In this document: positions 1 to 64,000 of the stretch, in pieces
Position numbering within the stretch: the first letter of the stretch is position 1
Layout of the letters: each line of letters opens with the position of its first letter
Source: Firmicutes bacterium HGW-Firmicutes-14
Lineage (GTDB): Bacteria > Bacillota > Thermincolia > Thermincolales > UBA2595
Assembly: GCA_002840275.1 (NCBI GenBank)
Contig: PHAB01000001.1
Location: 124,001-188,000 of the forward strand
Direction: 5' to 3'
Length of the DNA: 64,000 bases
The notes under the pieces: generated by a model
Told to the model about the DNA's origin: nothing
Databases searched by the model: none
The model's input: only the letters and a program-made list of their open reading frames with translations
Translations under genes and position numbers: made by a program

Positions 1-59
1 ATACTTTAGGGATAATACTGATGTTTGGCGCTCTAATTTTAGGCGGAGGTTTATATTTA

Positions 60-683
60 ATGTCTGCAAACGAGAAAAAAAACTCTAAAAAAATTCCAGT
101 TACTGCAGTATCAGAGGATGCTACATTTGAATCTGCCGAAGAGTTGTTTCCCGTAATAGAGTTCCCCCCTGAATTCGAACATAAACCAGACCCTGAACTG
201 CCGTGGGGATATGATGACAACAAAATTATCATAATGGCCCGGGACCCGGATACTATTTATGCATATTGGGATATCAGTGAAGAAAAACGCAATTCCCTAA
301 GGGATTTGTATGGTCACCATTGGGAAAACTCCCTGCCTGTCCTGCGAATTTATGATGTAACGGGAATCACTGATTTTGACGGTTACAATGCAAACCATCA
401 TTATGATGTGGTAATTAATGACTATGCAGGCAGTTGGTACCTCCATGTGGGGACCCCCAACCGCACCTTCTGTGTTGACCTTGGACGCATCTTAAATGAC
501 GGCCGTTATATTACGGTCGCGCGTTCGAATTTAACTTTTACCCCGCGTAATACCTTTTCAGACCGGACAGACCCCGAATGGATGCTGGTCTCGGAAAATG
601 AACGCAGACTTTATGCACGGATAATGCAAGCAGACGGCCATAGTTCGATTGAACTTTTTGACCGCCAGAACAGGCAGGAGTAA
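60..683 (+). CDS. DUF4912 domain protein
   Basis: A 207-residue protein with a charged N-terminal tail (about residues 1-50) followed by a DUF4912-type domain; the segment DNKIIIMARDPDTIYAYWDI is typical of that family. The family's biochemical role is not established. An upstream in-frame ATG at 21 exists, but the Shine-Dalgarno sequence GGCGGAGG at about 42-49 points to the ATG at 60. No signal peptide or membrane segment is expected from this start. It is followed 27 nt later by a GH57 glucan enzyme in the same direction. That pairing suggests a role in polysaccharide or glycogen biology, which is inference from context. Confidence 0.85.
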   Translation: MSANEKKNSKKIPVTAVSEDATFESAEELFPVIEFPPEFEHKPDPELPWGYDDNKIIIMARDPDTIYAYWDISEEKRNSLRDLYGHHWENSLPVLRIYDVTGITDFDGYNANHHYDVVINDYAGSWYLHVGTPNRTFCVDLGRILNDGRYITVARSNLTFTPRNTFSDRTDPEWMLVSENERRLYARIMQADGHSSIELFDRQNRQE

Positions 684-710
684 TGATTTGGATATGAAAG
701 GAATGGTCTG

Positions 711-2336
711 ATGGAGCCTAAAGGTTATCTCGCATTTGTATTACATGCTCACCTGCCCTATGTCCGGCATCCTGAGCATGAGTTTTTTTTGGAGGAAAGG
801 TGGTTTTACGAGGCTGTTACGGAGTGTTATATCCCCCTGATCCATGTTTTCGAATCCCTGGTGAATGACGGGGTGGATTTTCGCCTTACTATGTCCATAA
901 CCCCTCCGTTGATGTCAATGTTTACAGATGAACTGCTTCAGCAGAGGTATTCGAAGCATATTACCAGACTGATAGAACTGGCGGAAAAGGAAGTAGAACG
1001 CACTAAACATGAGCATCACATTCATAAAACAGCCAAAATGTACAGAAACATGTTTATTGAGGCCAGCCGTACTTTCCACGAAAGATATCACAGGAATCTG
1101 ATGAATGCCTTCAAGAAATTTCAGGACGCGGGATTCCTGGAGATAATTACATGTGGGGCAACCCATGGCTATTTCCCTTTGCTGGGGGTCCACAGGGAGA
1201 GCCTGAGGGGACAGGTTGGGGTTGCCGTGGACCAGTATACCCGGGTGCTTGGCCGAAAACCCCGGGGAATATGGCTTCCCGAATGTGGTTATAAACCTGG
1301 AGATGACGAGATACTGAATGAATTTGGTCTCAGGTATTTTTTTGTTGACACTCACGGAATAATGCATGCCGAGACCCGCCCTAAATACGGCATTTATGCT
1401 CCTGTTTATTGCCCTTCAGGGGTTGCAGCTTTTGGCAGGGATACCGAAACATCCAAACAGGTCTGGAGCATGGATGAGGGGTACCCGGGCGATTACGATT
1501 ACCGGGAATACTACAGGGATATCGGATGGACCCTGGATTATGAATATATTAAACCTTATATCCATCCCAACGGACAGCGCATCAATACCGGGATAAAATA
1601 TTACCGGATTACAGGCAAAACCGAGGACAAGCAGCCCTATGTCCCGGAACATGCCGCTAATAAGGCGGCAATCCATGCCGGAAACTTTATGTTTAACCGG
1701 GAAAAACAAGTGGAATTCCTGGCCGGAATAATGGACCGGAAACCAATAATCGTATCTCCATATGATGCTGAACTTTTTGGCCATTGGTGGTTCGAGGGTC
1801 CCTGGTTCTTAAACTATCTGATCAAAAAAATCGCTTATGACCAAACAGTAATCAAACTTATAACACCCAGCGAATACCTCTTGAAATACCCCGTTAACCA
1901 AAGGACTGTTCCCTGTTCATCCAGCTGGGGGTTGAAAGGTTACCATGAAGTCTGGCTGGAAGGAAGCAATGATTGGATTTATCCACACTTGCATAAGGCT
2001 TCGGAAAGAATGTCAGAACTGGTTTCGATGTTCCCTGATGCCGGCGGAGACCTTTTACGGGCTCTTAAACAAGCCGCAAGGGAACTGCTCCTGGCCCAAA
2101 GCAGTGACTGGGCATTTATTATGAAAACCGGGACCATGGTGGATTACGCCCGCAAAAGGACCAAGCTCCATATCCACCGTTTTACCGGATTATATGAGGA
2201 TATTAAATGGAACAAGATTAACCCTTCGTGGCTGGCTGAGCTGGAACACCTGGATAATATCTTCCCTGATATTGATTACAGGCACTTCCGGTCTTACGAA
2301 GGGAAACACAAAGCAGAATATCTAAGCGGTTTCTGA
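711..2336 (+). CDS. GH57 family 1,4-alpha-glucan branching enzyme-like protein
   Basis: A 541-residue glycoside hydrolase family 57 protein of the branching-enzyme type with a DUF1957-like C-terminal half. The N-terminal HAHLPYVRHPE motif (residues 12-22), WLPECGY (188-194, with the presumed nucleophile Glu191) and SPYDAELFGHWW (349-360, with the presumed acid/base Asp352) are the hallmark GH57 regions. Members with this architecture transfer alpha-1,4-glucan chains to make alpha-1,6 branches in glycogen, or act as related alpha-glucan hydrolases. There is no signal peptide, so it is cytoplasmic. It is probably co-transcribed with the DUF4912 gene upstream. A GT4 glucan-synthase-like gene and a starch-binding-like gene lie nearby on the other strand, supporting a storage-glucan locus. 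Exact specificity (branching versus amylase) cannot be read from sequence alone. Confidence 0.88.
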   Translation: MEPKGYLAFVLHAHLPYVRHPEHEFFLEERWFYEAVTECYIPLIHVFESLVNDGVDFRLTMSITPPLMSMFTDELLQQRYSKHITRLIELAEKEVERTKHEHHIHKTAKMYRNMFIEASRTFHERYHRNLMNAFKKFQDAGFLEIITCGATHGYFPLLGVHRESLRGQVGVAVDQYTRVLGRKPRGIWLPECGYKPGDDEILNEFGLRYFFVDTHGIMHAETRPKYGIYAPVYCPSGVAAFGRDTETSKQVWSMDEGYPGDYDYREYYRDIGWTLDYEYIKPYIHPNGQRINTGIKYYRITGKTEDKQPYVPEHAANKAAIHAGNFMFNREKQVEFLAGIMDRKPIIVSPYDAELFGHWWFEGPWFLNYLIKKIAYDQTVIKLITPSEYLLKYPVNQRTVPCSSSWGLKGYHEVWLEGSNDWIYPHLHKASERMSELVSMFPDAGGDLLRALKQAARELLLAQSSDWAFIMKTGTMVDYARKRTKLHIHRFTGLYEDIKWNKINPSWLAELEHLDNIFPDIDYRHFRSYEGKHKAEYLSGF

Positions 2337-2353
2337 TAGTAAATATGACTCCA

Positions 2354-2474
2354 AAGAGGGGCAGATATGTTTCTCCAGAACGAGTCTGATGTCCGTTTGT
2401 CGGCGATCCGCAAATGCGGGAGCCGGTAACAAACTGAATCGTAGCCGTTCTGGAGGAACATGTCTGCCCCTCTT
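2354..2474. repeat. 121-bp nested palindromic element between convergent genes
   Basis: Two 29-nt arms (2354-2382 and 2446-2474) are inverted copies with only two differences, both of which would form G-U pairs in RNA. The 63-nt centre contains a second nested stem: GTTTGT (2395-2400) with ACAAAC (2429-2434), CGGC (2401-2404) with GCCG (2422-2425), and CCGC/GCGG around an AAAT loop. No T-tract follows either side, so it is not a simple intrinsic terminator. It could be a small MITE-like element, a bidirectional transcription barrier or a structured RNA. I did not recognise the family. Confidence 0.75.
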
Positions 2475-2504
2475 ATTGATAAAGCCTTGTTTACAATACG
2501 ACGT

Positions 2505-4973
2505 CTATTCCTGCAGCTTGTTTACCCTGTCAATATAAAAGTTTGCCAGTTCCTCGGCGAATTCATTGGAGAACCCTTCAGAATAAACATGATACCGGGG
2601 TTCTTCCGCATCAGGAAGGACCAGCGCCCAGCCGTTGTCATGATAAACCTTTACCCCATCTATCAGCTCAACCTTATTCCCTCCGGTTTCCTCTGCAAGC
2701 TGACGCATCACTTTCCCTTTGGCTGTCCACGGGCATCCTGTTTCCTTCCTGGTCATATATAGTTCCGGGAAACTGTCTATAATCCGGGCCAGGGAAGTAT
2801 CCCTGACAGCCATATATTCCATTATTCTCGTCACAGTTGAGAGGGCATCAAAAACAGTTACCGCCTGGTTAGCCCGTCCCTGGGCACCGGCTGTCTCAGA
2901 CGCCATAACTTCACCGAGATAAACAGACGGAGCAGTTTTAGTCCTGATAACCCTCCCCTGACGCTCCCCGGCCAGTCTTTCAATAACTGAACTGCCTGTA
3001 ACCGGCACGGCAACTACCGGCTTCTCAGCCGTTTCCAGGATAATAAGGGACATCAGGGTAATAAAGACATTATCATCTACCAGTCTCCCCGTTTCATCAA
3101 CTAAAACCACATGCTCACCGTTTCTGTCAAACACCACACCGAAATTGGCATTTAACCTGGTTACCTCCTGTGCCAGCGCCTTCGCCGCAGTCATCATTTC
3201 GACCGGAGATTCCGGGGAAAAATCGGCTCCGTAGTTCACTGTTTCACATCCGAGAGCCCCAAAAACTGCCGGGACCGTCTCCTTCATGTTATCCCCTGTG
3301 AACCAGGCCGCTACCCTGTAACGACGATCCTTTATAATATTACGGTCCACCATGTTTAATATCTGTTGCACATATGCTTCCGTAAGTCCCGGCATATAAG
3401 TGGCATAACCAGCATCCTGTTTTGGCCGGCGCTGGAAATCATTCCTTTCAAACAGGTTTTCTATTTTGCGTTCCTGGTCCCGTGAGATCATAGCCCCATT
3501 CCCGGTGAAGAAATTTATATGGACGGTTTCAGGGTCAGAGGACGAGGATTTTATATGAATCCCCCCGTCTGTTTTGAGGGCCCTGACCGAGTTCCTGTGG
3601 GCAGGTGAAATCAGGCTGCCTCCGTCTATAACAGATATCCCCACTGACATTAGCCCTGCCTGTATGGCCAATTTAATCATCTGGGGAGCGCGATGGTAAT
3701 CAGAACTGATAAGAACCACGGCATCCGGCCCTAATATAGTTCCATAAACAGCACCCAACTTTGCAGCACATTCAGGGGTCAAATTGATATTCACCTTACC
3801 CGAAATGCCGTCCAGACCAAACAGGTTCCTGCAGGCTGTGTCCCCCCAGACCAGGTGGGTGTCCACAACTGAACCTTTTTCCACCGTTTTATATGGCCAT
3901 ATATTTATCCCGGGCCTTATTTTAACATTTTCCTCCAGTACACTTCCATTCCCTATTACCGCCTCCTCAAATACCATAGCCCGGTCTTTTACCGTGACCC
4001 TGTCACATATAACAGCACCTCTTAACTCACACTGTTTACCGACATAGATACCGTTCCAAAGGATGGACTTCCTGATGGAGACCCCTTCATCCACAATACA
4101 ACGATTTCCCATGACTACATAAGGACCGATGATGGTATTCCTGCCTATCCGGCAATTGTCTCCGATGAATACAGGACCTTCAATTACAGCCGTTGGGTCT
4201 ATCTGGCAGTTGCTGCCGGTATATATGCGGTTTTGGGCATCCTCCAGGTCCAAATTAATATCCACTTTCTTTTCCATGGCAGCGAATTGGGCTTCCCGGT
4301 ACTGGCTGAGATTCCCTATATCACACCAATATCCCTGCAGACTAATTCCAAATAGGGGTTTGCCTTCCTTCAGCAGAAAAGGGAAAAGATCTTTACTGAA
4401 ATCATATTTCTGCCCTTGAGGAACATATTCCAGGACCTCTCGCTCAAGAATATAGATTCCAGTATTTACTGTATCGCTGAAGACTTCACCCCAACCCGGT
4501 TTCTCCAGGAATTGCCGTATTTCACCGTTCTGGCCGGTCATAACCACACCGTATTCCAGGGGTATTTCCACCGGTGTCAGCACAAGGGTTGCAACTGCAC
4601 CCTTTTTGCGGTGAAAATCTAAAGCCTCCGAAAGGTTAAAATCCGTCAGGGCATCGCCACTGACTACCACAAAGGTATCCTTCAAAAAATCCTCTGCGTT
4701 CTTCACACTACCCGCAGTCCCAAGAGGTGTTTCTTCCACAAAGTACCGGATATTGATTCCATGGTCAGAGCCATCGCGAAAATAGTCGGTAATTTCCTGG
4801 GGCATGTACTGCAGGGTTACACCAATATCATTTATACCGTGTTTTTTCAGGAGTTCTACTGCATATTCCATCACAGGCCTGTTCAGCATCGGGACCATGG
4901 GTTTGGGTTTGTCACAAGTCATCGGCCTAAGCCTGGATCCTTCGCCTCCGGCCATTATTATAGCCTGAACCAA
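2505..4973 (-). CDS. sugar nucleotidyltransferase fused to a left-handed beta-helix and a degenerate phosphomannomutase-like domain
   Basis: An 822-residue protein. Residues 1-235 are a sugar-phosphate nucleotidyltransferase domain with the [17 protein letters not shown] signature (9-25), suggesting mannose-1-phosphate guanylyltransferase or glucose-1-phosphate adenylyl/uridylyltransferase activity. Residues 250-370 are hexapeptide beta-helix repeats. Residues 375-815 resemble the phosphoglucomutase/phosphomannomutase superfamily, but the phosphoserine loop (normally TASHNP) reads SSSSDP (476-481) and the metal loop (normally DGDGDR) reads FDRNGEH (615-621). The mutase half is therefore probably inactive or regulatory. 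The start is TTG, with AAGGAGG 8 nt upstream. It follows the GT4 gene by 28 nt on the same strand, so the two are likely co-transcribed and the NDP-sugar product may feed glucan synthesis. The exact substrate is undetermined. Confidence 0.82.
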
Positions 4974-5001
4974 TGTATATCCTCCTTTTCAATTTAAGAT
5001 A

Positions 5002-6264
5002 TTAGCGCCTTTGGTTTGGTACCCCGGCCTGGCCGAAGTTCTTTATCCTGCCATAAAGCGCCGTTACAGGGTCACTGGCCCTCCATGTATCAGTATACCA
5101 GCCAGAACGTTTAGCCTGTCGGATCACCTGTTCATAAACTTCTGCAGTCCGTCCGGCTACAGCAAACCAACTGTATTTGTTTCTGGCTTTTTCGTGCCCG
5201 TTCACTCGAAGTTTTTCGGCCATCTCAGGGTCGCCCAATATTGCCATAACGTTATCCGCAAGGGAATTGGGGGAATTAACATAACACTTCAAACCGTCAA
5301 AACCGTGTTCCACGATTTCACTGAGCCCCCCAGTATCCGTGACCACCGCGGGGGTTCCGGCTGCCATCGCTTCGAGGGCCACAATACCGAAAGGTTCGTA
5401 GAGGCTTGGAAATACTGCAACACTGCTCTGGGCATACAGGCGATTTCTCGTTTCATCATCTATATAGCCGGCAAAATAAAAACGGTGCTCAAGCCCCCGT
5501 TCCCTCACTTTTATACGAAGGTGTTCCTCATATGGCCCCGTGCCGGCTATAATAAATCTTGCTTCAGGGAAACTGGCCAATATCTTGGGAGCTGCGTCAA
5601 TTAAGACCTGCACTCCTTTTTCCCGTACCAGCCTGCCGATAAAAAATACGTATTTTTCTCTTGGCCGGCGGATACCGGCGATTTTAACCCCGAATTCGTC
5701 TGCATTTACACCATTAGGGATAACCCTTATTTTATCATGGGGAAGCTGGAAGAACGCCCGTAATTCCTTTTCCATATAGGCGCTGCATACGATTACTCTC
5801 CACGATTCATAAGTTAGCCACCACTCCACATCACTGATATATCTCTGGGTGTCATTATGCAGCCCGTGATTTCTGCCAAATTCAGTTGCATGGATTGTCG
5901 CCACCAGGGGAATCCCAAATGAGTGTTTAAGCGCCCTGCCGGCATATGCTGCCAGCCAGTCATGGGCATGAATAATATCTGCACCTTTAATAGAATTTAT
6001 CAGGGTTATAGCATATTCCACCATACTGAAATTCAGGTGCAGAATCCATGTCCTGAAATCAGGAGCGGGGAGACTGTACGGCACAACCCGGTGGACCCTG
6101 ACTCCATCCTGTTCTTCATAAGGCTCTGTTCCCTCACCTCCAACAGTAATCACATTCACTTTTACTCCATGCCTGGCAAGGGCCCTGGAAAGGTGATAAA
6201 CATGCTGGGCCAACCCCCCGACACTTTTCGGCGGGTATTCCCAGGATAACATAATTAACTTCAC
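5002..6264 (-). CDS. GT4 family glycosyltransferase (glycogen synthase-like)
   Basis: A 420-residue retaining glycosyltransferase of the GT-B fold, family GT4. The N-terminal domain opens with SWEYPPKSVGGLAQHVYHL, the glycine-rich acceptor-side loop of glycogen/sucrose synthase-like enzymes. The C-terminal domain has IGRLVREKG and the nucleotide-sugar binding EPFGIVALEAMAAG motif. Related short GT4 enzymes in Clostridia and archaea are annotated as glycogen synthases. The start is GTG, with AAGGGGGCG upstream. The downstream nucleotidyltransferase fusion and the nearby GH57 and starch-binding-like genes favour alpha-glucan synthesis over cell-wall glycosylation. That assignment is inference; GT4 substrate specificity cannot be read directly. 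Confidence 0.83.
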   Translation of the reverse strand: MKLIMLSWEYPPKSVGGLAQHVYHLSRALARHGVKVNVITVGGEGTEPYEEQDGVRVHRVVPYSLPAPDFRTWILHLNFSMVEYAITLINSIKGADIIHAHDWLAAYAGRALKHSFGIPLVATIHATEFGRNHGLHNDTQRYISDVEWWLTYESWRVIVCSAYMEKELRAFFQLPHDKIRVIPNGVNADEFGVKIAGIRRPREKYVFFIGRLVREKGVQVLIDAAPKILASFPEARFIIAGTGPYEEHLRIKVRERGLEHRFYFAGYIDDETRNRLYAQSSVAVFPSLYEPFGIVALEAMAAGTPAVVTDTGGLSEIVEHGFDGLKCYVNSPNSLADNVMAILGDPEMAEKLRVNGHEKARNKYSWFAVAGRTAEVYEQVIRQAKRSGWYTDTWRASDPVTALYGRIKNFGQAGVPNQRR

Positions 6265-6345
6265 TGTTTTCGCCCCCTTAACGTTATCTTCTCCCGGTTA
6301 TTGTGTCTTGGGGCCCAAAGGTTTATTCCATGTTTGTTAAATTAA

Positions 6346-6377
6346 AAACCCGGTCAACTCACTGGCTGATCGGGTTT
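6346..6377 (-). terminator. intrinsic terminator after the small starch-binding-like gene
   Basis: An 11-bp stem (6346-6356 with 6367-6377, one G-U) has a 10-nt loop. On the minus strand it is followed by TTTTTAATTT, and on the plus strand by TTTTTTT, so it could work both ways. It lies between the stop of the gene at 6417-6764 and the start of the GT4 gene. Confidence 0.8.
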
Positions 6378-6416
6378 TTTTCTGCTATGCTGTATCTTCA
6401 TAATGGTCCGCCAAAT

Positions 6417-6764
6417 TCAATACATTTTCCCGTCATGTATCTCAAAACTCCAGTTATGTCCTGAATTGTTGTCCCAGTTACCGGCATTGTCCCTGAAACA
6501 GAAATTAATTCTGCTGGGTTCTGTGACCTGGAAGGTCTGCTCCCAACCCCGCCCGGTCCGGAGCATTTTCATATCCCTGACATCCTGCCACCGGTCATGG
6601 ACGCCATAACCGGTATGAAGATATATCTCCTGGGCTCCCGAGTTAAACAGGAGGCCGTCATAAATGACGTTGATCTGTTCCCCCAGGGTAATGGGAGTCG
6701 GGTAAACATTCACCCCCCCCACGTTATCATTGCCATGCGGGCTGCTGTGACTGATATAATCCAT
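6417..6764 (-). CDS. small stand-alone carbohydrate-binding (CBM25-like) protein
   Basis: A 115-residue protein consisting of a single beta-sandwich domain resembling CBM25/CBM53 starch-binding modules: INVIYDGLLFNSGAQEIYLH, the aromatic pair around GRGWEQTF, and the C-terminal NFCFRDNAGNWDNNSGHNW. There is no signal peptide and no catalytic domain. The Shine-Dalgarno AAGGAGG lies 7 nt before the ATG. A clear paralogue lies at 27506-27838. Its position next to glucan genes suggests binding of cytoplasmic alpha-glucan, perhaps recruiting enzymes to granules; that role is inference. Confidence 0.75.
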   Translation of the reverse strand: MDYISHSSPHGNDNVGGVNVYPTPITLGEQINVIYDGLLFNSGAQEIYLHTGYGVHDRWQDVRDMKMLRTGRGWEQTFQVTEPSRINFCFRDNAGNWDNNSGHNWSFEIHDGKMY

Positions 6765-7270
6765 GGTATTCCCTCCTTACTGTTTTGCTCTCATTAAATA
6801 GTATTTATGGACACCCTGTTTTTTATTTGTGGAAAATACTTCAGTAAAAGAGGTCCAACCCTCTCAGTTTTGAATTACACAAATACTATGTACTAGTAAA
6901 TTAGTATGATCAGTAGTTTAACTACAATACGGTCCACCCAAGGGGTATTTTCGACCGCTCACCCAAAATTAATGGCAGTGTTATAATTACAGTGGTATAT
7001 TAATAATAATTATTTCCTTTTATACCTTGGAATGGAATTCACTATTTATTCACTGGGATACTGTTGGAGGTCGGTTTATTTGGGGGTTGACCTGATTCAA
7101 AACATAACAGAGGTTTTTCCAATCATGCACTATAGCAGGATATTATCCTGCTATTTTATTTTGTTTTATAATTCACAATCTTTCAAGGGGGCTAAGGAGG
7201 TGGTAATGACTATATAATAGGCAACATTCGAGGACTACATCTTTGTTGAACAGAAGGGAGGACATTACGT
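6765..7270. other. 506-nt divergent intergenic region before the formate dehydrogenase operon
   Basis: No convincing coding sequence is present. The region is AT-rich and must hold promoters for the divergent small CBM gene and the formate dehydrogenase operon. A TTGACC at about 7087-7092 could be a -35 box, but I see no well-spaced -10. A hairpin with a T-rich tail lies at 7132-7163. The Shine-Dalgarno AAGGGAGG of the formate dehydrogenase gene is at 7254-7261. Confidence 0.6.
7132..7163 (+). terminator. terminator-like hairpin in the formate dehydrogenase leader
   Basis: A perfect 10-bp stem, ATAGCAGGAT (7132-7141) with ATCCTGCTAT (7145-7154), has a 3-nt loop and is followed by TTTATTTTG. 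It points toward the formate dehydrogenase operon about 110 nt before its start. It could be an attenuator, or the end of a transcript from upstream. Confidence 0.5.
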
Positions 7271-10200
7271 TTGCAGGTTTCACGAAGGAGTTTTTTAAAG
7301 TTATCCGGAGCCACCACATTAACAATAGTGCTGGCTGACCTGGGATTTGATCTTTCCACCGTTTCCGCCCAGGTCCAGAATTTTAAAATCAAATCCGCAA
7401 AGGCTACCCCCACAATCTGTCCTTACTGCAGCGTAGGCTGTGGCATCCTTGTCTACAATGAAAACGGAAAACTGGTGAATGCCGAGGGTGATCCTGACCA
7501 TCCCATCAACCAGGGTTCACTCTGCAGCAAGGGATCTGCCGTTTACCAGGTGCATGAAAACGAACGGCGGCTGATGAAACCTCTCTACAGGGCTCCCGGA
7601 AGCAGCGACTGGGAAGAAAAAGACTGGGACTGGATGATGCAAAAGATCGCCGAGAAGGCAAAGAAAACCAGGGATGAAAACTTCATTGTCAAAGAATCTG
7701 TAACTGACCCTGCGACAGGACAGGTAACTGACATTCCGGTAAACCGTACTGAAGCCATCGGATGCATGGGCGGCGCTGCCCTGGACAATGAAGAATGTTA
7801 TATCCTGCAAAAACTGATGAGAGGCTTGGGCCTGGTATTTATTGAACACCAGGCGCGTATCTGACACTCTTCCACGGTTGCCGGTCTGGCGCCATCATTT
7901 GGAAGAGGGGCAATGACAAACCACTGGATAGACCTGAAAAACACCGACCTTGCCCTAATTATCGGTGCAAACCCCGCGGAAAATCATCCAATGTCCTTCA
8001 AATGGCTGATGAAGGCAAAAGAAGACAGGGGGGCAAAAATCATTCATGTTGACCCCCGCTTTACCAGGACATCGGCAAAAGCCGATATTTATGCGAAATT
8101 GCGTTCCGGGACAGATATAGCCTTTATAGGCGGAATCTTCAATTATGTCCTGCAGAACGAACTTTATCACAGGGAATATGTCTTAAATTACACTAATGCT
8201 CCGGTGCTGGTCGATACGGGATATAAATTTGAGGACGGCCTTTTCAGCGGTTATGACCCGAAAAAACGAGCCTACAGCACTGATACCTGGAAATTCCAGA
8301 CAGATGCTGAAGGTAACTTTATTAAAGATATGGGTCTAAGCAGCCCCCAGTGTGTGCTAAACCTGATGAAAAAGCATTATGAGCGTTATGATATTGATAC
8401 TGTCTGCAGGGTTACAGGCACCCCGAAGGAAGTATACAAAGAGGTTCTGAAGAATGTTGCGGCAATGTCTGCAAAGGAAAAGACCATGACCATCATGTAT
8501 GCCATGGGTACAACCCAGCATACCGTAGGGTCCCAGAATGTCCGCTCCTATGCCATGCTTCAGCTGCTCCTGGGCAATACCGGACGCCCCGGCGGCGGGG
8601 TCAATGCCATGCGCGGTGAATCCAATGTCCAGGGTTCAACCGATATGGCGCTCCTGTTCCATATCCTGCCGGGATATTTGGGTACCCCTCCAGCCAAACC
8701 CGAGCATGCCACATTACAGGGATATCTTGATAAAGAAACTCCCAAATCGGGATACTGGTCCAATAAGCCCAAGTTCATGGTCAGCCTCCTCAAGGCCCAC
8801 TGGGGCCCGGCGGCGACAAAAGACAATGAATTTGCTTACCATTACCAGCCAAAGCTAAATGCCGCTAAAAATTACTCTCACATTGGCCTATTTGAGGATA
8901 TGTCAAAAGGTAATCTCAAGGGTCTCTTCGTCTTTGGTCAGAACCCTGTTGTAGGCGGCCCCAGCGCCAATCTTGAGGCAAAAGCCCTGGAAAACCTCGA
9001 CTGGCTTGTAGGAGCAGACCTGTGGGAAACCGAAACATTGGCCTTCTGGAAACGCCCGGGGACAGACCCGAAATCGATAAAAACAGAGGTATTCCTGCTG
9101 CCGGCCTGTGCTTCCTATGAAAAAGAAGGCACTGTATCCAACAGCGGACGCTGGATCCAGTACCGGTGGAAAGGTGTAGAACCTGCCGGAAAGTCAAGAG
9201 CCGATTTGGACATTATAAACGACCTGGGAAATACCCTGAAAAAACTGTACAGCAGCTCCACCAGGCCTGAGGACGCCCCTATACGCGACCTTTTCTGGGA
9301 ATATGGCAGGGGCAGTTGTGATATTGACAAGGTCGCCAGGGAAATCAACGGTTATGATGTCAATACAGGTAAACTGGTAACACTGTTTGCCAAGCTGGCT
9401 GATGACGGTTCGACATGCAGCGGCAACTGGATCATGTGCGGCATGTACCCTGAGGAAGGCAAAAATCTCACCCAGAGAAGGGATAATAAAGACACCTCAA
9501 AAATAGGCACATATCTGAACTGGTCTTATTCCTGGCCGGCTAACCGCCGTATTATTTACAACAGGTGCTCAGCTGACCTGGATGGGAGGCCCTGGGCCAA
9601 GGATAAGGCTGTAATCTGGTGGGATTCTGTTGCCGGCAAGTGGGCCGGTGAAGACGTGCCTGACTTTGGCGGCACCGTGGACCCCGCCGGCCCGGGCGGA
9701 AGGAACCCGTTTATCATGATAGCCGGAGGGCTGGGAGGCCTCTTTGCTCCCATGAAAGAAGGACCTCTTCCGGAACATTATGAACCGTGGGATACCCCGC
9801 TAACCGTTAACCCCTTCTCCGGTCTACTGCTTAATCCGGTTGTTAAGGTGTGGCGTCCCGAAGAAAAGGGTACTCCCGACAAATTCCCGATAGTAGCTAC
9901 CACCTATAGATTATCAGAACACTGGCAGGCAGGGGCTATGACCAGGAATGTGCCATGGCTGGCAGAACTTTTCCCGGATATGTTTGTGGAAATGGGTGAA
10001 GACCTGGCTAAGGAAAAAGGAATCAAGAACGGCGACCGGGTAGTGGTCAGATCTGCCCGTGGTGAAATCAAGTGTTTTGCCATGGTAACAAAACGGTTTG
10101 AGGTCTTTAATGTGGACGGGAGGACAGTTCACCATGTGGGCCTGCCATGGCATTACGGGTTCCAGGGGATTACCACCGGAGACATTGCCAACAAGCTGAC

Positions 10201-10276
10201 CCCTCATATAGGTGACGGGAACACCATGATCCCGGAATATAAGGCCTTCTTGGTCGATGTAAGGAGGGCTGGCTAA
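7271..10276 (+). CDS. fdnG: formate dehydrogenase catalytic subunit, selenocysteine-containing (FdnG-like)
   Basis: A 1001-residue molybdopterin oxidoreductase that oxidises formate to CO2. The in-frame TGA at 7862-7864 is read as selenocysteine 198; flanking residues HQARI-U-HSSTVAGLAPSFGRGAMTNHW match the FdnG active site. An N-terminal twin-arginine signal, SRRSFLK (residues 4-10), implies folded export by Tat. Cys50, Cys53, Cys57 and Cys85 form the N-terminal [4Fe-4S] site. Conventional gene calling would split this into two frames (7271-7864 and 7913-10276), but both lie in the same reading frame. The start is TTG, with AAGGGAGG 9 nt upstream. The stop overlaps the next start as TAATG. 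It would face outside the membrane and pass electrons to the FeS and NrfD-type subunits. The direction in vivo (formate oxidation or CO2 reduction) is not determined by sequence. Confidence 0.96.
7862..7907 (+). promoter_or_regulatory. selenocysteine UGA codon plus bacterial SECIS hairpin
   Basis: Immediately after the TGA (7862-7864) there is a perfect 8-bp stem, CTCTTCCA (7867-7874) with TGGAAGAG (7900-7907). Inside it is an upper stem GCC/GGC (7880-7882 with 7888-7890) closing a GGTCT apical loop. The E. coli fdhF SECIS, the SelB-binding element, has a closely similar upper half including the GGUCU loop. The distance from UGA to the loop (about 18 nt) is in the bacterial range. Confidence 0.93.
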
Positions 10277-11070
10277 TGGCTGACAGGATGGGAATGCTTA
10301 TCGATGCAAGCAAATGTATGGGCTGCCGTGGCTGCCAGGTCGCCTGCAAGCAGTGGAATGACTTACCGGCCACCAAAACGGCTTTTTCCGGCAGCTATGA
10401 AAACCCACCCCAAATTGAAGGCAATACATGGACAAAAGTAAAATTCTCGGAGGACAGGCAGAGTGACGGGACAGTCAGTTTCCGTTTCCTGAAAGTTCAA
10501 TGTATGCACTGTACTGAGGCCAGTTGTATATCTGTCTGCGCCTCAGGGGCAGCTACCAGGATGGATAACGGATATGTGATAATTGATCAGAACAAATGTA
10601 TTGGCTGCAGGAACTGCGTCCTGGCCTGCCCATATCAAGCTGTAGCTTTTGATCCTGCAACAGGTACAAGCAGGAAGTGCTGGTCCTGCCAGAACCGGCT
10701 GGAAAACAACCTGCAGCCTGCATGTGTAAAAACATGCCCCTCAGGGGCCCTGGGGTTTGGTAAGCGTGAAGACATGCTTGCCCTGGCCAAAAAGAGGGCC
10801 CAGGAACTGAAAACAGCCGGGAAAGACGCTTATATCTATGGGGAAAAGGAACTGGGCGGAACCAATATCATGTATGTATTAGATGCCCCGCCAAAGGTTT
10901 ACGGGCTGCCCGAAAACCCGAAGCCTGCCACAGCCGGTGTATCCACCAACTGGATGGGTGTCCTGGTGGGCGCCGGAATAATGGCCTTTGCGCCTTTTAA
11001 AATTTTATTCAGTGATAAAAGCACAGGTGTTAATAAAACTCCGGAAGCGGGGGTGAATAAGAATGCATGA
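10276..11070 (+). CDS. formate dehydrogenase iron-sulfur subunit (FdnH/HybA-like)
   Basis: A 264-residue electron-transfer subunit with four ferredoxin-like cysteine clusters: CMGCRGCQVAC near the N-terminus, CMHCTEASCISVC, CIGCRNCVLACP, and CWSCQNRL followed by CVKTCP. These would hold four [4Fe-4S] centres relaying electrons from the Sec subunit. A single hydrophobic helix near the C-terminus (WMGVLVGAGIMAFAPFKILF) probably anchors it in the membrane, as in FdnH. The start overlaps the catalytic subunit stop by one base (TAATG) and the end overlaps the NrfD gene by 8 nt, indicating translational coupling. Confidence 0.93.
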   Translation: MADRMGMLIDASKCMGCRGCQVACKQWNDLPATKTAFSGSYENPPQIEGNTWTKVKFSEDRQSDGTVSFRFLKVQCMHCTEASCISVCASGAATRMDNGYVIIDQNKCIGCRNCVLACPYQAVAFDPATGTSRKCWSCQNRLENNLQPACVKTCPSGALGFGKREDMLALAKKRAQELKTAGKDAYIYGEKELGGTNIMYVLDAPPKVYGLPENPKPATAGVSTNWMGVLVGAGIMAFAPFKILFSDKSTGVNKTPEAGVNKNA

Positions 11071-11950
11071 AGCTGATTGGTCAATAATAATAGCCTTTTA
11101 CCTGTTTGTAGCCGGGATGGGGGTCGCTGCCTTTTATACCGGGGTGCTGGCCAACCTGTTCAGTAATGATAAATACCCACGGCTGGCCAAATACGGTTCG
11201 TACATCGGTGTACCGCTTATACTCCTGGGGGTATTGATGCTCGTTTTTGACCTGGGCAGGCCTGAAGCTTTTTGGCGGTTCCTGTTTCATCTCAATCCCA
11301 GTTCCACAATGTCCGTAGGGGTCTGGCTCCTTACAGCATTTAGTATTATCAGTGTTCTGAATGCCCTGACCTGGTTGGCCGAAGATGCCGGTGAATCCTC
11401 AGTCCTGGCAATGTTTAAGGATAAGCCGGGATTAAGACGGGCCACCGGATTGACAGGTTTAGCCTTTGGGATTCTGACAGCCGGTTACACCGGGGTCCTC
11501 CTATCCAGCACATCCACGGTGTTTCGGAGCATTACTCCATTAATGGGAATGCTTTTCCTGGTTTCCGCTACCTCTACCGGTATAGCTGTACTAATGCTGG
11601 CATTGGCGTGGCGCAAAGAGGATCACCATATCATCCAGAAATTAGCCAAAGCCGATGCCGTAGTAATAGTATTTGAAGTTATTATCTTTGTGCTGTTTTT
11701 GATTAACCTTAATACAGCCACTCCTGAAGTTGCGGCTGCAATCCTGAGTGGCAGTTACTCTCTGCTGTTCTGGGTGGGGGTCATCGCCTGCGGGCTCATC
11801 ATACCCCTGGTCGTGGAACTGTACAGTATGTCTTCCGGCAAAGGTCTCAGTAGCAGTGCTGCAGTGCCTGCCATAGCTTCAGTGCTGATTCTGATTGGTG
11901 GGTTTCTCCTGCGCTATGTGTTACTTTTTGCAGGACAAAGCCCCCTTTAA
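11063..11950 (+). CDS. NrfD/PsrC-type membrane subunit of formate dehydrogenase
   Basis: A 295-residue, very hydrophobic protein with about eight predicted transmembrane helices, starting with ADWSIIIAFYLFVAGMGVAA, typical of the NrfD/PsrC family. These subunits exchange electrons with menaquinone without haem. Here it replaces the cytochrome b subunit (FdnI) of the E. coli complex, as is common in Gram-positive anaerobes. It overlaps the FeS subunit gene and is followed by a hairpin at 11963-11984. It completes a three-subunit respiratory formate dehydrogenase that would face the outside and feed the quinone pool. Confidence 0.92.
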   Translation: MHEADWSIIIAFYLFVAGMGVAAFYTGVLANLFSNDKYPRLAKYGSYIGVPLILLGVLMLVFDLGRPEAFWRFLFHLNPSSTMSVGVWLLTAFSIISVLNALTWLAEDAGESSVLAMFKDKPGLRRATGLTGLAFGILTAGYTGVLLSSTSTVFRSITPLMGMLFLVSATSTGIAVLMLALAWRKEDHHIIQKLAKADAVVIVFEVIIFVLFLINLNTATPEVAAAILSGSYSLLFWVGVIACGLIIPLVVELYSMSSGKGLSSSAAVPAIASVLILIGGFLLRYVLLFAGQSPL

Positions 11951-11962
11951 TCTCTCCTTGAT

Positions 11963-11984
11963 GCGGAGGGGACGACCCCTCCGC
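11963..11984 (+). terminator. hairpin after the formate dehydrogenase structural genes
   Basis: A perfect 9-bp GC-rich stem, GCGGAGGGG (11963-11971) with CCCCTCCGC (11976-11984), closes an ACGA loop and is followed by TGTTTCCTT. The weak T-run suggests partial termination or mRNA stabilisation between the structural genes and fdhE. Confidence 0.6.
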
Positions 11985-12019
11985 TGTTTCCTTAAAACCG
12001 TGAATAAAGAGGTGAAAAT

Positions 12020-12835
12020 ATGTCAGACAGTCTTAGCCCGGTAAGCCTGCCAAAAGAATTCATTCAGTTTTATAATGGTATAGGCGATATCCAGGGAAAG
12101 CTTACCAGTTTACTGCCAATACAACACAAAATTTGCTCACTCCCCGGCAAATGGTCCTGGAAAGGTGAAAATCCCGTAATCTCTGACTTGAAGCCTTCAA
12201 TAGATAAGTCAGTGGCACGGGAACTATTCGGGCAGTTATTGAAACTTCTGGTAGAGTTTAAACCCGAATGGGAAGAAGATGCCGGTGTTTTTGAAAATAC
12301 CGGTGAAGAGGTTTTTGGGGAGCTTATAACTTGTACTATTGAAGGAAATACTCCCGGTTTTAACGAAATTATTAAAAGGCTGGGAGCCAATCATGAAGTA
12401 GCTGGATTCGCCCTGTTCCAAACGGTTAAACCATTTTTAACGGCTTTTGCCAAAAGTGTAATACCCCACATTGATTTGGAGAACTGGATGCAACGTTTCT
12501 GTCCGGTATGTGGCAGCAGGGCAGAGAGCGCCATAGTGGGGAGCAGTGAGGGAAAACGCTATCTCAGGTGTCGTAATTGCGAAACTGAGTGGTTATATAA
12601 ACTCCTTTCCTGTCCATGGTGCAACAATGATGACCACCGGTCCCTTGCATTTTTAACCATAGAGGAGACTCCCGGTTATGAACTTCATGTCTGTGAACGT
12701 TGCAGGGGCTATATCAAGGTTGTTGATGAAAAAAAAGGGGGAAACCGCGACCTGTTGAATGATGAAGCGGCGACCGTTTACCTGGACCTGGTTGCACAAC
12801 AACAAGGATATGTCACAGATGTAGTCAATACCTAA
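12020..12835 (+). CDS. fdhE: formate dehydrogenase accessory protein FdhE
   Basis: A 271-residue cytoplasmic maturation factor for respiratory formate dehydrogenases. The N-terminal half is helical and poorly conserved. The C-terminal half carries the FdhE zinc/iron-ribbon pairs CPVCGSRAES, CRNCE, CPWCNNDD and CERCRGY. FdhE binds the catalytic subunit before Tat export and is needed for formation of active enzyme. Placement between the structural genes and tatA fits that role. No fdhD gene is in the window. The Shine-Dalgarno AGAGGTGA lies about 6 nt before the ATG. Confidence 0.93.
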   Translation: MSDSLSPVSLPKEFIQFYNGIGDIQGKLTSLLPIQHKICSLPGKWSWKGENPVISDLKPSIDKSVARELFGQLLKLLVEFKPEWEEDAGVFENTGEEVFGELITCTIEGNTPGFNEIIKRLGANHEVAGFALFQTVKPFLTAFAKSVIPHIDLENWMQRFCPVCGSRAESAIVGSSEGKRYLRCRNCETEWLYKLLSCPWCNNDDHRSLAFLTIEETPGYELHVCERCRGYIKVVDEKKGGNRDLLNDEAATVYLDLVAQQQGYVTDVVNT

Positions 12836-12879
12836 AAATCAGGCCCGGTACTTAAAGTCAGCCTTAAGGGGGGATTTTT

Positions 12880-13080
12880 ATGATGGGGCTGGGATTACCT
12901 GAAATTGTTGTAATTCTGGTTATCATTCTAATAATTTTTGGCCCCAGGAAACTGCCTGATATAGGTCAGGCACTGGGTAAAAGTATCAGGGAGTTTAAAA
13001 AAGCTACAAGTGAACCCATGGAAATAGCCAGGGATGTCACAAAAGAAGTAAGGGAAGTAAAAGAAGTAGTTCAAAAGTAA
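12880..13080 (+). CDS. tatA: twin-arginine translocase subunit TatA
   Basis: A 66-residue protein with the TatA/E layout: a short N-terminal transmembrane helix (about residues 5-20), the [20 protein letters not shown] hinge and amphipathic helix, and a charged tail. AAGGGGGG precedes the ATG by about 6 nt. It is the last gene in the formate dehydrogenase run, whose catalytic subunit has a twin-arginine signal, so it probably supports export of that enzyme. No tatC is present here and must be elsewhere. Confidence 0.93.
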
Positions 13081-13130
13081 AGATTGTAAGTAATGTGATT
13101 TTCGACCTGAAGTGCCATTACTCTTTTGGA

Positions 13131-13228
13131 CATGGGAGGGTTGGCACCCATGCTTAGAAATCGTTATCCAGAAACTTAGCGCCGCTTATCTTTCACCTAA
13201 AAAGCGAGAGTCTTAGCGGCGCTAAGTT
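13131..13228. repeat. two hairpins between convergent tatA and lipoprotein genes
   Basis: A 6-bp stem CATGGG/CCCATG (13131-13136 with 13147-13152) is followed by a strong 14-bp perfect inverted repeat at 13173-13186 and 13215-13228 (core TTAGCGCCGC/GCGGCGCTAA), separated by 28 nt. No T-run follows, so a classical intrinsic terminator is not obvious. The rest of the 178-nt gap holds no gene I can support. Confidence 0.65.
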
Positions 13229-13238
13229 ATCGGATTAG

Positions 13239-13260
13239 GACGTGAATAAATATGCCGTCT
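13239..13260. repeat. dispersed motif matching one arm of the 17.2-kb palindrome
   Basis: The sequence GACGTGAATAAATATGCC, continued by GTCT, recurs with one base change as the right arm of the perfect palindrome at 17193-17260. Here it is a single arm running into the 3' end of the lipoprotein gene. Confidence 0.6.
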
Positions 13261-14227
13261 ATTTCTGTTCTTCGGAGAGGGTAACTATAGACTTGATAAT
13301 CTGTTCAACTTTCTCCAGGTTATACTGGGAATCGATGCGGAAACCGCCAGCCAGCAGCCGGTCCTTGGCCTTTTGAGAATCAGTGATAACTTTACTGATA
13401 TATGTCTGGGCACTAAGGTTTTTGACATTTGGTTCAATCACCATCAGATTGTTTCCTGCTCCCTCACAGCCCATGTACAATATCAATCCCAGTAGTTTGT
13501 CAAATTCCTCAATTACCAGGGCGCTATGATACAGCTGGACCAGGGTTTCTGACTGGATATAAAACGTTTTATAGATATCATAAGCCTCCCGTTTCTTACC
13601 GGAGAGATAAAGGGCCCAGGCATAGGATTCGGTTATGTCTTTATTTTTAGCAGGGGAATTATAAAGCTCAGTGGTAAGCTTCAGCCCCTCGGTGAGATTT
13701 CCGGTATCGATCATCACTTTGGCCAGAGCCAGTTTCTTAAAGGGTTCTGCAGGATTAATACTGAAATGAGCCCGCTCAGTCCTGACAAACCTTTCCTTTT
13801 CCTTGTCAGTCAGGCCGCTGCCAAGATGATTTTTATAATCATAAGCATCTGAAAGTACCTCATAGAGTTTTTCCTTTGCTGAATCCAGCCCAAATTCGTC
13901 GTAAACGGCTCCCTTGACGGTCTTTGCCTTTGCTGCCTGCTCTTCAGCTATGGCATAGGCATCCTCACCAATTGTAATTGCTGAATTCCAATCCCCGGCA
14001 TTAATCTTTTCCACCATTTGATTTACCATGCTGTCTATTTCTTTGGCATATTCCCTTCTTGTTTTTTCAGTTTCTGTTTTTGTATCCTTATAGGTTTTCT
14101 GGACAACTGTCTCTTTTTTCGGAGCAAAAGGATTAAGTTTGGAAATATCAACATTAATCTTGCTGCAGCCGCTGATTACCGGGAGAAGGGTCAGGAAAGC
14201 CATAACCAAGGCCAGTTTCTTTTTCAT
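13259..14227 (-). CDS. TPR-like lipoprotein of unknown function
   Basis: A 322-residue exported lipoprotein. The N-terminal signal ends in the lipobox VISGC (Cys21). It is followed by a charged coiled-coil-like segment (about residues 45-75) and helical repeats that look TPR-like, for example KKLALAKVMIDTGNLTEGLK and ESYAWALYLSGKKREAYDIY. I do not recognise the family. AAGGAGG stands 9 nt before the ATG. The gene sits behind a c-di-GMP-I riboswitch with its own terminator (14315-14450), so expression should follow c-di-GMP. This suggests a role in envelope, motility or adhesion physiology, which is inference from the riboswitch. Confidence 0.8.
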   Translation of the reverse strand: MKKKLALVMAFLTLLPVISGCSKINVDISKLNPFAPKKETVVQKTYKDTKTETEKTRREYAKEIDSMVNQMVEKINAGDWNSAITIGEDAYAIAEEQAAKAKTVKGAVYDEFGLDSAKEKLYEVLSDAYDYKNHLGSGLTDKEKERFVRTERAHFSINPAEPFKKLALAKVMIDTGNLTEGLKLTTELYNSPAKNKDITESYAWALYLSGKKREAYDIYKTFYIQSETLVQLYHSALVIEEFDKLLGLILYMGCEGAGNNLMVIEPNVKNLSAQTYISKVITDSQKAKDRLLAGGFRIDSQYNLEKVEQIIKSIVTLSEEQK

Positions 14228-14314
14228 TTCCGTAAGAACCTCCTTTATTAATTGGCAAGTAACACTATCCGTGCAAGTTTGTGGGCTAGTTCTAAAAAGT
14301 GGGACCTGAATATT

Positions 14315-14346
14315 TAAAAAACCCTATTATCACCAAGACAATAGGG
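14315..14346 (-). terminator. expression-platform terminator of the c-di-GMP riboswitch
   Basis: A 7-bp stem, CCCTATT (minus strand, from 14346) with AATAGGG (14328-14322), is followed on the minus strand by TTTTTT. It sits directly 3' of the aptamer, so it is the likely regulatory terminator. Confidence 0.8.
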
Positions 14347-14347
14347 C

Positions 14348-14450
14348 ATTATGCTCCAAAATTATGCAGCCTGGCAATCATGACCAGTTAGTACCGGTTT
14401 TAGACCCATGGCTTTGTGTCCTTACCTTTCGATAAGTTTACCCTATGTAT
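14348..14450 (-). promoter_or_regulatory. cyclic di-GMP-I (GEMM-I) riboswitch
   Basis: Read on the minus strand, the leader contains AGGGTAAAC, a GAAA-capped stem (CTTATCGAAAGGTAAG), GGACACAAAGCCATGGGTCT, a second arm, and TGATTGCCAGGCTGC. These are the conserved blocks of the GEMM-I aptamer: GAAA tetraloop, CAAAGCC-type junction with tetraloop receptor, and GCC-GGGCTGC 3' strand. It precedes the lipoprotein gene by about 120 nt and is followed by a terminator. Whether it senses c-di-GMP or 3',3'-cGAMP cannot be settled by eye. Confidence 0.85.
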
Positions 14451-14520
14451 AAAATTGTTATTTTATTTTAATCTATAGTTCTACAAATTACGCCAATTTC
14501 CTGCAATTATTTTTAAAAAA

Positions 14521-15447
14521 CTATTTTAAGGAAAAATAATAATCTAGCAGGGCCAGGTTTCCTTCGGCAGTATATGCTGAACTTATCCTGTATATATGGT
14601 TTGGGTCTTGCCCGGCCTCATTTATCCCCGGCTCATTGGTATACAGATACTTATAACCCGCCGCCGTCAGGACTTGTTTTGCCATATCATTATATGAACC
14701 ATAAGGGAAAGCAAAATCTACCTGCTCGATCCCCATTTTCTCCAGGGTATACATGGAAAGAGACACATCGGCCCAGATACGGGCTTTAAATTCGCCGTCT
14801 GATTCCCTGTATCCCGGCTGTACCACCAGGGTGCTGAAAAAAGGCCCGGCCCCTGTTTCACCAGGAATCTTTCTGTGGCCGTCGTGACTATGACTGCCAA
14901 AATCCCATAATCCTTCTTCTTCCAGGGATATGGCCTGCTCCAAAGTCATGTGGGGTCTGTGAGGTTCAGGCCTCGGGTAATCAGAGAACCACTTGGTAAC
15001 AGGGAAAATCACAGCCGGTACAGAATATTTTTTTGCCACCGGATATGCAAGGGTATAATTATCTTCGTAACCATCATCAAAAGTTATCAGGACTGATTTG
15101 TCCGGTACCCCGGAAGTCCCGTCAATAAAGTCATGGAATTGGTCCAGGGTAATTAGGGTATATCCGCGGTCCAGCATCATTTTAAAGGTTTTTTCCAATT
15201 CACCGCTGGAGATAATAACCGGGCTTATTTCGGTTTTTTCGCTTACAGCATGGAAAGTAAGCACTGCCACCCTGCCACTTACCGGTTCTTCTCCCGGCTG
15301 CCGGTCATCGGCAAGTTCTGCATTTACCTGCCGGCTTCCCGGTCTTGCTTCAGCCTCCATCCCGGTAACAGGATAAAACCCTGTCAGTAACACGATAATT
15401 CCTGTGAGCAACAAAAAGACCTTTCCAAGATTAAACCGCTTCTTCAT
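14521..15447 (-). CDS. polysaccharide deacetylase (NodB domain), membrane-anchored or secreted
   Basis: A 308-residue protein with an N-terminal hydrophobic signal/anchor (about residues 8-27), a linker, and a carbohydrate esterase 4 (NodB) domain. Motifs in order are LTFHAVS, ITFDDGYEDNY (catalytic Asp-Asp), DFGSHSHDGHRKI (metal-binding His residues, SHxxxxH form) and FAFPYGSYND. The family removes N-acetyl groups from peptidoglycan, chitin or exopolysaccharide outside the cell. AAGGAG lies about 8 nt before the ATG. A promoter is visible at 15502-15530, and the divergent neighbour is a membrane-anchored protein of unknown function. Substrate is not determined. Confidence 0.87.
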   Translation of the reverse strand: MKKRFNLGKVFLLLTGIIVLLTGFYPVTGMEAEARPGSRQVNAELADDRQPGEEPVSGRVAVLTFHAVSEKTEISPVIISSGELEKTFKMMLDRGYTLITLDQFHDFIDGTSGVPDKSVLITFDDGYEDNYTLAYPVAKKYSVPAVIFPVTKWFSDYPRPEPHRPHMTLEQAISLEEEGLWDFGSHSHDGHRKIPGETGAGPFFSTLVVQPGYRESDGEFKARIWADVSLSMYTLEKMGIEQVDFAFPYGSYNDMAKQVLTAAGYKYLYTNEPGINEAGQDPNHIYRISSAYTAEGNLALLDYYFSLK

Positions 15448-15501
15448 AATTTTTCTCCTTTTCCGGCAATTTACCCGTCTGCAATAATTTACTACATAGA
15501 G

Positions 15502-15530
15502 ATTATACTATGGGGATGGAATTGAATCAA
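15502..15530 (-). promoter_or_regulatory. sigma-A-type promoter for the polysaccharide deacetylase
   Basis: The minus strand reads TTGATT (15530-15525), a 17-nt spacer, and TATAAT (15507-15502), about 55 nt before the start codon. Confidence 0.65.
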
Positions 15531-15592
15531 TAAGCCGGTATATGATAAACTATATTGAGGTTATCATTAAACTGCCGCCAGGAGAGAATCAT

Positions 15593-17161
15593 ATGAAGTT
15601 CAAAAAAGCGCTGCTGATACCGTTAGTTTTTACCTGCCTTTTAATTATCGGTATTTGGGCCTTAAATTCCCCCCCTAACCGGGTGGAGATTGCCCGCCTC
15701 GATACAGATAATGACGGAAGGCATGACTATAAAATCAGCCTGCAGGGTCCTAAAACGATAGAATGGGTAAAGTCCGGAACTTCGGCAAAAAAACACGATT
15801 TATCAACCGAAGAAACCCTGGTTTACGAAGCCCGGGAAGGCAGCCAGAGCCTGGGCGCCTTGACCCTTACCCTGAAAAGAATAAGAAATACTGACTATAT
15901 TTACTTCATAAAATATGAAAACAAAAGGACTGTCCCTGATGTTAAGGCCATAATCACGGCACTGAACAGCAGTCCTGAAATTAAAGGGCACCAGATAATT
16001 TATCCAAGGCAAATAGATAATCAGTCTTCAGAATGGAATTCCTTTGAGGTATCCCCCGGCGGCCGTTTTTCACCGGAACACCGGCTGCCCAAAAACGCCG
16101 TGTTTCTGGACAGCAGCAGCCATTATCTCCGGCTGGGGCTGGTTGATATCTTCAAGCCCCTCAAAAACCGTGTGAAACTGGAGTTGTTCGAAAAATCCAA
16201 ACCCATTTCCATCCTCAGACAAGGTGATGCCATTCTTTATACTATCCCCCTGCCCCCGGAACCGGGGACTTACGCTGAGACCTGGGGAATACTTGGCAGT
16301 TCGCCGCTTATTGACTGGGATAACCCCAGTGCTGTCAGTGCCGCAAAAAGGGGAGATCTGGTACGGTTCAGAAAGCTTGCCACTGATGGGACCTATTACC
16401 TGACTCCATGGAATTATTATCCCACCGAAAAAACTGCTTTTTGGCCTAATCCCGCGAATCACGTAGCTGAATTGTTCCGCCGGCAGGATGGCGGAAGTTA
16501 TTTCACCGACATATCTGTTTCATCAATGTATACAGCCATTCAAGCTCAGAACCGGGACGGTTTCTGGCCCACTTATCCCCGCTCCGACTGGCTCTTTAAG
16601 GATTACCGTATCCCGGAAGGTTTCTATGATACCAGGTTTAATACAGATGCCGCTCTTTTCTTACTTCATATGTATTCCCAGGCAGGAGATAAAAAGTCCC
16701 TGGAAGCAGCCCAAAAATATGGTTCATGGCTCAGAAAATATATTCAGGAGCAAGGCATCCCCACCTCCGGAGGGGGCATGCTGGTACCGGATTATTTTAA
16801 ACCCGGGGTCAAACATCAAAAGTCCCATGTTTCCCTTAACCACCTTGTAACGGAAATGAATTTCCTGTATGAACTTTACGGTGTGGACCAGGATGAGCTT
16901 AACCTGAAGGCAGGAGACCTTATCAGACAAGCTGTCAGGGATACAGGTGAAAACTGGATCAAACCGGACGGCGATTTGCATTATGCTTACCTGTCCGGCG
17001 GCAAGTACGGGATGCAGGATTATCCCCTGATTACCCTGAATGATTTAAAGCTTAGCCAGAAACTCATTAAACAGGTAACAGGCAGGGAAGACTCTGTATT
17101 CGGTAAATTAATTGAATCTAAGGAAAATTACCTTGTAAAAAACGGGATGCCGTTAGAGTAA
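15593..17161 (+). CDS. membrane-anchored protein of unknown function, possible alpha/alpha-barrel domain
   Basis: A 522-residue protein. I chose the ATG at 15593 because CAGGAGAG lies 6-7 nt upstream; an in-frame ATG at 15542 lacks a ribosome site. Residues about 5-22 form a transmembrane or signal helix. The N-terminal half is beta-rich and includes a dockerin/EF-hand-like stretch, DTDNDGRHDYKI. The C-terminal half (from about residue 300) has aromatic-rich helical motifs (SDWLFKDYRIPEGFYDTRFN, PTSGGGMLVPDYF) resembling six-hairpin glycosidase or glucuronyl epimerase-type barrels. I do not recognise a named family. The divergent deacetylase suggests work on an extracellular polysaccharide, which is inference. 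Confidence 0.75.
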   Translation: MKFKKALLIPLVFTCLLIIGIWALNSPPNRVEIARLDTDNDGRHDYKISLQGPKTIEWVKSGTSAKKHDLSTEETLVYEAREGSQSLGALTLTLKRIRNTDYIYFIKYENKRTVPDVKAIITALNSSPEIKGHQIIYPRQIDNQSSEWNSFEVSPGGRFSPEHRLPKNAVFLDSSSHYLRLGLVDIFKPLKNRVKLELFEKSKPISILRQGDAILYTIPLPPEPGTYAETWGILGSSPLIDWDNPSAVSAAKRGDLVRFRKLATDGTYYLTPWNYYPTEKTAFWPNPANHVAELFRRQDGGSYFTDISVSSMYTAIQAQNRDGFWPTYPRSDWLFKDYRIPEGFYDTRFNTDAALFLLHMYSQAGDKKSLEAAQKYGSWLRKYIQEQGIPTSGGGMLVPDYFKPGVKHQKSHVSLNHLVTEMNFLYELYGVDQDELNLKAGDLIRQAVRDTGENWIKPDGDLHYAYLSGGKYGMQDYPLITLNDLKLSQKLIKQVTGREDSVFGKLIESKENYLVKNGMPLE

Positions 17162-17192
17162 TAAGTTCGTCAAGGCTTGTGGATAAATTCAA

Positions 17193-17260
17193 AAAAAGAT
17201 GGCATATTTATTCACGTCTGAATCGGCGCATGCAGACGTGAATAAATATGCCATCTTTTT
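17193..17260. terminator. 28-bp perfect palindrome, bidirectional terminator
   Basis: Arms at 17193-17220 and 17233-17260 are perfect 28-nt inverted copies with a 12-nt loop. Each arm begins or ends in a run of five A or T, so both strands get a hairpin followed by a U-tract. It lies between the convergent genes ending at 17161 and 17277. The stem is unusually long, and its right arm recurs at 13239-13260. Confidence 0.8.
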
Positions 17261-17276
17261 GACTCACCGGTGATGT

Positions 17277-18572
17277 TTACAGATTCTTTATCAGCTCATC
17301 ACCGAACTCTGAACATTTAACCTCCCTGGCACCATCCATGAGCCGGGCAAAGTCATAGGTGACAACCTTGCTGAAGATAGTCTTTTCCACAGACCTGTAT
17401 ATAAGATCGGCTGCTTCCTGCCATCCCAGGTATTCCAGCATAAGGACTCCTGACAGTAAGACCGATCCCGGATTAACCTTGTCAAGACCTGCATATTTGG
17501 GAGCTGTACCGTGGGTTGCCTCAAACACCGCATGACCTGTAACATAATTGATGTTTGCACCGGGAGCAATCCCGATCCCACCAACCTGGGCGGCTAATGC
17601 ATCGGAAATAAAATCACCGTTAAGGTTAAGAGTGGCAATAACATCGTATTCTGCCGGCCGGGTAAGAATCTGCTGCAGAAAAGCATCGGCAATCACATCT
17701 TTTACTATAATCATATTGGCTGCTTCGGCTTCTTTCTGGGCCTTGTCCGCCGCATCTGCACCCTGTTCTTCTTTAATCCTGTCATACTGGGACCAGGTGA
17801 ATACCCTGCCGGAAAACTCCTGCTCAGCCGCTTCATAGCCCCAGTTTTTGAAAGCGCCTTCTGTAAATTTCATGATATTGCCCTTATGAACCAGGGTAAC
17901 ACTTTTACGGCCAAATTTCAGGGCGTATTCCACGGCTGCCCTGACTAACCTATATGTACCTTCCCGGGATACAGGTTTAATACCGATCCCGGAAGACCCG
18001 GGGAAACGTATTTTCCTGACACCCATTTCATCCTCAAGGAAGCGGATAACCTTTTTGGCCTCTTCACTGCCTTCGGGCCATTCAATGCCGGCATAAATAT
18101 CCTCAGAATTCTCCCGGAATATAACCATATCCACTAGTTCCGGATTTTTGACCGGAGACGGTACTCCTTCAAAATACCTGACAGGCCTGAGACAAACGTA
18201 AAGGTCCAGTTCCTGTCTGAGAGCCACATTGAGGGACCTGATCCCACCGCCTACAGGAGTCGTAAGAGGCCCTTTGATAGCCACTATGTACTCTCTGATG
18301 GCTGCCAGGGTATCTGCCGGAAGCCATTCCCCAAAAGTGTTGTAAGCCTTTTCACCGGCTAAAACTTCGAACCAGGCTATTTTCTTTTTCCCACTGTATG
18401 CCTTATGCACTGCCGCATTAAGTACCCGTGAAGCTGCAGCCATAATATCGGGACCAGTCCCATCACCCTCAATAAAGGGTATTATTGGGTTATCGGGAAC
18501 ATCCAATTTTCCTTCCCTGAAATTAATTTTTTCTCCTTCTTTTGGCAGATCATATTTTTCGAATAAAGCCAT
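17277..18572 (-). CDS. icd: isocitrate dehydrogenase, NADP-type
   Basis: A 431-residue enzyme converting isocitrate to 2-oxoglutarate and CO2. Conserved features are [11 protein letters not shown] near the N-terminus, [20 protein letters not shown] (substrate serine loop), [33 protein letters not shown], and the C-terminal [17 protein letters not shown] cofactor region, typical of the E. coli/Bacillus Icd class. It lies 76 nt downstream of a NifV-type synthase on the same strand, suggesting joint expression for 2-oxoglutarate formation. Aconitase is not in the window. It ends against the long palindromic terminator. Confidence 0.95.
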
Positions 18573-18648
18573 GTTTTCTCACCTCAATACAACATTTTAA
18601 CCTACCCGGCAAAATTAATCCATATAATTTTTAATAAAAGAAGGGCAT

Positions 18649-19800
18649 TTATGCCCTTTTACCAAAAAAATCTTCAAATATATAGACCAGTTCCTTATCA
18701 AAAAGCGACCTCTTCAGGCTTACTGCGGAGGAGCGAATCTGGGGAAGGAGGGCAGCTGCCTCGTCTTCATCCAGATGTATGCCATATTCGGCAAATTTTG
18801 CCGTCAATGCCTTTGTTCCTGAGTGCTTTCCGATGATTATCTGCCTTTCAAGCCCTACTTCTTCAGGGGCAAATACTTCATATGTCAGAGGGTTCTTAAG
18901 GGCGCCATCCGCATGAATACCTGATTCATGAGCAAACATGTTTGAACCGACGACGGCCTTCCAGGCCGGCAGTTCGCGGCCGGAAGCAAGAGAAACATAT
19001 TCAGCGATTCCCCTGAACATTGCAGTCTTAAAACCCAGGTCTATTCCCCCGATGTGTTTCAGGGCCATAACCACTTCTTCCAGAGCGGCATTTCCAGCCC
19101 TCTCTCCGAGCCCAATAACAGTAACACCGGCGTAAGAAGCGCCGGCTTTAATCCCAGCCAGGGCATTGGCTGTAGCCATGCCAAAATCGTTATGGGTATG
19201 CATTTCAATATCAATACCGACCCTGCTGATTAAGGTCTTTATCCGCTCATAGGTAGTAAAAGGGTCCAGTATACCTATAGTATCACAATAACGCAGCCTG
19301 TCTGCACCCGCTTTTTTTGCCTCCGTGGCAAACCGGACCAAAAAGTCCATATCACTCCTTGATGCATCTTCGGCATTTACAGATATATATACTCCTTCTG
19401 TTTTGGCAAATTCCACGGCTTTAACCATGTTCTCCAGAACCCATTCCCGGGTGGTCTGAAGTTTATGTTCGATATGTATATCGGAAGTGGAAATAGATAT
19501 TGCCACAGCATCAACTCCACAGTCAAGACTGTGCTGTATGTCTGATATGACAGCCCTGTTCCATCCCATTATACTGGCTGAAAGACCAAGTTTGACTATT
19601 TCTTTTACAGCCCTTTTCTCGTCTCCCCCCATAACAGGAATACCTGCTTCTATCTGATGGACACCTATTTCATCAAGGAGCCTCGCTATACGTACTTTTT
19701 CCCGGTTGGCAAAAACCACACCCGCTGTCTGTTCTCCATCACGCAGCGTAGTGTCTACTATCTTTATATCCCTCCCGGCATGAATACTCCCTTTGGTCAA
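18649..19800 (-). CDS. homocitrate synthase family (NifV-like) or Re-citrate synthase
   Basis: A 383-residue member of the isopropylmalate/homocitrate synthase family of TIM-barrel acyltransferases that condense acetyl-CoA with a 2-oxoacid. It shows the metal-site DTTLRDGEQTAGVVFA at the start, EDASRSD, MHTHNDFGMATANALAG with the HxH metal ligands, GLGERAGNAALEEVVMAL, and HESGIHADG. Sequence and length are close to NifV homocitrate synthases. No nif gene is nearby; the partner is icd, so Re-type citrate synthesis is an alternative. The likely start is TTG behind AAGGGGTGA. There is no C-terminal leucine-type regulatory domain, so 2-isopropylmalate synthase is unlikely. Exact substrate is open. 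Confidence 0.85.
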   Translation of the reverse strand: MTKGSIHAGRDIKIVDTTLRDGEQTAGVVFANREKVRIARLLDEIGVHQIEAGIPVMGGDEKRAVKEIVKLGLSASIMGWNRAVISDIQHSLDCGVDAVAISISTSDIHIEHKLQTTREWVLENMVKAVEFAKTEGVYISVNAEDASRSDMDFLVRFATEAKKAGADRLRYCDTIGILDPFTTYERIKTLISRVGIDIEMHTHNDFGMATANALAGIKAGASYAGVTVIGLGERAGNAALEEVVMALKHIGGIDLGFKTAMFRGIAEYVSLASGRELPAWKAVVGSNMFAHESGIHADGALKNPLTYEVFAPEEVGLERQIIIGKHSGTKALTAKFAEYGIHLDEDEAAALLPQIRSSAVSLKRSLFDKELVYIFEDFFGKRA

Positions 19801-19947
19801 AACACCATCACCCCTTGTCCGGCAAATAATTAATTGGTCTGTTTTTTAGAGAGCCAGACATATATATTTTACCATGAAGGCATATTCTTGAGAAGCTTTA
19901 ATATGGATTTCACAGGCTTTTTTTGGACTTTAATTTCTGACAATAAA

Positions 19948-19977
19948 ATATTGGCACCTTTTTATAGGTGCCAATAT
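19948..19977 (-). terminator. intrinsic terminator after the trypsin-like protease gene
   Basis: A perfect 12-bp stem (19948-19959 with 19966-19977) with a 6-nt loop is followed on the minus strand by TTTATTG. It begins 12 nt after the protease stop codon. Confidence 0.82.
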
Positions 19978-19988
19978 ATCAAATTGGC

Positions 19989-21002
19989 CTAAAATGTTAT
20001 GTCCAATTGTTCCATAACATTTTGTATTTTGTTAAATACTGTCGTCTTATCGGAACCGGCGAACAAAAGGCCTATGGCTCGTTTTTTGTCATCAAGCACC
20101 AGGGACCCGCTGTCTCCTCCCTGAGACATGGGGGAGGCAATAATCTGGTCTTCAAATACCGCTTCTTCTCCATCACCCATATCAACCTGAACAGTGGCAT
20201 TAACAGCCTTTATGGTTCCATTGGTAACCCCTGTGGTCCTGCCGCTTTTAACCACTTTCATTCCCACTTCTGCTTCCGCAACTCCCTTTACCTGGCCGAT
20301 GTCCAGTATTTCCGGGTTAATTTTGCCGGGATTCAGAGGTTTTGCAACTGCGGCATCAATCAGGTTTCCTGTTTCTGATTCACGGAGTACTTTCACCATA
20401 TATTCCGGTGCCACAAGACGGCACAGGGCATTAACCCAAAACTCTGCAGACGCAGCCTTGGGACAGGCAGATTGGGTGTAAAGTTTATCGATGGGTTTAA
20501 ACCTGAACAACACTCCTATCCTGTCCTTATCCATCAAACCCCCGTCATGAGGGCCGGGAAGCAATATGGGGTCACCAACCTTGGCCCGCTTATCCCGGCC
20601 GTTGGTCCCATTAGCCAGTACATGGTTATTGGAGAGAATCAGGGATTGACCGGTTTTCCGGTCTTTGACCACAGCCCCAAAAGTACCCGCTGTAATCTTA
20701 TAGTGGCCGATACTAACCCCCGGTTGGGCCGGAATCCCCCTTTCTGTTCGGCTCAGCAGCCTCAAATCGCCGACTTCAATTACGTCTGTCACAACACCCT
20801 CTAAATCCTTTGGCACAATATTATGGGCCTCCAGCTGGCTTTCCGGCAGTTTGTGTTTAACCAGCACCACCACACCCATTTTAGGTTGTCCGGTTGATAC
20901 TTCTATGGCAGAATCTTTATATCCAATACCGACACCGACAACATTCTTCATGGATAACAGCTTGTTCTTGTGTTTGCTGAGAACAGACCTTATTTTATCC
21001 AT
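19989..21002 (-). CDS. trypsin-like (chymotrypsin-fold) serine protease, no signal peptide
   Basis: A 337-residue protein. The catalytic triad can be read as His in LILSNNHVLA, Asp in LIDAAVAKPL, and Ser in SPMSQGGDSGSLVLDD, giving a chymotrypsin-like fold. A leading domain of about 90 residues (KNVVGVGIGYKDSAIEV onward) matches the N-terminal part often found in Nal1-type bacterial trypsin-like proteins. There is no signal peptide or PDZ domain, unlike secreted HtrA. It has its own terminator at 19948-19977 and a large palindrome upstream at 21078-21201. Substrate is unknown. Confidence 0.82.
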   Translation of the reverse strand: MDKIRSVLSKHKNKLLSMKNVVGVGIGYKDSAIEVSTGQPKMGVVVLVKHKLPESQLEAHNIVPKDLEGVVTDVIEVGDLRLLSRTERGIPAQPGVSIGHYKITAGTFGAVVKDRKTGQSLILSNNHVLANGTNGRDKRAKVGDPILLPGPHDGGLMDKDRIGVLFRFKPIDKLYTQSACPKAASAEFWVNALCRLVAPEYMVKVLRESETGNLIDAAVAKPLNPGKINPEILDIGQVKGVAEAEVGMKVVKSGRTTGVTNGTIKAVNATVQVDMGDGEEAVFEDQIIASPMSQGGDSGSLVLDDKKRAIGLLFAGSDKTTVFNKIQNVMEQLDITF

Positions 21003-21077
21003 CCTTATCCCCCTTCCTGATAGTTGAAATCACTACATTATATGCAGTGAATTTCCTATCGGGAAGTGAGGAGGGGG

Positions 21078-21201
21078 GTCCCATAAGTACTAGGGCACTC
21101 TTTATTTTTAGCTGACAGCTTTCAGAGAATGATGACCGGGGAATCTCCGAAGGCTGCGATCAAAAAATGAAGGGAGTGCCCCAAGTTTTGACTTATGGGA
21201 C
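21078..21201. repeat. 124-bp nested inverted repeat
   Basis: Outer arms GTCCCATAAGT (21078-21088) and ACTTATGGGAC (21191-21201) are perfect. They are followed inward by GGGCACTC (21093-21100) with GAGTGCCC (21174-21181), then an A/T-rich pairing, CAGCTTTC with GAAGGCTG (one G-U), and an apical CGGGG/CTCCG stem. It lies between the SLH gene and the protease gene, both on the minus strand. It has no T-tract. It could be a MITE-like element or a structured leader of the protease; I did not recognise a family. Confidence 0.65.
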
Positions 21202-21242
21202 ACTCACCCTTTGCAAAAAGAATAGAGTTTTTTTACCGGTAG

Positions 21243-23426
21243 TTATTTAGGAGAATCCCTTTCAATAATCCTGGCGATAATTGCTGCAGCTTCGGCCCGG
21301 GTCACATTTTGCCGGGGATTGAAATTACCCTTATCATCCCCCATGATAAGTCCCATATTAACTGAAGAAATTACTGCATCCTGAGCCCAGTCCGATATTT
21401 TCCCGGCATCATTGAAACGGTCAAGGGTAGCATCCCCTTCAGCTTCCGAACCGTTCAAACCATTTACAAGTATAACTGCCAGCTCTTCCCTGGTAACTCC
21501 TTCGTCAGGATTAAACTTTCCGTCATATCCGTTGATGATCCCGGCTTTATATGCTGCCTCAATATAACCGTAATACTGGTGCATCATAGGCACATCAGAA
21601 AAAGACGGGACATTAGGCAGATATTGGTTCAATTCAAGAGCCTTGATAAGCATTGCTGTGACTTCTCCCCTGCTAATCGGGTCATCAGGTTTAAATAGCT
21701 GCCGGGTATTATCGGTAATATTCATTTCAGCAAGTTTGGCGATATCACCCTCAGCCCAGTGTCCGGCAATGTCCCGGTAGGCAGCCTTTGAATAGAGCGG
21801 GCCACCCCAGCGGCTTTTAACCTCACCTGTTTTGGCATCAATATAAAAATCAGAATAGTTGATCCGGTAAACAAGGCGGGTTTGCCATTCATTGCCGTCT
21901 CTTAACCGCGTATAACCTACCTCAAAACCATTCTGGTTAGTAAAGATATCGACAGCTCTTTCCGGTGTGATCAAATCTTCTGTTGACGGGAAGTCTGCTT
22001 TTCCCCAATTAATATTAAATGTTGTAACCTTTCCCTCGCCGCTAACGGTCACATATGCCCCATTATCCGGGAAAGGAATCCCGTTAACCAGACGGCTGAA
22101 ATTAAAATAGTAATATTGAGATTTCTGCCTGGTGGACTGGTACGGATATTCGTAATAAGGGTTGCCGGTTTCTTTGCGCAGTTGATTTACCTTAGCCGGC
22201 GCTACTTCTTTCAGGAAATCTATAGCAATTTTCCGGGCTTCAGCCTCGGTGATATTGGCCTGGGGCATGCTGCCCGGGTCATAACCGGTATCGATGTTTG
22301 TTACCTCACCGGTACTTGCATTGATACCCACATTCAGGTAGCCATACATGCCGTTTTGGGTCATATTGTTCCACGAGAAGTTCCAGATGGAAGGATAAAC
22401 CCCGCTGGGGTCTTCATTATAATATGCATTTGCAAACCTGTACCCTTCAGGGATATCGACCCATTTACCGGCTAACGCAGCGGCTTCTTCCATGGTCAGG
22501 GAGACTTCAGGCAGCTCAGAAGCAGCCGTATTGCTGATTGGTTCATTGGATATCTGGGGAATAGTTGCAGTTTTTCCCATGTAATCGATAACTTCACCGG
22601 TAGTCGCATCGATATACATGGGTGCATAGTTTTTCGGCAGGTAACCCAGTGCCACGTTTTGCTCGGGACGGACTGAGGCCTCGTTCCAGACGCTGATGTA
22701 ACCCAGGTCAAGACCGATTTTTTCACCAAATATCTCTTTGGCCTGTTTGAGATATACCACTTCTCCGACTGTGGGAATTTCTTCATTGTCCCAGTTATAA
22801 TAATAAGATACAATTTGTCCGGTGGTGCTGCTGACATTCACATTGATTCCGTTGTCCCAATACGGGTATCCGTTTACAACCCTGGTAAACCGGAAATAAT
22901 ATTCAACAGCCGGACGCGGGGGCAATATTGCCGCTCCACCTTTTAAAAGCAAAGCTTTTTCTCTGACTGCTTCCTCTTCTGCAGTAATCCAGACATTCGG
23001 GTCAACCGGGGGTTCCAGCCGAAGATGACCATATTCATCGGGATTTATGTTCTGGACATATTCTTCGGCTATTTTTCGGGCATCTTCCAAAGAATATTTT
23101 GTTTGTCCCTCGTAGTTCTCCGATGACCATCTCCAGAAGCTTCTAATCTTCCCGGTCATCGCGTCAATCTCGACCGAAATGTCTCCCGGTTTTTCCGGTT
23201 TCCCGCTATTCCAGTTGAATGACCATACCTGGTTTCCGGTTTCCTCATAACGATAATTAATGCCTGTCAGTTTCATGTCTTCCGGGATTTCCATTTGACT
23301 CCTGGCTATTTTCATTGCTTCTTCCCTGCTTATCTGGGGACTGGGGATGTCAAGCGCTGCGGCAGGAGAAACAACCGAAAAAAGGAACACTGCTAATACT
23401 AAGAGGCTTATTAGTCTTTTTTTCAT
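21243..23426 (-). CDS. S-layer homology domain surface protein with YcdB/PepSY-like repeats
   Basis: A 727-residue secreted protein. The ATG at 23426 is chosen because AAGGAGAGG lies about 5 nt upstream; an upstream in-frame start at 23462 lacks this. It has a signal peptide (MKKRLISLLVLAVFLFSVVS, cleaved near AAALD). Two repeats of a YcdB/PepSY-like module with ISREEAMKIARSQ and LTMEEAAALAGKW starts, each containing aromatic WSFNWN and TGEVxxxxG strands, fill residues about 25-560. Three SLH domains follow, starting at YRDIAGHWAEGDIAKLA, FSDVPMMHQYYGYIEAAYKA and FNDAGKISDWAQDAVISSV. SLH domains bind pyruvylated secondary wall polymers. The PepSY-like part may inhibit or sense proteases, which is inference. 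Confidence 0.88.
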   Translation of the reverse strand: MKKRLISLLVLAVFLFSVVSPAAALDIPSPQISREEAMKIARSQMEIPEDMKLTGINYRYEETGNQVWSFNWNSGKPEKPGDISVEIDAMTGKIRSFWRWSSENYEGQTKYSLEDARKIAEEYVQNINPDEYGHLRLEPPVDPNVWITAEEEAVREKALLLKGGAAILPPRPAVEYYFRFTRVVNGYPYWDNGINVNVSSTTGQIVSYYYNWDNEEIPTVGEVVYLKQAKEIFGEKIGLDLGYISVWNEASVRPEQNVALGYLPKNYAPMYIDATTGEVIDYMGKTATIPQISNEPISNTAASELPEVSLTMEEAAALAGKWVDIPEGYRFANAYYNEDPSGVYPSIWNFSWNNMTQNGMYGYLNVGINASTGEVTNIDTGYDPGSMPQANITEAEARKIAIDFLKEVAPAKVNQLRKETGNPYYEYPYQSTRQKSQYYYFNFSRLVNGIPFPDNGAYVTVSGEGKVTTFNINWGKADFPSTEDLITPERAVDIFTNQNGFEVGYTRLRDGNEWQTRLVYRINYSDFYIDAKTGEVKSRWGGPLYSKAAYRDIAGHWAEGDIAKLAEMNITDNTRQLFKPDDPISRGEVTAMLIKALELNQYLPNVPSFSDVPMMHQYYGYIEAAYKAGIINGYDGKFNPDEGVTREELAVILVNGLNGSEAEGDATLDRFNDAGKISDWAQDAVISSVNMGLIMGDDKGNFNPRQNVTRAEAAAIIARIIERDSPK

Positions 23427-23626
23427 ACAACCCTCTCCTTGTATAATAATCTGGGGAATCAAACTTTCGGCTGTCCCACCTCCCGCCTGAAAAATTTTTC
23501 CAATTAACTATTTCATCTCTTTGACTGTGTTTCCTGCCAAAATGTTCCGCAGCAAAAAATTTTTTTATGGCATATACCATAGCAATTCTGATAATAATTT
23601 AAACCAACGAAAGGTGGTTAAATAAA

Positions 23627-23794
23627 ATGAGCCGTTTTTCGGTAAGATACGGGATTGACCGCTGTCCGGCCACAAAGAACTACAGTTACGAAACCCACTG
23701 CCGCCATTGTGACTTTCGCGGTTCGGAAAAGAAGGATTGCTGTGAATGTGTATATTCTCTTTTCAAACACCGGGGGTCGGGGAAAAGCAGGTGA
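23627..23794 (+). CDS. small cysteine/histidine-rich protein (55 residues)
   Basis: A short open frame starting MSRFSVRYGIDRCPATKNYS, preceded by AAAGGTGG about 10 nt upstream. It contains six Cys and two nearby His (C13, H24, C25, H27, C28, C38, C39, C41), suggesting a metal-binding knuckle, and ends in a basic tail. No family recognised. It lies in the gap between the gatB and SLH genes, on the opposite strand to both. The Shine-Dalgarno and dense cysteine pattern favour a real gene. Confidence 0.55.
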   Translation: MSRFSVRYGIDRCPATKNYSYETHCRHCDFRGSEKKDCCECVYSLFKHRGSGKSR

Positions 23795-23820
23795 ATTATA
23801 ATTAGATTTTCAAATAAAAA

Positions 23821-23840
23821 AAGACCGGGATTCCGGTCTT
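23821..23840 (-). terminator. intrinsic terminator of the gatCAB operon
   Basis: A perfect 8-bp stem, AAGACCGG (23821-23828) with CCGGTCTT (23833-23840), closes a 4-nt loop and is followed on the minus strand by a T-run. It lies 26 nt after the gatB stop codon. Confidence 0.9.
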
Positions 23841-23865
23841 CATTCCAAATTTATTAAATTGATAT

Positions 23866-25317
23866 TTATTTCATCTTTTCCCTCAGGAGCCTGTTGACGA
23901 GCTCTGGGTTAGCCTGCCCGCGGGTGGCCTTCATAACCTGACCTACCAGAAAACCGATAGCCTTTTCCTTGCCGTTTTGAAAATCCTGTACCGATTGAGG
24001 GTTCCCCGCAATCACTTCATCAACCATAGAGGCTATGGCACCTTCATCGGTGATTTGTTTTAATCCTTTTGATTCAGTAATTACTCCGGGTTTTTCACCT
24101 TTCTCCTGCATATCCTTGAAAACATCTTTGGCTATCTTGCCGCTGATATCTCCCCGATCAATCAGTTCAACCAGTTCTGCCAGGTTTTCCGCCGGGACAG
24201 GGAACTCAGGGTCAGCTACAGTCATCCCGGAAGCATTTGTAAACTTTAGCAATTCTCCCATGACCCAATTGCTAAGGGCTTTGGCATTCTTAGTATATTT
24301 TAGGCCCCGGTCAAAATAGTCAGAGATCTCTTTCTGTCCGGTAATAACTTCCGCGTCATACTCAGGGAGGCCGTATTCCTTTACATACCGCTCCTTGCGA
24401 GCGTCAGGCAATTCAGGCAGTGTTTTGCGGACCTCTTCAACCCATTCCGGAGAAATTACGAGAGGTACCAGATCAGGGTCAGGGAAGTACCGGTAATCAT
24501 GGGCCTCTTCCTTGCCACGCATAGAAATGGTAATTCCCTTGGTTTCATCCCAGGTCCTTGTCTCCTGGACAACTTCTCCGCCTTCCTCAATGACATCAAT
24601 CTGTCTTTCAACTTCGTATTCCAGGGCCTTCTGGAGGGCGCGGAAGGAATTCATGTTTTTCAGTTCTGTCCTGGTGCCAAATTCTTTTTGTCCCACCGGC
24701 CGCACAGATATATTGGCATCACATCTTAAAGACCCCTCTTCCATCTTACAGTCAGATATATCGATATACTGCAGTATGGCCTTGAGTTTCTCCAGATAAA
24801 GCCTTGCATCTTCAGGGGAGCGGATATCAGGTTCAGATACTATCTCCAGCAGGGGGACAGCTGTCCTGTTATAATCTACAAGGGAATACCTTGATGAAGC
24901 CATAGTTATACCCTGATGCACCAGCTTTCCGGCATCTTCTTCCATATGTACCCTTGTAATACCGATCGTTTTGTGTTCTCCCTCTGCCGTTATCTCAAGG
25001 TAACCGTGCTCACAAATGGGCAGGTCATACTGGGAAATCTGATAATTTTTCGGCAGGTCCGGGTAATAATAGTTTTTCCGGTCAAACTTACTGAACCCGG
25101 CTATCTTACAATTCAATGCCAGCCCTGTTTTTATGGCAAACTCGATCACCTTTTTGTTGGCTACCGGCAAGGTTCCGGGCAGCCCCAAACAGACAGGACA
25201 TATATTTGTATTTGGGTCAGCTCCGAATTCCGTAGAGGAACAACAAAATATTTTGGAATTCGTCTTTAGCTCTGTATGAACTTCAAGACCAATTACGATT
25301 TCATAATCAGTTGACAT
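23866..25317 (-). CDS. gatB: aspartyl/glutamyl-tRNA amidotransferase subunit B
   Basis: A 483-residue GatB, the tRNA-binding and kinase subunit of GatCAB, which converts Glu-tRNA(Gln) or Asp-tRNA(Asn) to the amidated forms. The ATG at 25317 gives the family start [19 protein letters not shown], with AGGTGA upstream; the frame continues upstream into gatA but those residues are not part of the protein. Motifs include [24 protein letters not shown] and HMEEDAGKL, followed by the C-terminal YqeY-like tail domain. It starts 13 nt after the gatA stop. Confidence 0.96.
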
Positions 25318-25330
25318 ATCAATAATCACC

Positions 25331-26791
25331 TCATTCCAGGTTGGGTTTGGCTTTATAATACCCGGTACTTTGTTCAAAGGCATATGCAGCCTTAAACAGG
25401 ATCCCTTCCCCAAATGGTCTGCCCATCAACTGCAGTCCTACAGGCAGCCCGCCGATAAACCCGCAGGGCACAGACATCGCAGGAATCCCTGCCAGGTTGA
25501 CAGAAATAGTGAATATATCTGTCAGGTACATCTGAATGGGGTCATCCACCTTTTCACCACATTTAAAGGCAGGAGTCGGAGAAATCGGTGACAGAATGAT
25601 GTCATACTTCTCAAAGGCCCTGTCAAAATCCTGTTTGATAAGGGTCCTAACCTTCAGCGCTTTAAGATAATAAGCGTCATAGTATCCGGAACTGAGGGCA
25701 TATGTTCCCAGCATTATCCTCCTTTTGACTTCTTCGCCAAATCCCTCGCTTCTGGAGCGCTTATACATAGTGACAATATCTTCCGCTGTTTCGTCCCTGT
25801 AACCATATCCCACCCCGTCATAGCGGGCCAGATTGGAACTGGCCTCAGCTGTTGCCAAAAGGTAGTAGACAGGCAGGGCATATTCAGTATGGGGCAGGGA
25901 GGTCTCCTCACAAACAGCGCCGAGTTCCTCAAACTTTTTGACAGCCCCGTCAATCGCCGAGCGTACTCCGGGGTCAGTTCCCTCAATAAAGTATTCGGCA
26001 GGAATGCCAATTTTCAGCCCTTTTATATCTCCGGTTAGAGAAGCTGTGTAATCAGGTACTTCAAACCGGGCTGAAGTAGAATCCATAGGATCATGCCCTG
26101 CAATTGCCCGGTATACCAGAGCACAATCCTCTACGTCCTTGGCAAAAGGACCAATTTGATCCAGAGATGACGCAAATGCCACCAGTCCATACCTGGAAAC
26201 CGTGCCATAAGTAGGCTTTAATCCAACCACACCACAGAAGGAAGCAGGCTGGCGGATAGAGCCGCCCGTATCTGAACCCAGGGAATATATAGTTTCATCG
26301 GCAGCAACCGCTGCTGCACTGCCTCCGCTGGAACCGCCCGGTACTCTTTCCAGGTCCCATGGGTTACGGGTGGCAAAAAACCGGGAATTTTCCGTTGACG
26401 ATCCCATGGCGAATTCGTCCAGGTTTGACTTACCCACCATAACCGCCCCTGCATGATTTAACTTCCTGACAACTGTTGCACTGTAAGGAGGGACAAAATT
26501 ACTTAGCATTTTTGACGAGCAGGTGGTAAGAACACCTTCTGTACACATATTGTCTTTTATGACAACAGGGATTCCCTCAAGGAGTCCGATGCTTTCCCCA
26601 CGGGCAATCTTATCATCCACTCCCCGGGCCCGGTCCATGGCAATATCCCTGGTCAGGGTGACAAGGGCCCTGACCTTTTCGTCAACCTCATCTATCCTTT
26701 TAAAAACAGCTTCCGTTATCTCAACGGAGCTGACCTCTTTGCCCAACAATTTTTCATGAAGTTCATGGGCAGTTAAAGTGTTAAGCTTCAA
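25331..26791 (-). CDS. gatA: aspartyl/glutamyl-tRNA amidotransferase subunit A
   Basis: A 486-residue amidase-signature enzyme releasing ammonia from glutamine for tRNA transamidation. The Ser-cisSer-Lys centre is visible: the lysine in [10 protein letters not shown], and [14 protein letters not shown] followed by [21 protein letters not shown]. Length matches the family. Its start overlaps the gatC end by 4 nt and its stop lies 13 nt before gatB, a tight gatC-gatA-gatB operon. Confidence 0.97.
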
Positions 26792-27090
26792 CCTTCGATC
26801 CCTCCATCAGCTAAAATCCTGGGTACTCGGAAGTAGTTTCCTTCTTTTTCAGGAGCATTGGACAATGCCTTTTCATTTGGCAGGTGGTCACAGACCCGGT
26901 CTTCCCTGAAAACGTTATTTATTGGCAAGATATGGGCGGTCGGGGGGACATTTTCGGTATCCAGCTTATTTAACGCCTCAGCATATTCGAGAATAGCGCT
27001 TAACTGGGTCGCGTATTTTTCTTTCTCTTCCTCGCTCAGTTCCAGCCTGGCCAGCAGAGCCACGTGTTCAACCTGCTCTTTTGTAAGCAT
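26788..27090 (-). CDS. gatC: aspartyl/glutamyl-tRNA amidotransferase subunit C
   Basis: A 100-residue helical protein that stabilises GatA on GatB. It has the family start [20 protein letters not shown], a middle [15 protein letters not shown] and the C-terminal LREDRVCD-type segment (here [20 protein letters not shown]). It is first in the operon, with a promoter at 27125-27153 and AAGGTGA before the ATG. Confidence 0.95.
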
Positions 27091-27124
27091 TTTTTCACCT
27101 TCCCATAAGTTTTCACGATATTAC

Positions 27125-27153
27125 ATTATATCAAATTCCCTTATTTATGACAA
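27125..27153 (-). promoter_or_regulatory. sigma-A-type promoter of gatCAB
   Basis: The minus strand reads TTGTCA (27153-27148), a 17-nt spacer and TATAAT (27130-27125), 35 nt before the gatC start. Confidence 0.75.
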
Positions 27154-27255
27154 GTCATGGTCCTGCTGTGTAAGGTTCACTGCAAAGGCAAATATCTGTT
27201 TCTTAAACATAGTTTACCTTGTAATTGGTAATCATATTTTCGGAGGCGAAATACG

Positions 27256-27393
27256 TTGTTTAAAATAAAAATGCTTACTATCAGGGACAAAAAAACCGGG
27301 AAATATAAAGTCAGGTATTATGCCGAAGTTTTTCTCTCCCAAGGCCGGAAGATACCCCTTATACTCTATCATCGCCCGGAAGGCGGAAGATAA
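27256..27393 (+). CDS. small basic hypothetical protein (45 residues)
   Basis: A short frame with a TTG start 9 nt after GGAGG (27242-27246), reading MFKIKMLTIRDKKTGKYKVR and ending in LYHRPEGGR. It is rich in Lys and Arg with alternating hydrophobics. No family recognised. A second possible start is the ATG at 27271. It precedes a hairpin region and the small CBM gene, all on the plus strand. The ribosome site is the main support. Confidence 0.4.
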   Translation: MFKIKMLTIRDKKTGKYKVRYYAEVFLSQGRKIPLILYHRPEGGR

Positions 27394-27458
27394 GACGCCA
27401 CTTTTATTCCATTTATTACAGGAAGTTAGTGGCGGTTAGCCACAGGATAAAAGGCGTC
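27394..27458 (+). other. structured leader before the second small CBM gene
   Basis: A base stem GACGCC (27394-27399) with GGCGTC (27453-27458) is extended by TTTTAT/ATAAAA-type pairing and topped by GTGGC (27429-27433) with GCCAC (27439-27443). No T-run follows. It starts exactly after the stop of the 45-residue frame and ends about 35 nt before the ribosome site of the CBM gene. No known riboswitch class recognised. Confidence 0.45.
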
Positions 27459-27505
27459 AATCACGGGAACACTAGGCACTGAAAATTATTTTGGAGGTGC
27501 TGTAT

Positions 27506-27838
27506 ATGGTATTCTTAAAATCCCATCACGGAGAAGGCGATTATGAACCACATACCGGTATCAAGGCAGAACCCATAAGTGCTGACGGGAAAAATATCAA
27601 GATTGTTTACAATGGCCTTCTGGCCAAATCAGGAGCGGACCAAGTCTTAATGCGCGCCGGTTTTGGCACTCGCAACAGCTGGAATGATGTTTATGATCAT
27701 CACATGAGCAGGACTGTCCGGGGATGGGAATCGCCAGATCTTCACATGAATGACCGGCAGCTTAATTTCTGTTTTAAAGACAGCGCCGGCAACTGGGATA
27801 ATAACAATGGCGAAAACTGGAGTTATCTGATTGATTAA
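27506..27838 (+). CDS. small stand-alone carbohydrate-binding (CBM25-like) protein, paralogue
   Basis: A 110-residue single-domain protein similar along its whole length to the product of 6417-6764: IKIVYNGLLAKSGADQVLMR, a GWES turn, and NFCFKDSAGNWDNNNGENWS at the C-terminus. I chose the ATG at 27506, which has GGAGGT 7-8 nt upstream; the TTG at 27491 lies ahead of that site. No signal peptide. Probably binds alpha-glucan, judged from the CBM25/53-like fold and the first copy's position by glucan genes. Confidence 0.75.
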   Translation: MVFLKSHHGEGDYEPHTGIKAEPISADGKNIKIVYNGLLAKSGADQVLMRAGFGTRNSWNDVYDHHMSRTVRGWESPDLHMNDRQLNFCFKDSAGNWDNNNGENWSYLID

Positions 27839-27840
27839 TC

Positions 27841-27885
27841 AAGAAGCAGGAGAGGATCCATATTTGGGATACTCCCCTGCTTCTT
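27841..27885. repeat. hairpin between convergent CBM gene and ligA
   Basis: A perfect 10-bp stem, AAGAAGCAGG (27841-27850) with CCTGCTTCTT (27876-27885), contains further partial pairing. It lacks a T-run on either strand but sits just after the CBM stop codon, so it may serve as a weak terminator or mRNA end. Confidence 0.55.
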
Positions 27886-27960
27886 AACGAAGTACGCACT
27901 AAAACCAGGAAGGACTTTAACGATATCGTCAGTTACAACAAAATATTAAACGGTAAATTT

Positions 27961-30142
<2,182 letters not shown>

Positions 30143-30153
30143 ATGGGGGTCTG

Positions 30154-32388
30154 TTAATTTTTCGTCAGTGGAGCATACCTGGCGATGAGTGTCTTGATCC
30201 CCCGGCCTGGGAATGCAACACTTATCTCAGCATCTTCCCTTTCACCTTTCACACCGACAACAACACCCGGCCCCCATTTGGCATGGGTAACTTTATCACC
30301 CAGTCTGAAACCTCCGGCCGGAACATTGGTATTTGCCCCGCCGGGCTTCCCACGGCCTGCAGCTGCAATATCCTGTCTGCCCTGGGAACCTGCCCCCGGA
30401 AACCGCTCCCTGTGGGATTCAGTTTCACCGGGTTCCGGAACCCCCCAACCGGAAGACTCCCGCTGCAGCAAATGTTCCGGCACCTCCCTGACAAACCTCG
30501 AAGGGGCGTTGTGCATAAAGCTGCCGTAGAGGGTCCTCTGCCGGGCATTGACAAAATGAAGTTCTTCCCGGGCCCGGGTTATCCCTACATAGCACAGCCG
30601 CCGTTCTTCCTCAAGTTCTATTTCTTGTGTCAATGCCCTTGAATGCGGGAAAATACCTTCTTCCATGCCAACCATAAATACAACGGGAAATTCCAACCCC
30701 TTGGCCCCATGCATTGTCATTAGGATTACCGCATCAGCCCTGTCATCCAGGTTATCAATGTCAGTAACCAGTGATACCCCGGCCAGGAAATCTTCCAGGG
30801 AGCCTTCATCGGTGCCTGCATCATATTCAGCTGTGACACTTAGAAATTCATGGAGGTTCTCTATCCGGGTCTGAGACTCAATGTTCTTTTCAGCCTCCAG
30901 TTCTCTCATATAACCTGACTTGTCCAGGACTTCCCTGACCACAGCAGTTACCGTTAGTTCATTCTTTTTTGACCGGAGTTCTTCAATCATTTCCGTAAAC
31001 TTCTCCATTGTGCCGGCTGTCCTTGCCTGCAAACCGGGAATGTTCCCGGCCCTTTCCATTGCACTGAACCAGCCGGTGCTGTTTTCTGCAGCAAAAGCTG
31101 AAACCTTGGCCAAACTGGCATCTCCAATTCCCCTGCGGGGAACATTAATAATCCTCTGCAGGCTTAAACTGTCCAGGGGATTGGAAATTACCCGCAGGTA
31201 AGCAAGGATATCTTTAATTTCCCTGCGCTCGTAAAATCTTAGTCCACCTATGATGGTATAGGGGATATTATTCCTGACCAGGGTTTCTTCTATAACCCTG
31301 GACTGGGCATTGGTCCTGTAAAGGACAGCAAAACCACCGTAAGCCCTGTTCATGTTTTCATGGCCTTCAATGATTTTCTGTACGACATAATCGGCTTCCT
31401 GCCGCTCATCATGGGCAGTGAACAGGGAAATGGGGGACCCTTCTTTATTTTCGGTCCAAAGACGCTTCTCCTTCCGTCCGCAGTTGTTCCGGATAACCTC
31501 ATTGGCAGCCTCGAGAATCGTGCCGGTGGAACGGTAGTTTTGTTCCAGCCGGATAACCCTGGCTTCAGGATAGTCTTTCTCGAAATCTATTATGTTCCTG
31601 ATATCTGCCCCCCGGAAACGGTATATAGACTGGTCATCATCACCAACCACACATATCTCCCGGTACTTTTCCGCCAGGAGTTTTACCAGCCGGTACTGGG
31701 CATGGTTTGTATCCTGGTATTCGTCTATAAAAATGTATCTGAAGCGCTCCTGGTATTTTTCCAGCACCTCAGGATGCTGTTGAAACAATTCTACTGTCTT
31801 CATAATCAGGTCGTCAAAATCCAGTGCATTGTTTCTTTTCAGTTTATCCTGGTACAGCCTGTATACTTTAGATACGGTCTGACTGAAGTAGTCATATGCC
31901 TGTTTTTCATAATCATCTGGCCCCTGAAGGCCGTTTTTGGCCTGGCTTATCCCGGCCGCTACAGCGCGCGGCGGGAAACGCTTATCATCAATATTGAGTT
32001 CCTTAAGGCATTCCCTCACCAGGGTCTGCTGGTCAGCGCTGTCATAAATGACAAAATTGGTCTCATAACCCAGAGCGCCAATCTCCTTCCTGAGGACCCG
32101 GACACAGGCGGAATGGAATGTGCAGATCCACATGAACTCAGCTTTATGCCCGACCAGGGATTCCACCCGTTCCTTCATCTCATTGGCCGCTTTATTGGTG
32201 AAGGTTATAGCAAGTATATTATAGGGAGATACCCCTCCCCCACTCATCAGGGAAGCTATCCTGTAAGTCAGAACCCTGGTTTTACCACTGCCGGCACCTG
32301 CAAGTATCAGCAGGGGACCGGAGCAGCAACTTACCGCTTCGGCCTGTGGCTTGTTCAATTCTCCCATAACCCTGTCAGGTAAAAACAT
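30154..32388 (-). CDS. pcrA: ATP-dependent DNA helicase PcrA (UvrD/Rep family)
   Basis: A 744-residue superfamily 1A 3'-5' helicase for repair and plasmid replication. Motifs in order: Q-motif LNKPQAEAV, Walker A ILAGAGSGKTRVLTYRI, TFTNKAANEMKERV, motif II FIDEYQDTN, motif III VVGDDDQSIYRFRGAD, LEQNYRS, MTMHGAKGLEFPVVF and VGITRARE. The C-terminal domain ends in a Tudor-like RNA-polymerase-interacting segment (GDKVTHAKWGPGVVVGV). The ATG has GGAGG 8 nt upstream. It is co-directional with ligA about 190 nt downstream, a pairing seen in many Firmicutes. Confidence 0.97.
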   Translation of the reverse strand: MFLPDRVMGELNKPQAEAVSCCSGPLLILAGAGSGKTRVLTYRIASLMSGGGVSPYNILAITFTNKAANEMKERVESLVGHKAEFMWICTFHSACVRVLRKEIGALGYETNFVIYDSADQQTLVRECLKELNIDDKRFPPRAVAAGISQAKNGLQGPDDYEKQAYDYFSQTVSKVYRLYQDKLKRNNALDFDDLIMKTVELFQQHPEVLEKYQERFRYIFIDEYQDTNHAQYRLVKLLAEKYREICVVGDDDQSIYRFRGADIRNIIDFEKDYPEARVIRLEQNYRSTGTILEAANEVIRNNCGRKEKRLWTENKEGSPISLFTAHDERQEADYVVQKIIEGHENMNRAYGGFAVLYRTNAQSRVIEETLVRNNIPYTIIGGLRFYERREIKDILAYLRVISNPLDSLSLQRIINVPRRGIGDASLAKVSAFAAENSTGWFSAMERAGNIPGLQARTAGTMEKFTEMIEELRSKKNELTVTAVVREVLDKSGYMRELEAEKNIESQTRIENLHEFLSVTAEYDAGTDEGSLEDFLAGVSLVTDIDNLDDRADAVILMTMHGAKGLEFPVVFMVGMEEGIFPHSRALTQEIELEEERRLCYVGITRAREELHFVNARQRTLYGSFMHNAPSRFVREVPEHLLQRESSGWGVPEPGETESHRERFPGAGSQGRQDIAAAGRGKPGGANTNVPAGGFRLGDKVTHAKWGPGVVVGVKGEREDAEISVAFPGRGIKTLIARYAPLTKN

Positions 32389-32471
32389 GAATTTTTCCTC
32401 CAGTAATCTTAAGATTATTTCGCCATTGCCTGTAATAATCCTTGCCCAGGATTCTGTCTGATATATTTGTC

Positions 32472-32828
32472 TTAGTGTTTTATGCCCGGGATAACCAAGC
32501 TGGCAGCCAAAACCATCAATACTCCCATGGAGACAAGGGTATACCTAAAATCCTTTTCAATCAGCATAAATGAGAAAAAAACTGCAACCACTCTCAAAAA
32601 GGGGGTTAACAGCAGAACTAATATACCCAAAGTCATAAGAGCCACGGGTTCCAGGCCCACTGCCCCGGCCAGGGCCTGCCGCAGCCCCAAAACCCTTATC
32701 TCCTCCCCAGTACTTCCTTTGATCAGAAACAGAGACAACCCCGCTGTCATGAGTATTATACTCAAAGTTGAACCCCATCTGAGGACGGTCGCAATTATTC
32801 TGTTGGACTTAACTGTTTCATGTTCCAT
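32472..32828 (-). CDS. DUF1634 membrane protein
   Basis: A 118-residue protein with three predicted transmembrane helices (about residues 15-35, 58-75, 95-115), matching the DUF1634 family. Such proteins often lie directly next to a TSUP (TauE/SafE) transporter, as here, and may be an accessory subunit; that role is not proven. The gene follows the transporter by 53 nt on the same strand. Confidence 0.82.
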   Translation of the reverse strand: MEHETVKSNRIIATVLRWGSTLSIILMTAGLSLFLIKGSTGEEIRVLGLRQALAGAVGLEPVALMTLGILVLLLTPFLRVVAVFFSFMLIEKDFRYTLVSMGVLMVLAASLVIPGIKH

Positions 32829-32881
32829 ATATCTGTCTTTCAGTCTCCTGACACCTCCAGCCTCCTGACCTACAGCCTGTT

Positions 32882-33670
32882 TCAGCTTCCAAGGCCCTTG
32901 GAGAACATCTGCAGCGCTATATAAATGAATACAACCATAAATACCTTTCTCAGCATTCCGGTGGATATCCTGTCATTCATCCATGTGCCGAAAATTGCAC
33001 CCCCGAATATCCCCAGAGCAACAGGCACTGCAACAAGCGGCTCTATCCTGCCATCCAGAAAGTAGATTAGGGCACTGGCGGAAGCCGTCACTCCTATCAT
33101 AAAATTGCTGGTTGCTGCAGCTATTTTGAGGGGAACACCCATCAGGAAATACATGACCGGTATTTTAATCAGCCCGCCTCCCACACCAAGAAGGCCGGAC
33201 ATAATGCCTGCCAGTGAGGACAGCAGGACTCCCTGTGGAATATTCCTGTATTGGTCTCTGATACCGGTTCTTCCTTTGTTTTCCCCGTTTTCGGGTCCGG
33301 CTCTCTCGTCTTCACCGCCCCGGCGGTACATCGCATACGTATTATAAAATAACATGGCGGCAAAGAGCAGGTAAAGGACTTTTGGGCTAACATACCCCGC
33401 AATAACCGCCCCAGCCACAGCGCCTACAGTAGTCCCCAGTTCCAGGGTCATTCCCAGCCTGATATCAGCTTTGCCCTCACGGACATATATTATCGCAGCC
33501 CCTGTAGAAGTGGCAATAACACCAACCAGGCTTACCCCCACCGCTGTATGTATTGGCAAGTCAAACAGCATTGTAAGTACAGGAATTACTATAACGCCGC
33601 CGCCCAGGCCAAGGAGCGCCCCAAAACTGCCGGCTAAAAGCCCGGTAATGAATAAAAACAAAGTTGTCAC
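32882..33670 (-). CDS. TSUP family (TauE/SafE) membrane transporter
   Basis: A 262-residue protein with about eight transmembrane helices in two repeats, each beginning with a glycine-rich helix: GSFGALLGLGGGVIVIPVLT near the N-terminus and GIMSGLLGVGGGLIKIPVMY in the middle. TSUP proteins move sulfite, sulfonates, thiosulfate or other small anions. Substrate is not determinable here. GTG start with GAGGGAG 8 nt upstream. Followed by the DUF1634 gene as a likely two-gene operon. Confidence 0.9.
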   Translation of the reverse strand: MTTLFLFITGLLAGSFGALLGLGGGVIVIPVLTMLFDLPIHTAVGVSLVGVIATSTGAAIIYVREGKADIRLGMTLELGTTVGAVAGAVIAGYVSPKVLYLLFAAMLFYNTYAMYRRGGEDERAGPENGENKGRTGIRDQYRNIPQGVLLSSLAGIMSGLLGVGGGLIKIPVMYFLMGVPLKIAAATSNFMIGVTASASALIYFLDGRIEPLVAVPVALGIFGGAIFGTWMNDRISTGMLRKVFMVVFIYIALQMFSKGLGS

Positions 33671-33736
33671 AGATTATCTCCCTCGCTGTCCTTTTAATAA
33701 TTATAGCATACCCCGGGCACTTAATTAAAACAAAAA

Positions 33737-33751
33737 ACCCCATCAAGGGGT
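33737..33751 (-). terminator. intrinsic terminator after the HD-GYP gene
   Basis: A 5-bp stem ACCCC/GGGGT (33737-33741 with 33747-33751) is followed on the minus strand by TTTTTT, 13 nt after the HD-GYP stop codon. Confidence 0.8.
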
Positions 33752-33764
33752 CTGATTCACTGAA

Positions 33765-35381
33765 CTACTTGTTGGCCCTGCGGGCTTCAACAAATTCTTT
33801 CCCGATCATGTATGGGCTCTTGAAGGTCACGTCAGTTGCACAGTCATCATAAATACTGTAAAGTTCATCGATGGAAATCTGTAAAAATGCTTCGATACAT
33901 TCGGGACAGAACTGGGTTCCAATGCATTCCTTTAACCCATTTATAGCCACATCAACAGAAAGGGCATCCCTGTACGGCCGGCTGCTTGTCATGGCATCAA
34001 AAGCATCCGCCACGGAAAATATCCTGGCCCCCAGGGGAATCCCTTCACCGGCAAGACCGTCGGGGTAACCGTTACCATTGAACCACTCATGATGATGAAG
34101 CACAATAGGTACAGCCGGTTTTAGGAATTCAATCCTGGAAACCATATCAGCACCCAGCTGTGGATGGGTTCTCATAACAACCCATTCCTCATCTGTCAGT
34201 TTACCCGGTTTAAAGAGGATAGAATCGGGAATTCCTATCTTCCCAATATCATGAAGCAGTGAACCAAGGCGGATGTTTTCCAGTTCTGCGCCTCCCAGGC
34301 CCATATTAACAGCTATGGCTGCAGCATACCTGACTACCCTGAGGGAGTGGCCCTTTGTCCCCGCATCCCGCCTGTCCAGAAGGACAGTCAAAGCATTTAA
34401 CGTTGCGGAGAAAGTGTCTTCCAGCTGCATCAGGGCAAAACCCAGTTTGTTGTTAATTGTTTCATAGATCAGAGCGTTTTCCACAGCAGGTCCAATTCTG
34501 TCCGCAATCTCCATGAGCAGTTCTATATCCCTCTGCTTATATGCCGCGGGAACCCGGCTGCCCATATTTAAAGTCCCGATTACCGCTCCTTTACTTATTA
34601 ACGGCAGACGGAGAGCGCACCTGATACCCTGATCCAGCAGAAACCGGTCCTCGGAAAACATCTTCCCGGCAGCCAGGTCATCTTCAATTATTGGCTTACC
34701 GGTGCTTATCACCCATGCCGGGGCAGTTCCTGCTATTCCAATGGTTCTTGTTTCAAGCGGGTTATCGGCGTCTTCAGCATATACAACCAGCTTTTCCGCA
34801 TTAAAAGGGTCCGGAATACTGATGGTCAGTTTATCAAAGTTTACAATCTTTCTCAGCTTATACGCAAATTGAGGATAATAAATCTGCATATCCAACCCGG
34901 AAGCAAAGGTCAGGACTATATCGTCAATGACCTCTTTTCCCTCTGCCAGGCTTATATTCTTCAGAGCGGCGGAAGTGAGGGTCATCATAATGGAAACCAT
35001 GTCTGTCCTTCCGTGGAATCCCACCGGCAGTTCGTACAATACCAAACCGAAAGTTTCTTCGCCACACATAATGGGTATAACACACAGTTCATTTCCCCTC
35101 AGCACAGTCGGTTCACATATGCCGTCTTTGCAGTTAAAAACAGAAATCATAGTCTGGCTTTCCTTAAGGATTTCCGGTGAATCAAGGTTTATTGTCTCCC
35201 CGATTTGCGCTTTTAAGACAAAATTCCCTTCTTCAAACAGGTAAGCACTAACTCTTTTACAGCCTATAGTAAAGTGAAACACCTGAACCAGATCAGCGAG
35301 GACAATTTCTTTCCCCCATTCCCCGTGCAGAAATCGGGAAAAATCCTTTAAGGCTTTAAGGTTAAGGTAATTGTCAGGCAC
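33765..35381 (-). CDS. GAF-HD-GYP domain protein, predicted c-di-GMP phosphodiesterase
   Basis: A 538-residue signalling protein. The first 330 residues look like one or two GAF sensory modules (second with GIAGTAPAWVISTGKPIIED and GTLNMGS). The C-terminal domain is HD-GYP: GHSLRVVRYA, LLHDIGKIGIPDSIL (the HD pair), HHHEWFNGNGYPDGLAGEGI (the GYP motif) and VADAFDAMTSSRPYR. The family hydrolyses c-di-GMP. No transmembrane segment. GTG start with GGAGGG 6 nt upstream. The leader carries a c-di-GMP-I riboswitch and terminator, so the enzyme probably answers to its own substrate. Confidence 0.92.
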   Translation of the reverse strand: MPDNYLNLKALKDFSRFLHGEWGKEIVLADLVQVFHFTIGCKRVSAYLFEEGNFVLKAQIGETINLDSPEILKESQTMISVFNCKDGICEPTVLRGNELCVIPIMCGEETFGLVLYELPVGFHGRTDMVSIMMTLTSAALKNISLAEGKEVIDDIVLTFASGLDMQIYYPQFAYKLRKIVNFDKLTISIPDPFNAEKLVVYAEDADNPLETRTIGIAGTAPAWVISTGKPIIEDDLAAGKMFSEDRFLLDQGIRCALRLPLISKGAVIGTLNMGSRVPAAYKQRDIELLMEIADRIGPAVENALIYETINNKLGFALMQLEDTFSATLNALTVLLDRRDAGTKGHSLRVVRYAAAIAVNMGLGGAELENIRLGSLLHDIGKIGIPDSILFKPGKLTDEEWVVMRTHPQLGADMVSRIEFLKPAVPIVLHHHEWFNGNGYPDGLAGEGIPLGARIFSVADAFDAMTSSRPYRDALSVDVAINGLKECIGTQFCPECIEAFLQISIDELYSIYDDCATDVTFKSPYMIGKEFVEARRANK

Positions 35382-35437
35382 TGCAGACCCTCCAGTGATG
35401 TTTTGCTGCGCCTATTCGGACAAACAAACCGGGGCAT

Positions 35438-35462
35438 AAAAAACAAGCGCGCTTACCCGCTT
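35438..35462 (-). terminator. expression-platform terminator of the HD-GYP riboswitch
   Basis: A short stem AAGCG/CGCTT (35462-35458 with 35449-35445) is followed on the minus strand by GTTTTTT. A second, longer-range pairing ATAGGCGC/GCGCCTAT encloses it and may be the competing structure. Confidence 0.65.
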
Positions 35463-35499
35463 CCCGATAGGCGCACAACAAGTACGGAAAACATTTTCT

Positions 35500-35603
35500 G
35501 ATGGCCGGCAGCCCGGCAATCATGACAGGTATACCTTCCTCGTTGTAGACCCGTAGCTTTGCGTCTCCGTCTTTCGGCGGGTTTGCCCTTATTGGTAAAT
35601 AAT
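35500..35603 (-). promoter_or_regulatory. cyclic di-GMP-I (GEMM-I) riboswitch
   Basis: The minus strand reads AAGGGCAAACC, a GAAA-capped stem (CCGCCGAAAGACGG), AGACGCAAAGCTACGGGTCT, a second arm with GGTATACC, then CATGATTGCCGGGCTGCC. This matches the GEMM-I consensus blocks closely (GGGCAAACC, GAAA loop, CGCAAAGC, GGTCTA, GCCGGGCTGCC). It stands about 120 nt before the HD-GYP start, with a terminator between. Confidence 0.92.
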
Positions 35604-35726
35604 TGCCATGATATTTTTCGCCATATTTCTCCGATAATTTTTATATTTCGACAGCCTGTTTTTATTTTCCTGCCATAACAGAAAATGTTTTATTGATTTT
35701 ATAATATTTTTCGGGACGGTTGTTAA

Positions 35727-35963
35727 TCACCTCAGCAATTCATCTTTTATCCTTTGATACTCTTCCGAATCAATTTCCCCCCTGGCCAGTCGCTCTTTAA
35801 GGATGTCAAGGGGGGCAGCGGTTTTAACTGCACCTGATGAATCAGATTTCCTCAAAAGGTACATAAGACCATATACGGCAAAAATAATTACAGCAGCCAT
35901 AATAATCCAGCCAACGATCATCCATATATTCATCCCATATCCATATCCGTATCCATGCATCAT
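35727..35963 (-). CDS. small membrane protein with SHOCT domain
   Basis: A 78-residue protein: a Gly/Tyr-rich start (MMHGYGYGYGMNIWMIVGWI), one transmembrane helix (about residues 13-36), and a C-terminal SHOCT motif (LDILKERLARGEIDSEEYQR). SHOCT segments are short helical pairs of unknown function, often at the ends of small membrane proteins. GGAGGTGA lies 6 nt before the ATG. It is upstream of the HD-GYP leader on the same strand. Confidence 0.88.
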   Translation of the reverse strand: MMHGYGYGYGMNIWMIVGWIIMAAVIIFAVYGLMYLLRKSDSSGAVKTAAPLDILKERLARGEIDSEEYQRIKDELLR

Positions 35964-36040
35964 ATTAAGTCACCTCCACTTTTAGAGTAAACAAAAATTG
36001 TGATTAAAATGTGAATAAAGTATGTATTTTTTCCGAAAAA

Positions 36041-36083
36041 AAGGGCAGGCCGCTTCTTTTACCATGAAGCATTCCATGCCCTT
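36041..36083 (-). terminator. terminator of the histidine operon
   Basis: An outer stem AAGGGCA/TGCCCTT (36041-36047 with 36077-36083) with an inner GCTTC/GAAGC pairing is followed on the minus strand by TTTTTTTC. It lies 10 nt after the hisF-hisIE stop codon. Confidence 0.88.
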
Positions 36084-36092
36084 CACCGGGTG

Positions 36093-37529
36093 TTACCTTC
36101 GTTTTGCCAGTTCCCGGTATATTTCTTCCGGCAGGATATCCTGTTCTCCCAGCAAAACCATCAGGTGGTATAACAGGTCACCCACCTCGTAAATTACCTC
36201 ATCCCTGTTTCTGTTTTTAGCCCCGATAATCACTTCTGCAGTCTCTTCTCCCACTTTTTTCAGGATTTTGTCCAGCCCTTTCCTGAAAAGATATGTGGTA
36301 TAAGAGTTTTCAGGCATTTCCCTTTTCCGGCTGATAATGATGTCATAAATTTCATTAAGGATTTCTGCCGTAGCAACAGGTTCTTTACCGGCAGATTCAT
36401 TGCCGGCATCTCCTTTATCAACGGCTTGTCCGGCACCTGCCTGGTTCCCCTTCAATATCATATTATGGAAACATGTCCTGTTTCCCGTATGGCAAGCAGC
36501 ACCCTTCTGTACAACCTTTACCAGCAGGCAGTCGGCATCACAGTCGTAACTTATATCCCGGACATCCTGGTAATGCCCCGATGTGGCGCCTTTATGCCAC
36601 AATTCCTGCCTGCTCCTGCTCCAGAACCAGGTCTGACGGGTATCTACTGTCCTCAATAAAGACTCTTCGCTCATATAAGCCATCATAAGTACCTCACCGG
36701 AATCCACATCCTGGATAATGGCCGGTATCAGCCCGTTCTCATCAAATCTGAGATTCCAAATATCAAAGTCCAACCTAACAATCACCCCGTTTTGCCTGAG
36801 GTATTCCTTGGATTCGCGGATAGAATATTCCCCAAAGTGGAATATTGATGCCGCCAGGGCCGCATCAGCCCCGCCTTCCACCAATCCTTCCCGTATATGC
36901 TCCAGGTCGCCGACTCCTCCTGAGGCTATGACAGGTATATTGACCAGATCAGCCACCGCCCTGGTCAGTTCTATATCATAACCGTCTTTGGTCCCATCCC
37001 CATCCATACTGGTGAGGAGAATTTCTCCGGCCCCCAGTTCTTCTGCCTGCTTTATCCAATCCAGGGTATCAATTCCCGTGGGTGTGCGCCCCCCGTGAAT
37101 ATAGACTTCCCACTTCCCGGGTTCGGAGGTCCTCTTGGCATCAACCGCCAGGACGATACACTGGCTGCCGAACCTGGCTGCTCCTTCTGAGATAAGTTTT
37201 GGGTTCTGCACTGCGGCAGTGTTCACCGAAACCTTGTCCGCCCCGGCTGCCAGCATTATCCTAATATCCTCTATTGTCCTGATGCCGCCGCCAACTGTAA
37301 ACGGAATAAAGACCTGCTCAGCAGTCCTCCTGACCACGTCAAGCATTGTGGCCCTCCCGTCGGAAGAAGCGGTTATATCCAGGAACACCAGTTCATCGGC
37401 GCCTTCCCGGTCGTAAAATGCCGCCAGTTCTACCGGGTCACCGGCGTCCCTGAGGTCGACAAAATTCGTCCCCTTGACTACCCTTCCCCCGGTAACATCC
37501 AGGCAGGGTATTATTCTTTTAGCCAGCAT
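36093..37529 (-). CDS. hisF: HisF-HisI-HisE trifunctional fusion
   Basis: One uninterrupted 478-residue frame combining three histidine enzymes. Residues 1-252 are HisF, the cyclase of imidazole glycerol phosphate synthase ([20 protein letters not shown] with Asp11, and Asp130 in VLAVDAKR). Residues 253-360 are HisI, phosphoribosyl-AMP cyclohydrolase ([36 protein letters not shown] metal ligands). A Gly/Ala-rich linker follows, then HisE, phosphoribosyl-ATP pyrophosphatase (about 385-478; [29 protein letters not shown]). HisIE fusions are common; joining HisF in front is unusual. I chose the ATG giving MLAKRIIP. The gene is last in the operon and ends at a terminator. It pairs with the separately encoded HisH. 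Confidence 0.93.
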
Positions 37530-37540
37530 TGTTATCTCCC

Positions 37541-38269
37541 CTATTCCTGACAAATACGCAAAGCATCTTCCAAATTCAGCCGCCCGTCATACAGGGCTTT
37601 TCCGGTAATTACAGAATCTACTCCAAAAGGCTCCAGGTCTTTGACGGCCCTGATATCATCCAGACTGGAAACTCCCCCGGATGCAATTACCCGGAGACCG
37701 GTTTTTACAGCCAGTTCTTTGGTATTTTCCAGGTTTAATCCTTTAAGGGTCCCATCCCGTTTAATGTCCGTATAAATGACCCTTTGGATGCCCAGATCCT
37801 TCATTTCCAGGGCCAGGTCAGTGGATTTCCTGGTAACTGTTGAATCCCATCCATGGATAGCTGCTAACCCGTCCCTGGCATCCAGACCCAGGACAATGCG
37901 TTCCGACCCATACCTTTCACATGCCTCTTTCACCATTGACGGGTTGGAAACAGCAACCGTCCCGAGAATTACCCTGTCAACTCCCAATTTAAGATAAAGG
38001 CCAATGGTATCCATGTCTCTTATGCCCCCACCCAGCTCCACAGGTATTGACACAGCATCCAGTATACTCTTAACAGCCTCCAGGTTTTTCGGCTTCCCGG
38101 CAAAAGCGCCATCCAGGTCCACCAGGTGCAGGAACCCGGCGCCCATTCCTTCCCATTTCCGGGCCATATCGGCAGGATTGTCGGAATAAATGGTTTCATT
38201 TTCGATTTTGCCTTCCACAAGCCTTACACACTTGCCATTTCGTAAATCAATCGCAGGTATTACCAGCAT
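37541..38269 (-). CDS. hisA: ProFAR isomerase (HisA)
   Basis: A 242-residue TIM-barrel enzyme isomerising ProFAR to PRFAR. It starts [20 protein letters not shown] with the catalytic Asp8, contains the second phosphate site ([16 protein letters not shown]) and Asp in LGLDARDG. It overlaps the hisH stop by one base (TAATG) and ends 11 nt before the hisF start, so translation is coupled. Confidence 0.96.
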
Positions 38270-38871
38270 TATTTCAACTCCCCGAAGTTTTTTAATATCC
38301 GGAGTCCCAGAGAACTGCTCTTTTCTGGGTGAAACTGTATGCCAAAAACATTCCCGGAACTGGCTATAGAGGTGAATCTGATACCGTATTCAGTAAGGGT
38401 GGTAATGATATCCGGTTCGGCGGGGTCAACATAGAAAGAATGCACAAAATAGAAGGAAGACTCATCCGGAATATCCTTCAGGATAGGGACTTCCTTTTGG
38501 ACCTCTATCTGGTTCCAGCCCATATGGGGCACCTTAAGCCCAGGAGGGAGAAGCCTTACATGCCCGGGGAAGATGCCCAGTCCCCGGTGAAATCCCCCTT
38601 CTTCACTTGTTTCAAACATAAGCTGAAGACCAAGACATATTCCCAGGAACGGTTTTCCTGACTTCACTGTTTCGTCAATTACTTCCAGCATACCCGCTTC
38701 CGCCAGGTTCTTCACAGCATCTCCAAAAGCCCCTACTCCCGGCAGGACAACTTTATCAGCCATCCTTACCTCTTCCGGGTCTTCTGTCACCCGGGCCTCA
38801 AAACCTACCCGTTCAAAACCTTTTTGGACACTTCGCAGGTTTCCCATCCCATAATTAATTATTGCAATCAT
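38269..38871 (-). CDS. hisH: imidazole glycerol phosphate synthase glutaminase (HisH)
   Basis: A 200-residue class I glutamine amidotransferase supplying ammonia to HisF. The nucleophile elbow is GKPFLGICLGLQLMFE (Cys), and the His-Glu pair is in GIQFHPEKSS. Start MIAIINYGMGNLRSV is canonical. It must partner the HisF part of the fusion encoded two genes downstream. Confidence 0.96.
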   Translation of the reverse strand: MIAIINYGMGNLRSVQKGFERVGFEARVTEDPEEVRMADKVVLPGVGAFGDAVKNLAEAGMLEVIDETVKSGKPFLGICLGLQLMFETSEEGGFHRGLGIFPGHVRLLPPGLKVPHMGWNQIEVQKEVPILKDIPDESSFYFVHSFYVDPAEPDIITTLTEYGIRFTSIASSGNVFGIQFHPEKSSSLGLRILKNFGELK

Positions 38872-38900
38872 GCTCTTTCCTCCGCTTTATATTGCTAGTT

Positions 38901-39494
38901 CTAGAGCTGTCCTTTAGTCGACATTATACCTTCGATACGTTCGTCAATGGAAACCGCCTCTTTTACAGCCCGGCCAAGCCCTTTGAAAATTGCTTCAATA
39001 ACATGGTGGGTATTCCTGCCTTGGAGCAGGCGGACATGTAGGGTGATTTCCCCATTGTTGACCAGCGCTCTCAGGAATTCTTCCACCAGTTCGGTATCAA
39101 AATCCCCTACCTTTTGGGCCGGCATCTGGACATCAAAGGATATATAGGACCTCCCGCTGATATCAACCACAACCATAGCCAGGGCTTCATCCATAGGGGC
39201 AAAAGCAGTCCCATAACGCTTGATTCCTTCCTTATCCCCAAGGGCCTGAGCCATTCCCTGGCCAAGGCAGATCCCGATATCCTCCACTGTATGGTGGTCA
39301 TCAATCCCGGTGTCTCCCTGGGCCTCTATATCCAGGTCGAACATTCCGTGCTTAGCCCAGAGGGCCAGCATATGATCTAAAAACGGGACCCCTGTATCCA
39401 GTTTATAACTTCCCTTGCCATCCAGGTTTAAGGTGATATTGATGTCTGTCTCGGTTGTTGTTCTGTTAATCTTACTCTTTCTGGCCTTTGCCAT
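38901..39494 (-). CDS. hisB: imidazoleglycerol-phosphate dehydratase (HisB)
   Basis: A 197-residue monofunctional HisB removing water from IGP. Conserved manganese-binding motifs are FLDHML and DDHHTVEDIGICLGQ in the first half and RNTHHVIEAIFKGLGRA in the second. No fused histidinol-phosphatase domain, so that activity is elsewhere. GGAGTGA, overlapping the hisC stop, serves as the ribosome site. Confidence 0.96.
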   Translation of the reverse strand: MAKARKSKINRTTTETDINITLNLDGKGSYKLDTGVPFLDHMLALWAKHGMFDLDIEAQGDTGIDDHHTVEDIGICLGQGMAQALGDKEGIKRYGTAFAPMDEALAMVVVDISGRSYISFDVQMPAQKVGDFDTELVEEFLRALVNNGEITLHVRLLQGRNTHHVIEAIFKGLGRAVKEAVSIDERIEGIMSTKGQL

Positions 39495-39500
39495 TACAAA

Positions 39501-40583
39501 TCACTCCATTTCCTTCTGAGGAATTAGAACTTCCTTTATTTTCTCCAGAAACATGTCGTTTTCCTCCCTTGTGCCGACCGTTACCCGCAGGCACTGTTCC
39601 AGACCATGAGTTACCCCCGGCTTCTTTCTGACAAGAATGCCTTTCTCAAGAAGTTGGCTGTGCAGCCAGCCGGCCGGCCCCCTGACCCTGAACAGGATAA
39701 AATTGGCCTGGGATGGGATTACGGTTATGTCATCTATTTTCTCCAATTCGGTCTCCAGTCTTACCCTTTCTGATTTAATTTCTTCAATTTGCGCCCGAAA
39801 CAACGGCCAGTTGTCAAGTACCGCCACTGCAGCCATCTGGGAAAAGGCATTAACATTATAAGGTTGTTTTACCTTTGTAAGTTCAACTACAACATCCCTG
39901 TGGGCCAGCAAATACCCAACCCGCAGGCCTGCCAGGGCAATTTTTGAAAAGGTTCTGAGAATAATCAGGTTCGGACATTTTTTAACAAGCGGCAGGCAGG
40001 TTTGACCGCCAAAGTCAATGTAAGCCTCATCCACCACAACCAGTGATTCAACCTTCCGGGTTATTGATTCAATCTGTTCCGGAGGCACAGCTGTACCTGT
40101 AGGATTATTGGGTGAAGCAATAAATGTGATTCCTGTTTCAGGGTTTCTCATTTCTTTTAAAAGGTTTTCGATATTTAAACTGAAGTCCTGATTCCTAAGA
40201 ACTTCAACCGGCCGGGTTCCTGTAATCTGACCGTGTATCTTATACATGGCAAAGGTGGGTGCAGGTATGACTACACGTTTGCCCGGGCCTCCGAAAGTCT
40301 GAAGGATAAGCTGAATAAGCTCATCAGAACCGTTCCCCAGAATTATGTTTTCTATGCCCATATCTGTCATCTTCGCAATTTCGCCTCTAAGTTTATCCCC
40401 CATTGGGTCAGGGTACCGGGTAAAGATTTCCCCCTTCAGCAGGAAGCAAATCTTATTCAAAACTTCAGGCGGAAATTCGTGGGGGTTTTCATTGGCATCA
40501 AGTTTAATCACATCAGAATAGGGATGGGGCTCATAGGGCACCAGGTCCTTAAGATCGTCTCTCATCAGTTTATTTGCGTCCAT
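39501..40583 (-). CDS. hisC: histidinol-phosphate aminotransferase (HisC)
   Basis: A 360-residue fold-type I PLP enzyme. It shows LDANENPHEFPPEV near the start, ILGNGSDELIQLILQTF, SPNNPTGTAVP, VVDEAYIDFGGQ and RTFSKIALAGLRVGYL, where the lysine binds PLP. It converts imidazole acetol phosphate to histidinol phosphate. Begins 21 nt after hisD and ends 6 nt before hisB. Confidence 0.95.
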   Translation of the reverse strand: MDANKLMRDDLKDLVPYEPHPYSDVIKLDANENPHEFPPEVLNKICFLLKGEIFTRYPDPMGDKLRGEIAKMTDMGIENIILGNGSDELIQLILQTFGGPGKRVVIPAPTFAMYKIHGQITGTRPVEVLRNQDFSLNIENLLKEMRNPETGITFIASPNNPTGTAVPPEQIESITRKVESLVVVDEAYIDFGGQTCLPLVKKCPNLIILRTFSKIALAGLRVGYLLAHRDVVVELTKVKQPYNVNAFSQMAAVAVLDNWPLFRAQIEEIKSERVRLETELEKIDDITVIPSQANFILFRVRGPAGWLHSQLLEKGILVRKKPGVTHGLEQCLRVTVGTREENDMFLEKIKEVLIPQKEME

Positions 40584-40604
40584 ATCCTTATCCTCACTTT
40601 GATC

Positions 40605-41888
40605 CTATTTATTCAGCCGGACCCTGACAGCATTAGCGTGGGCATCCAGTCCCTCGGTTTCAGCCAGTTTTATGATATCCTGTCCCTCATCCCCGAGTCT
40701 TTCGGGAGAATAAGCAATAATACTGGATTTTTTCATAAATGTGTCCACATTCAGTGGTGAATAAAACCGGGCCGTCCCTCCTGTGGGTAATATATGGTTG
40801 GGTCCTGCCATATAATCTCCGACCGGCTCAGGAGTGAAATGCCCCAGAAAAATGGCTCCGGCATTCTTTATTCTGCCTAATATGCTGAAGGGAGCCTCAA
40901 CCGCCAGCTCAAGGTGTTCCGGTGCATAGCGGTTGGCCAGTTCTATGGCTTCATCCATGTCCCTCGTTACAATAATAGCACTGTAGTCCCTGAGGGATGC
41001 GGTCATAATCTCTTTTCGCGTGAGATATCCCACCTGCCGGGTGATTTCTTTTTGCACTTCTTCCGCCAGTTTCCCGGAAGGTGTTACCAGGATGGCTGAA
41101 GCCAGGATATCGTGTTCGGCCTGGGACAACAAATCTGCGGCCACATAGACGGGATTTGCCGATTCGTCGGCGACAACCAGTATTTCACTGGGTCCTGCCA
41201 GCATATCAATATTTACTATCCCGTAGACCATCTTTTTGGCCAGGGTCACATAGATATTGCCGGGACCGGTAATCAGATCCACCCGCCTGACTGTCTTTGT
41301 TCCATAAGCCAGGGCAGCAACAGCCTGGGCCCCTCCCAGTTTGTAGATTTCCGTTATACCGGCTTCAGCTGCAGCCACCAGGGTGGAAGCCTGAAGCTTA
41401 CCGTCGGAGCACGGAGGTGCTACCATTACTATCTCTTTTACCCCAGCCACCTTTGCGGGCCCGGCATTCATTAAAACTGAAGATGGGTAATTGGCTGTCC
41501 CTCCCGGCACATAAATACCGGCGCGTTCAACAGGCCTTAAGAGCTGCCCCAGCACAGTACCGTCTTCACCGGTTTCAAACCACGAATTCTGCAGTTGTTT
41601 GCTGTGAAATGCAGCGATATTATCCCTGGCTTTCTGAACAGCCCTGATAAAATCACTGTCCACTTCCCTGTATGCGGCTTCTATCTCGTCACCGGAAACC
41701 GCCAGGGTTTCCGGCGTCAATTCAGCTTTGTCGAACCTGGCCGTATATTCCAGCAGAGCCTCATCCCCGTTTTCTTTTACTTTCCGGAGTATCTCACTGA
41801 CCCGTTCCTCATAGAGCACCTGGTCCGAATATTGCTTATTAATAATTTTGTCAACTGAACTGTCATTGGACTGCAGCAGCCTAATCAT
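40605..41888 (-). CDS. hisD: histidinol dehydrogenase (HisD)
   Basis: A 427-residue zinc- and NAD-dependent enzyme making the last two oxidations to histidine. Key segments are ERAGIYVPGGTANYPSSVLM, GPGNIYVTLAKKMVYG, DMLAGPSEILVVADE and APEHLELAVE, with DYMAGPNHILPTGGTARF near the end. I chose the ATG at 41888, with GGAGGAGC 8 nt upstream; seven in-frame codons precede it inside hisG. It overlaps the hisG end by 8 nt. Confidence 0.96.
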   Translation of the reverse strand: MIRLLQSNDSSVDKIINKQYSDQVLYEERVSEILRKVKENGDEALLEYTARFDKAELTPETLAVSGDEIEAAYREVDSDFIRAVQKARDNIAAFHSKQLQNSWFETGEDGTVLGQLLRPVERAGIYVPGGTANYPSSVLMNAGPAKVAGVKEIVMVAPPCSDGKLQASTLVAAAEAGITEIYKLGGAQAVAALAYGTKTVRRVDLITGPGNIYVTLAKKMVYGIVNIDMLAGPSEILVVADESANPVYVAADLLSQAEHDILASAILVTPSGKLAEEVQKEITRQVGYLTRKEIMTASLRDYSAIIVTRDMDEAIELANRYAPEHLELAVEAPFSILGRIKNAGAIFLGHFTPEPVGDYMAGPNHILPTGGTARFYSPLNVDTFMKKSSIIAYSPERLGDEGQDIIKLAETEGLDAHANAVRVRLNK

Positions 41889-42543
41889 TCTCAGCTCCTC
41901 CGTTCTCAACGATCTCTTTTATTTTTTTTATCACAGGATTAATCCTTTCACTAAGCATCCGGTGACTTACCCTGTTGGCTATCAACCTGGTGGTGGAATT
42001 GAAAATACGGGCTACCTCAATCAACCTGTTTTCCCTTAGGGTCCTCCCCGTTGAAACAATGTCCACGATAAGGTCGGATAACCCTACCAGGGGAGCAAGT
42101 TCAATGTTGCCGTGCAGTTTGATTATTTCCATTTGTTTGCCCCTGCTCAGGAAAAATTCTTCAGCTACCCTGGGGAACTTGGTGGCAACCCTGACATGAT
42201 TCAGTTGTTCCCAGTCGGTTTCCCTGGCTTTTGATTCGGGCATGGCTACCACAAACCTGCAGAAGCCATACTTGAGGTCAAGGAGTTCGAAGATGTCCTT
42301 TTTCTGTTCAACTATCGTATCTTTGCCCACAAATCCCAGGTCAGCAGCGCCATATTCAACAAAGGTGGGTATATCGGTGGGCCTGCAGACGATATACCTT
42401 ACATTTTGCCTGTTATCGGTAAAAAACAGTTTCCTGGTATCTGATTCCATCTCTGCACAGTTAAGACCGGCTTGTTTCAGGAGAGATATGGTGGGTTTAT
42501 ACAAGGTCCCCTTGGGAACCGCCATAACAAGGTAATCCTTCAT
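41881..42543 (-). CDS. hisG: ATP phosphoribosyltransferase, short form (HisG)
   Basis: A 220-residue short-type HisG, which joins ATP and PRPP in the first step of histidine synthesis. It has AVPKGTLYKPTISLLKQAGL, PTDIPTFVEYGAADLGFVGK and the PRPP loop DLIVDIVSTGRTLRENRL. Lacking the C-terminal regulatory domain, it needs HisZ, encoded upstream at 42954-44126. I chose the ATG at 42543; the GTG three codons earlier lies in the ribosome site AAAGAGGTG. The promoter (42585-42613) and a 16-bp palindrome (42555-42570) sit directly ahead. Confidence 0.96.
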   Translation of the reverse strand: MKDYLVMAVPKGTLYKPTISLLKQAGLNCAEMESDTRKLFFTDNRQNVRYIVCRPTDIPTFVEYGAADLGFVGKDTIVEQKKDIFELLDLKYGFCRFVVAMPESKARETDWEQLNHVRVATKFPRVAEEFFLSRGKQMEIIKLHGNIELAPLVGLSDLIVDIVSTGRTLRENRLIEVARIFNSTTRLIANRVSHRMLSERINPVIKKIKEIVENGGAEND

Positions 42544-42554
42544 TTTCTGCACCT

Positions 42555-42570
42555 CTTTAGTACGTTAAAG
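42555..42570 (-). promoter_or_regulatory. candidate HisR/YerC operator at hisG
   Basis: The palindrome CTTTAG-TACG-TTAAAG (one mismatch between half-sites) lies 14 nt after the hisG -10 box and touches the ribosome site. An equivalent site occurs at hisZ. Binding there would block transcription or translation. Confidence 0.65.
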
Positions 42571-42584
42571 TAATAACATATTAA

Positions 42585-42613
42585 ATTATACTACCCTTGC
42601 CCTATTGTGTCAA
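42585..42613 (-). promoter_or_regulatory. hisG operon promoter, perfect consensus
   Basis: The minus strand reads TTGACA (42613-42608), exactly 17 nt, then TATAAT (42590-42585). This is a full sigma-A consensus, so strong repression is expected. Confidence 0.85.
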
Positions 42614-42705
42614 TTTAAATTTAAAATCTCATTAAAGAAATTTTCCTTTTCTCACGATAAACACAGTAGACTATAATAATTTTACCTTGGGGAAGGTGAG
42701 CCTTG

Positions 42706-42903
42706 TTGTTAAAAAAGATCTGTCCGTACTGCAACAACTCCTCCTTTAGTTCTTCTACACTGGGAGGACCATGGCTTTGTCCCAAATGCATGAAGGACAT
42801 AAGCCACGTGCCGACAGAGGCCCCTGAGCCCAAAGCCCAATTAACCAACGTGAGGGCAAAGCAGTCTTGGCTAAAGTTCTTTCAGAACTTTTTCAAAAAA
42901 TAG
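42706..42903 (+). CDS. small zinc-ribbon protein (65 residues)
   Basis: A short protein starting LLKKICPYCNNSSFSSS, with a second pair in PWLCPKCMKD, giving a CxxC-CxxC zinc ribbon, then a charged tail ending WLKFFQNFFKK. The start is TTG at 42706 (or 42703), behind GGAAGGTGAG at 42691-42700. TATAAT at 42672-42677 may be its -10. It is followed by a clear terminator. It is the only plus-strand gene in the histidine cluster and diverges from hisG. No named family recognised. Confidence 0.65.
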   Translation: MLKKICPYCNNSSFSSSTLGGPWLCPKCMKDISHVPTEAPEPKAQLTNVRAKQSWLKFFQNFFKK

Positions 42904-42916
42904 CTCTGTGCCAAAA

Positions 42917-42947
42917 CCCGTAAACATTAGATTTGCGGGCTTTTTTT
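42917..42947 (+). terminator. intrinsic terminator of the zinc-ribbon gene
   Basis: An 8-bp stem (42917-42924 with 42932-42939, one G-U) and 7-nt loop is followed by CTTTTTTT. On the minus strand it could also help end hisZ transcription. Confidence 0.88.
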
Positions 42948-42953
42948 ATGCAT

Positions 42954-44126
42954 TTAAAATATCACAATGTTTCCTGCCCTGCCCAATATCTCAGTGTCCC
43001 GGTCTTCCCGGGACAACTGGGTTATGACAATTTTACCTTTATCCCTTAGTTCCCGTGCCTTTTTAAAAGCCTGGGCAGCTTTTGACGGTTCATACAGGAT
43101 CAGGTAATCCGGTTCAGGAACCGCACCGATTTCCCCACCCTCTTTTTCAAGGGACAGGAGCAGCCGTTCCATTCCCAGAGCGAACCCGGTTGCAGGACAC
43201 TTAAACCCAAATTGCTCCATCAGATTGTCATATCGGCCCCCTCCCAGAATGGGAAATCCCAGGTATGCCGAATATCCCTCAAAAACAACTCCTGTATAGT
43301 AATCAAGACCCCTCAGCACCCCCAGGTCAATCTCAACATTGGCAGTTATACCGTAAGCTTCCAGGGCATCATATACATCACTAAGTGCCTTCAGGGCTGC
43401 GCCGGTTTTATCATTGCCGGCCAACCGGAGCGCTTCCTCTATTATCCCCCGGTCACCCCGGGTGGTTATAACCTGCATGAATTTTTCCTTCCCTTCCACC
43501 GGGACGTTAAATTCATCCAACAGTTCCTGAAGGCCTACATAATTCTTATTGCTGACCTCAGCCTTTATCCTTCCTTTTTGGGCCTCCGGAAGCCCCATCT
43601 TCTCTATCATTCCATATAAAATATCGACATGACCGATACTCACCTTAAAATTACGCAGACCCGAAGTCTTAAGTATTTCCACAGCAACTGCAATAACTTC
43701 CGCATCAGCAAACGGGCTGCCGTCACCAACCAACTCTATACCCGACTGGTAGAATTCCCTCTGCCTGCCTGCCTGGGGGTCTTCACAACTGAAGCCATTG
43801 GCCATATAAAAAATCCTGCAGGGGAAACGGTCATCTCTCATCCGGGAGCTTATCAGGCGGGCGATGGGAGTTGTCATATCAGGCCTCAGGGTCAAAATTT
43901 GCCCCTGCCGGTCAATAAATTTATATAACTGGGCATCTTCTTCAGCACCCCTGCCTACAGACAAAACATCATAATATTCAAAAGTAGGGGTAATTACTTC
44001 CTGGTATCCCCACACCCTGAAGATTTTTTCAAAGTCATTTTCCAGACTTCTTTTGCGCAAAGCCTCACCCGGAAGCAGATCCCTTACCCCGGCGGGAATC
44101 TTTAATCTCAGCTGGTCCCTTGTCAT
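42954..44126 (-). CDS. hisZ: ATP phosphoribosyltransferase regulatory subunit (HisZ)
   Basis: A 390-residue HisRS-like paralogue without tRNA charging, needed with short HisG for catalysis and histidine feedback. Class II synthetase motifs are visible: IPAGVRDLLPGEALRKRSLE, TPTFEYYDVL, LRPDMTTPIARL and GLDYYTGVVFEGY, followed by LGGGRYDNLMEQFG. There is no anticodon-binding domain of normal HisRS length, and short hisG lies downstream. I chose the ATG at 44126 because the upstream GTG lies before GAGGGGAG. Promoter and palindromic operator precede it. Confidence 0.93.
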   Translation of the reverse strand: MTRDQLRLKIPAGVRDLLPGEALRKRSLENDFEKIFRVWGYQEVITPTFEYYDVLSVGRGAEEDAQLYKFIDRQGQILTLRPDMTTPIARLISSRMRDDRFPCRIFYMANGFSCEDPQAGRQREFYQSGIELVGDGSPFADAEVIAVAVEILKTSGLRNFKVSIGHVDILYGMIEKMGLPEAQKGRIKAEVSNKNYVGLQELLDEFNVPVEGKEKFMQVITTRGDRGIIEEALRLAGNDKTGAALKALSDVYDALEAYGITANVEIDLGVLRGLDYYTGVVFEGYSAYLGFPILGGGRYDNLMEQFGFKCPATGFALGMERLLLSLEKEGGEIGAVPEPDYLILYEPSKAAQAFKKARELRDKGKIVITQLSREDRDTEILGRAGNIVIF

Positions 44127-44145
44127 TGCTCTCCCCTCTTTCACG

Positions 44146-44161
44146 CTTTAACTAATTAAAG
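44146..44161 (-). promoter_or_regulatory. candidate HisR/YerC operator at hisZ
   Basis: A perfect palindrome, CTTTAA-CTAA-TTAAAG, lies 10 nt downstream of the hisZ -10 box and 19 nt before the start codon. It matches the hisG site in half-sites, spacing and position. A TrpR-like YerC gene lies just upstream. Confidence 0.7.
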
Positions 44162-44171
44162 TATCGAAGTT

Positions 44172-44200
44172 ATATTAACACATCACCAGGTTCATGTCAA
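44172..44200 (-). promoter_or_regulatory. hisZ promoter
   Basis: The minus strand reads TTGACA (44200-44195), a 17-nt spacer and TAATAT (44177-44172), directly upstream of the palindromic operator. Confidence 0.8.
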
Positions 44201-44294
44201 CCGGGAGCAGTGTAAAGGAAACAAAAAAACTTGGCCTGCACCGATGCCCGGACGCAAGCACAAGCCTTATTCACATCTGTTTATTTACAACTGT

Positions 44295-44594
44295 TCATTT
44301 ACCGCCCCTTAATCTGTTTAACACAAGCTTATAACCGTCTGCACCGTAGTTAAGGGACCTCTTGACCCGGCTTATGGTTGCAGTGCTGGCGCCTGTCCCC
44401 TCAGCAATCTCCCCATAGGTCCTGGTGTCCTCCAGCATTTTGGCAACCTCCAGCCTCTGGGCCAGAGACTTTAGTTCAGCCACAGTACATATGTCTTCAA
44501 AAAATCGGTAACATTCATCCGTGTTTTCCAGGCATAAAACTGCCTCAAACAATTTGTCAATGAGAGGGTCTTTTAATTTGCTGTTCACGGGCAA
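44295..44594 (-). CDS. YerC/YecD family TrpR-like regulator
   Basis: A 99-residue all-helical protein of the TrpR superfamily: CTVAELKSLAQRLEVAKMLE followed by a helix-turn-helix TYGEIAEGTGASTATISRVK. The YerC/YecD family is widespread in Firmicutes, and I recall comparative genomics proposing it as a histidine-pathway repressor (HisR). The gene is just upstream of hisZ, and matching palindromes precede hisZ and hisG, which supports that role here. The corepressor, presumably histidine, is inference. Confidence 0.88.
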   Translation of the reverse strand: MPVNSKLKDPLIDKLFEAVLCLENTDECYRFFEDICTVAELKSLAQRLEVAKMLEDTRTYGEIAEGTGASTATISRVKRSLNYGADGYKLVLNRLRGGK

Positions 44595-44719
44595 CCCCTC
44601 TTTCTTTTACTAACCGGCACACATATATAATCTTAGCGTGGAATGGGTTATATATTCTCTGTGAATTTAAAAAAATCCTTCACTGTATAAAATTAATTGG
44701 ACCGGCAATAATAAATAAC

Positions 44720-44806
44720 GAAGCAGCCAACAATGATGTTGGTCTGCTTCAACTCCTTAGCTTTGGATACGAGGGAAGCCCGTTAGGGGCTTTTCTCGTA
44801 TTTTTG
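44720..44806. terminator. two tandem hairpins after purD
   Basis: One hairpin (44720-44731 with 44738-44750, one bulge) and a second (ATACGAG 44767-44773 with CTCGTAT 44795-44801, enclosing AAGCCC/GGGCTT) lie between yerC and purD. The second is followed on the plus strand by TTTTT; the first is followed on the minus strand by GTTATTTATTATT. They probably end the purine operon on the minus strand and may also end a plus-strand transcript. Confidence 0.7.
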
Positions 44807-44814
44807 TGACATAT

Positions 44815-46089
44815 CTACTTCAAGTGCTTCAAGGCCTTTTTGCCTATATCAGTGCGGTACTGGACACCGTCCCAGGTGATCTTTTGAACTGCTTTATATA
44901 CATTATTAATGGCTTCAGGTATGGTCTGTCCCAGGGCAGTTACACCCAGGACACGGCCGCCGGAATTAACAATTTTGCCGTCCTTTTGGGCAGTCCCGGC
45001 ATGAAATACTGTTGCTCCTGCTGCCTCGGCTTCCCTAATACCTGAGATGACTTTTCCCTTATCATAGCTTCCGGGGTAACCTCCCGAAGCCATGACCACA
45101 CATACGGCAGCCTCATCCCGCCATTTGATTTCCATTCCCTCAAGCCTTTTATCCACGATACCTTCAATTATCTCAGCGAGATCGCTTTCCAGCCTTATAA
45201 GAACTGCCTGGGTTTCGGGGTCTCCAAACCTGGCATTGTATTCCAGCACCTTCGGACCGTCTTTCGTTAGTATGAGCCCTGCGTACAGTACACCCTCATA
45301 TGTCCGTCCTTCTTCCTTCATTCCGCGGACTGTGGGAATCAGGATTTTTTCTAAGGCAAATTCCTCAATTTCCCGGGTATATACCGGTGTGGGGGAATAA
45401 GCGCCCATTCCCCCGGTATTGGGCCCCTCGTCATTATCGAAAATGCGTTTGTGGTCCTGGGAAGGTACCATGGGAATAACTGCTGTACCGTCAGTGAACG
45501 CCAGGATGCTCACTTCCTCGCCTTCCAGGTATTCCTCGACAATAATCCGGTTGCCGGATTCACCAAAGACCCGGTCTTTCATAATCATTTTAACTGCATC
45601 AATGGCAGTTTTTTCATCCATAGCCACAATAACACCTTTGCCTGCAGCCAGTCCGTCCGCTTTGACCACTATGGGGGCGCCGTTCTCCTTAATATATGAT
45701 ATGGCTGCATCAGGGTTTGTGAAATCGGCATAACGTCCTGTGGGAATATTATATTTTGACATTATTTCCTTGGCTAAAACTTTGCTGCCTTCTATTTCCG
45801 CCGCCTTCCTGCTGGGTCCGAAAATCCTTAGCCCGGCCTCTCTGAACCTGTCAACAATTCCCAGGGTCAGGGGAGCTTCAGGTCCAACAACAGTCAATTC
45901 AATTTTTTCGTCCAGGGCAAATTTCAGCAGGCTGTCGATATCCTCAGCGCCTATATTAACACATTGGGCTTCCCCGGCAATTCCGGCATTCCCGGGCGCA
46001 CAGTAAATTTTAGCCACCCTGGGGCTCTGCTTAAGTTTCCATACCAGCGTATGTTCACGGCCTCCGCCGCCTACTACAAGAACCTTCAA
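44815..46089 (-). CDS. purD: phosphoribosylamine-glycine ligase (PurD, GAR synthetase)
   Basis: A 424-residue ATP-grasp enzyme for step 2 of purine synthesis. It has MKVLVVGGGGREHTLVWKL at the N-terminus, ATP-grasp segments (PIVVKADGLAAGKGVIVA, IIVEEYLEGEEVSILAF), GPNTGGMGAYSPTPVYT and the C-terminal LEYNARFGDPETQAVL. Last gene of the operon, ending before two hairpins. Confidence 0.97.
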   Translation of the reverse strand: MKVLVVGGGGREHTLVWKLKQSPRVAKIYCAPGNAGIAGEAQCVNIGAEDIDSLLKFALDEKIELTVVGPEAPLTLGIVDRFREAGLRIFGPSRKAAEIEGSKVLAKEIMSKYNIPTGRYADFTNPDAAISYIKENGAPIVVKADGLAAGKGVIVAMDEKTAIDAVKMIMKDRVFGESGNRIIVEEYLEGEEVSILAFTDGTAVIPMVPSQDHKRIFDNDEGPNTGGMGAYSPTPVYTREIEEFALEKILIPTVRGMKEEGRTYEGVLYAGLILTKDGPKVLEYNARFGDPETQAVLIRLESDLAEIIEGIVDKRLEGMEIKWRDEAAVCVVMASGGYPGSYDKGKVISGIREAEAAGATVFHAGTAQKDGKIVNSGGRVLGVTALGQTIPEAINNVYKAVQKITWDGVQYRTDIGKKALKHLK

Positions 46090-46134
46090 TTAATTCACCT
46101 CTGCCATTGGCCAGTGGCCAGTATTTGGAATGCC

Positions 46135-46731
46135 TCATTCAGAACCTTCTTGAACAATCTTGTTGAGATATGTGCTGATATATGAATCATATTCAGCGGT
46201 ATGGGTAAATGCCTCGGCAGCCAGCCTCATTCTCGTTTCAGCGGAAACCTCACCTTTTTCCTTCAGCTCAGCAATCACCCCGGCATATTTTTCAGGATTA
46301 ACCACAATGGTCACACTCTCACAGTTTTTGGCAGCTGCCCTGACCATGGTCGGCCCGCCAATATCGATATTTTCTATGGCCTCCTGCAGGGTTACATCCG
46401 GTTTGGCGATTGTTTCCTTAAACGGGTACAGGTTCACAGCTACCAGGTCTATGGTCCCAATGTTATGTTTTTTCAGCTGTTCCAGGTGGTCCGGAGTCCT
46501 TCTGGCCAGAATTCCGCCATGGATATATGGATTGAGAGTTTTGACCCGGCCGTCCAGTATTTCCGGGAACCCTGTTATCTCTGTAACATACCTGACAGGG
46601 ACCCCTGCTTCCTTAATGGTTTTATAAGTCCCGCCGGTAGATACAATTTCAAAGCCCAGTTCGTTCAAGGCCCGGGCAAATTCCACACAGCCTGTTTTAT
46701 CAGAAACACTGATTAATGCTCTCTTATTCAA
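46135..46731 (-). CDS. purH: stand-alone IMP cyclohydrolase (PurH N-terminal domain only)
   Basis: A 198-residue protein matching only the MGS-like IMP cyclohydrolase half of bifunctional PurH (about 510-590 residues). It has [52 protein letters not shown] and [15 protein letters not shown], and ends with a normal C-terminal tail around [13 protein letters not shown]. The AICAR formyltransferase domain is absent, and the 45 nt before purD hold no remnant, so this looks like a natural split rather than a broken gene. It would form IMP from FAICAR; the previous step needs another enzyme outside this window. The start is TTG behind AAGGGGGG. Confidence 0.92.
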
Positions 46732-46811
46732 ATAAAACCCCCCTTTTTTAAGTAAGCGGCGCCATCCTGCAGCCGATCCTCCGACATGTGCGCAGCCGGC
46801 AGGCGGCCCTT

Positions 46812-47423
46812 CTATCCGCCAATCCTGACTTTCCTGCCTTCCAGGGTAAGTTTTCCTTCCGCACAGAGCTGGATAGCCTGGGAGTATACCTTGTGCTCCT
46901 CCTGCAAAATGCGGGCGGCAAGGGTATCCTCATCATCATCCTGCATAACCGGGACAACCGCCTGCAGGATGATGGGACCGGTATCCATTCCGCTGTCCAC
47001 AAAGTGGACCGTACACCCGGAAAACCGGACCCCATATTCCACAGCATCTCTCTGTCCATGGGTCCCGGGAAATGAAGGCAGGAGCGCGGGATGGATATTC
47101 ATTATCCTGTTTGTATAAGCCTCTAGCAATACTTTTCCCACTAAACGCATGTACCCGGCCAGAACAACTAGTTCCACCCGGTTTTCTTTTAAGCATTCCA
47201 CTATTGACTTTTCGTATTCCGCTTTTCCCGGAAATTCTCCGGGGTTTATATACTTGTCCGGGATTCCGTGATTCCTGGCTCTTTCCAGGGCATAAGCGGC
47301 AGGTTTATCACTAATCACTACAGCAACTTCTGCATCCAGTTTACCGGCTTCGATGTTATCTATGATGGCTTGAAGGTTCGAACCGCGCCCTGACGCCAAA
47401 ACACCAAGGCGTAACTTGGCCAA
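46812..47423 (-). CDS. purN: phosphoribosylglycinamide formyltransferase (PurN)
   Basis: A 203-residue 10-formyl-THF-dependent GAR transformylase. It shows [60 protein letters not shown] with the catalytic Asn-His, and the catalytic Asp in [18 protein letters not shown]. The start is TTG, 6 nt after the purM stop, with GAGGTGTGA as ribosome site. Confidence 0.96.
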
Positions 47424-47429
47424 TTCTCT

Positions 47430-48527
47430 TCACACCTCCTCTGATCTGAATTCAACTTTACCCTGTCCTAATTCAACCCTCCCGATGATACAAGGCTTCT
47501 CTCCCCTGTCATTCAGTTCTGCCATCAATGCATCCACCTGGATACCGGGCACTATCATAACCAGCCCTATACCCATATTGAAGGTCCGGTTCATCTCCTC
47601 AGGAGCTATCCCGCCCAACCGGCGCATCACGGTGAAAACCGGTTTCTCAGGCCAGGCCCCGGGGTTAAGTACTACCTTTGTCCCGTCGGGGAGGATCCGT
47701 GGTATATTTTCCGTCAGTCCACCTCCGGTTATGTGGGCCAGTCCCCTGATATCATATTTATCAAGAAGAGGAAGAACCTGCTTCACATATATTCTGGTCG
47801 GTTCCAGCAGTTCTTCACCGACCGTCCGTCCCAGTTCTTCCACATATGACTCAAGTTTAAGGCCGGCTGCCTCAAAAAAGACTTTCCGGGCCAGGGAATA
47901 GCCATTGCTGTGCAGACCGGAAGACGGCAAGCCGATCACGACATCACCGGCAGCTATCCTGCTCCCGTCAATGATCCTGTCCCTGTCAACTGCGCCAACC
48001 ACAAAACCGGCTATATCGTACTCTTCAGGTCCGTAAAAACCGGGCATTTCCGCTGTTTCTCCGCCAATAAGGGCACATCCTGCCTGGCAGCATCCTTCGG
48101 CGATACCTTTTACTATCTGGGCAACCTTCTCAGGCACAAGTCTGCCGACAGCCAGGTAATCCAGGAAAAACATTGGTTCAGCCCCCTGGACAAGGATATC
48201 ATTGGCACACATGGCCACAGCGTCTATTCCGACGGTATCGTGTTTATCCATTTTAATAGCAATCATGAGCTTGGTCCCAACCCCGTCGGTACCCGAAACC
48301 AAAACAGGGTTCCTGTACTTCGAACTGTCAAAGGAAAACAGTCCGCCGAACCCGCCCAGGTCTGTAAGGACCTCCGGCCTGAAAGTCCTTTTGACATGCT
48401 GCTTCATAAGTTCTACTGCCCTGCTGCCGGCATCTATATCCACACCGGCATCGGCATAGGTCATCCCTTTTGCCCTCTGTCCCCCGGCTTCAGATCCCCC
48501 GGTTTCATGTCCCCTGGTTTTATTCAT
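47430..48527 (-). CDS. purM: AIR synthetase (PurM)
   Basis: A 365-residue enzyme closing the imidazole ring of FGAM to AIR. After a short Gly-rich leader ([19 protein letters not shown]) the canonical [18 protein letters not shown] begins. Other motifs are [47 protein letters not shown] and [17 protein letters not shown] chose the ATG at 48527, overlapping the purF stop by 8 nt with GGGAGGGG upstream; the ATG at 48464 is the alternative. Frames further upstream have no ribosome site. Confidence 0.95.
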
Positions 48528-49977
48528 TTTTAACCCCTCCCAGTTCGAGGCAAAACTTGCCTGTTTTTCCGCCAGCGGGGACTCCAATGGGGTAATCCCC
48601 GTCAAAACATGCAGTACAGAACAGGTTTTCGGGGCTGCCGAATACCTTCAGAAGCCCTTCCAGGCTGAGATAATGCAGCCCGTCTGCACCGATATATTTT
48701 CGTATTTCTTCAATATCCAGGTTAGCGGCAATCAGCTCATCCCTGTCAGAGGTGTCTATGCCGTAATAACAGGGCCAGAGAATGGGTGGTGAACTCACAC
48801 ACATGTGGACTTCTTTCACCCCGGCGTGTCTCAGCATCCGGACCATCTTGCCGCTGGTCGTCCCCCTGACAATTGAATCATCAACCATCAGGACCCGTTT
48901 ATCCTTCAGGATATTTTTTACCGGATTCAGCTTCAGCCTGACGGCCAGATCCCTCATTTCCTGGTCCGGCTGGATGAAGGTACGCCCAATATACCTGTTT
49001 TTCATCAGGCCTTCTTCAAAAGGAATCCCTCTTTCCAGGGCATAGCCCCTGGCAGCTGCCGTACCCGAATCCGGAACCGAGATAACAATATCGACATCGA
49101 CAGGGTATTCCCTGGCCAGCTGCCTTCCCATCTCCCGGCGGACCTCATTGACCTGGAACCCGTCAATCACACTGTCAGGGCGGGCCAGATATATGAATTC
49201 AAAGATACAAACACCCTGGCAGGCCGGGATGTCAATCTTATATGAAACCAGGCCTGATTTACTGATAACTGCTATTTCACCGGGCTCAATATCCCGGATT
49301 AGTTCTGCTCCGACCGTGTCCAGGGCACATGATTCTGAGGCCAGTATATATGCATCTTCCAGCCTGCCCAGACACAAGGGCCTGACTCCCCACGGGTCCC
49401 GTATACCGATCATTTTGTCTTCAGTCATGACCACCAGAGAATATGCGCCTTTGAGTTCAGCCATGGTCCTCTTAATGCCTTCCTCGACAGAATCCTGGCC
49501 GTACCTGGCTATAAGGTTAATAATAACTTCACTGTCAATAGTAGATTGAAAAACAGAGCCTTCCTGGGCCATACGGCTGCGCAGTTCCCCTGTATTGATC
49601 AGGTTCCCGTTATGGGCAAGGGCTATCATTCCATTTGAATAATAACATACCAGGGGCTGGGCATTGAGCACAAGGCTGGAGCCGGTGGTCGAATACCTGA
49701 CATGCCCCAGGGCCATTTTCCCGACAAGGTCCCTGAGTATTTCCCCGGTAAAAACCTCCGGTACAAGTCCCATGTCCTTGTGGAGGGAGATAACACGTCC
49801 GTCAGAAACGGCAATACCGGCGCTTTCCTGTCCACGGTGCTGAAGGGCATATAATCCGTAATAAGTAAGACGGGAAACGTCTAAACCGGGTCCGTATATA
49901 CCGAAAATGCCGCATTCGTCTTTCGGTTTGTCGTCTACAGGTACTTTTTTAGGGCTTTTAATATATTCCATAGACAT
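48520..49977 (-). CDS. purF: glutamine PRPP amidotransferase (PurF)
   Basis: A 485-residue first committed enzyme of purine synthesis. A propeptide of about 21 residues precedes the catalytic Cys in [11 protein letters not shown], to be removed by autoprocessing. The phosphoribosyltransferase half has [20 protein letters not shown]. Cys residues in [17 protein letters not shown] and [12 protein letters not shown] match the ligands of the oxygen-sensitive [4Fe-4S] cluster of the Bacillus-type enzyme. It uses PRPP, the probable ligand of the operon's riboswitch. Confidence 0.96.
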
Positions 49978-50070
49978 TTTATCTTCCTCCGCTTGATTCT
50001 CCCTGATTTAATCCTCATCCGGAGACCAAACCGGCACAGTAAGGTCATATACTTTTAAATAAAATCTATT

Positions 50071-50790
50071 TTAGATGGTCTCTCCTGTAAGTCTTTTCAG
50101 GACTTCCCTGTATGCCTCCTCGACATTGCCGAGGTCCCTGCGGAAACGGTCTTTATCAAGTTTTTCTTTTGTTTCAATATCCCAGAAACGGCAGGTATCC
50201 GGGGATATCTCATCAGCCAGGATGACCTCCCCTTTATAGACACCGAATTCCAGTTTGAAATCGATGAGGTCTATCTTTTTGTCTCTAAGGTAATCCCTTA
50301 GAATCTCATTTACTTTAAGGGCTGTTTCAGACATAACCTTTATTTGTTCAGGGGTTGCCAGGTCGAGCGCCTGGATATGGTAATCATTTATCAGGGGGTC
50401 ACCCAGGGCATCATCCTTGTAATAAAATTCGAGGACAGACCTGGGCAGCATTGTTCCTTCAGGCAGGCCTATTCTCTTGGAAAGTGACCCTGCCGCTATG
50501 TTTCTTACCACTACTTCTACCATAATAATCTTGACCGCCCTGACAATCTGCTCCCTGTCATTTACCTGTTTGACAAAGTGGGTTTGAACCCCTTTACTTT
50601 CAAGCAGATTAAAAAAGTGGGCTGATATCCTGTTATTAAGGATCCCCTTATTGCCGATAGTCCCCTTCTTTTTCCCGTCAAAAGCGGTTGCATCATCCTT
50701 GTATTCAATCCAGCAGAGATCGGGATCATTTGTCCGGAAAACCTTTTTGGCCTTACCCTCATACATCTGTTCCAGTTTCTCGATATCCAT
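50071..50790 (-). CDS. purC: SAICAR synthetase (PurC)
   Basis: A 239-residue enzyme adding aspartate to CAIR. Conserved segments are [57 protein letters not shown] and [15 protein letters not shown] chose the ATG at 50790, with AGGAGGG about 6 nt upstream; the open frame extends into purB but lacks a site there. It lies 35 nt after the purB stop. Confidence 0.96.
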
Positions 50791-50825
50791 ATATGTCCCT
50801 CCTAAGATAGAGTTTAAAACCGGCT

Positions 50826-52118
50826 TTACAGTCCAAACCGGGAAAATATCATATCCACATGCCTCAGGTACCATCTATAATCAAAGAGCCCCCGTAGTTC
50901 CTCTTCAGAAATCAGGGCCATGACATCCCCATCATCCAGCAGGAGGTCCAGGAATTCCTGTTTCGTGGCCCATACCTGCATGGCATTCCTCTGGACCAGT
51001 TCATAGGCCCTTTCCCTGAGAATCCCTTTGTCCACCAGGGCCAGCAACAGCCTTCCTGAATAAATAAGGCCCCTGGTCTTGTTTAAGTTTTCCAGCATGG
51101 CATCAGGATAAACAAGGAGGTTATCTATCACCCGGTTCATGAGGTGCAGCATATAATCCAGGAGGATGGTACTGTCCGGAACTATGACCCTTTCAACTGA
51201 CGAATGGGATATATCCCGTTCGTGCCACAGGGCTACATTTTCCAGGGCAGCCAGGGCATTGCCCCTGAGGACCCTGGCCAGTCCGGAAATCCGTTCATTG
51301 GTGATGGGGTTCCGCTTGTGCGGCATAGCCGAGGACCCTTTCTGACCCTTACCGAAGAACTCCTCTGCCTCGCGTATATCGGTCCTCTGGAGGTTGCGCA
51401 GTTCTGTCGACATTTTCTCCAGGGTGGCGCCGATAACAGCAATAGTACTCATATAATCAGCATGGCGGTCCCTCTGGACAACCTGGGTTGCTATGGAGGC
51501 GGGTTTCAGCCCCAATTTGGCACAAACCCTGTCCTCTACTGCGGGGTTGATGTTAGCATAAGTACCCACCGCCCCCGATAGTTTTCCGATGCTGATAATC
51601 TCAATTGCCTTTTCCAGCCGGGCAATATTCCTGTCAGTTTCAGCAAGCCATAAAAGCATCTTCATGCCAAAGGTCATCGGTTCAGCATGAATCCCATGGG
51701 TCCGTCCAATCATCGGGGTATACTTGTATTCTTTTGCCTTGGCTGCAAGCTTGTCCCTGAGAACCTTTATCCGTTCCAGAAGGTGCTCACCGGCCTCTTT
51801 CATCAGAAGACATAGGGCAGTATCACCCACATCGGAAGATGTCATTCCCAGGTGTACATATTTTGAATCCTCTCCAACGTATTCAGCCACACATGTCAGA
51901 AACGCGATAACATCATGATTGGTTACGGCTTCAATCTCTTCAATCCTGGCCACATCAAAATCAGCTTTTTCCCTGATTATTTTAGCTGCCTCGGCCGGGA
52001 TTTCGCCCAGTTCGGACATGGCTTCGGCAGCCGCTATCTCTATATCCAGCCATTTTCGGAACTTATTTTCCAGCGCCCAGATGCGCCCCATCTCCGGCAG
52101 GGTATACCTGTCAATCAT
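50826..52118 (-). CDS. purB: adenylosuccinate lyase (PurB)
   Basis: A 430-residue fumarase/aspartase-superfamily lyase acting on SAICAR and adenylosuccinate. Signature regions are [40 protein letters not shown] and the flexible loop [20 protein letters not shown] with the catalytic serine. AAGGAGG lies ahead of the ATG. It follows purE closely. Confidence 0.97.
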
Positions 52119-52179
52119 AATGTAATTCCTCCTTGGTCACAGTTTCCGGAAAAACCTGTCGCAAATATATTTTCTTTCA

Positions 52180-52701
52180 TTAATATTTCTCGGCCAGGTA
52201 CCCTTCAATTCCCAGTTTCTCAAGCTTTTCAGCTTTGCCGGTAACCTCTTCGGCAAGTTTTGTTCTATATTCCTTTAGCTTCTCCCGGATTTCCGGGTAT
52301 TTTACACTGAGTATCTGGGCTGCAAAAATTCCTGCGTTTTTTGCCCCATTAATCGCCATGGTAGCCACTGGAATTCCCGGAGGCATCTGGACTATGGCAT
52401 ATAATGCATCAGTCCCTGCCAGGACGCTTGACTGCAAGGGAACCCCAATAACCGGCAGGGTGGTGAAAGCCGCCAGGACACCCGGAAGGTGGGCAGCCAT
52501 CCCTGCCCCGGCAATAATGACCTCCAGCCCGCGTTCTTCAGCGGTCCTGGCATATTGTGCCGTCTTTTCCGGTACCCTGTGGGCAGATGAAATTACGGTC
52601 TCATGCGCGATTCCAAAGTGACTAAGCATGTCTGCCGCACCTTTCATCACCGGCAAATCAGAGTCGCTTCCCATAACAATTCCCACCAGCGCTTTTGTCA
52701 T
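52180..52701 (-). CDS. purE: N5-CAIR mutase (PurE, class I type)
   Basis: A 173-residue enzyme with [55 protein letters not shown] and [20 protein letters not shown], typical of class I PurE that uses N5-CAIR. No purK, its usual partner, is in the window. I chose the ATG at 52701, with GGAGGG upstream. It is the first gene after the riboswitch leader. Confidence 0.95.
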
Positions 52702-52735
52702 AATGAACAGACCCTCCAAAGTCAAAATAAATTCA

Positions 52736-52786
52736 GCCCAGAAGGTAGTTTTCTCTGCTAAGCGAGTGAAACCTACCCGTCTGGGC
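52736..52786 (-). terminator. expression-platform hairpin before purE
   Basis: The stem GCCCAGA/TCTGGGC (52786-52780 with 52742-52736) is extended by GGTAG/CTACC pairing. On the minus strand it is followed by TGAATTTATTTTG. Its 5' arm overlaps the 3' end of the ykkC-type aptamer (AAAAGCCC), so ligand binding should compete with its formation. Confidence 0.75.
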
Positions 52787-52905
52787 TTTTATCCCCTCGG
52801 TGTATATCGGAAGCCGGACTTCCAATATTGTACCACTTGGACCAGCCTGGGAACCAGCGGAACCCTAGGTACACTTCCCCTCGTATACGGGCGAATTTTC
52901 CCGAA
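52780..52905 (-). promoter_or_regulatory. ykkC-family riboswitch, probably the PRPP class
   Basis: The minus strand carries AGTGTACCTAGGGTTCCG, CTGGTTCCCAGGCTGGTCC, AAGTGGTAC and ACACCGAGGGGATAAAAGCC in order. These are the conserved ykkC blocks (CTAGGGTTCCG, CTGGTCC-AG-GGTAC, ACACGG-GGGATAAAAGCCC). The variant loop and the purine operon downstream favour subtype 2b (PRPP) over guanidine-I or ppGpp classes. It lies between a strong promoter and purE, with an overlapping terminator-type hairpin, consistent with an ON switch when PRPP is plentiful. Confidence 0.88.
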
Positions 52906-52933
52906 AAACGAAGATTTAGTTTTTTACAGTTTT

Positions 52934-52962
52934 ATATTAACAATATAACATGTCCATGTCAA
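52934..52962 (-). promoter_or_regulatory. purE operon promoter
   Basis: The minus strand reads TTGACA (52962-52957), exactly 17 nt, then TAATAT (52939-52934). It starts only 12 nt after the purL stop and feeds the riboswitch leader. Confidence 0.85.
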
Positions 52963-52973
52963 GGAAAACAGCG

Positions 52974-55900
52974 TTATTTAAAGTAATTAACTCCTGCCTC
53001 AAACACCTTCTGGTCCTTCTCTCCCGGTACGTTTTTAGCTACATTGGTACCAATCCGTTCAGAGTGGCCCATCTTGCCCAGGACCCGTCCGTCAGGGCTG
53101 GTAATCCCCTCGACGGCATATAGTGAACCATTGGGGTTGAAGGCAATATCATAGGTCGGGTGGCCTTCTAAATCCACATACTGGGTTGCTACCTGGCCGT
53201 TCTGGGCCATCTTCCGGATATCCTCTTCCCGGGCCGCAAACCTTCCTTCTCCGTGGGAAATGGCAATGGTGAAGGTGTCTCCCGCACTGACATTACTGAA
53301 CCAGGGCGACAGGGTTGAAACTACCTTGGTCCTGACCATACAGGAAGCATGCCGCCCGATGGTATTGAAAGTAAGGGTCGGGCAGTCTTCAGTGACATCA
53401 ATTATTTCTCCATAGGGAACCAGACCCAGCTTGATCAAAGCCTGGAACCCGTTGCAAATGCCCAGCATCAGCCCGTCTCTCTGTTTTAACATTTTCATGA
53501 CAGCTTCCCTGACCCTGGGGTTCCTGAATGCTGTGGCAATGAATTTCCCTGAGCCGTCGGGCTCATCCCCCCCGCTGAAGCCCCCGGGAATCATAATAAT
53601 CTGTGAATTTTCTATTTTTTTGACCATTGTGTCAATAGATTCTTCAATTTCTATGGCAGTAAGGTTCCTGACTACCTGAATATCGACTGTTCCACCGGCT
53701 TTTTCAAAGGCCCTGGCAGTATCCCATTCACAGTTTGTCCCTGGGAAAACAGGCATATAAATCCTCGGCCTGGCCGTGGTAACAGCAGGTTTGACCCTGT
53801 TTCTTCCGATATAGAGCGGTATTTCCGGCTTGCCGGAAACAGGCGGGGCCTCAGCTTTTGTGGGAAATATTTTTTCCAGCGGACCGGACCAGGCAGCAAA
53901 AGCCTCTTCGATTTCTATATCAGTACCGTTGACCGTAATAACCGGCTCCTCCACTGTCCTGCCCAGCACCAGGTATTCAACAGGGCCAAAGGCTTCTGCC
54001 AGGTCTGTGCCCTCTTCCATTTCAAGGACTATGGAACCGTAATCAGGGCTGAACAGGCTGCCGGGCATAACCGCACAATCAAACGTCATCCCCAGCCTGT
54101 TGCCAAAGCTCATCTTACTGACAGCTTCCGCCAATCCCCCGGCCCTTACGGAGTGAGCGGCCAAAACCCTTCCTTTCCTGATTAACCCGGATATTCTTGA
54201 AAAGCTTTGGCTAAGCCTTGTAAAATCAGGAAGTTCGTTTTCGTTCCGAACTGCAGGTACCAGTACTATGGTACTTCCCGTCTTCTTAAACTCGGGAGAA
54301 ATAACCCTGTCCACATTCACCACATCTACAGCGAAAGCCACCAGGGTAGGAGGCACATTAAGGTCCTTAAAAGTTCCGGACATGCTGTCTTTACCGCCTA
54401 TAGCTGCAATGCCGAACTTTTTCTGGGCAACAAACGCTCCCAAAAGGGCGCTGAACGGTTTACCCCACCTAACAGGATCATTTCCCAGCTTTTCAAAGTA
54501 CTCCTGGAGGGTAAGCCTTATTTTATTGTAGCTGCCCCCCATAGCCACAACCTTGGCAACAGCTTCGATAACAGCATACAGTGCCCCATGAAAAGGGCTC
54601 CACCCGGCTATTTGGGGATTGTATCCAAAGGTCATGACCGTGCCTGTTGTGGTATCCCCTTCAAGCAAAGGGATCTTAGCCGCCATGCCTTCCGTCGGTG
54701 TCGCCTGGAACCTGCCGCCGAAAGGAAGGAATACCGTCCCGGCGCCTATAGTGCTGTCAAACCTTTCAACTAGTCCCTTCTGGCAGCAAACATTCAGGTC
54801 CCTGAGGTTTGCCATCCAGGCTTTCCTGAGGTCATCCAATGATCCCCTGACACCCGGAAGGAGAGTTTTGAAATAGTTTTTTCCCTCGTCGGGCATAGTT
54901 ACAGAAACAGTGGTGTTCTGCTTAACACCGTTGGTATTGAGAAAATCCCTGCTGATATCAACAATGGTTTTCCCCCGCCACATCATCTTCAGCCGCCGGT
55001 TTGGTGTGACCCTGGCAACCACAGTTGCCTCCAGGTTCTCCGCCCGGGCATATTGCATGAATTTCACAGCATTCTCAGCATCAACGACTACTGCCATCCG
55101 CTCCTGAGATTCAGATATAGCCAGTTCAGTACCGTCAAGCCCTTCATACTTTTTGGGGACCGCATCCAGGTCAATTTCCAGCCCGTCAGTTAATTCACCG
55201 ATAGCCACTGACACACCGCCGGCGCCAAAATCATTGCACCTCTTAATCATGGCGCTGACCTCGGGATTCCTGAAAAGCCTCTGGATTTTCCTCTCCTCCG
55301 GAGGATTCCCCTTTTGGACCTCAGCCCCACACGTAATGATTGATTCTTCCGTATGCTCCTTGGAGGAACCGGTAGCTCCCCCGCAGCCATCGCGGCCGGT
55401 CCGGCCGCCCACAAGAAGGACCAGATCCCCTTCCCGGGGCGCTTCCCTAACCACATTGCGCTTAGGAACTGCACCGATAACCGCACCTATTTCCATTCTT
55501 TTGGCAATAAAATTCTCATCATAAACCTCTGTCACCTGCCCGGTGGCAAGGCCAATCTGGTTTCCATAAGAACTGTAACCGGCCGCTGCCTCAGTGGTTA
55601 TTTTCCTCTGGGGCAGTTTGCCCGGAAGGGTGTCCTCTATTTTCACCCTGGGGTCCCCGCTCCCGGTAACTCTCATGGCCTGGAATACATAAGACCTCCC
55701 TGACAGCGGGTCCCTGATGGCCCCTCCCAGGCAGGTGGCCGCACCGCCGAAAGGTTCGATTTCAGTAGGATGGTTATGGGTTTCATTTTTAAACATAACA
55801 AGCCATTCTTCGTTGTTTCCGTTCACATCCACATTGACTGTAATACTGCATGCATTAATCTCATCTGATTCGTCCAGGTCATTGAGCCTTCCGCTCTTCT

Positions 55901-56774
55901 TCAGCTCCTTCATACCCAATGTGGCGATATCCATAAGGCAGATATCCTTCTCCCTGTCCCCATATACAAATTTCCTGGAATCAAGGTATTCCCTGTATGC
56001 CTCCTGTACAGGCTTGTTAAGGGTCCCCTTTTCAAATTCAACATCCGTAATTTCCGTGAGAAAGGTCGTATGCCGGCAATGGTCAGACCAATAAGTGTCC
56101 ACCACTCTCAATTCGGTGACGGTAGGGTCCCTCTTTTCGGTATCCCTGAAATACTCCTGGAGGAATCTCAAATCCTCAAAACTCATGGCAAATCCCATTC
56201 CATCCATCAATAATTCAAGGTCACCGGCAGACATGCCGGTAAAACCCTGAATAACCTCCACATCAGGCGGGACGGCGCATTCAATCTCCAGTTTGGCTGG
56301 CTTGTCCAGGGATGCTTCCCTGGAATCAACCGGGTTTATACAATAATTTTTTATCTTCTTAAATTCATCATCAGTAATTTCGCCTGTTAAAATAATTACT
56401 TTTGCTGAAAGGACTGCCGGTTTTTCTTTCTGGGTAAGAATCTGTATACACTGGGCCGCCGAATCAGCCCTCTGGTCATACTGGCCGGGAAGGTACTCCA
56501 TGGCGAATACCCTTTCATCCCCACCGGTTTCCAGAATTTCATCAAAGACACTGTCCACAGGCGGCTCGGCAAAAATAGAGCTGCGGGCCTGACTGTATTC
56601 TTCATCCGTAATACCGGAAATGTCATAACGGTTAACTATTCTGATACTTTCCAGGGCACTTATCCCCAAGTTTTCTTTGAGGTCATGGAACAATCCCTGG
56701 GCTTCCACATCAAACCCTTTTTTCTTTTCCACAAAAACCCTTCTTACATCACTGGTCATCATATCACTGGTCAT
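52974..56774 (-). CDS. purL: FGAM synthase, large single-chain type (PurL)
   Basis: A 1266-residue single-chain enzyme using glutamine and ATP to make FGAM. It holds a PurS-like N-terminal part, the two AIR-synthetase-like halves (VVDTYWSDHCRHTTFLTEI, FKNETHNHPTEIEPFGGAAT, GGRTGRDGCGGATGSSKEHT), and a C-terminal class I glutaminase with nucleophile Cys in LGICNGFQALIKLG and ISHGEGRFAA. Many Firmicutes use separate PurL, PurQ and PurS; the fused form is also known in clostridia. The first 15 nt of the gene are duplicated in tandem, giving MTSDMMTSD, so the true start may be the first, fifth or sixth codon. It is transcribed from upstream of the purE operon. Confidence 0.95.
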   Translation of the reverse strand: MTSDMMTSDVRRVFVEKKKGFDVEAQGLFHDLKENLGISALESIRIVNRYDISGITDEEYSQARSSIFAEPPVDSVFDEILETGGDERVFAMEYLPGQYDQRADSAAQCIQILTQKEKPAVLSAKVIILTGEITDDEFKKIKNYCINPVDSREASLDKPAKLEIECAVPPDVEVIQGFTGMSAGDLELLMDGMGFAMSFEDLRFLQEYFRDTEKRDPTVTELRVVDTYWSDHCRHTTFLTEITDVEFEKGTLNKPVQEAYREYLDSRKFVYGDREKDICLMDIATLGMKELKKSGRLNDLDESDEINACSITVNVDVNGNNEEWLVMFKNETHNHPTEIEPFGGAATCLGGAIRDPLSGRSYVFQAMRVTGSGDPRVKIEDTLPGKLPQRKITTEAAAGYSSYGNQIGLATGQVTEVYDENFIAKRMEIGAVIGAVPKRNVVREAPREGDLVLLVGGRTGRDGCGGATGSSKEHTEESIITCGAEVQKGNPPEERKIQRLFRNPEVSAMIKRCNDFGAGGVSVAIGELTDGLEIDLDAVPKKYEGLDGTELAISESQERMAVVVDAENAVKFMQYARAENLEATVVARVTPNRRLKMMWRGKTIVDISRDFLNTNGVKQNTTVSVTMPDEGKNYFKTLLPGVRGSLDDLRKAWMANLRDLNVCCQKGLVERFDSTIGAGTVFLPFGGRFQATPTEGMAAKIPLLEGDTTTGTVMTFGYNPQIAGWSPFHGALYAVIEAVAKVVAMGGSYNKIRLTLQEYFEKLGNDPVRWGKPFSALLGAFVAQKKFGIAAIGGKDSMSGTFKDLNVPPTLVAFAVDVVNVDRVISPEFKKTGSTIVLVPAVRNENELPDFTRLSQSFSRISGLIRKGRVLAAHSVRAGGLAEAVSKMSFGNRLGMTFDCAVMPGSLFSPDYGSIVLEMEEGTDLAEAFGPVEYLVLGRTVEEPVITVNGTDIEIEEAFAAWSGPLEKIFPTKAEAPPVSGKPEIPLYIGRNRVKPAVTTARPRIYMPVFPGTNCEWDTARAFEKAGGTVDIQVVRNLTAIEIEESIDTMVKKIENSQIIMIPGGFSGGDEPDGSGKFIATAFRNPRVREAVMKMLKQRDGLMLGICNGFQALIKLGLVPYGEIIDVTEDCPTLTFNTIGRHASCMVRTKVVSTLSPWFSNVSAGDTFTIAISHGEGRFAAREEDIRKMAQNGQVATQYVDLEGHPTYDIAFNPNGSLYAVEGITSPDGRVLGKMGHSERIGTNVAKNVPGEKDQKVFEAGVNYFK

Positions 56775-56805
56775 CCGGCTTTCCCCCTATTGAGAATTTT
56801 ACCTT

Positions 56806-56834
56806 TTGACATCTTTACAACATGATTGTAACAT
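56806..56834 (+). promoter_or_regulatory. promoter of the LysR-type regulator
   Basis: TTGACA (56806-56811), 17 nt, then TAACAT (56829-56834), in the purL-lysR divergent region, 58 nt before the start codon. Confidence 0.55.
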
Positions 56835-56892
56835 AATAAAATTAATAAGTGTAGTTAATAATTCTAATGTCTTTTATTAGGAGTGATTATAA

Positions 56893-57807
56893 ATGGATAT
56901 CAATTTCGAATTGTATAAGGTTTTTTACTATGTAGCCAGGAACCTGAGCTTCTCCGAAGCCTCAAACCGGCTTTTCATCTCCCAGTCCGCCGTCAGCCAG
57001 GCTGTCAAACTGCTGGAGGAAAAGATGGGCTGCCGGCTGTTTACAAGGAACACTAAACAGGTAAAACTTACCCAGGAAGGGGAAATCCTGTTCAAACACG
57101 TTGAACAGGCCTTCAACTTCATTAAAGCAGGGGAAAGAAGCATTGATGAAGTACATTCCCTGAAACAGGGAGAAGTCAAAATCGGGGCCAGTGACAGTAT
57201 CTGCAAGTATTACCTTCTCCCCTATTTCAAAAGATTCATCACCATGTATCCAAACATTCAGCTCCGCGTGACCAACAGGACCTCTCCCAAGTGTATTGAA
57301 CTTCTCAGAAACGGCAGTGTTGATGTGGTGGTAGTCAACCTGCCTGACAGGTTGGAAAGGAACCTTAAAGTGAGTAAAACCGGCACAGTCCGTGATGTTT
57401 TTGTTGCCGGTTCCTGTTTCCAGCACCTTAAAGGGAAGAAAATCGGGCTTAAGGAACTGGAAAAATACCCGTTGCTTATGCTTGAGAAAAATTCTACCAC
57501 CAGGGATTTTATTGACAGGTTTTTTGAGAAAATGAATATAAGAATAATTCCCGAGATCGAACTGGGAAGTGTGGATTTGCTAGTAGAACTGGCTAAAATA
57601 GGCCTCGGTATATCTATGGTAGTTGAAGATTGTATCCACAGCGAACTGGCCGCCGGTGAACTGTTTAAACTTGACCTGAAAGAGGAAATTCCGGAAAGAA
57701 GCCGGGGTATTGTTACGAATAATAACGTCCCTTTACCGGCCGCCGCCCGGAAGTTCATGGATATCCTCATGAATGCACCTGGTTTGAATAAACCTGGCCC
57801 AGCCTAA
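56893..57807 (+). CDS. LysR-family transcriptional regulator
   Basis: A 304-residue LTTR. The N-terminal winged helix-turn-helix runs FYYVARNLSFSEASNRLFIS and QSAVSQAVKLLEEKMGCRLF. A linker helix and a periplasmic-binding-like effector domain (from about residue 90; KIGASDSICKYYLLPYFKRF) follow. AGGAGTGAT precedes the ATG. It diverges from purL, so it may regulate it, but LTTR effectors cannot be read from sequence. Confidence 0.92.
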   Translation: MDINFELYKVFYYVARNLSFSEASNRLFISQSAVSQAVKLLEEKMGCRLFTRNTKQVKLTQEGEILFKHVEQAFNFIKAGERSIDEVHSLKQGEVKIGASDSICKYYLLPYFKRFITMYPNIQLRVTNRTSPKCIELLRNGSVDVVVVNLPDRLERNLKVSKTGTVRDVFVAGSCFQHLKGKKIGLKELEKYPLLMLEKNSTTRDFIDRFFEKMNIRIIPEIELGSVDLLVELAKIGLGISMVVEDCIHSELAAGELFKLDLKEEIPERSRGIVTNNNVPLPAAARKFMDILMNAPGLNKPGPA

Positions 57808-57897
57808 TATCCCTCCTGCAGATAAAATGACGTAATAAAAATACAACTATCTGGAAAACATATTAGCGTAAATAAGTAAAGGGAGGTATTCCAAAAG

Positions 57898-58116
57898 ATG
57901 CGTGAACTGACTCCGGTCGAAATGTCATCCCTCAGAGAAATGCTTACCATGGAAACAACAGGTTTAGTCAGTCTTAAAACCATGCAGCCTCTTATTTCCG
58001 ATGACAAACTAAAGACTGCCTGTGATGCAGGTATACAGGCAGGAGAAGGAAGAATCAGGGCAATCCAGCAGTTTCTTCAGGAAAACGATATTCTGTCCAT
58101 AGAGGGGGTGCAGTAA
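57898..58116 (+). CDS. small CotF-like spore coat protein, first of pair
   Basis: A 72-residue helical protein (LTPVEMSSLREMLTMETTGL, AGIQAGEGRIRAIQQFLQEN) resembling the short halves of CotF-type coat proteins found as adjacent pairs in clostridia. AAGGGAGG lies about 10 nt ahead. Its stop overlaps the next start by one base (TAATG). Coat function is inferred from family resemblance only. Confidence 0.7.
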   Translation: MRELTPVEMSSLREMLTMETTGLVSLKTMQPLISDDKLKTACDAGIQAGEGRIRAIQQFLQENDILSIEGVQ

Positions 58117-58415
58117 TGGGAATGATGAAAAACTTTTTTGGTGATGATTCATTAACTGATGATAAGTATGTTGCTTTAAATATGCTGGGAAGCGGAAAGG
58201 CTTCGGCAACTGCTTATTTATCCGCAACATTAGAATCAGCTACGCCTGAGATTCGCCATCTCTATTCGAACTTCTGTACCCAATTAACCCAGTCTCATGA
58301 AGCCCTGACTGCATTAGCAATTGAGAGAGGCTGGTACTCTGCTTACGGAGAACCAAAGTCCAGTCTGGAAGAAGTTGTCCATGATTCAATGAAAATAATT
58401 GAGTCTCATGCATAA
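58116..58415 (+). CDS. CotF-like spore coat protein, second of pair
   Basis: A 99-residue helical protein of the CotF/spore coat family. It has LTDDKYVALNMLGSGKASAT, YLSATLESATPEIRHLYSNF and the His/Glu-bearing QSHEALTALAIERGWY typical of ferritin-like coat proteins. It is translationally coupled to the gene before it and ends before a terminator. Confidence 0.82.
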   Translation: MGMMKNFFGDDSLTDDKYVALNMLGSGKASATAYLSATLESATPEIRHLYSNFCTQLTQSHEALTALAIERGWYSAYGEPKSSLEEVVHDSMKIIESHA

Positions 58416-58433
58416 ATCAATAAGGTCATATTT

Positions 58434-58455
58434 AACCCACCGTTTGGTGGGTTTT
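58434..58455 (+). terminator. intrinsic terminator of the CotF-like pair
   Basis: A perfect 8-bp stem AACCCACC/GGTGGGTT (58434-58441 with 58446-58453), GTTT loop, and TT tail, 19 nt after the stop codon. Confidence 0.82.
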
Positions 58456-58490
58456 AATCTGTCAATATGTGTCAATTGTCAATTATTATC

Positions 58491-60032
58491 CTACTCCCAC
58501 TCAATAGTGGCCGGAGGCTTGGAGGTAATGTCATAGACGACCCGGTTTACATCTTTGATCTCATTCACTATCCTGCTTGATATGCTCTCCAGCACGTCAT
58601 AAGGGATCCGGGCCCAGTCTGCTGTCATGCCGTCGTGGCTGGTCACTGCGCGGATAACAACTGTATAACTGTAAGTGCGCTCATCTCCCATGACGCCGAC
58701 ACTGCGCATGGAAGGCAGGACGGCAAAGAACTGCCAGATTTCCCTGTACAAACCTGCCTTGATAATCTCTTCATGAAAAATGGCATCGGCTTCTCTGAGG
58801 GTAAACAGCTTTTCCCTGGTTATATCGCCAAGAATTCTGATGGCCAGGCCGGGACCCGGGAAGGGCTGTCTCCAGACAATCCTTTCAGGCAGGCCAAGCT
58901 GTTCACCGACCAGCCGTACTTCATCCTTGAAGAGCCACTTGAGGGGTTCCACCAGTTCAAAATGCATGTCTTCCGGAAGGCCCCCCACATTATGGTGGGA
59001 CTTAATTACAGCTGCAGTGTCTGTTCCGCTCTCCACCACATCAGGGTACAGGGTGCCCTGGACCAGGAAATCTATCTCTCCGAGTTTCCGGGCTTCCTCC
59101 TCAAATACACGAATAAACTCATTGCCAATAATCTTACGTTTCTGCTCAGGCTCTGTGACTCCTTCCAGTTTGCCCAGGAACCTGTCGGAAGCATCTACGG
59201 CAACCAGGTTTATATGAAACTGGTTGCGGAATGTTTCCACCACCTGGACTGCCTCGTCCTTTCGCAGCAACCCATGGTCAACAAACACGCAGGTTAGCTG
59301 GTCTCCAACCGCCTTATGCACCAGCGCTGCGGCCACTGATGAATCAACACCGCCGCTCAGGGCACACAAGACCTTCTTATCTCCGACCTTTTCCCTGACT
59401 TCCCTGACAGTCTGTTCGATAAAAGACTCCATGGTCCAGTCCCCGCTGCACCGGCACACGTCAAAGAGAAAGAATTCCAGCATCCGCTGCCCTTCCGGTG
59501 TATGGACAACTTCCGGGTGGAACTGAACTCCGTATATTCCCTTATTATCATCTCCCAGGGCGGCAACAGGGGTATTTTCCGTTCGGCCTATGGCCTTGAA
59601 CCCGGGAGGTGGAGCCGCTACAAAATCGCCATGGCTCATCCATACCTGAAGAACCTCCGGCAATCCCTTAAACAGCGGGCTTTCCTTTTCCAGCACCTGA
59701 AGCCTGGTTTTCCCGTATTCCCGGTTATCGGCCCGGCTTACAGTTCCTCCCAGCATCTGGGCCATAAGCTGCATTCCGTAGCATATCCCAAGAACCGGGA
59801 TACCTGTTTCAAAGATTTCCTTATCAGATACAGGCGCGTTTTCCACATATACACTTGAAGGCCCTCCGGAAAGTACTATTCCCTTTGGTTTCATCCCGAC
59901 GATTTCAGCCGCCGGGGTTTTGTATGAAATAATTTCACAATAGACCCTGCATTCCCTTATGCGTCTTGCAATCAGCTGCGTATACTGGCCCCCGAAATCA
60001 AGGACCAGAACCATTTCTTTTTCTCTTCCCAT
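58491..60032 (-). CDS. guaA: GMP synthase, glutamine-hydrolysing (GuaA)
   Basis: A 513-residue two-domain enzyme converting XMP to GMP. The glutaminase domain has [17 protein letters not shown] (Cys) and [11 protein letters not shown]. The synthetase domain has the PP-loop [20 protein letters not shown] and a C-terminal dimerisation region ([19 protein letters not shown]) ending [16 protein letters not shown] lies ahead of the ATG. It follows hpt on the same strand by 76 nt, giving a guanine nucleotide pair. Confidence 0.97.
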
Positions 60033-60108
60033 CCTCTCCGGTTCCTCCTTAAACAGTAATTTAACTGCAAATTAAAGACCAGGTCTGTAGTTCTCCGGGG
60101 TCCGGCAC

Positions 60109-60648
60109 CTACCCTTTGTATATCTTTTCTTTAAGGATATATATCCCCGGGAGGTTGCGGTACTTGTTTTTATAGTCAAGTCCATATCCCACCGCAAACT
60201 CGTCAGGAATAACAAATCCGTTATAATCGATGCTTACTTTGGTCGTCCTCCTGGCCGGTTTGTCCAGGAGGGTACATATTTTAACTGATTTTGCTTTCCT
60301 GGACCTCAGGTTTTCTACCAGGTATTTAAGGGTTAGACCGGAATCTACAATATCTTCCACAATTAATACATCCTTGCCCTCGATACTAATTTCAAGGTCT
60401 TTCAATATTCTGACCACCCCTGATGATTTAGTTGAAGAGCCATAACTTGAAACCGCCATAAAATCAAGGTAAATGGGAATCTTTATCTCTCTCATCAGGT
60501 CTGCCAAAAAAACTATGGCACCCTTCAGAATACCTACAACTACCAGGTCTTTGCCCTTATAGTCATTTGAAATCTGTTCACCAAGGTATCTAACCTTTTC
60601 CATAATCTGTTCCCTGGAAAGGAGACACCTTTCAAGATCATTTTTCAT
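60109..60648 (-). CDS. hpt: hypoxanthine(-guanine) phosphoribosyltransferase
   Basis: A 179-residue PRPP-dependent salvage enzyme. It has LVVVGILKGAIVFLADLMRE, the PRPP loop DVLIVEDIVDSGLTLKYLVE, CTLLDKPARRTTKVSIDYNG and IPDEFAVGYGLDYKNKYRNL. GGAGGTTTCC lies before the ATG. It lies 60 nt downstream of the transglutaminase gene and ahead of guaA. Confidence 0.95.
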   Translation of the reverse strand: MKNDLERCLLSREQIMEKVRYLGEQISNDYKGKDLVVVGILKGAIVFLADLMREIKIPIYLDFMAVSSYGSSTKSSGVVRILKDLEISIEGKDVLIVEDIVDSGLTLKYLVENLRSRKAKSVKICTLLDKPARRTTKVSIDYNGFVIPDEFAVGYGLDYKNKYRNLPGIYILKEKIYKG

Positions 60649-60708
60649 CTGGAAACCTCCATGGCGGGATTATTATACATGAAGAATATCAGAGTCACCG
60701 GCCCGTTG

Positions 60709-62814
60709 TCAATCCCGGGATTTCCCCTGAAGCTTGTCAGACAGTTTCTCCCAGGTCCTGCAAACTTCTTCAGACTCGGCCTTGCTCAGCCTCTTCTTCC
60801 CATATTTTTCATTCAGGTATGCTTCTGTAATACACAAGATATCCCGATAGTCTTCAGGAAATTTGTGTTTCAAAGTCCCTGCATATTCAAAGGGTGTCTG
60901 GGCAGCGTTTTTAGGATAACCTTTCCGGGCCAGCAGGTTGAGAAAAGAGAGATAAGTATCCTTTATTTTGTTCCCTGACCCCAGTTTGAATACATTTTTT
61001 GTCCGCCAGAGGAAATATACAACGAAAAATGTAGCAGCCAGCGCCAGAGAGACAGCAACAGGCTTCCAGGGGAACTGCTTCCCATTTTCGGCAAGTATCT
61101 CATCCGGGCCGGTTCTGGAACCGGCCGGGGCTGCGGTTTCCTCCGGGGTTACAGTTTCTTCCCAATGGGAAGCTCCCGGAAGGACAAACGACGGGGTAGG
61201 TTCAAAAGGGAGCCACCCGTAATCTGAAAAGTATACCTCAACCCATGAATGGGCATCACTCATGGCCACTTCATAAACTTCCAGATCCGGGTTCAGGTTG
61301 CCGGGGGTAAAACCCTTGACCCACCTGGCCGGTATACCAATAGTCCTTAGCATTATTGCCATGGCCGTTGAATGATATGTGCAATAGCCTTTCTTCAGGT
61401 CAAACAAAAAATAATCGGTCACATCACGCCCGTCAGGGACCTTTGGTACTGAAAGGTCATATGCATAATTGCCGGAAATATAATCCTCAATTATTTTAAC
61501 CTTATCATAAGGGTTGCCGGCATGGGCTGTAAGTTTCTCCGCCAGCCTGCCGATTCTTTCCGGAACGCTTTCAGGCAGCTGAAGATATAACCTTTTTATC
61601 TCCGGAGGATAATCCCCTGAAGTTCGTTTAAGTTTTAGTTCATTACGTTCCGGTATATATGAAACAACCCTGTATGTAACTCCGGGCTTGGTATTTCCCG
61701 TATAAAAATTACCCCCGCTGTCAGAGGTTACCTTCCCGTCAGCAATTTCCACATAAGCCGGTATTCCCGAACTAAATATGGTTTCAGAACTCACTCCCGA
61801 CGCCAGCAAAAAGACTTGTTCCAGGCTGTCGACAGCAACATTTCTGGAATAGGGATTTTCAATATCAGTACAATCAATTTGCTTTGAATCCAGGGTATTC
61901 TGCCATCCGGATCCCGTGTAATAATCGGCCGATTCTCCCCTCCAGTAAGCTGCAGCCGGCGATTTCACGTACATAACGGCCCTGTTATCCCCTGGCACAA
62001 AATCCCCTTTGATTTCGAAGGACTGCATCTTCGCCCAGAACACATCATATGTCCCGCCGCCGGGAGCAGCCGTCCCCCCACCGGAATTGCCAATCACGGC
62101 ATTATTCCTTGCCGCAGTCAAATCTACCTTGGCCTCACCGGCCGGAAATATCCACGAAACCAGCAGCAGGCATGAAGTAAGGGCAATGGCTGCCAGGACC
62201 CACTTATTAACGGCAAATCCGGTTCCACTGATGTTCCTGGTCCTGGCATCGTCCTCCATTTGCAGAAAATAGACCTGGCTGCGCAGCCCGATACAAAAGA
62301 TGAAGTTCAATACTATATATGTTACAACCCCCTGTCCGGAAGCAATAACTTCGACAGCCAGGAGGAGAATCCCGGCAAAAAGCATTTCTGATATGCTTTT
62401 TCGTTCTATTATATAGCTTGTCACCAAAAAAACTATCAGGCCATAAAAACCAATGGTAAAAAAGCTGAAAGTAGCATAATAAACCTGCCCGATTGTGCCC
62501 AGCGAAAAATCCGGCAGGCCAAAGAGTATTCCGCCGGCAAAGGACAGTTCACCGGGATGGTGGGTCCAGTTAAAGAACCAGGTAAACCCCAGATATAACA
62601 AGATTGATGTGCCCGTGAGGACTTTACGCAATCGGGACGGCTGATAGTATTCCATAAAGACATGGACCAGGACAATAACAGAGATAATAGTAAAAGCCTG
62701 TCCGCGCCCTATCCAGCCGAAAGCGTAAAATGTTGCCCGCCGAAGGGTTTCAAGGTAACCCAAGACCAAAAAAGGCAGAAACAAAGCCCTTTTTTCCATC
62801 CTATCCGGCTTCAT
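60709..62814 (-). CDS. transglutaminase-like membrane protein (TgpA family)
   Basis: A 701-residue protein with about six N-terminal transmembrane helices (residues 10-225), an external region, a transglutaminase-like cysteine protease core (KKGYCTYHSTAMAIMLRTIG with Cys; SDAHSWVEVYFSDYGWLPFE with His and Asp), another helix (about 595-615) and a DUF4129-like C-terminal cytoplasmic tail. TgpA-type proteins are typically paired with DUF58 and AAA (MoxR) genes, the first of which is directly upstream here with a 14-nt overlap. Function is largely unknown; envelope remodelling is inference. Confidence 0.9.
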   Translation of the reverse strand: MKPDRMEKRALFLPFLVLGYLETLRRATFYAFGWIGRGQAFTIISVIVLVHVFMEYYQPSRLRKVLTGTSILLYLGFTWFFNWTHHPGELSFAGGILFGLPDFSLGTIGQVYYATFSFFTIGFYGLIVFLVTSYIIERKSISEMLFAGILLLAVEVIASGQGVVTYIVLNFIFCIGLRSQVYFLQMEDDARTRNISGTGFAVNKWVLAAIALTSCLLLVSWIFPAGEAKVDLTAARNNAVIGNSGGGTAAPGGGTYDVFWAKMQSFEIKGDFVPGDNRAVMYVKSPAAAYWRGESADYYTGSGWQNTLDSKQIDCTDIENPYSRNVAVDSLEQVFLLASGVSSETIFSSGIPAYVEIADGKVTSDSGGNFYTGNTKPGVTYRVVSYIPERNELKLKRTSGDYPPEIKRLYLQLPESVPERIGRLAEKLTAHAGNPYDKVKIIEDYISGNYAYDLSVPKVPDGRDVTDYFLFDLKKGYCTYHSTAMAIMLRTIGIPARWVKGFTPGNLNPDLEVYEVAMSDAHSWVEVYFSDYGWLPFEPTPSFVLPGASHWEETVTPEETAAPAGSRTGPDEILAENGKQFPWKPVAVSLALAATFFVVYFLWRTKNVFKLGSGNKIKDTYLSFLNLLARKGYPKNAAQTPFEYAGTLKHKFPEDYRDILCITEAYLNEKYGKKRLSKAESEEVCRTWEKLSDKLQGKSRD

Positions 62815-64000
62815 ATTCCAGCCCCCTAAACATAAGGCGTAGGTCAGTTTCCTTGTCTATCATAATAACAGGTATCCCGCTGCCCGCCAGGCGCTCAATA
62901 CCCTCTTCCCGGGCTGCCTTGTAAGCTGCTTCTCCACTAAACGATTCAAGCCTGAATAGGAACACCGTGCTGCCGTATCCCCGTGCTCCGCGCCTCACAA
63001 GACCGTCTATAAAAGGTTCCTCCAACAACCCCGCAATTATGAAAATATGGGACTTCCTTGATAAAAGAGATGGTTCGTAATCAAATTCTTCCCGTTTAAG
63101 TTTAGTCACAGGCTGCACATTTACAAGAGTTTCAAGGATAAGGTTAAAATGGTTTTTGCCATACCCCACAGGAACAGTCTTATTTTCAGCGCCGGATACC
63201 ACTATTCCCGTCCCATACCCGCATTTCGCTCCCGCAGCCGCAAGAGATGCCGCAAGGGTTACTGATCTTTCCATGGTGCCGTCCGGGCCGCTCCCGGAAT
63301 GATGTTCTGTATGAGCATCAAGGAAAATAATGAACTCAAGGGTCTTCTGCTCCTGGAATTCTTTAACCAAAAGGCTCTGATACCTGGCTGATGCCTTCCA
63401 GTGAATCCTGGACATACCGTCACCCACGTCATATTTCCTCACACCTATAAAACCGCTTCCGGTCCTTCGCGGACGGAGGGAGGAAGGGGTGTCCCCCTGT
63501 TTTAACCCGATAATCCTCCCCAGGTCAGTACCCAGGTTTAATAATTCAGGCATTACTATCAACTCCAGGATTTCCCCGGAATTCCGCGAATTTGTGAAAA
63601 TGCCAAAAATGTCACCGGTCCGTATCAGCATGTTCCCCCAAAAAAAATGCCCCCTGAGCCTGCATTCCATTTCTTCGGACAGCGCCTTTTTCTCGTGGGG
63701 AGAAAGAGAAGTATTGTAACATATAAGATTATCCGGCAGGCAGAAGCTGTCAGGCATGTTGACCCAGCACTGGACCCACGGGACAGGCCATCCGGACAGG
63801 TTTTCAAATTCTACGGTCATCTTTACCTTAGACCCAACCTGGGCATTGACAGTTTCTGCATAACAGATAACCCGGACCTTGCCGGCATTGATGGCTGCCC
63901 ATATTAAACCGGTTGATAAAATGCCGAGACTTGTATAGAAGACCATGTAGGGTATTTTCCCCCCCACTATATAAGCGTAAAGAAAAGTCAAGGCCAACCA
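62801..64000 (-). CDS. DUF58 domain protein, probably incomplete at its 5' end
   Basis: At least 398 residues, open to the window edge. The visible N-terminus holds two transmembrane helices, then a beta-rich region, then the DUF58 signature GSGFIGVRKYDVGDGMSRIH followed by WKASARYQSLLVKEFQEQKT, then a VWA-like fold. A TTG at 63997 could be the start, but the frame continues to base 64000 and no ribosome site can be judged. The stop overlaps the transglutaminase start, so both are in one operon, usually with a MoxR ATPase upstream (not visible here). Confidence 0.88.
   Translation of the reverse strand, partial: WLALTFLYAYIVGGKIPYMVFYTSLGILSTGLIWAAINAGKVRVICYAETVNAQVGSKVKMTVEFENLSGWPVPWVQCWVNMPDSFCLPDNLICYNTSLSPHEKKALSEEMECRLRGHFFWGNMLIRTGDIFGIFTNSRNSGEILELIVMPELLNLGTDLGRIIGLKQGDTPSSLRPRRTGSGFIGVRKYDVGDGMSRIHWKASARYQSLLVKEFQEQKTLEFIIFLDAHTEHHSGSGPDGTMERSVTLAASLAAAGAKCGYGTGIVVSGAENKTVPVGYGKNHFNLILETLVNVQPVTKLKREEFDYEPSLLSRKSHIFIIAGLLEEPFIDGLVRRGARGYGSTVFLFRLESFSGEAAYKAAREEGIERLAGSGIPVIMIDKETDLRLMFRGLEYEAG

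Follow-up and report, generated by a model that had tools for sequence, protein, structure and literature searches.

Predicted HisR (YerC) operators at hisZ and hisG in the histidine locus of Firmicutes bacterium HGW-Firmicutes-14

HisR, the protein otherwise annotated as YerC, has been described across the Firmicutes with the site consensus cacTTTAnnnnnnTAAAgtg (Ashniev et al. 2022, PMC9413887). In vitro, the HisR of Ruminococcus gnavus requires histidine to bind its site (PMC9413887). All twenty Peptococcaceae genomes of that study are reported to have hisR immediately before his genes. An autoregulatory site upstream of hisR occurs in nearly half of the published genomes and is not a required feature; the main text of that study makes no mention of Thermincola. 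A more distant comparison is Escherichia coli TrpR, which has in common with HisR the Pfam family PF01371 and the co-repressor logic. TrpR has a different published operator (TGTAcTnGTnnACnAgTACA), and HisR takes histidine rather than tryptophan as its co-repressor.

We analysed a 64,000-nt stretch of DNA (hereafter, the window) from Firmicutes bacterium HGW-Firmicutes-14 (GCA_002840275.1, PHAB01000001.1, positions 124,001 to 188,000, forward strand). The minus strand carries, in order, yerC, hisZ, hisG, hisD, hisC, hisB (assigned by position and sequence only), hisH, hisA, and a fused hisF-hisIE that ends at 36093 (Table 1). In the fused gene, HisF and HisIE form one 486-residue frame (36093-37553, minus strand). 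Because there are promoters at both hisG and hisZ and terminator-like hairpins between yerC and hisZ and at the end of a small open reading frame (ORF) beyond hisZ, the locus is probably divided into three transcription units: yerC, hisZ, and hisG through hisF. We estimate a probability of roughly 0.95 that it constitutes a HisR (YerC) histidine regulon, in which histidine-loaded HisR represses hisZ and hisGDCBHA(F-IE) at two palindromes. With the HisR regulon of the Firmicutes the locus shares the TrpR-family YerC, the TTTA-N6-TAAA palindrome, histidine biosynthesis as the target, and the position of hisR just upstream. It differs from that regulon in having two sites, with hisZ and hisG as separate units. 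The known histidine repressor regulon is thereby extended to one more lineage.

Table 1. Features of the histidine locus, with positions in the window
Feature	Position	Strand	Evidence or detail
hisR (yerC), TrpR-family repressor, 99 aa	44295..44594	-	TIGR02531, PF01371, solved homologues
Terminator-like hairpin, hisR/hisZ interval	44234..44259	-	9-pair stem then CAAGTTTTTT
hisZ promoter, TTGACA-17-TAATAT, TG ahead of -10	44172..44200	-	promoter scan, 10/12 consensus
HisR operator (predicted) of hisZ, CTTTAATTAGTTAAAG	44146..44161	-	pattern search and conservation
hisZ (ATP-phosphoribosyltransferase regulatory subunit)	42954..44126	-	TIGR00443, 347 bits
Terminator-like hairpin, between convergent small ORF and hisZ	42917..42939	+	8-pair stem and CTTTTTTT
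Small zinc-ribbon ORF, about 65 aa, between hisZ and hisG	42706..42903	+	TTG start 42703 or 42706
hisG promoter, TTGACA-17-TATAAT	42585..42613	-	promoter scan, 12/12 consensus; kept in relatives
HisR operator (predicted) of hisG, CTTTAACGTACTAAAG, abuts Shine-Dalgarno	42555..42570	-	pattern search and conservation
hisG (ATP phosphoribosyltransferase)	41881..42543	-	TIGR00070, 214.5 bits
Remainder of presumed hisG unit: hisD, hisC, hisB, hisH, hisA, fused hisF-hisIE	36093..41897	-	profile scan; hisB by position and sequence only

The initial annotation had described the protein upstream of hisZ as a 99-residue YerC/YecD member of the TrpR superfamily, and profile searches agree. YerC scores 147.1 bits against TIGR02531 (1.5e-43, cut-off 42.2), the YerC/YecD TrpR-related family, and 111.3 bits against PF01371 (2.3e-32). 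It is distinct from TrpR proper, for which its TIGR01321 score of 22.7 bits falls below the cut-off of 67.25. The solved TrpR-like proteins 3FRW, 3G1C, and 3KOR match YerC over its length, and its helix-turn-helix core, GASTATISR, recurs unchanged in two of them, the HisR-like 3FRW and 3G1C, the latter being Eubacterium eligens HisR according to the literature. We propose that YerC here be named HisR.

Both palindromes are exact (CTTTAGTACGTTAAAG at hisG and CTTTAACTAATTAAAG at hisZ), and they match the TTTA-N6-TAAA core and the flanking C/G of the published consensus, with the outer "ca"/"tg" positions matching in part. The distance from the -10 box to the palindrome is 14 nt at hisG and 10 nt at hisZ. 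Our scan recovered both promoters and both 16-bp palindromes where they had been placed by the initial annotation, including their position 10 to 14 nt past the -10 box. A point absent from that annotation is that hisG most likely starts at the ATG at 42543; given this start, the hisG operator runs directly into the Shine-Dalgarno sequence (CTTTAACGTACTAAAGAGGTGCAGAAAATG). In close relatives, the -35 box, -10 box, operator, and Shine-Dalgarno sequence stand out as conserved blocks, while the flanks diverge. Across six aligned leaders, 14 of the 16 positions of the hisZ operator are invariant, and both of the others fall within the central N6; the TTGAC of the hisZ promoter is invariant as well. 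The hisG operator is kept in four loci by alignment (L033, L034, L035, and L148) and, judging by its leader sequence, in a fifth (L155). Locus L155 comes from a genome of the same family (G006, 63% complete) and has HisR sites at both hisG and hisZ; yerC was not detected there and is probably missing from the assembly.

We compared 35 loci with yerC, hisZ, and hisG, scoring a site as present at one mismatch or fewer. With a hisZ-hisG gap of 100 nt or more, a site stands directly before hisG in 16 of 16 loci, versus 3 of 18 with a shorter gap (Fisher p = 4e-7; this count leaves out L091, with a computed hisZ-hisG overlap), and hisZ has a site in 12 of the 14 loci where it lies at least 100 nt from yerC, versus 6 of 21 where it is nearer (p = 0.0016), although these p-values, like the one below, overstate independence because the genomes are related. 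The three short-gap loci with a hisG site have gaps of 70 to 89 nt, and in several loci where hisZ directly follows yerC the site stands before yerC instead. In one related genome (L058) hisZ and hisG are contiguous and there is a site at hisZ only. Overall, each transcription unit tends to own an operator.

The sites also co-occur with the protein. The leader of hisG or hisZ carries a site in 20 of 24 YerC-bearing relatives, these being the relatives whose hisG region was read, versus 0 of 10 relatives lacking YerC (p = 8e-6, with matches classed by leader position after being seen). The initial annotation had proposed looking for the palindrome at the his genes of YerC-carrying relatives and had taken its absence there as evidence against the regulon; the palindrome is present in most of these relatives and at every separated hisG, and the absence, which we looked for, did not occur.

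The palindromes could instead be leader RNA hairpins that control translation, a reading to which we give very little credence. It draws on the position of both palindromes in the presumed transcribed leader and on the contact between the hisG palindrome and the Shine-Dalgarno sequence, where the right arm continues into AAAGAGGTG. However, the predicted folding of the two leaders is not clearly better than that of shuffled sequences (z = -1.28 and +0.81), the minimum-energy fold at hisG leaves the palindrome unused, and the hisZ palindrome is clear of its Shine-Dalgarno sequence. The leaders gave no Rfam match, whether to a T-box or to any other element, and the presence of the site tracks the presence of YerC. 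Given folds no better than shuffles and no Rfam element at these places, we rejected the RNA-hairpin reading. Slightly less probable still is that the palindromes are operators of another regulator, with YerC a mere neighbour. Binding of the sites by the YerC of HGW-Firmicutes-14 is a prediction, which leaves this reading some room, but regulon reconstruction across hundreds of genomes, together with a binding assay, attributes the same site to HisR (PMC9413887), and the relatives that lack YerC lack the site.

The exact pattern CTTTARNNNNYTAAAG (CTTTAR-N4-YTAAAG) occurs twice in the 64-kb window, versus 0.02 matches expected from shuffles, and nowhere else in the 3,654,550-bp genome, its two places being at hisZ and hisG. 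Genome-wide this count is close to chance (2 versus 3 for a backwards control pattern); its significance therefore lies in location, both sites standing before a his gene. With two mismatches allowed, the count in the window is at chance (10 versus 10.96 expected), and a looser palindrome with one mismatch is not above its control genome-wide (185 versus 263). The palindrome is thus informative only together with its position. That the two sites are chance palindromes in AT-rich leaders is extremely improbable: loose TTTA-N6-TAAA matches are indeed no more frequent in the genome than those of a control (156 versus 190), but both exact sites of 3.65 Mb fall in his leaders, and the conservation of their position in relatives refutes this reading. 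In a search for further regulon members, five other exact CTTTA-N6-TAAAG places were found in the genome, none with an adjoining his gene and most inside or overlapping predicted ORFs; hisJ has no HisR site.

The two operators can be explained by gene arrangement: hisZ and hisG are kept apart by a small opposite-strand gene. This zinc-ribbon ORF is convergent with hisZ and divergent from hisG, so that hisG needs its own promoter. A simple rule follows: where an inserted gene separates hisG from hisZ, hisG has a HisR operator to itself. In the Thermincola-like loci L033, L034, L142, L146, and L148, an ORF at the same place and on the opposite strand is 52 to 59% identical to that of the window; in L035, which has a 220-nt gap, the small ORF was not detected and both sites are present. 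The encoded protein has a CPYC...CPKC pattern and a conserved ISHVP; it matches no Pfam family above cut-off and has a very weak similarity to Anti-TRAP (E = 0.089). We consider it very improbable that this protein, rather than being a passenger, takes part in the circuit, for example as an anti-HisR or by modulating HisZ-HisG.

The regulon assignment is based on the sites, the promoter-like sequences, the protein family, conservation, and the co-occurrence of site and YerC, and none of our results speaks against it. The initial annotation had cast YerC as the repressor of a compact histidine regulon, a role that the literature (PMC9413887) and our comparative data support, with binding predicted. 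That hypothesis is an independent rediscovery of a system already published as HisR. When histidine is plentiful, a histidine-loaded HisR dimer would occupy each TTTA-N6-TAAA palindrome, with histidine presumably acting as co-repressor for the YerC of this bacterium as well. Assuming the inferred transcription starts, the sites would cover roughly transcribed bases 4 to 24. Because they would overlie the first transcribed bases, HisR binding is expected to block RNA polymerase initiation or promoter escape at hisZ and hisGDCBHA(F-IE). When histidine falls, HisR would release the DNA and both units would be transcribed.

Another difference from the HisR regulon of the Firmicutes is that yerC itself lacks a site here: no site with zero or one mismatch was found upstream of yerC in the window, nor do the Thermincola relatives L033 and L034 have one before yerC. 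Given this lack, and with a terminator-like hairpin standing between yerC and hisZ, yerC autoregulation is not indicated.

Elsewhere in the window, the interval between purD and yerC (44720-44805) contains two adjacent inverted repeats, GAAGCAGCCAACA...TGTTGGTCTGCTTC and ATACGAGGGAAGCCC...GGGGCTTTTCTCGTAT, after which comes a T-rich stretch; the repeats have no Rfam match at the gathering threshold. A c-di-GMP-I riboswitch aptamer is found at 14362-14452 on the minus strand (75.8 bits). On the same strand, a c-di-GMP-I-GGC riboswitch at 35503-35596 scores 60.3 bits (gathering threshold 59); the next long same-strand frames are a gap away, and a gene for a GAF/HD-GYP-like protein lies downstream, at 33765-35381.
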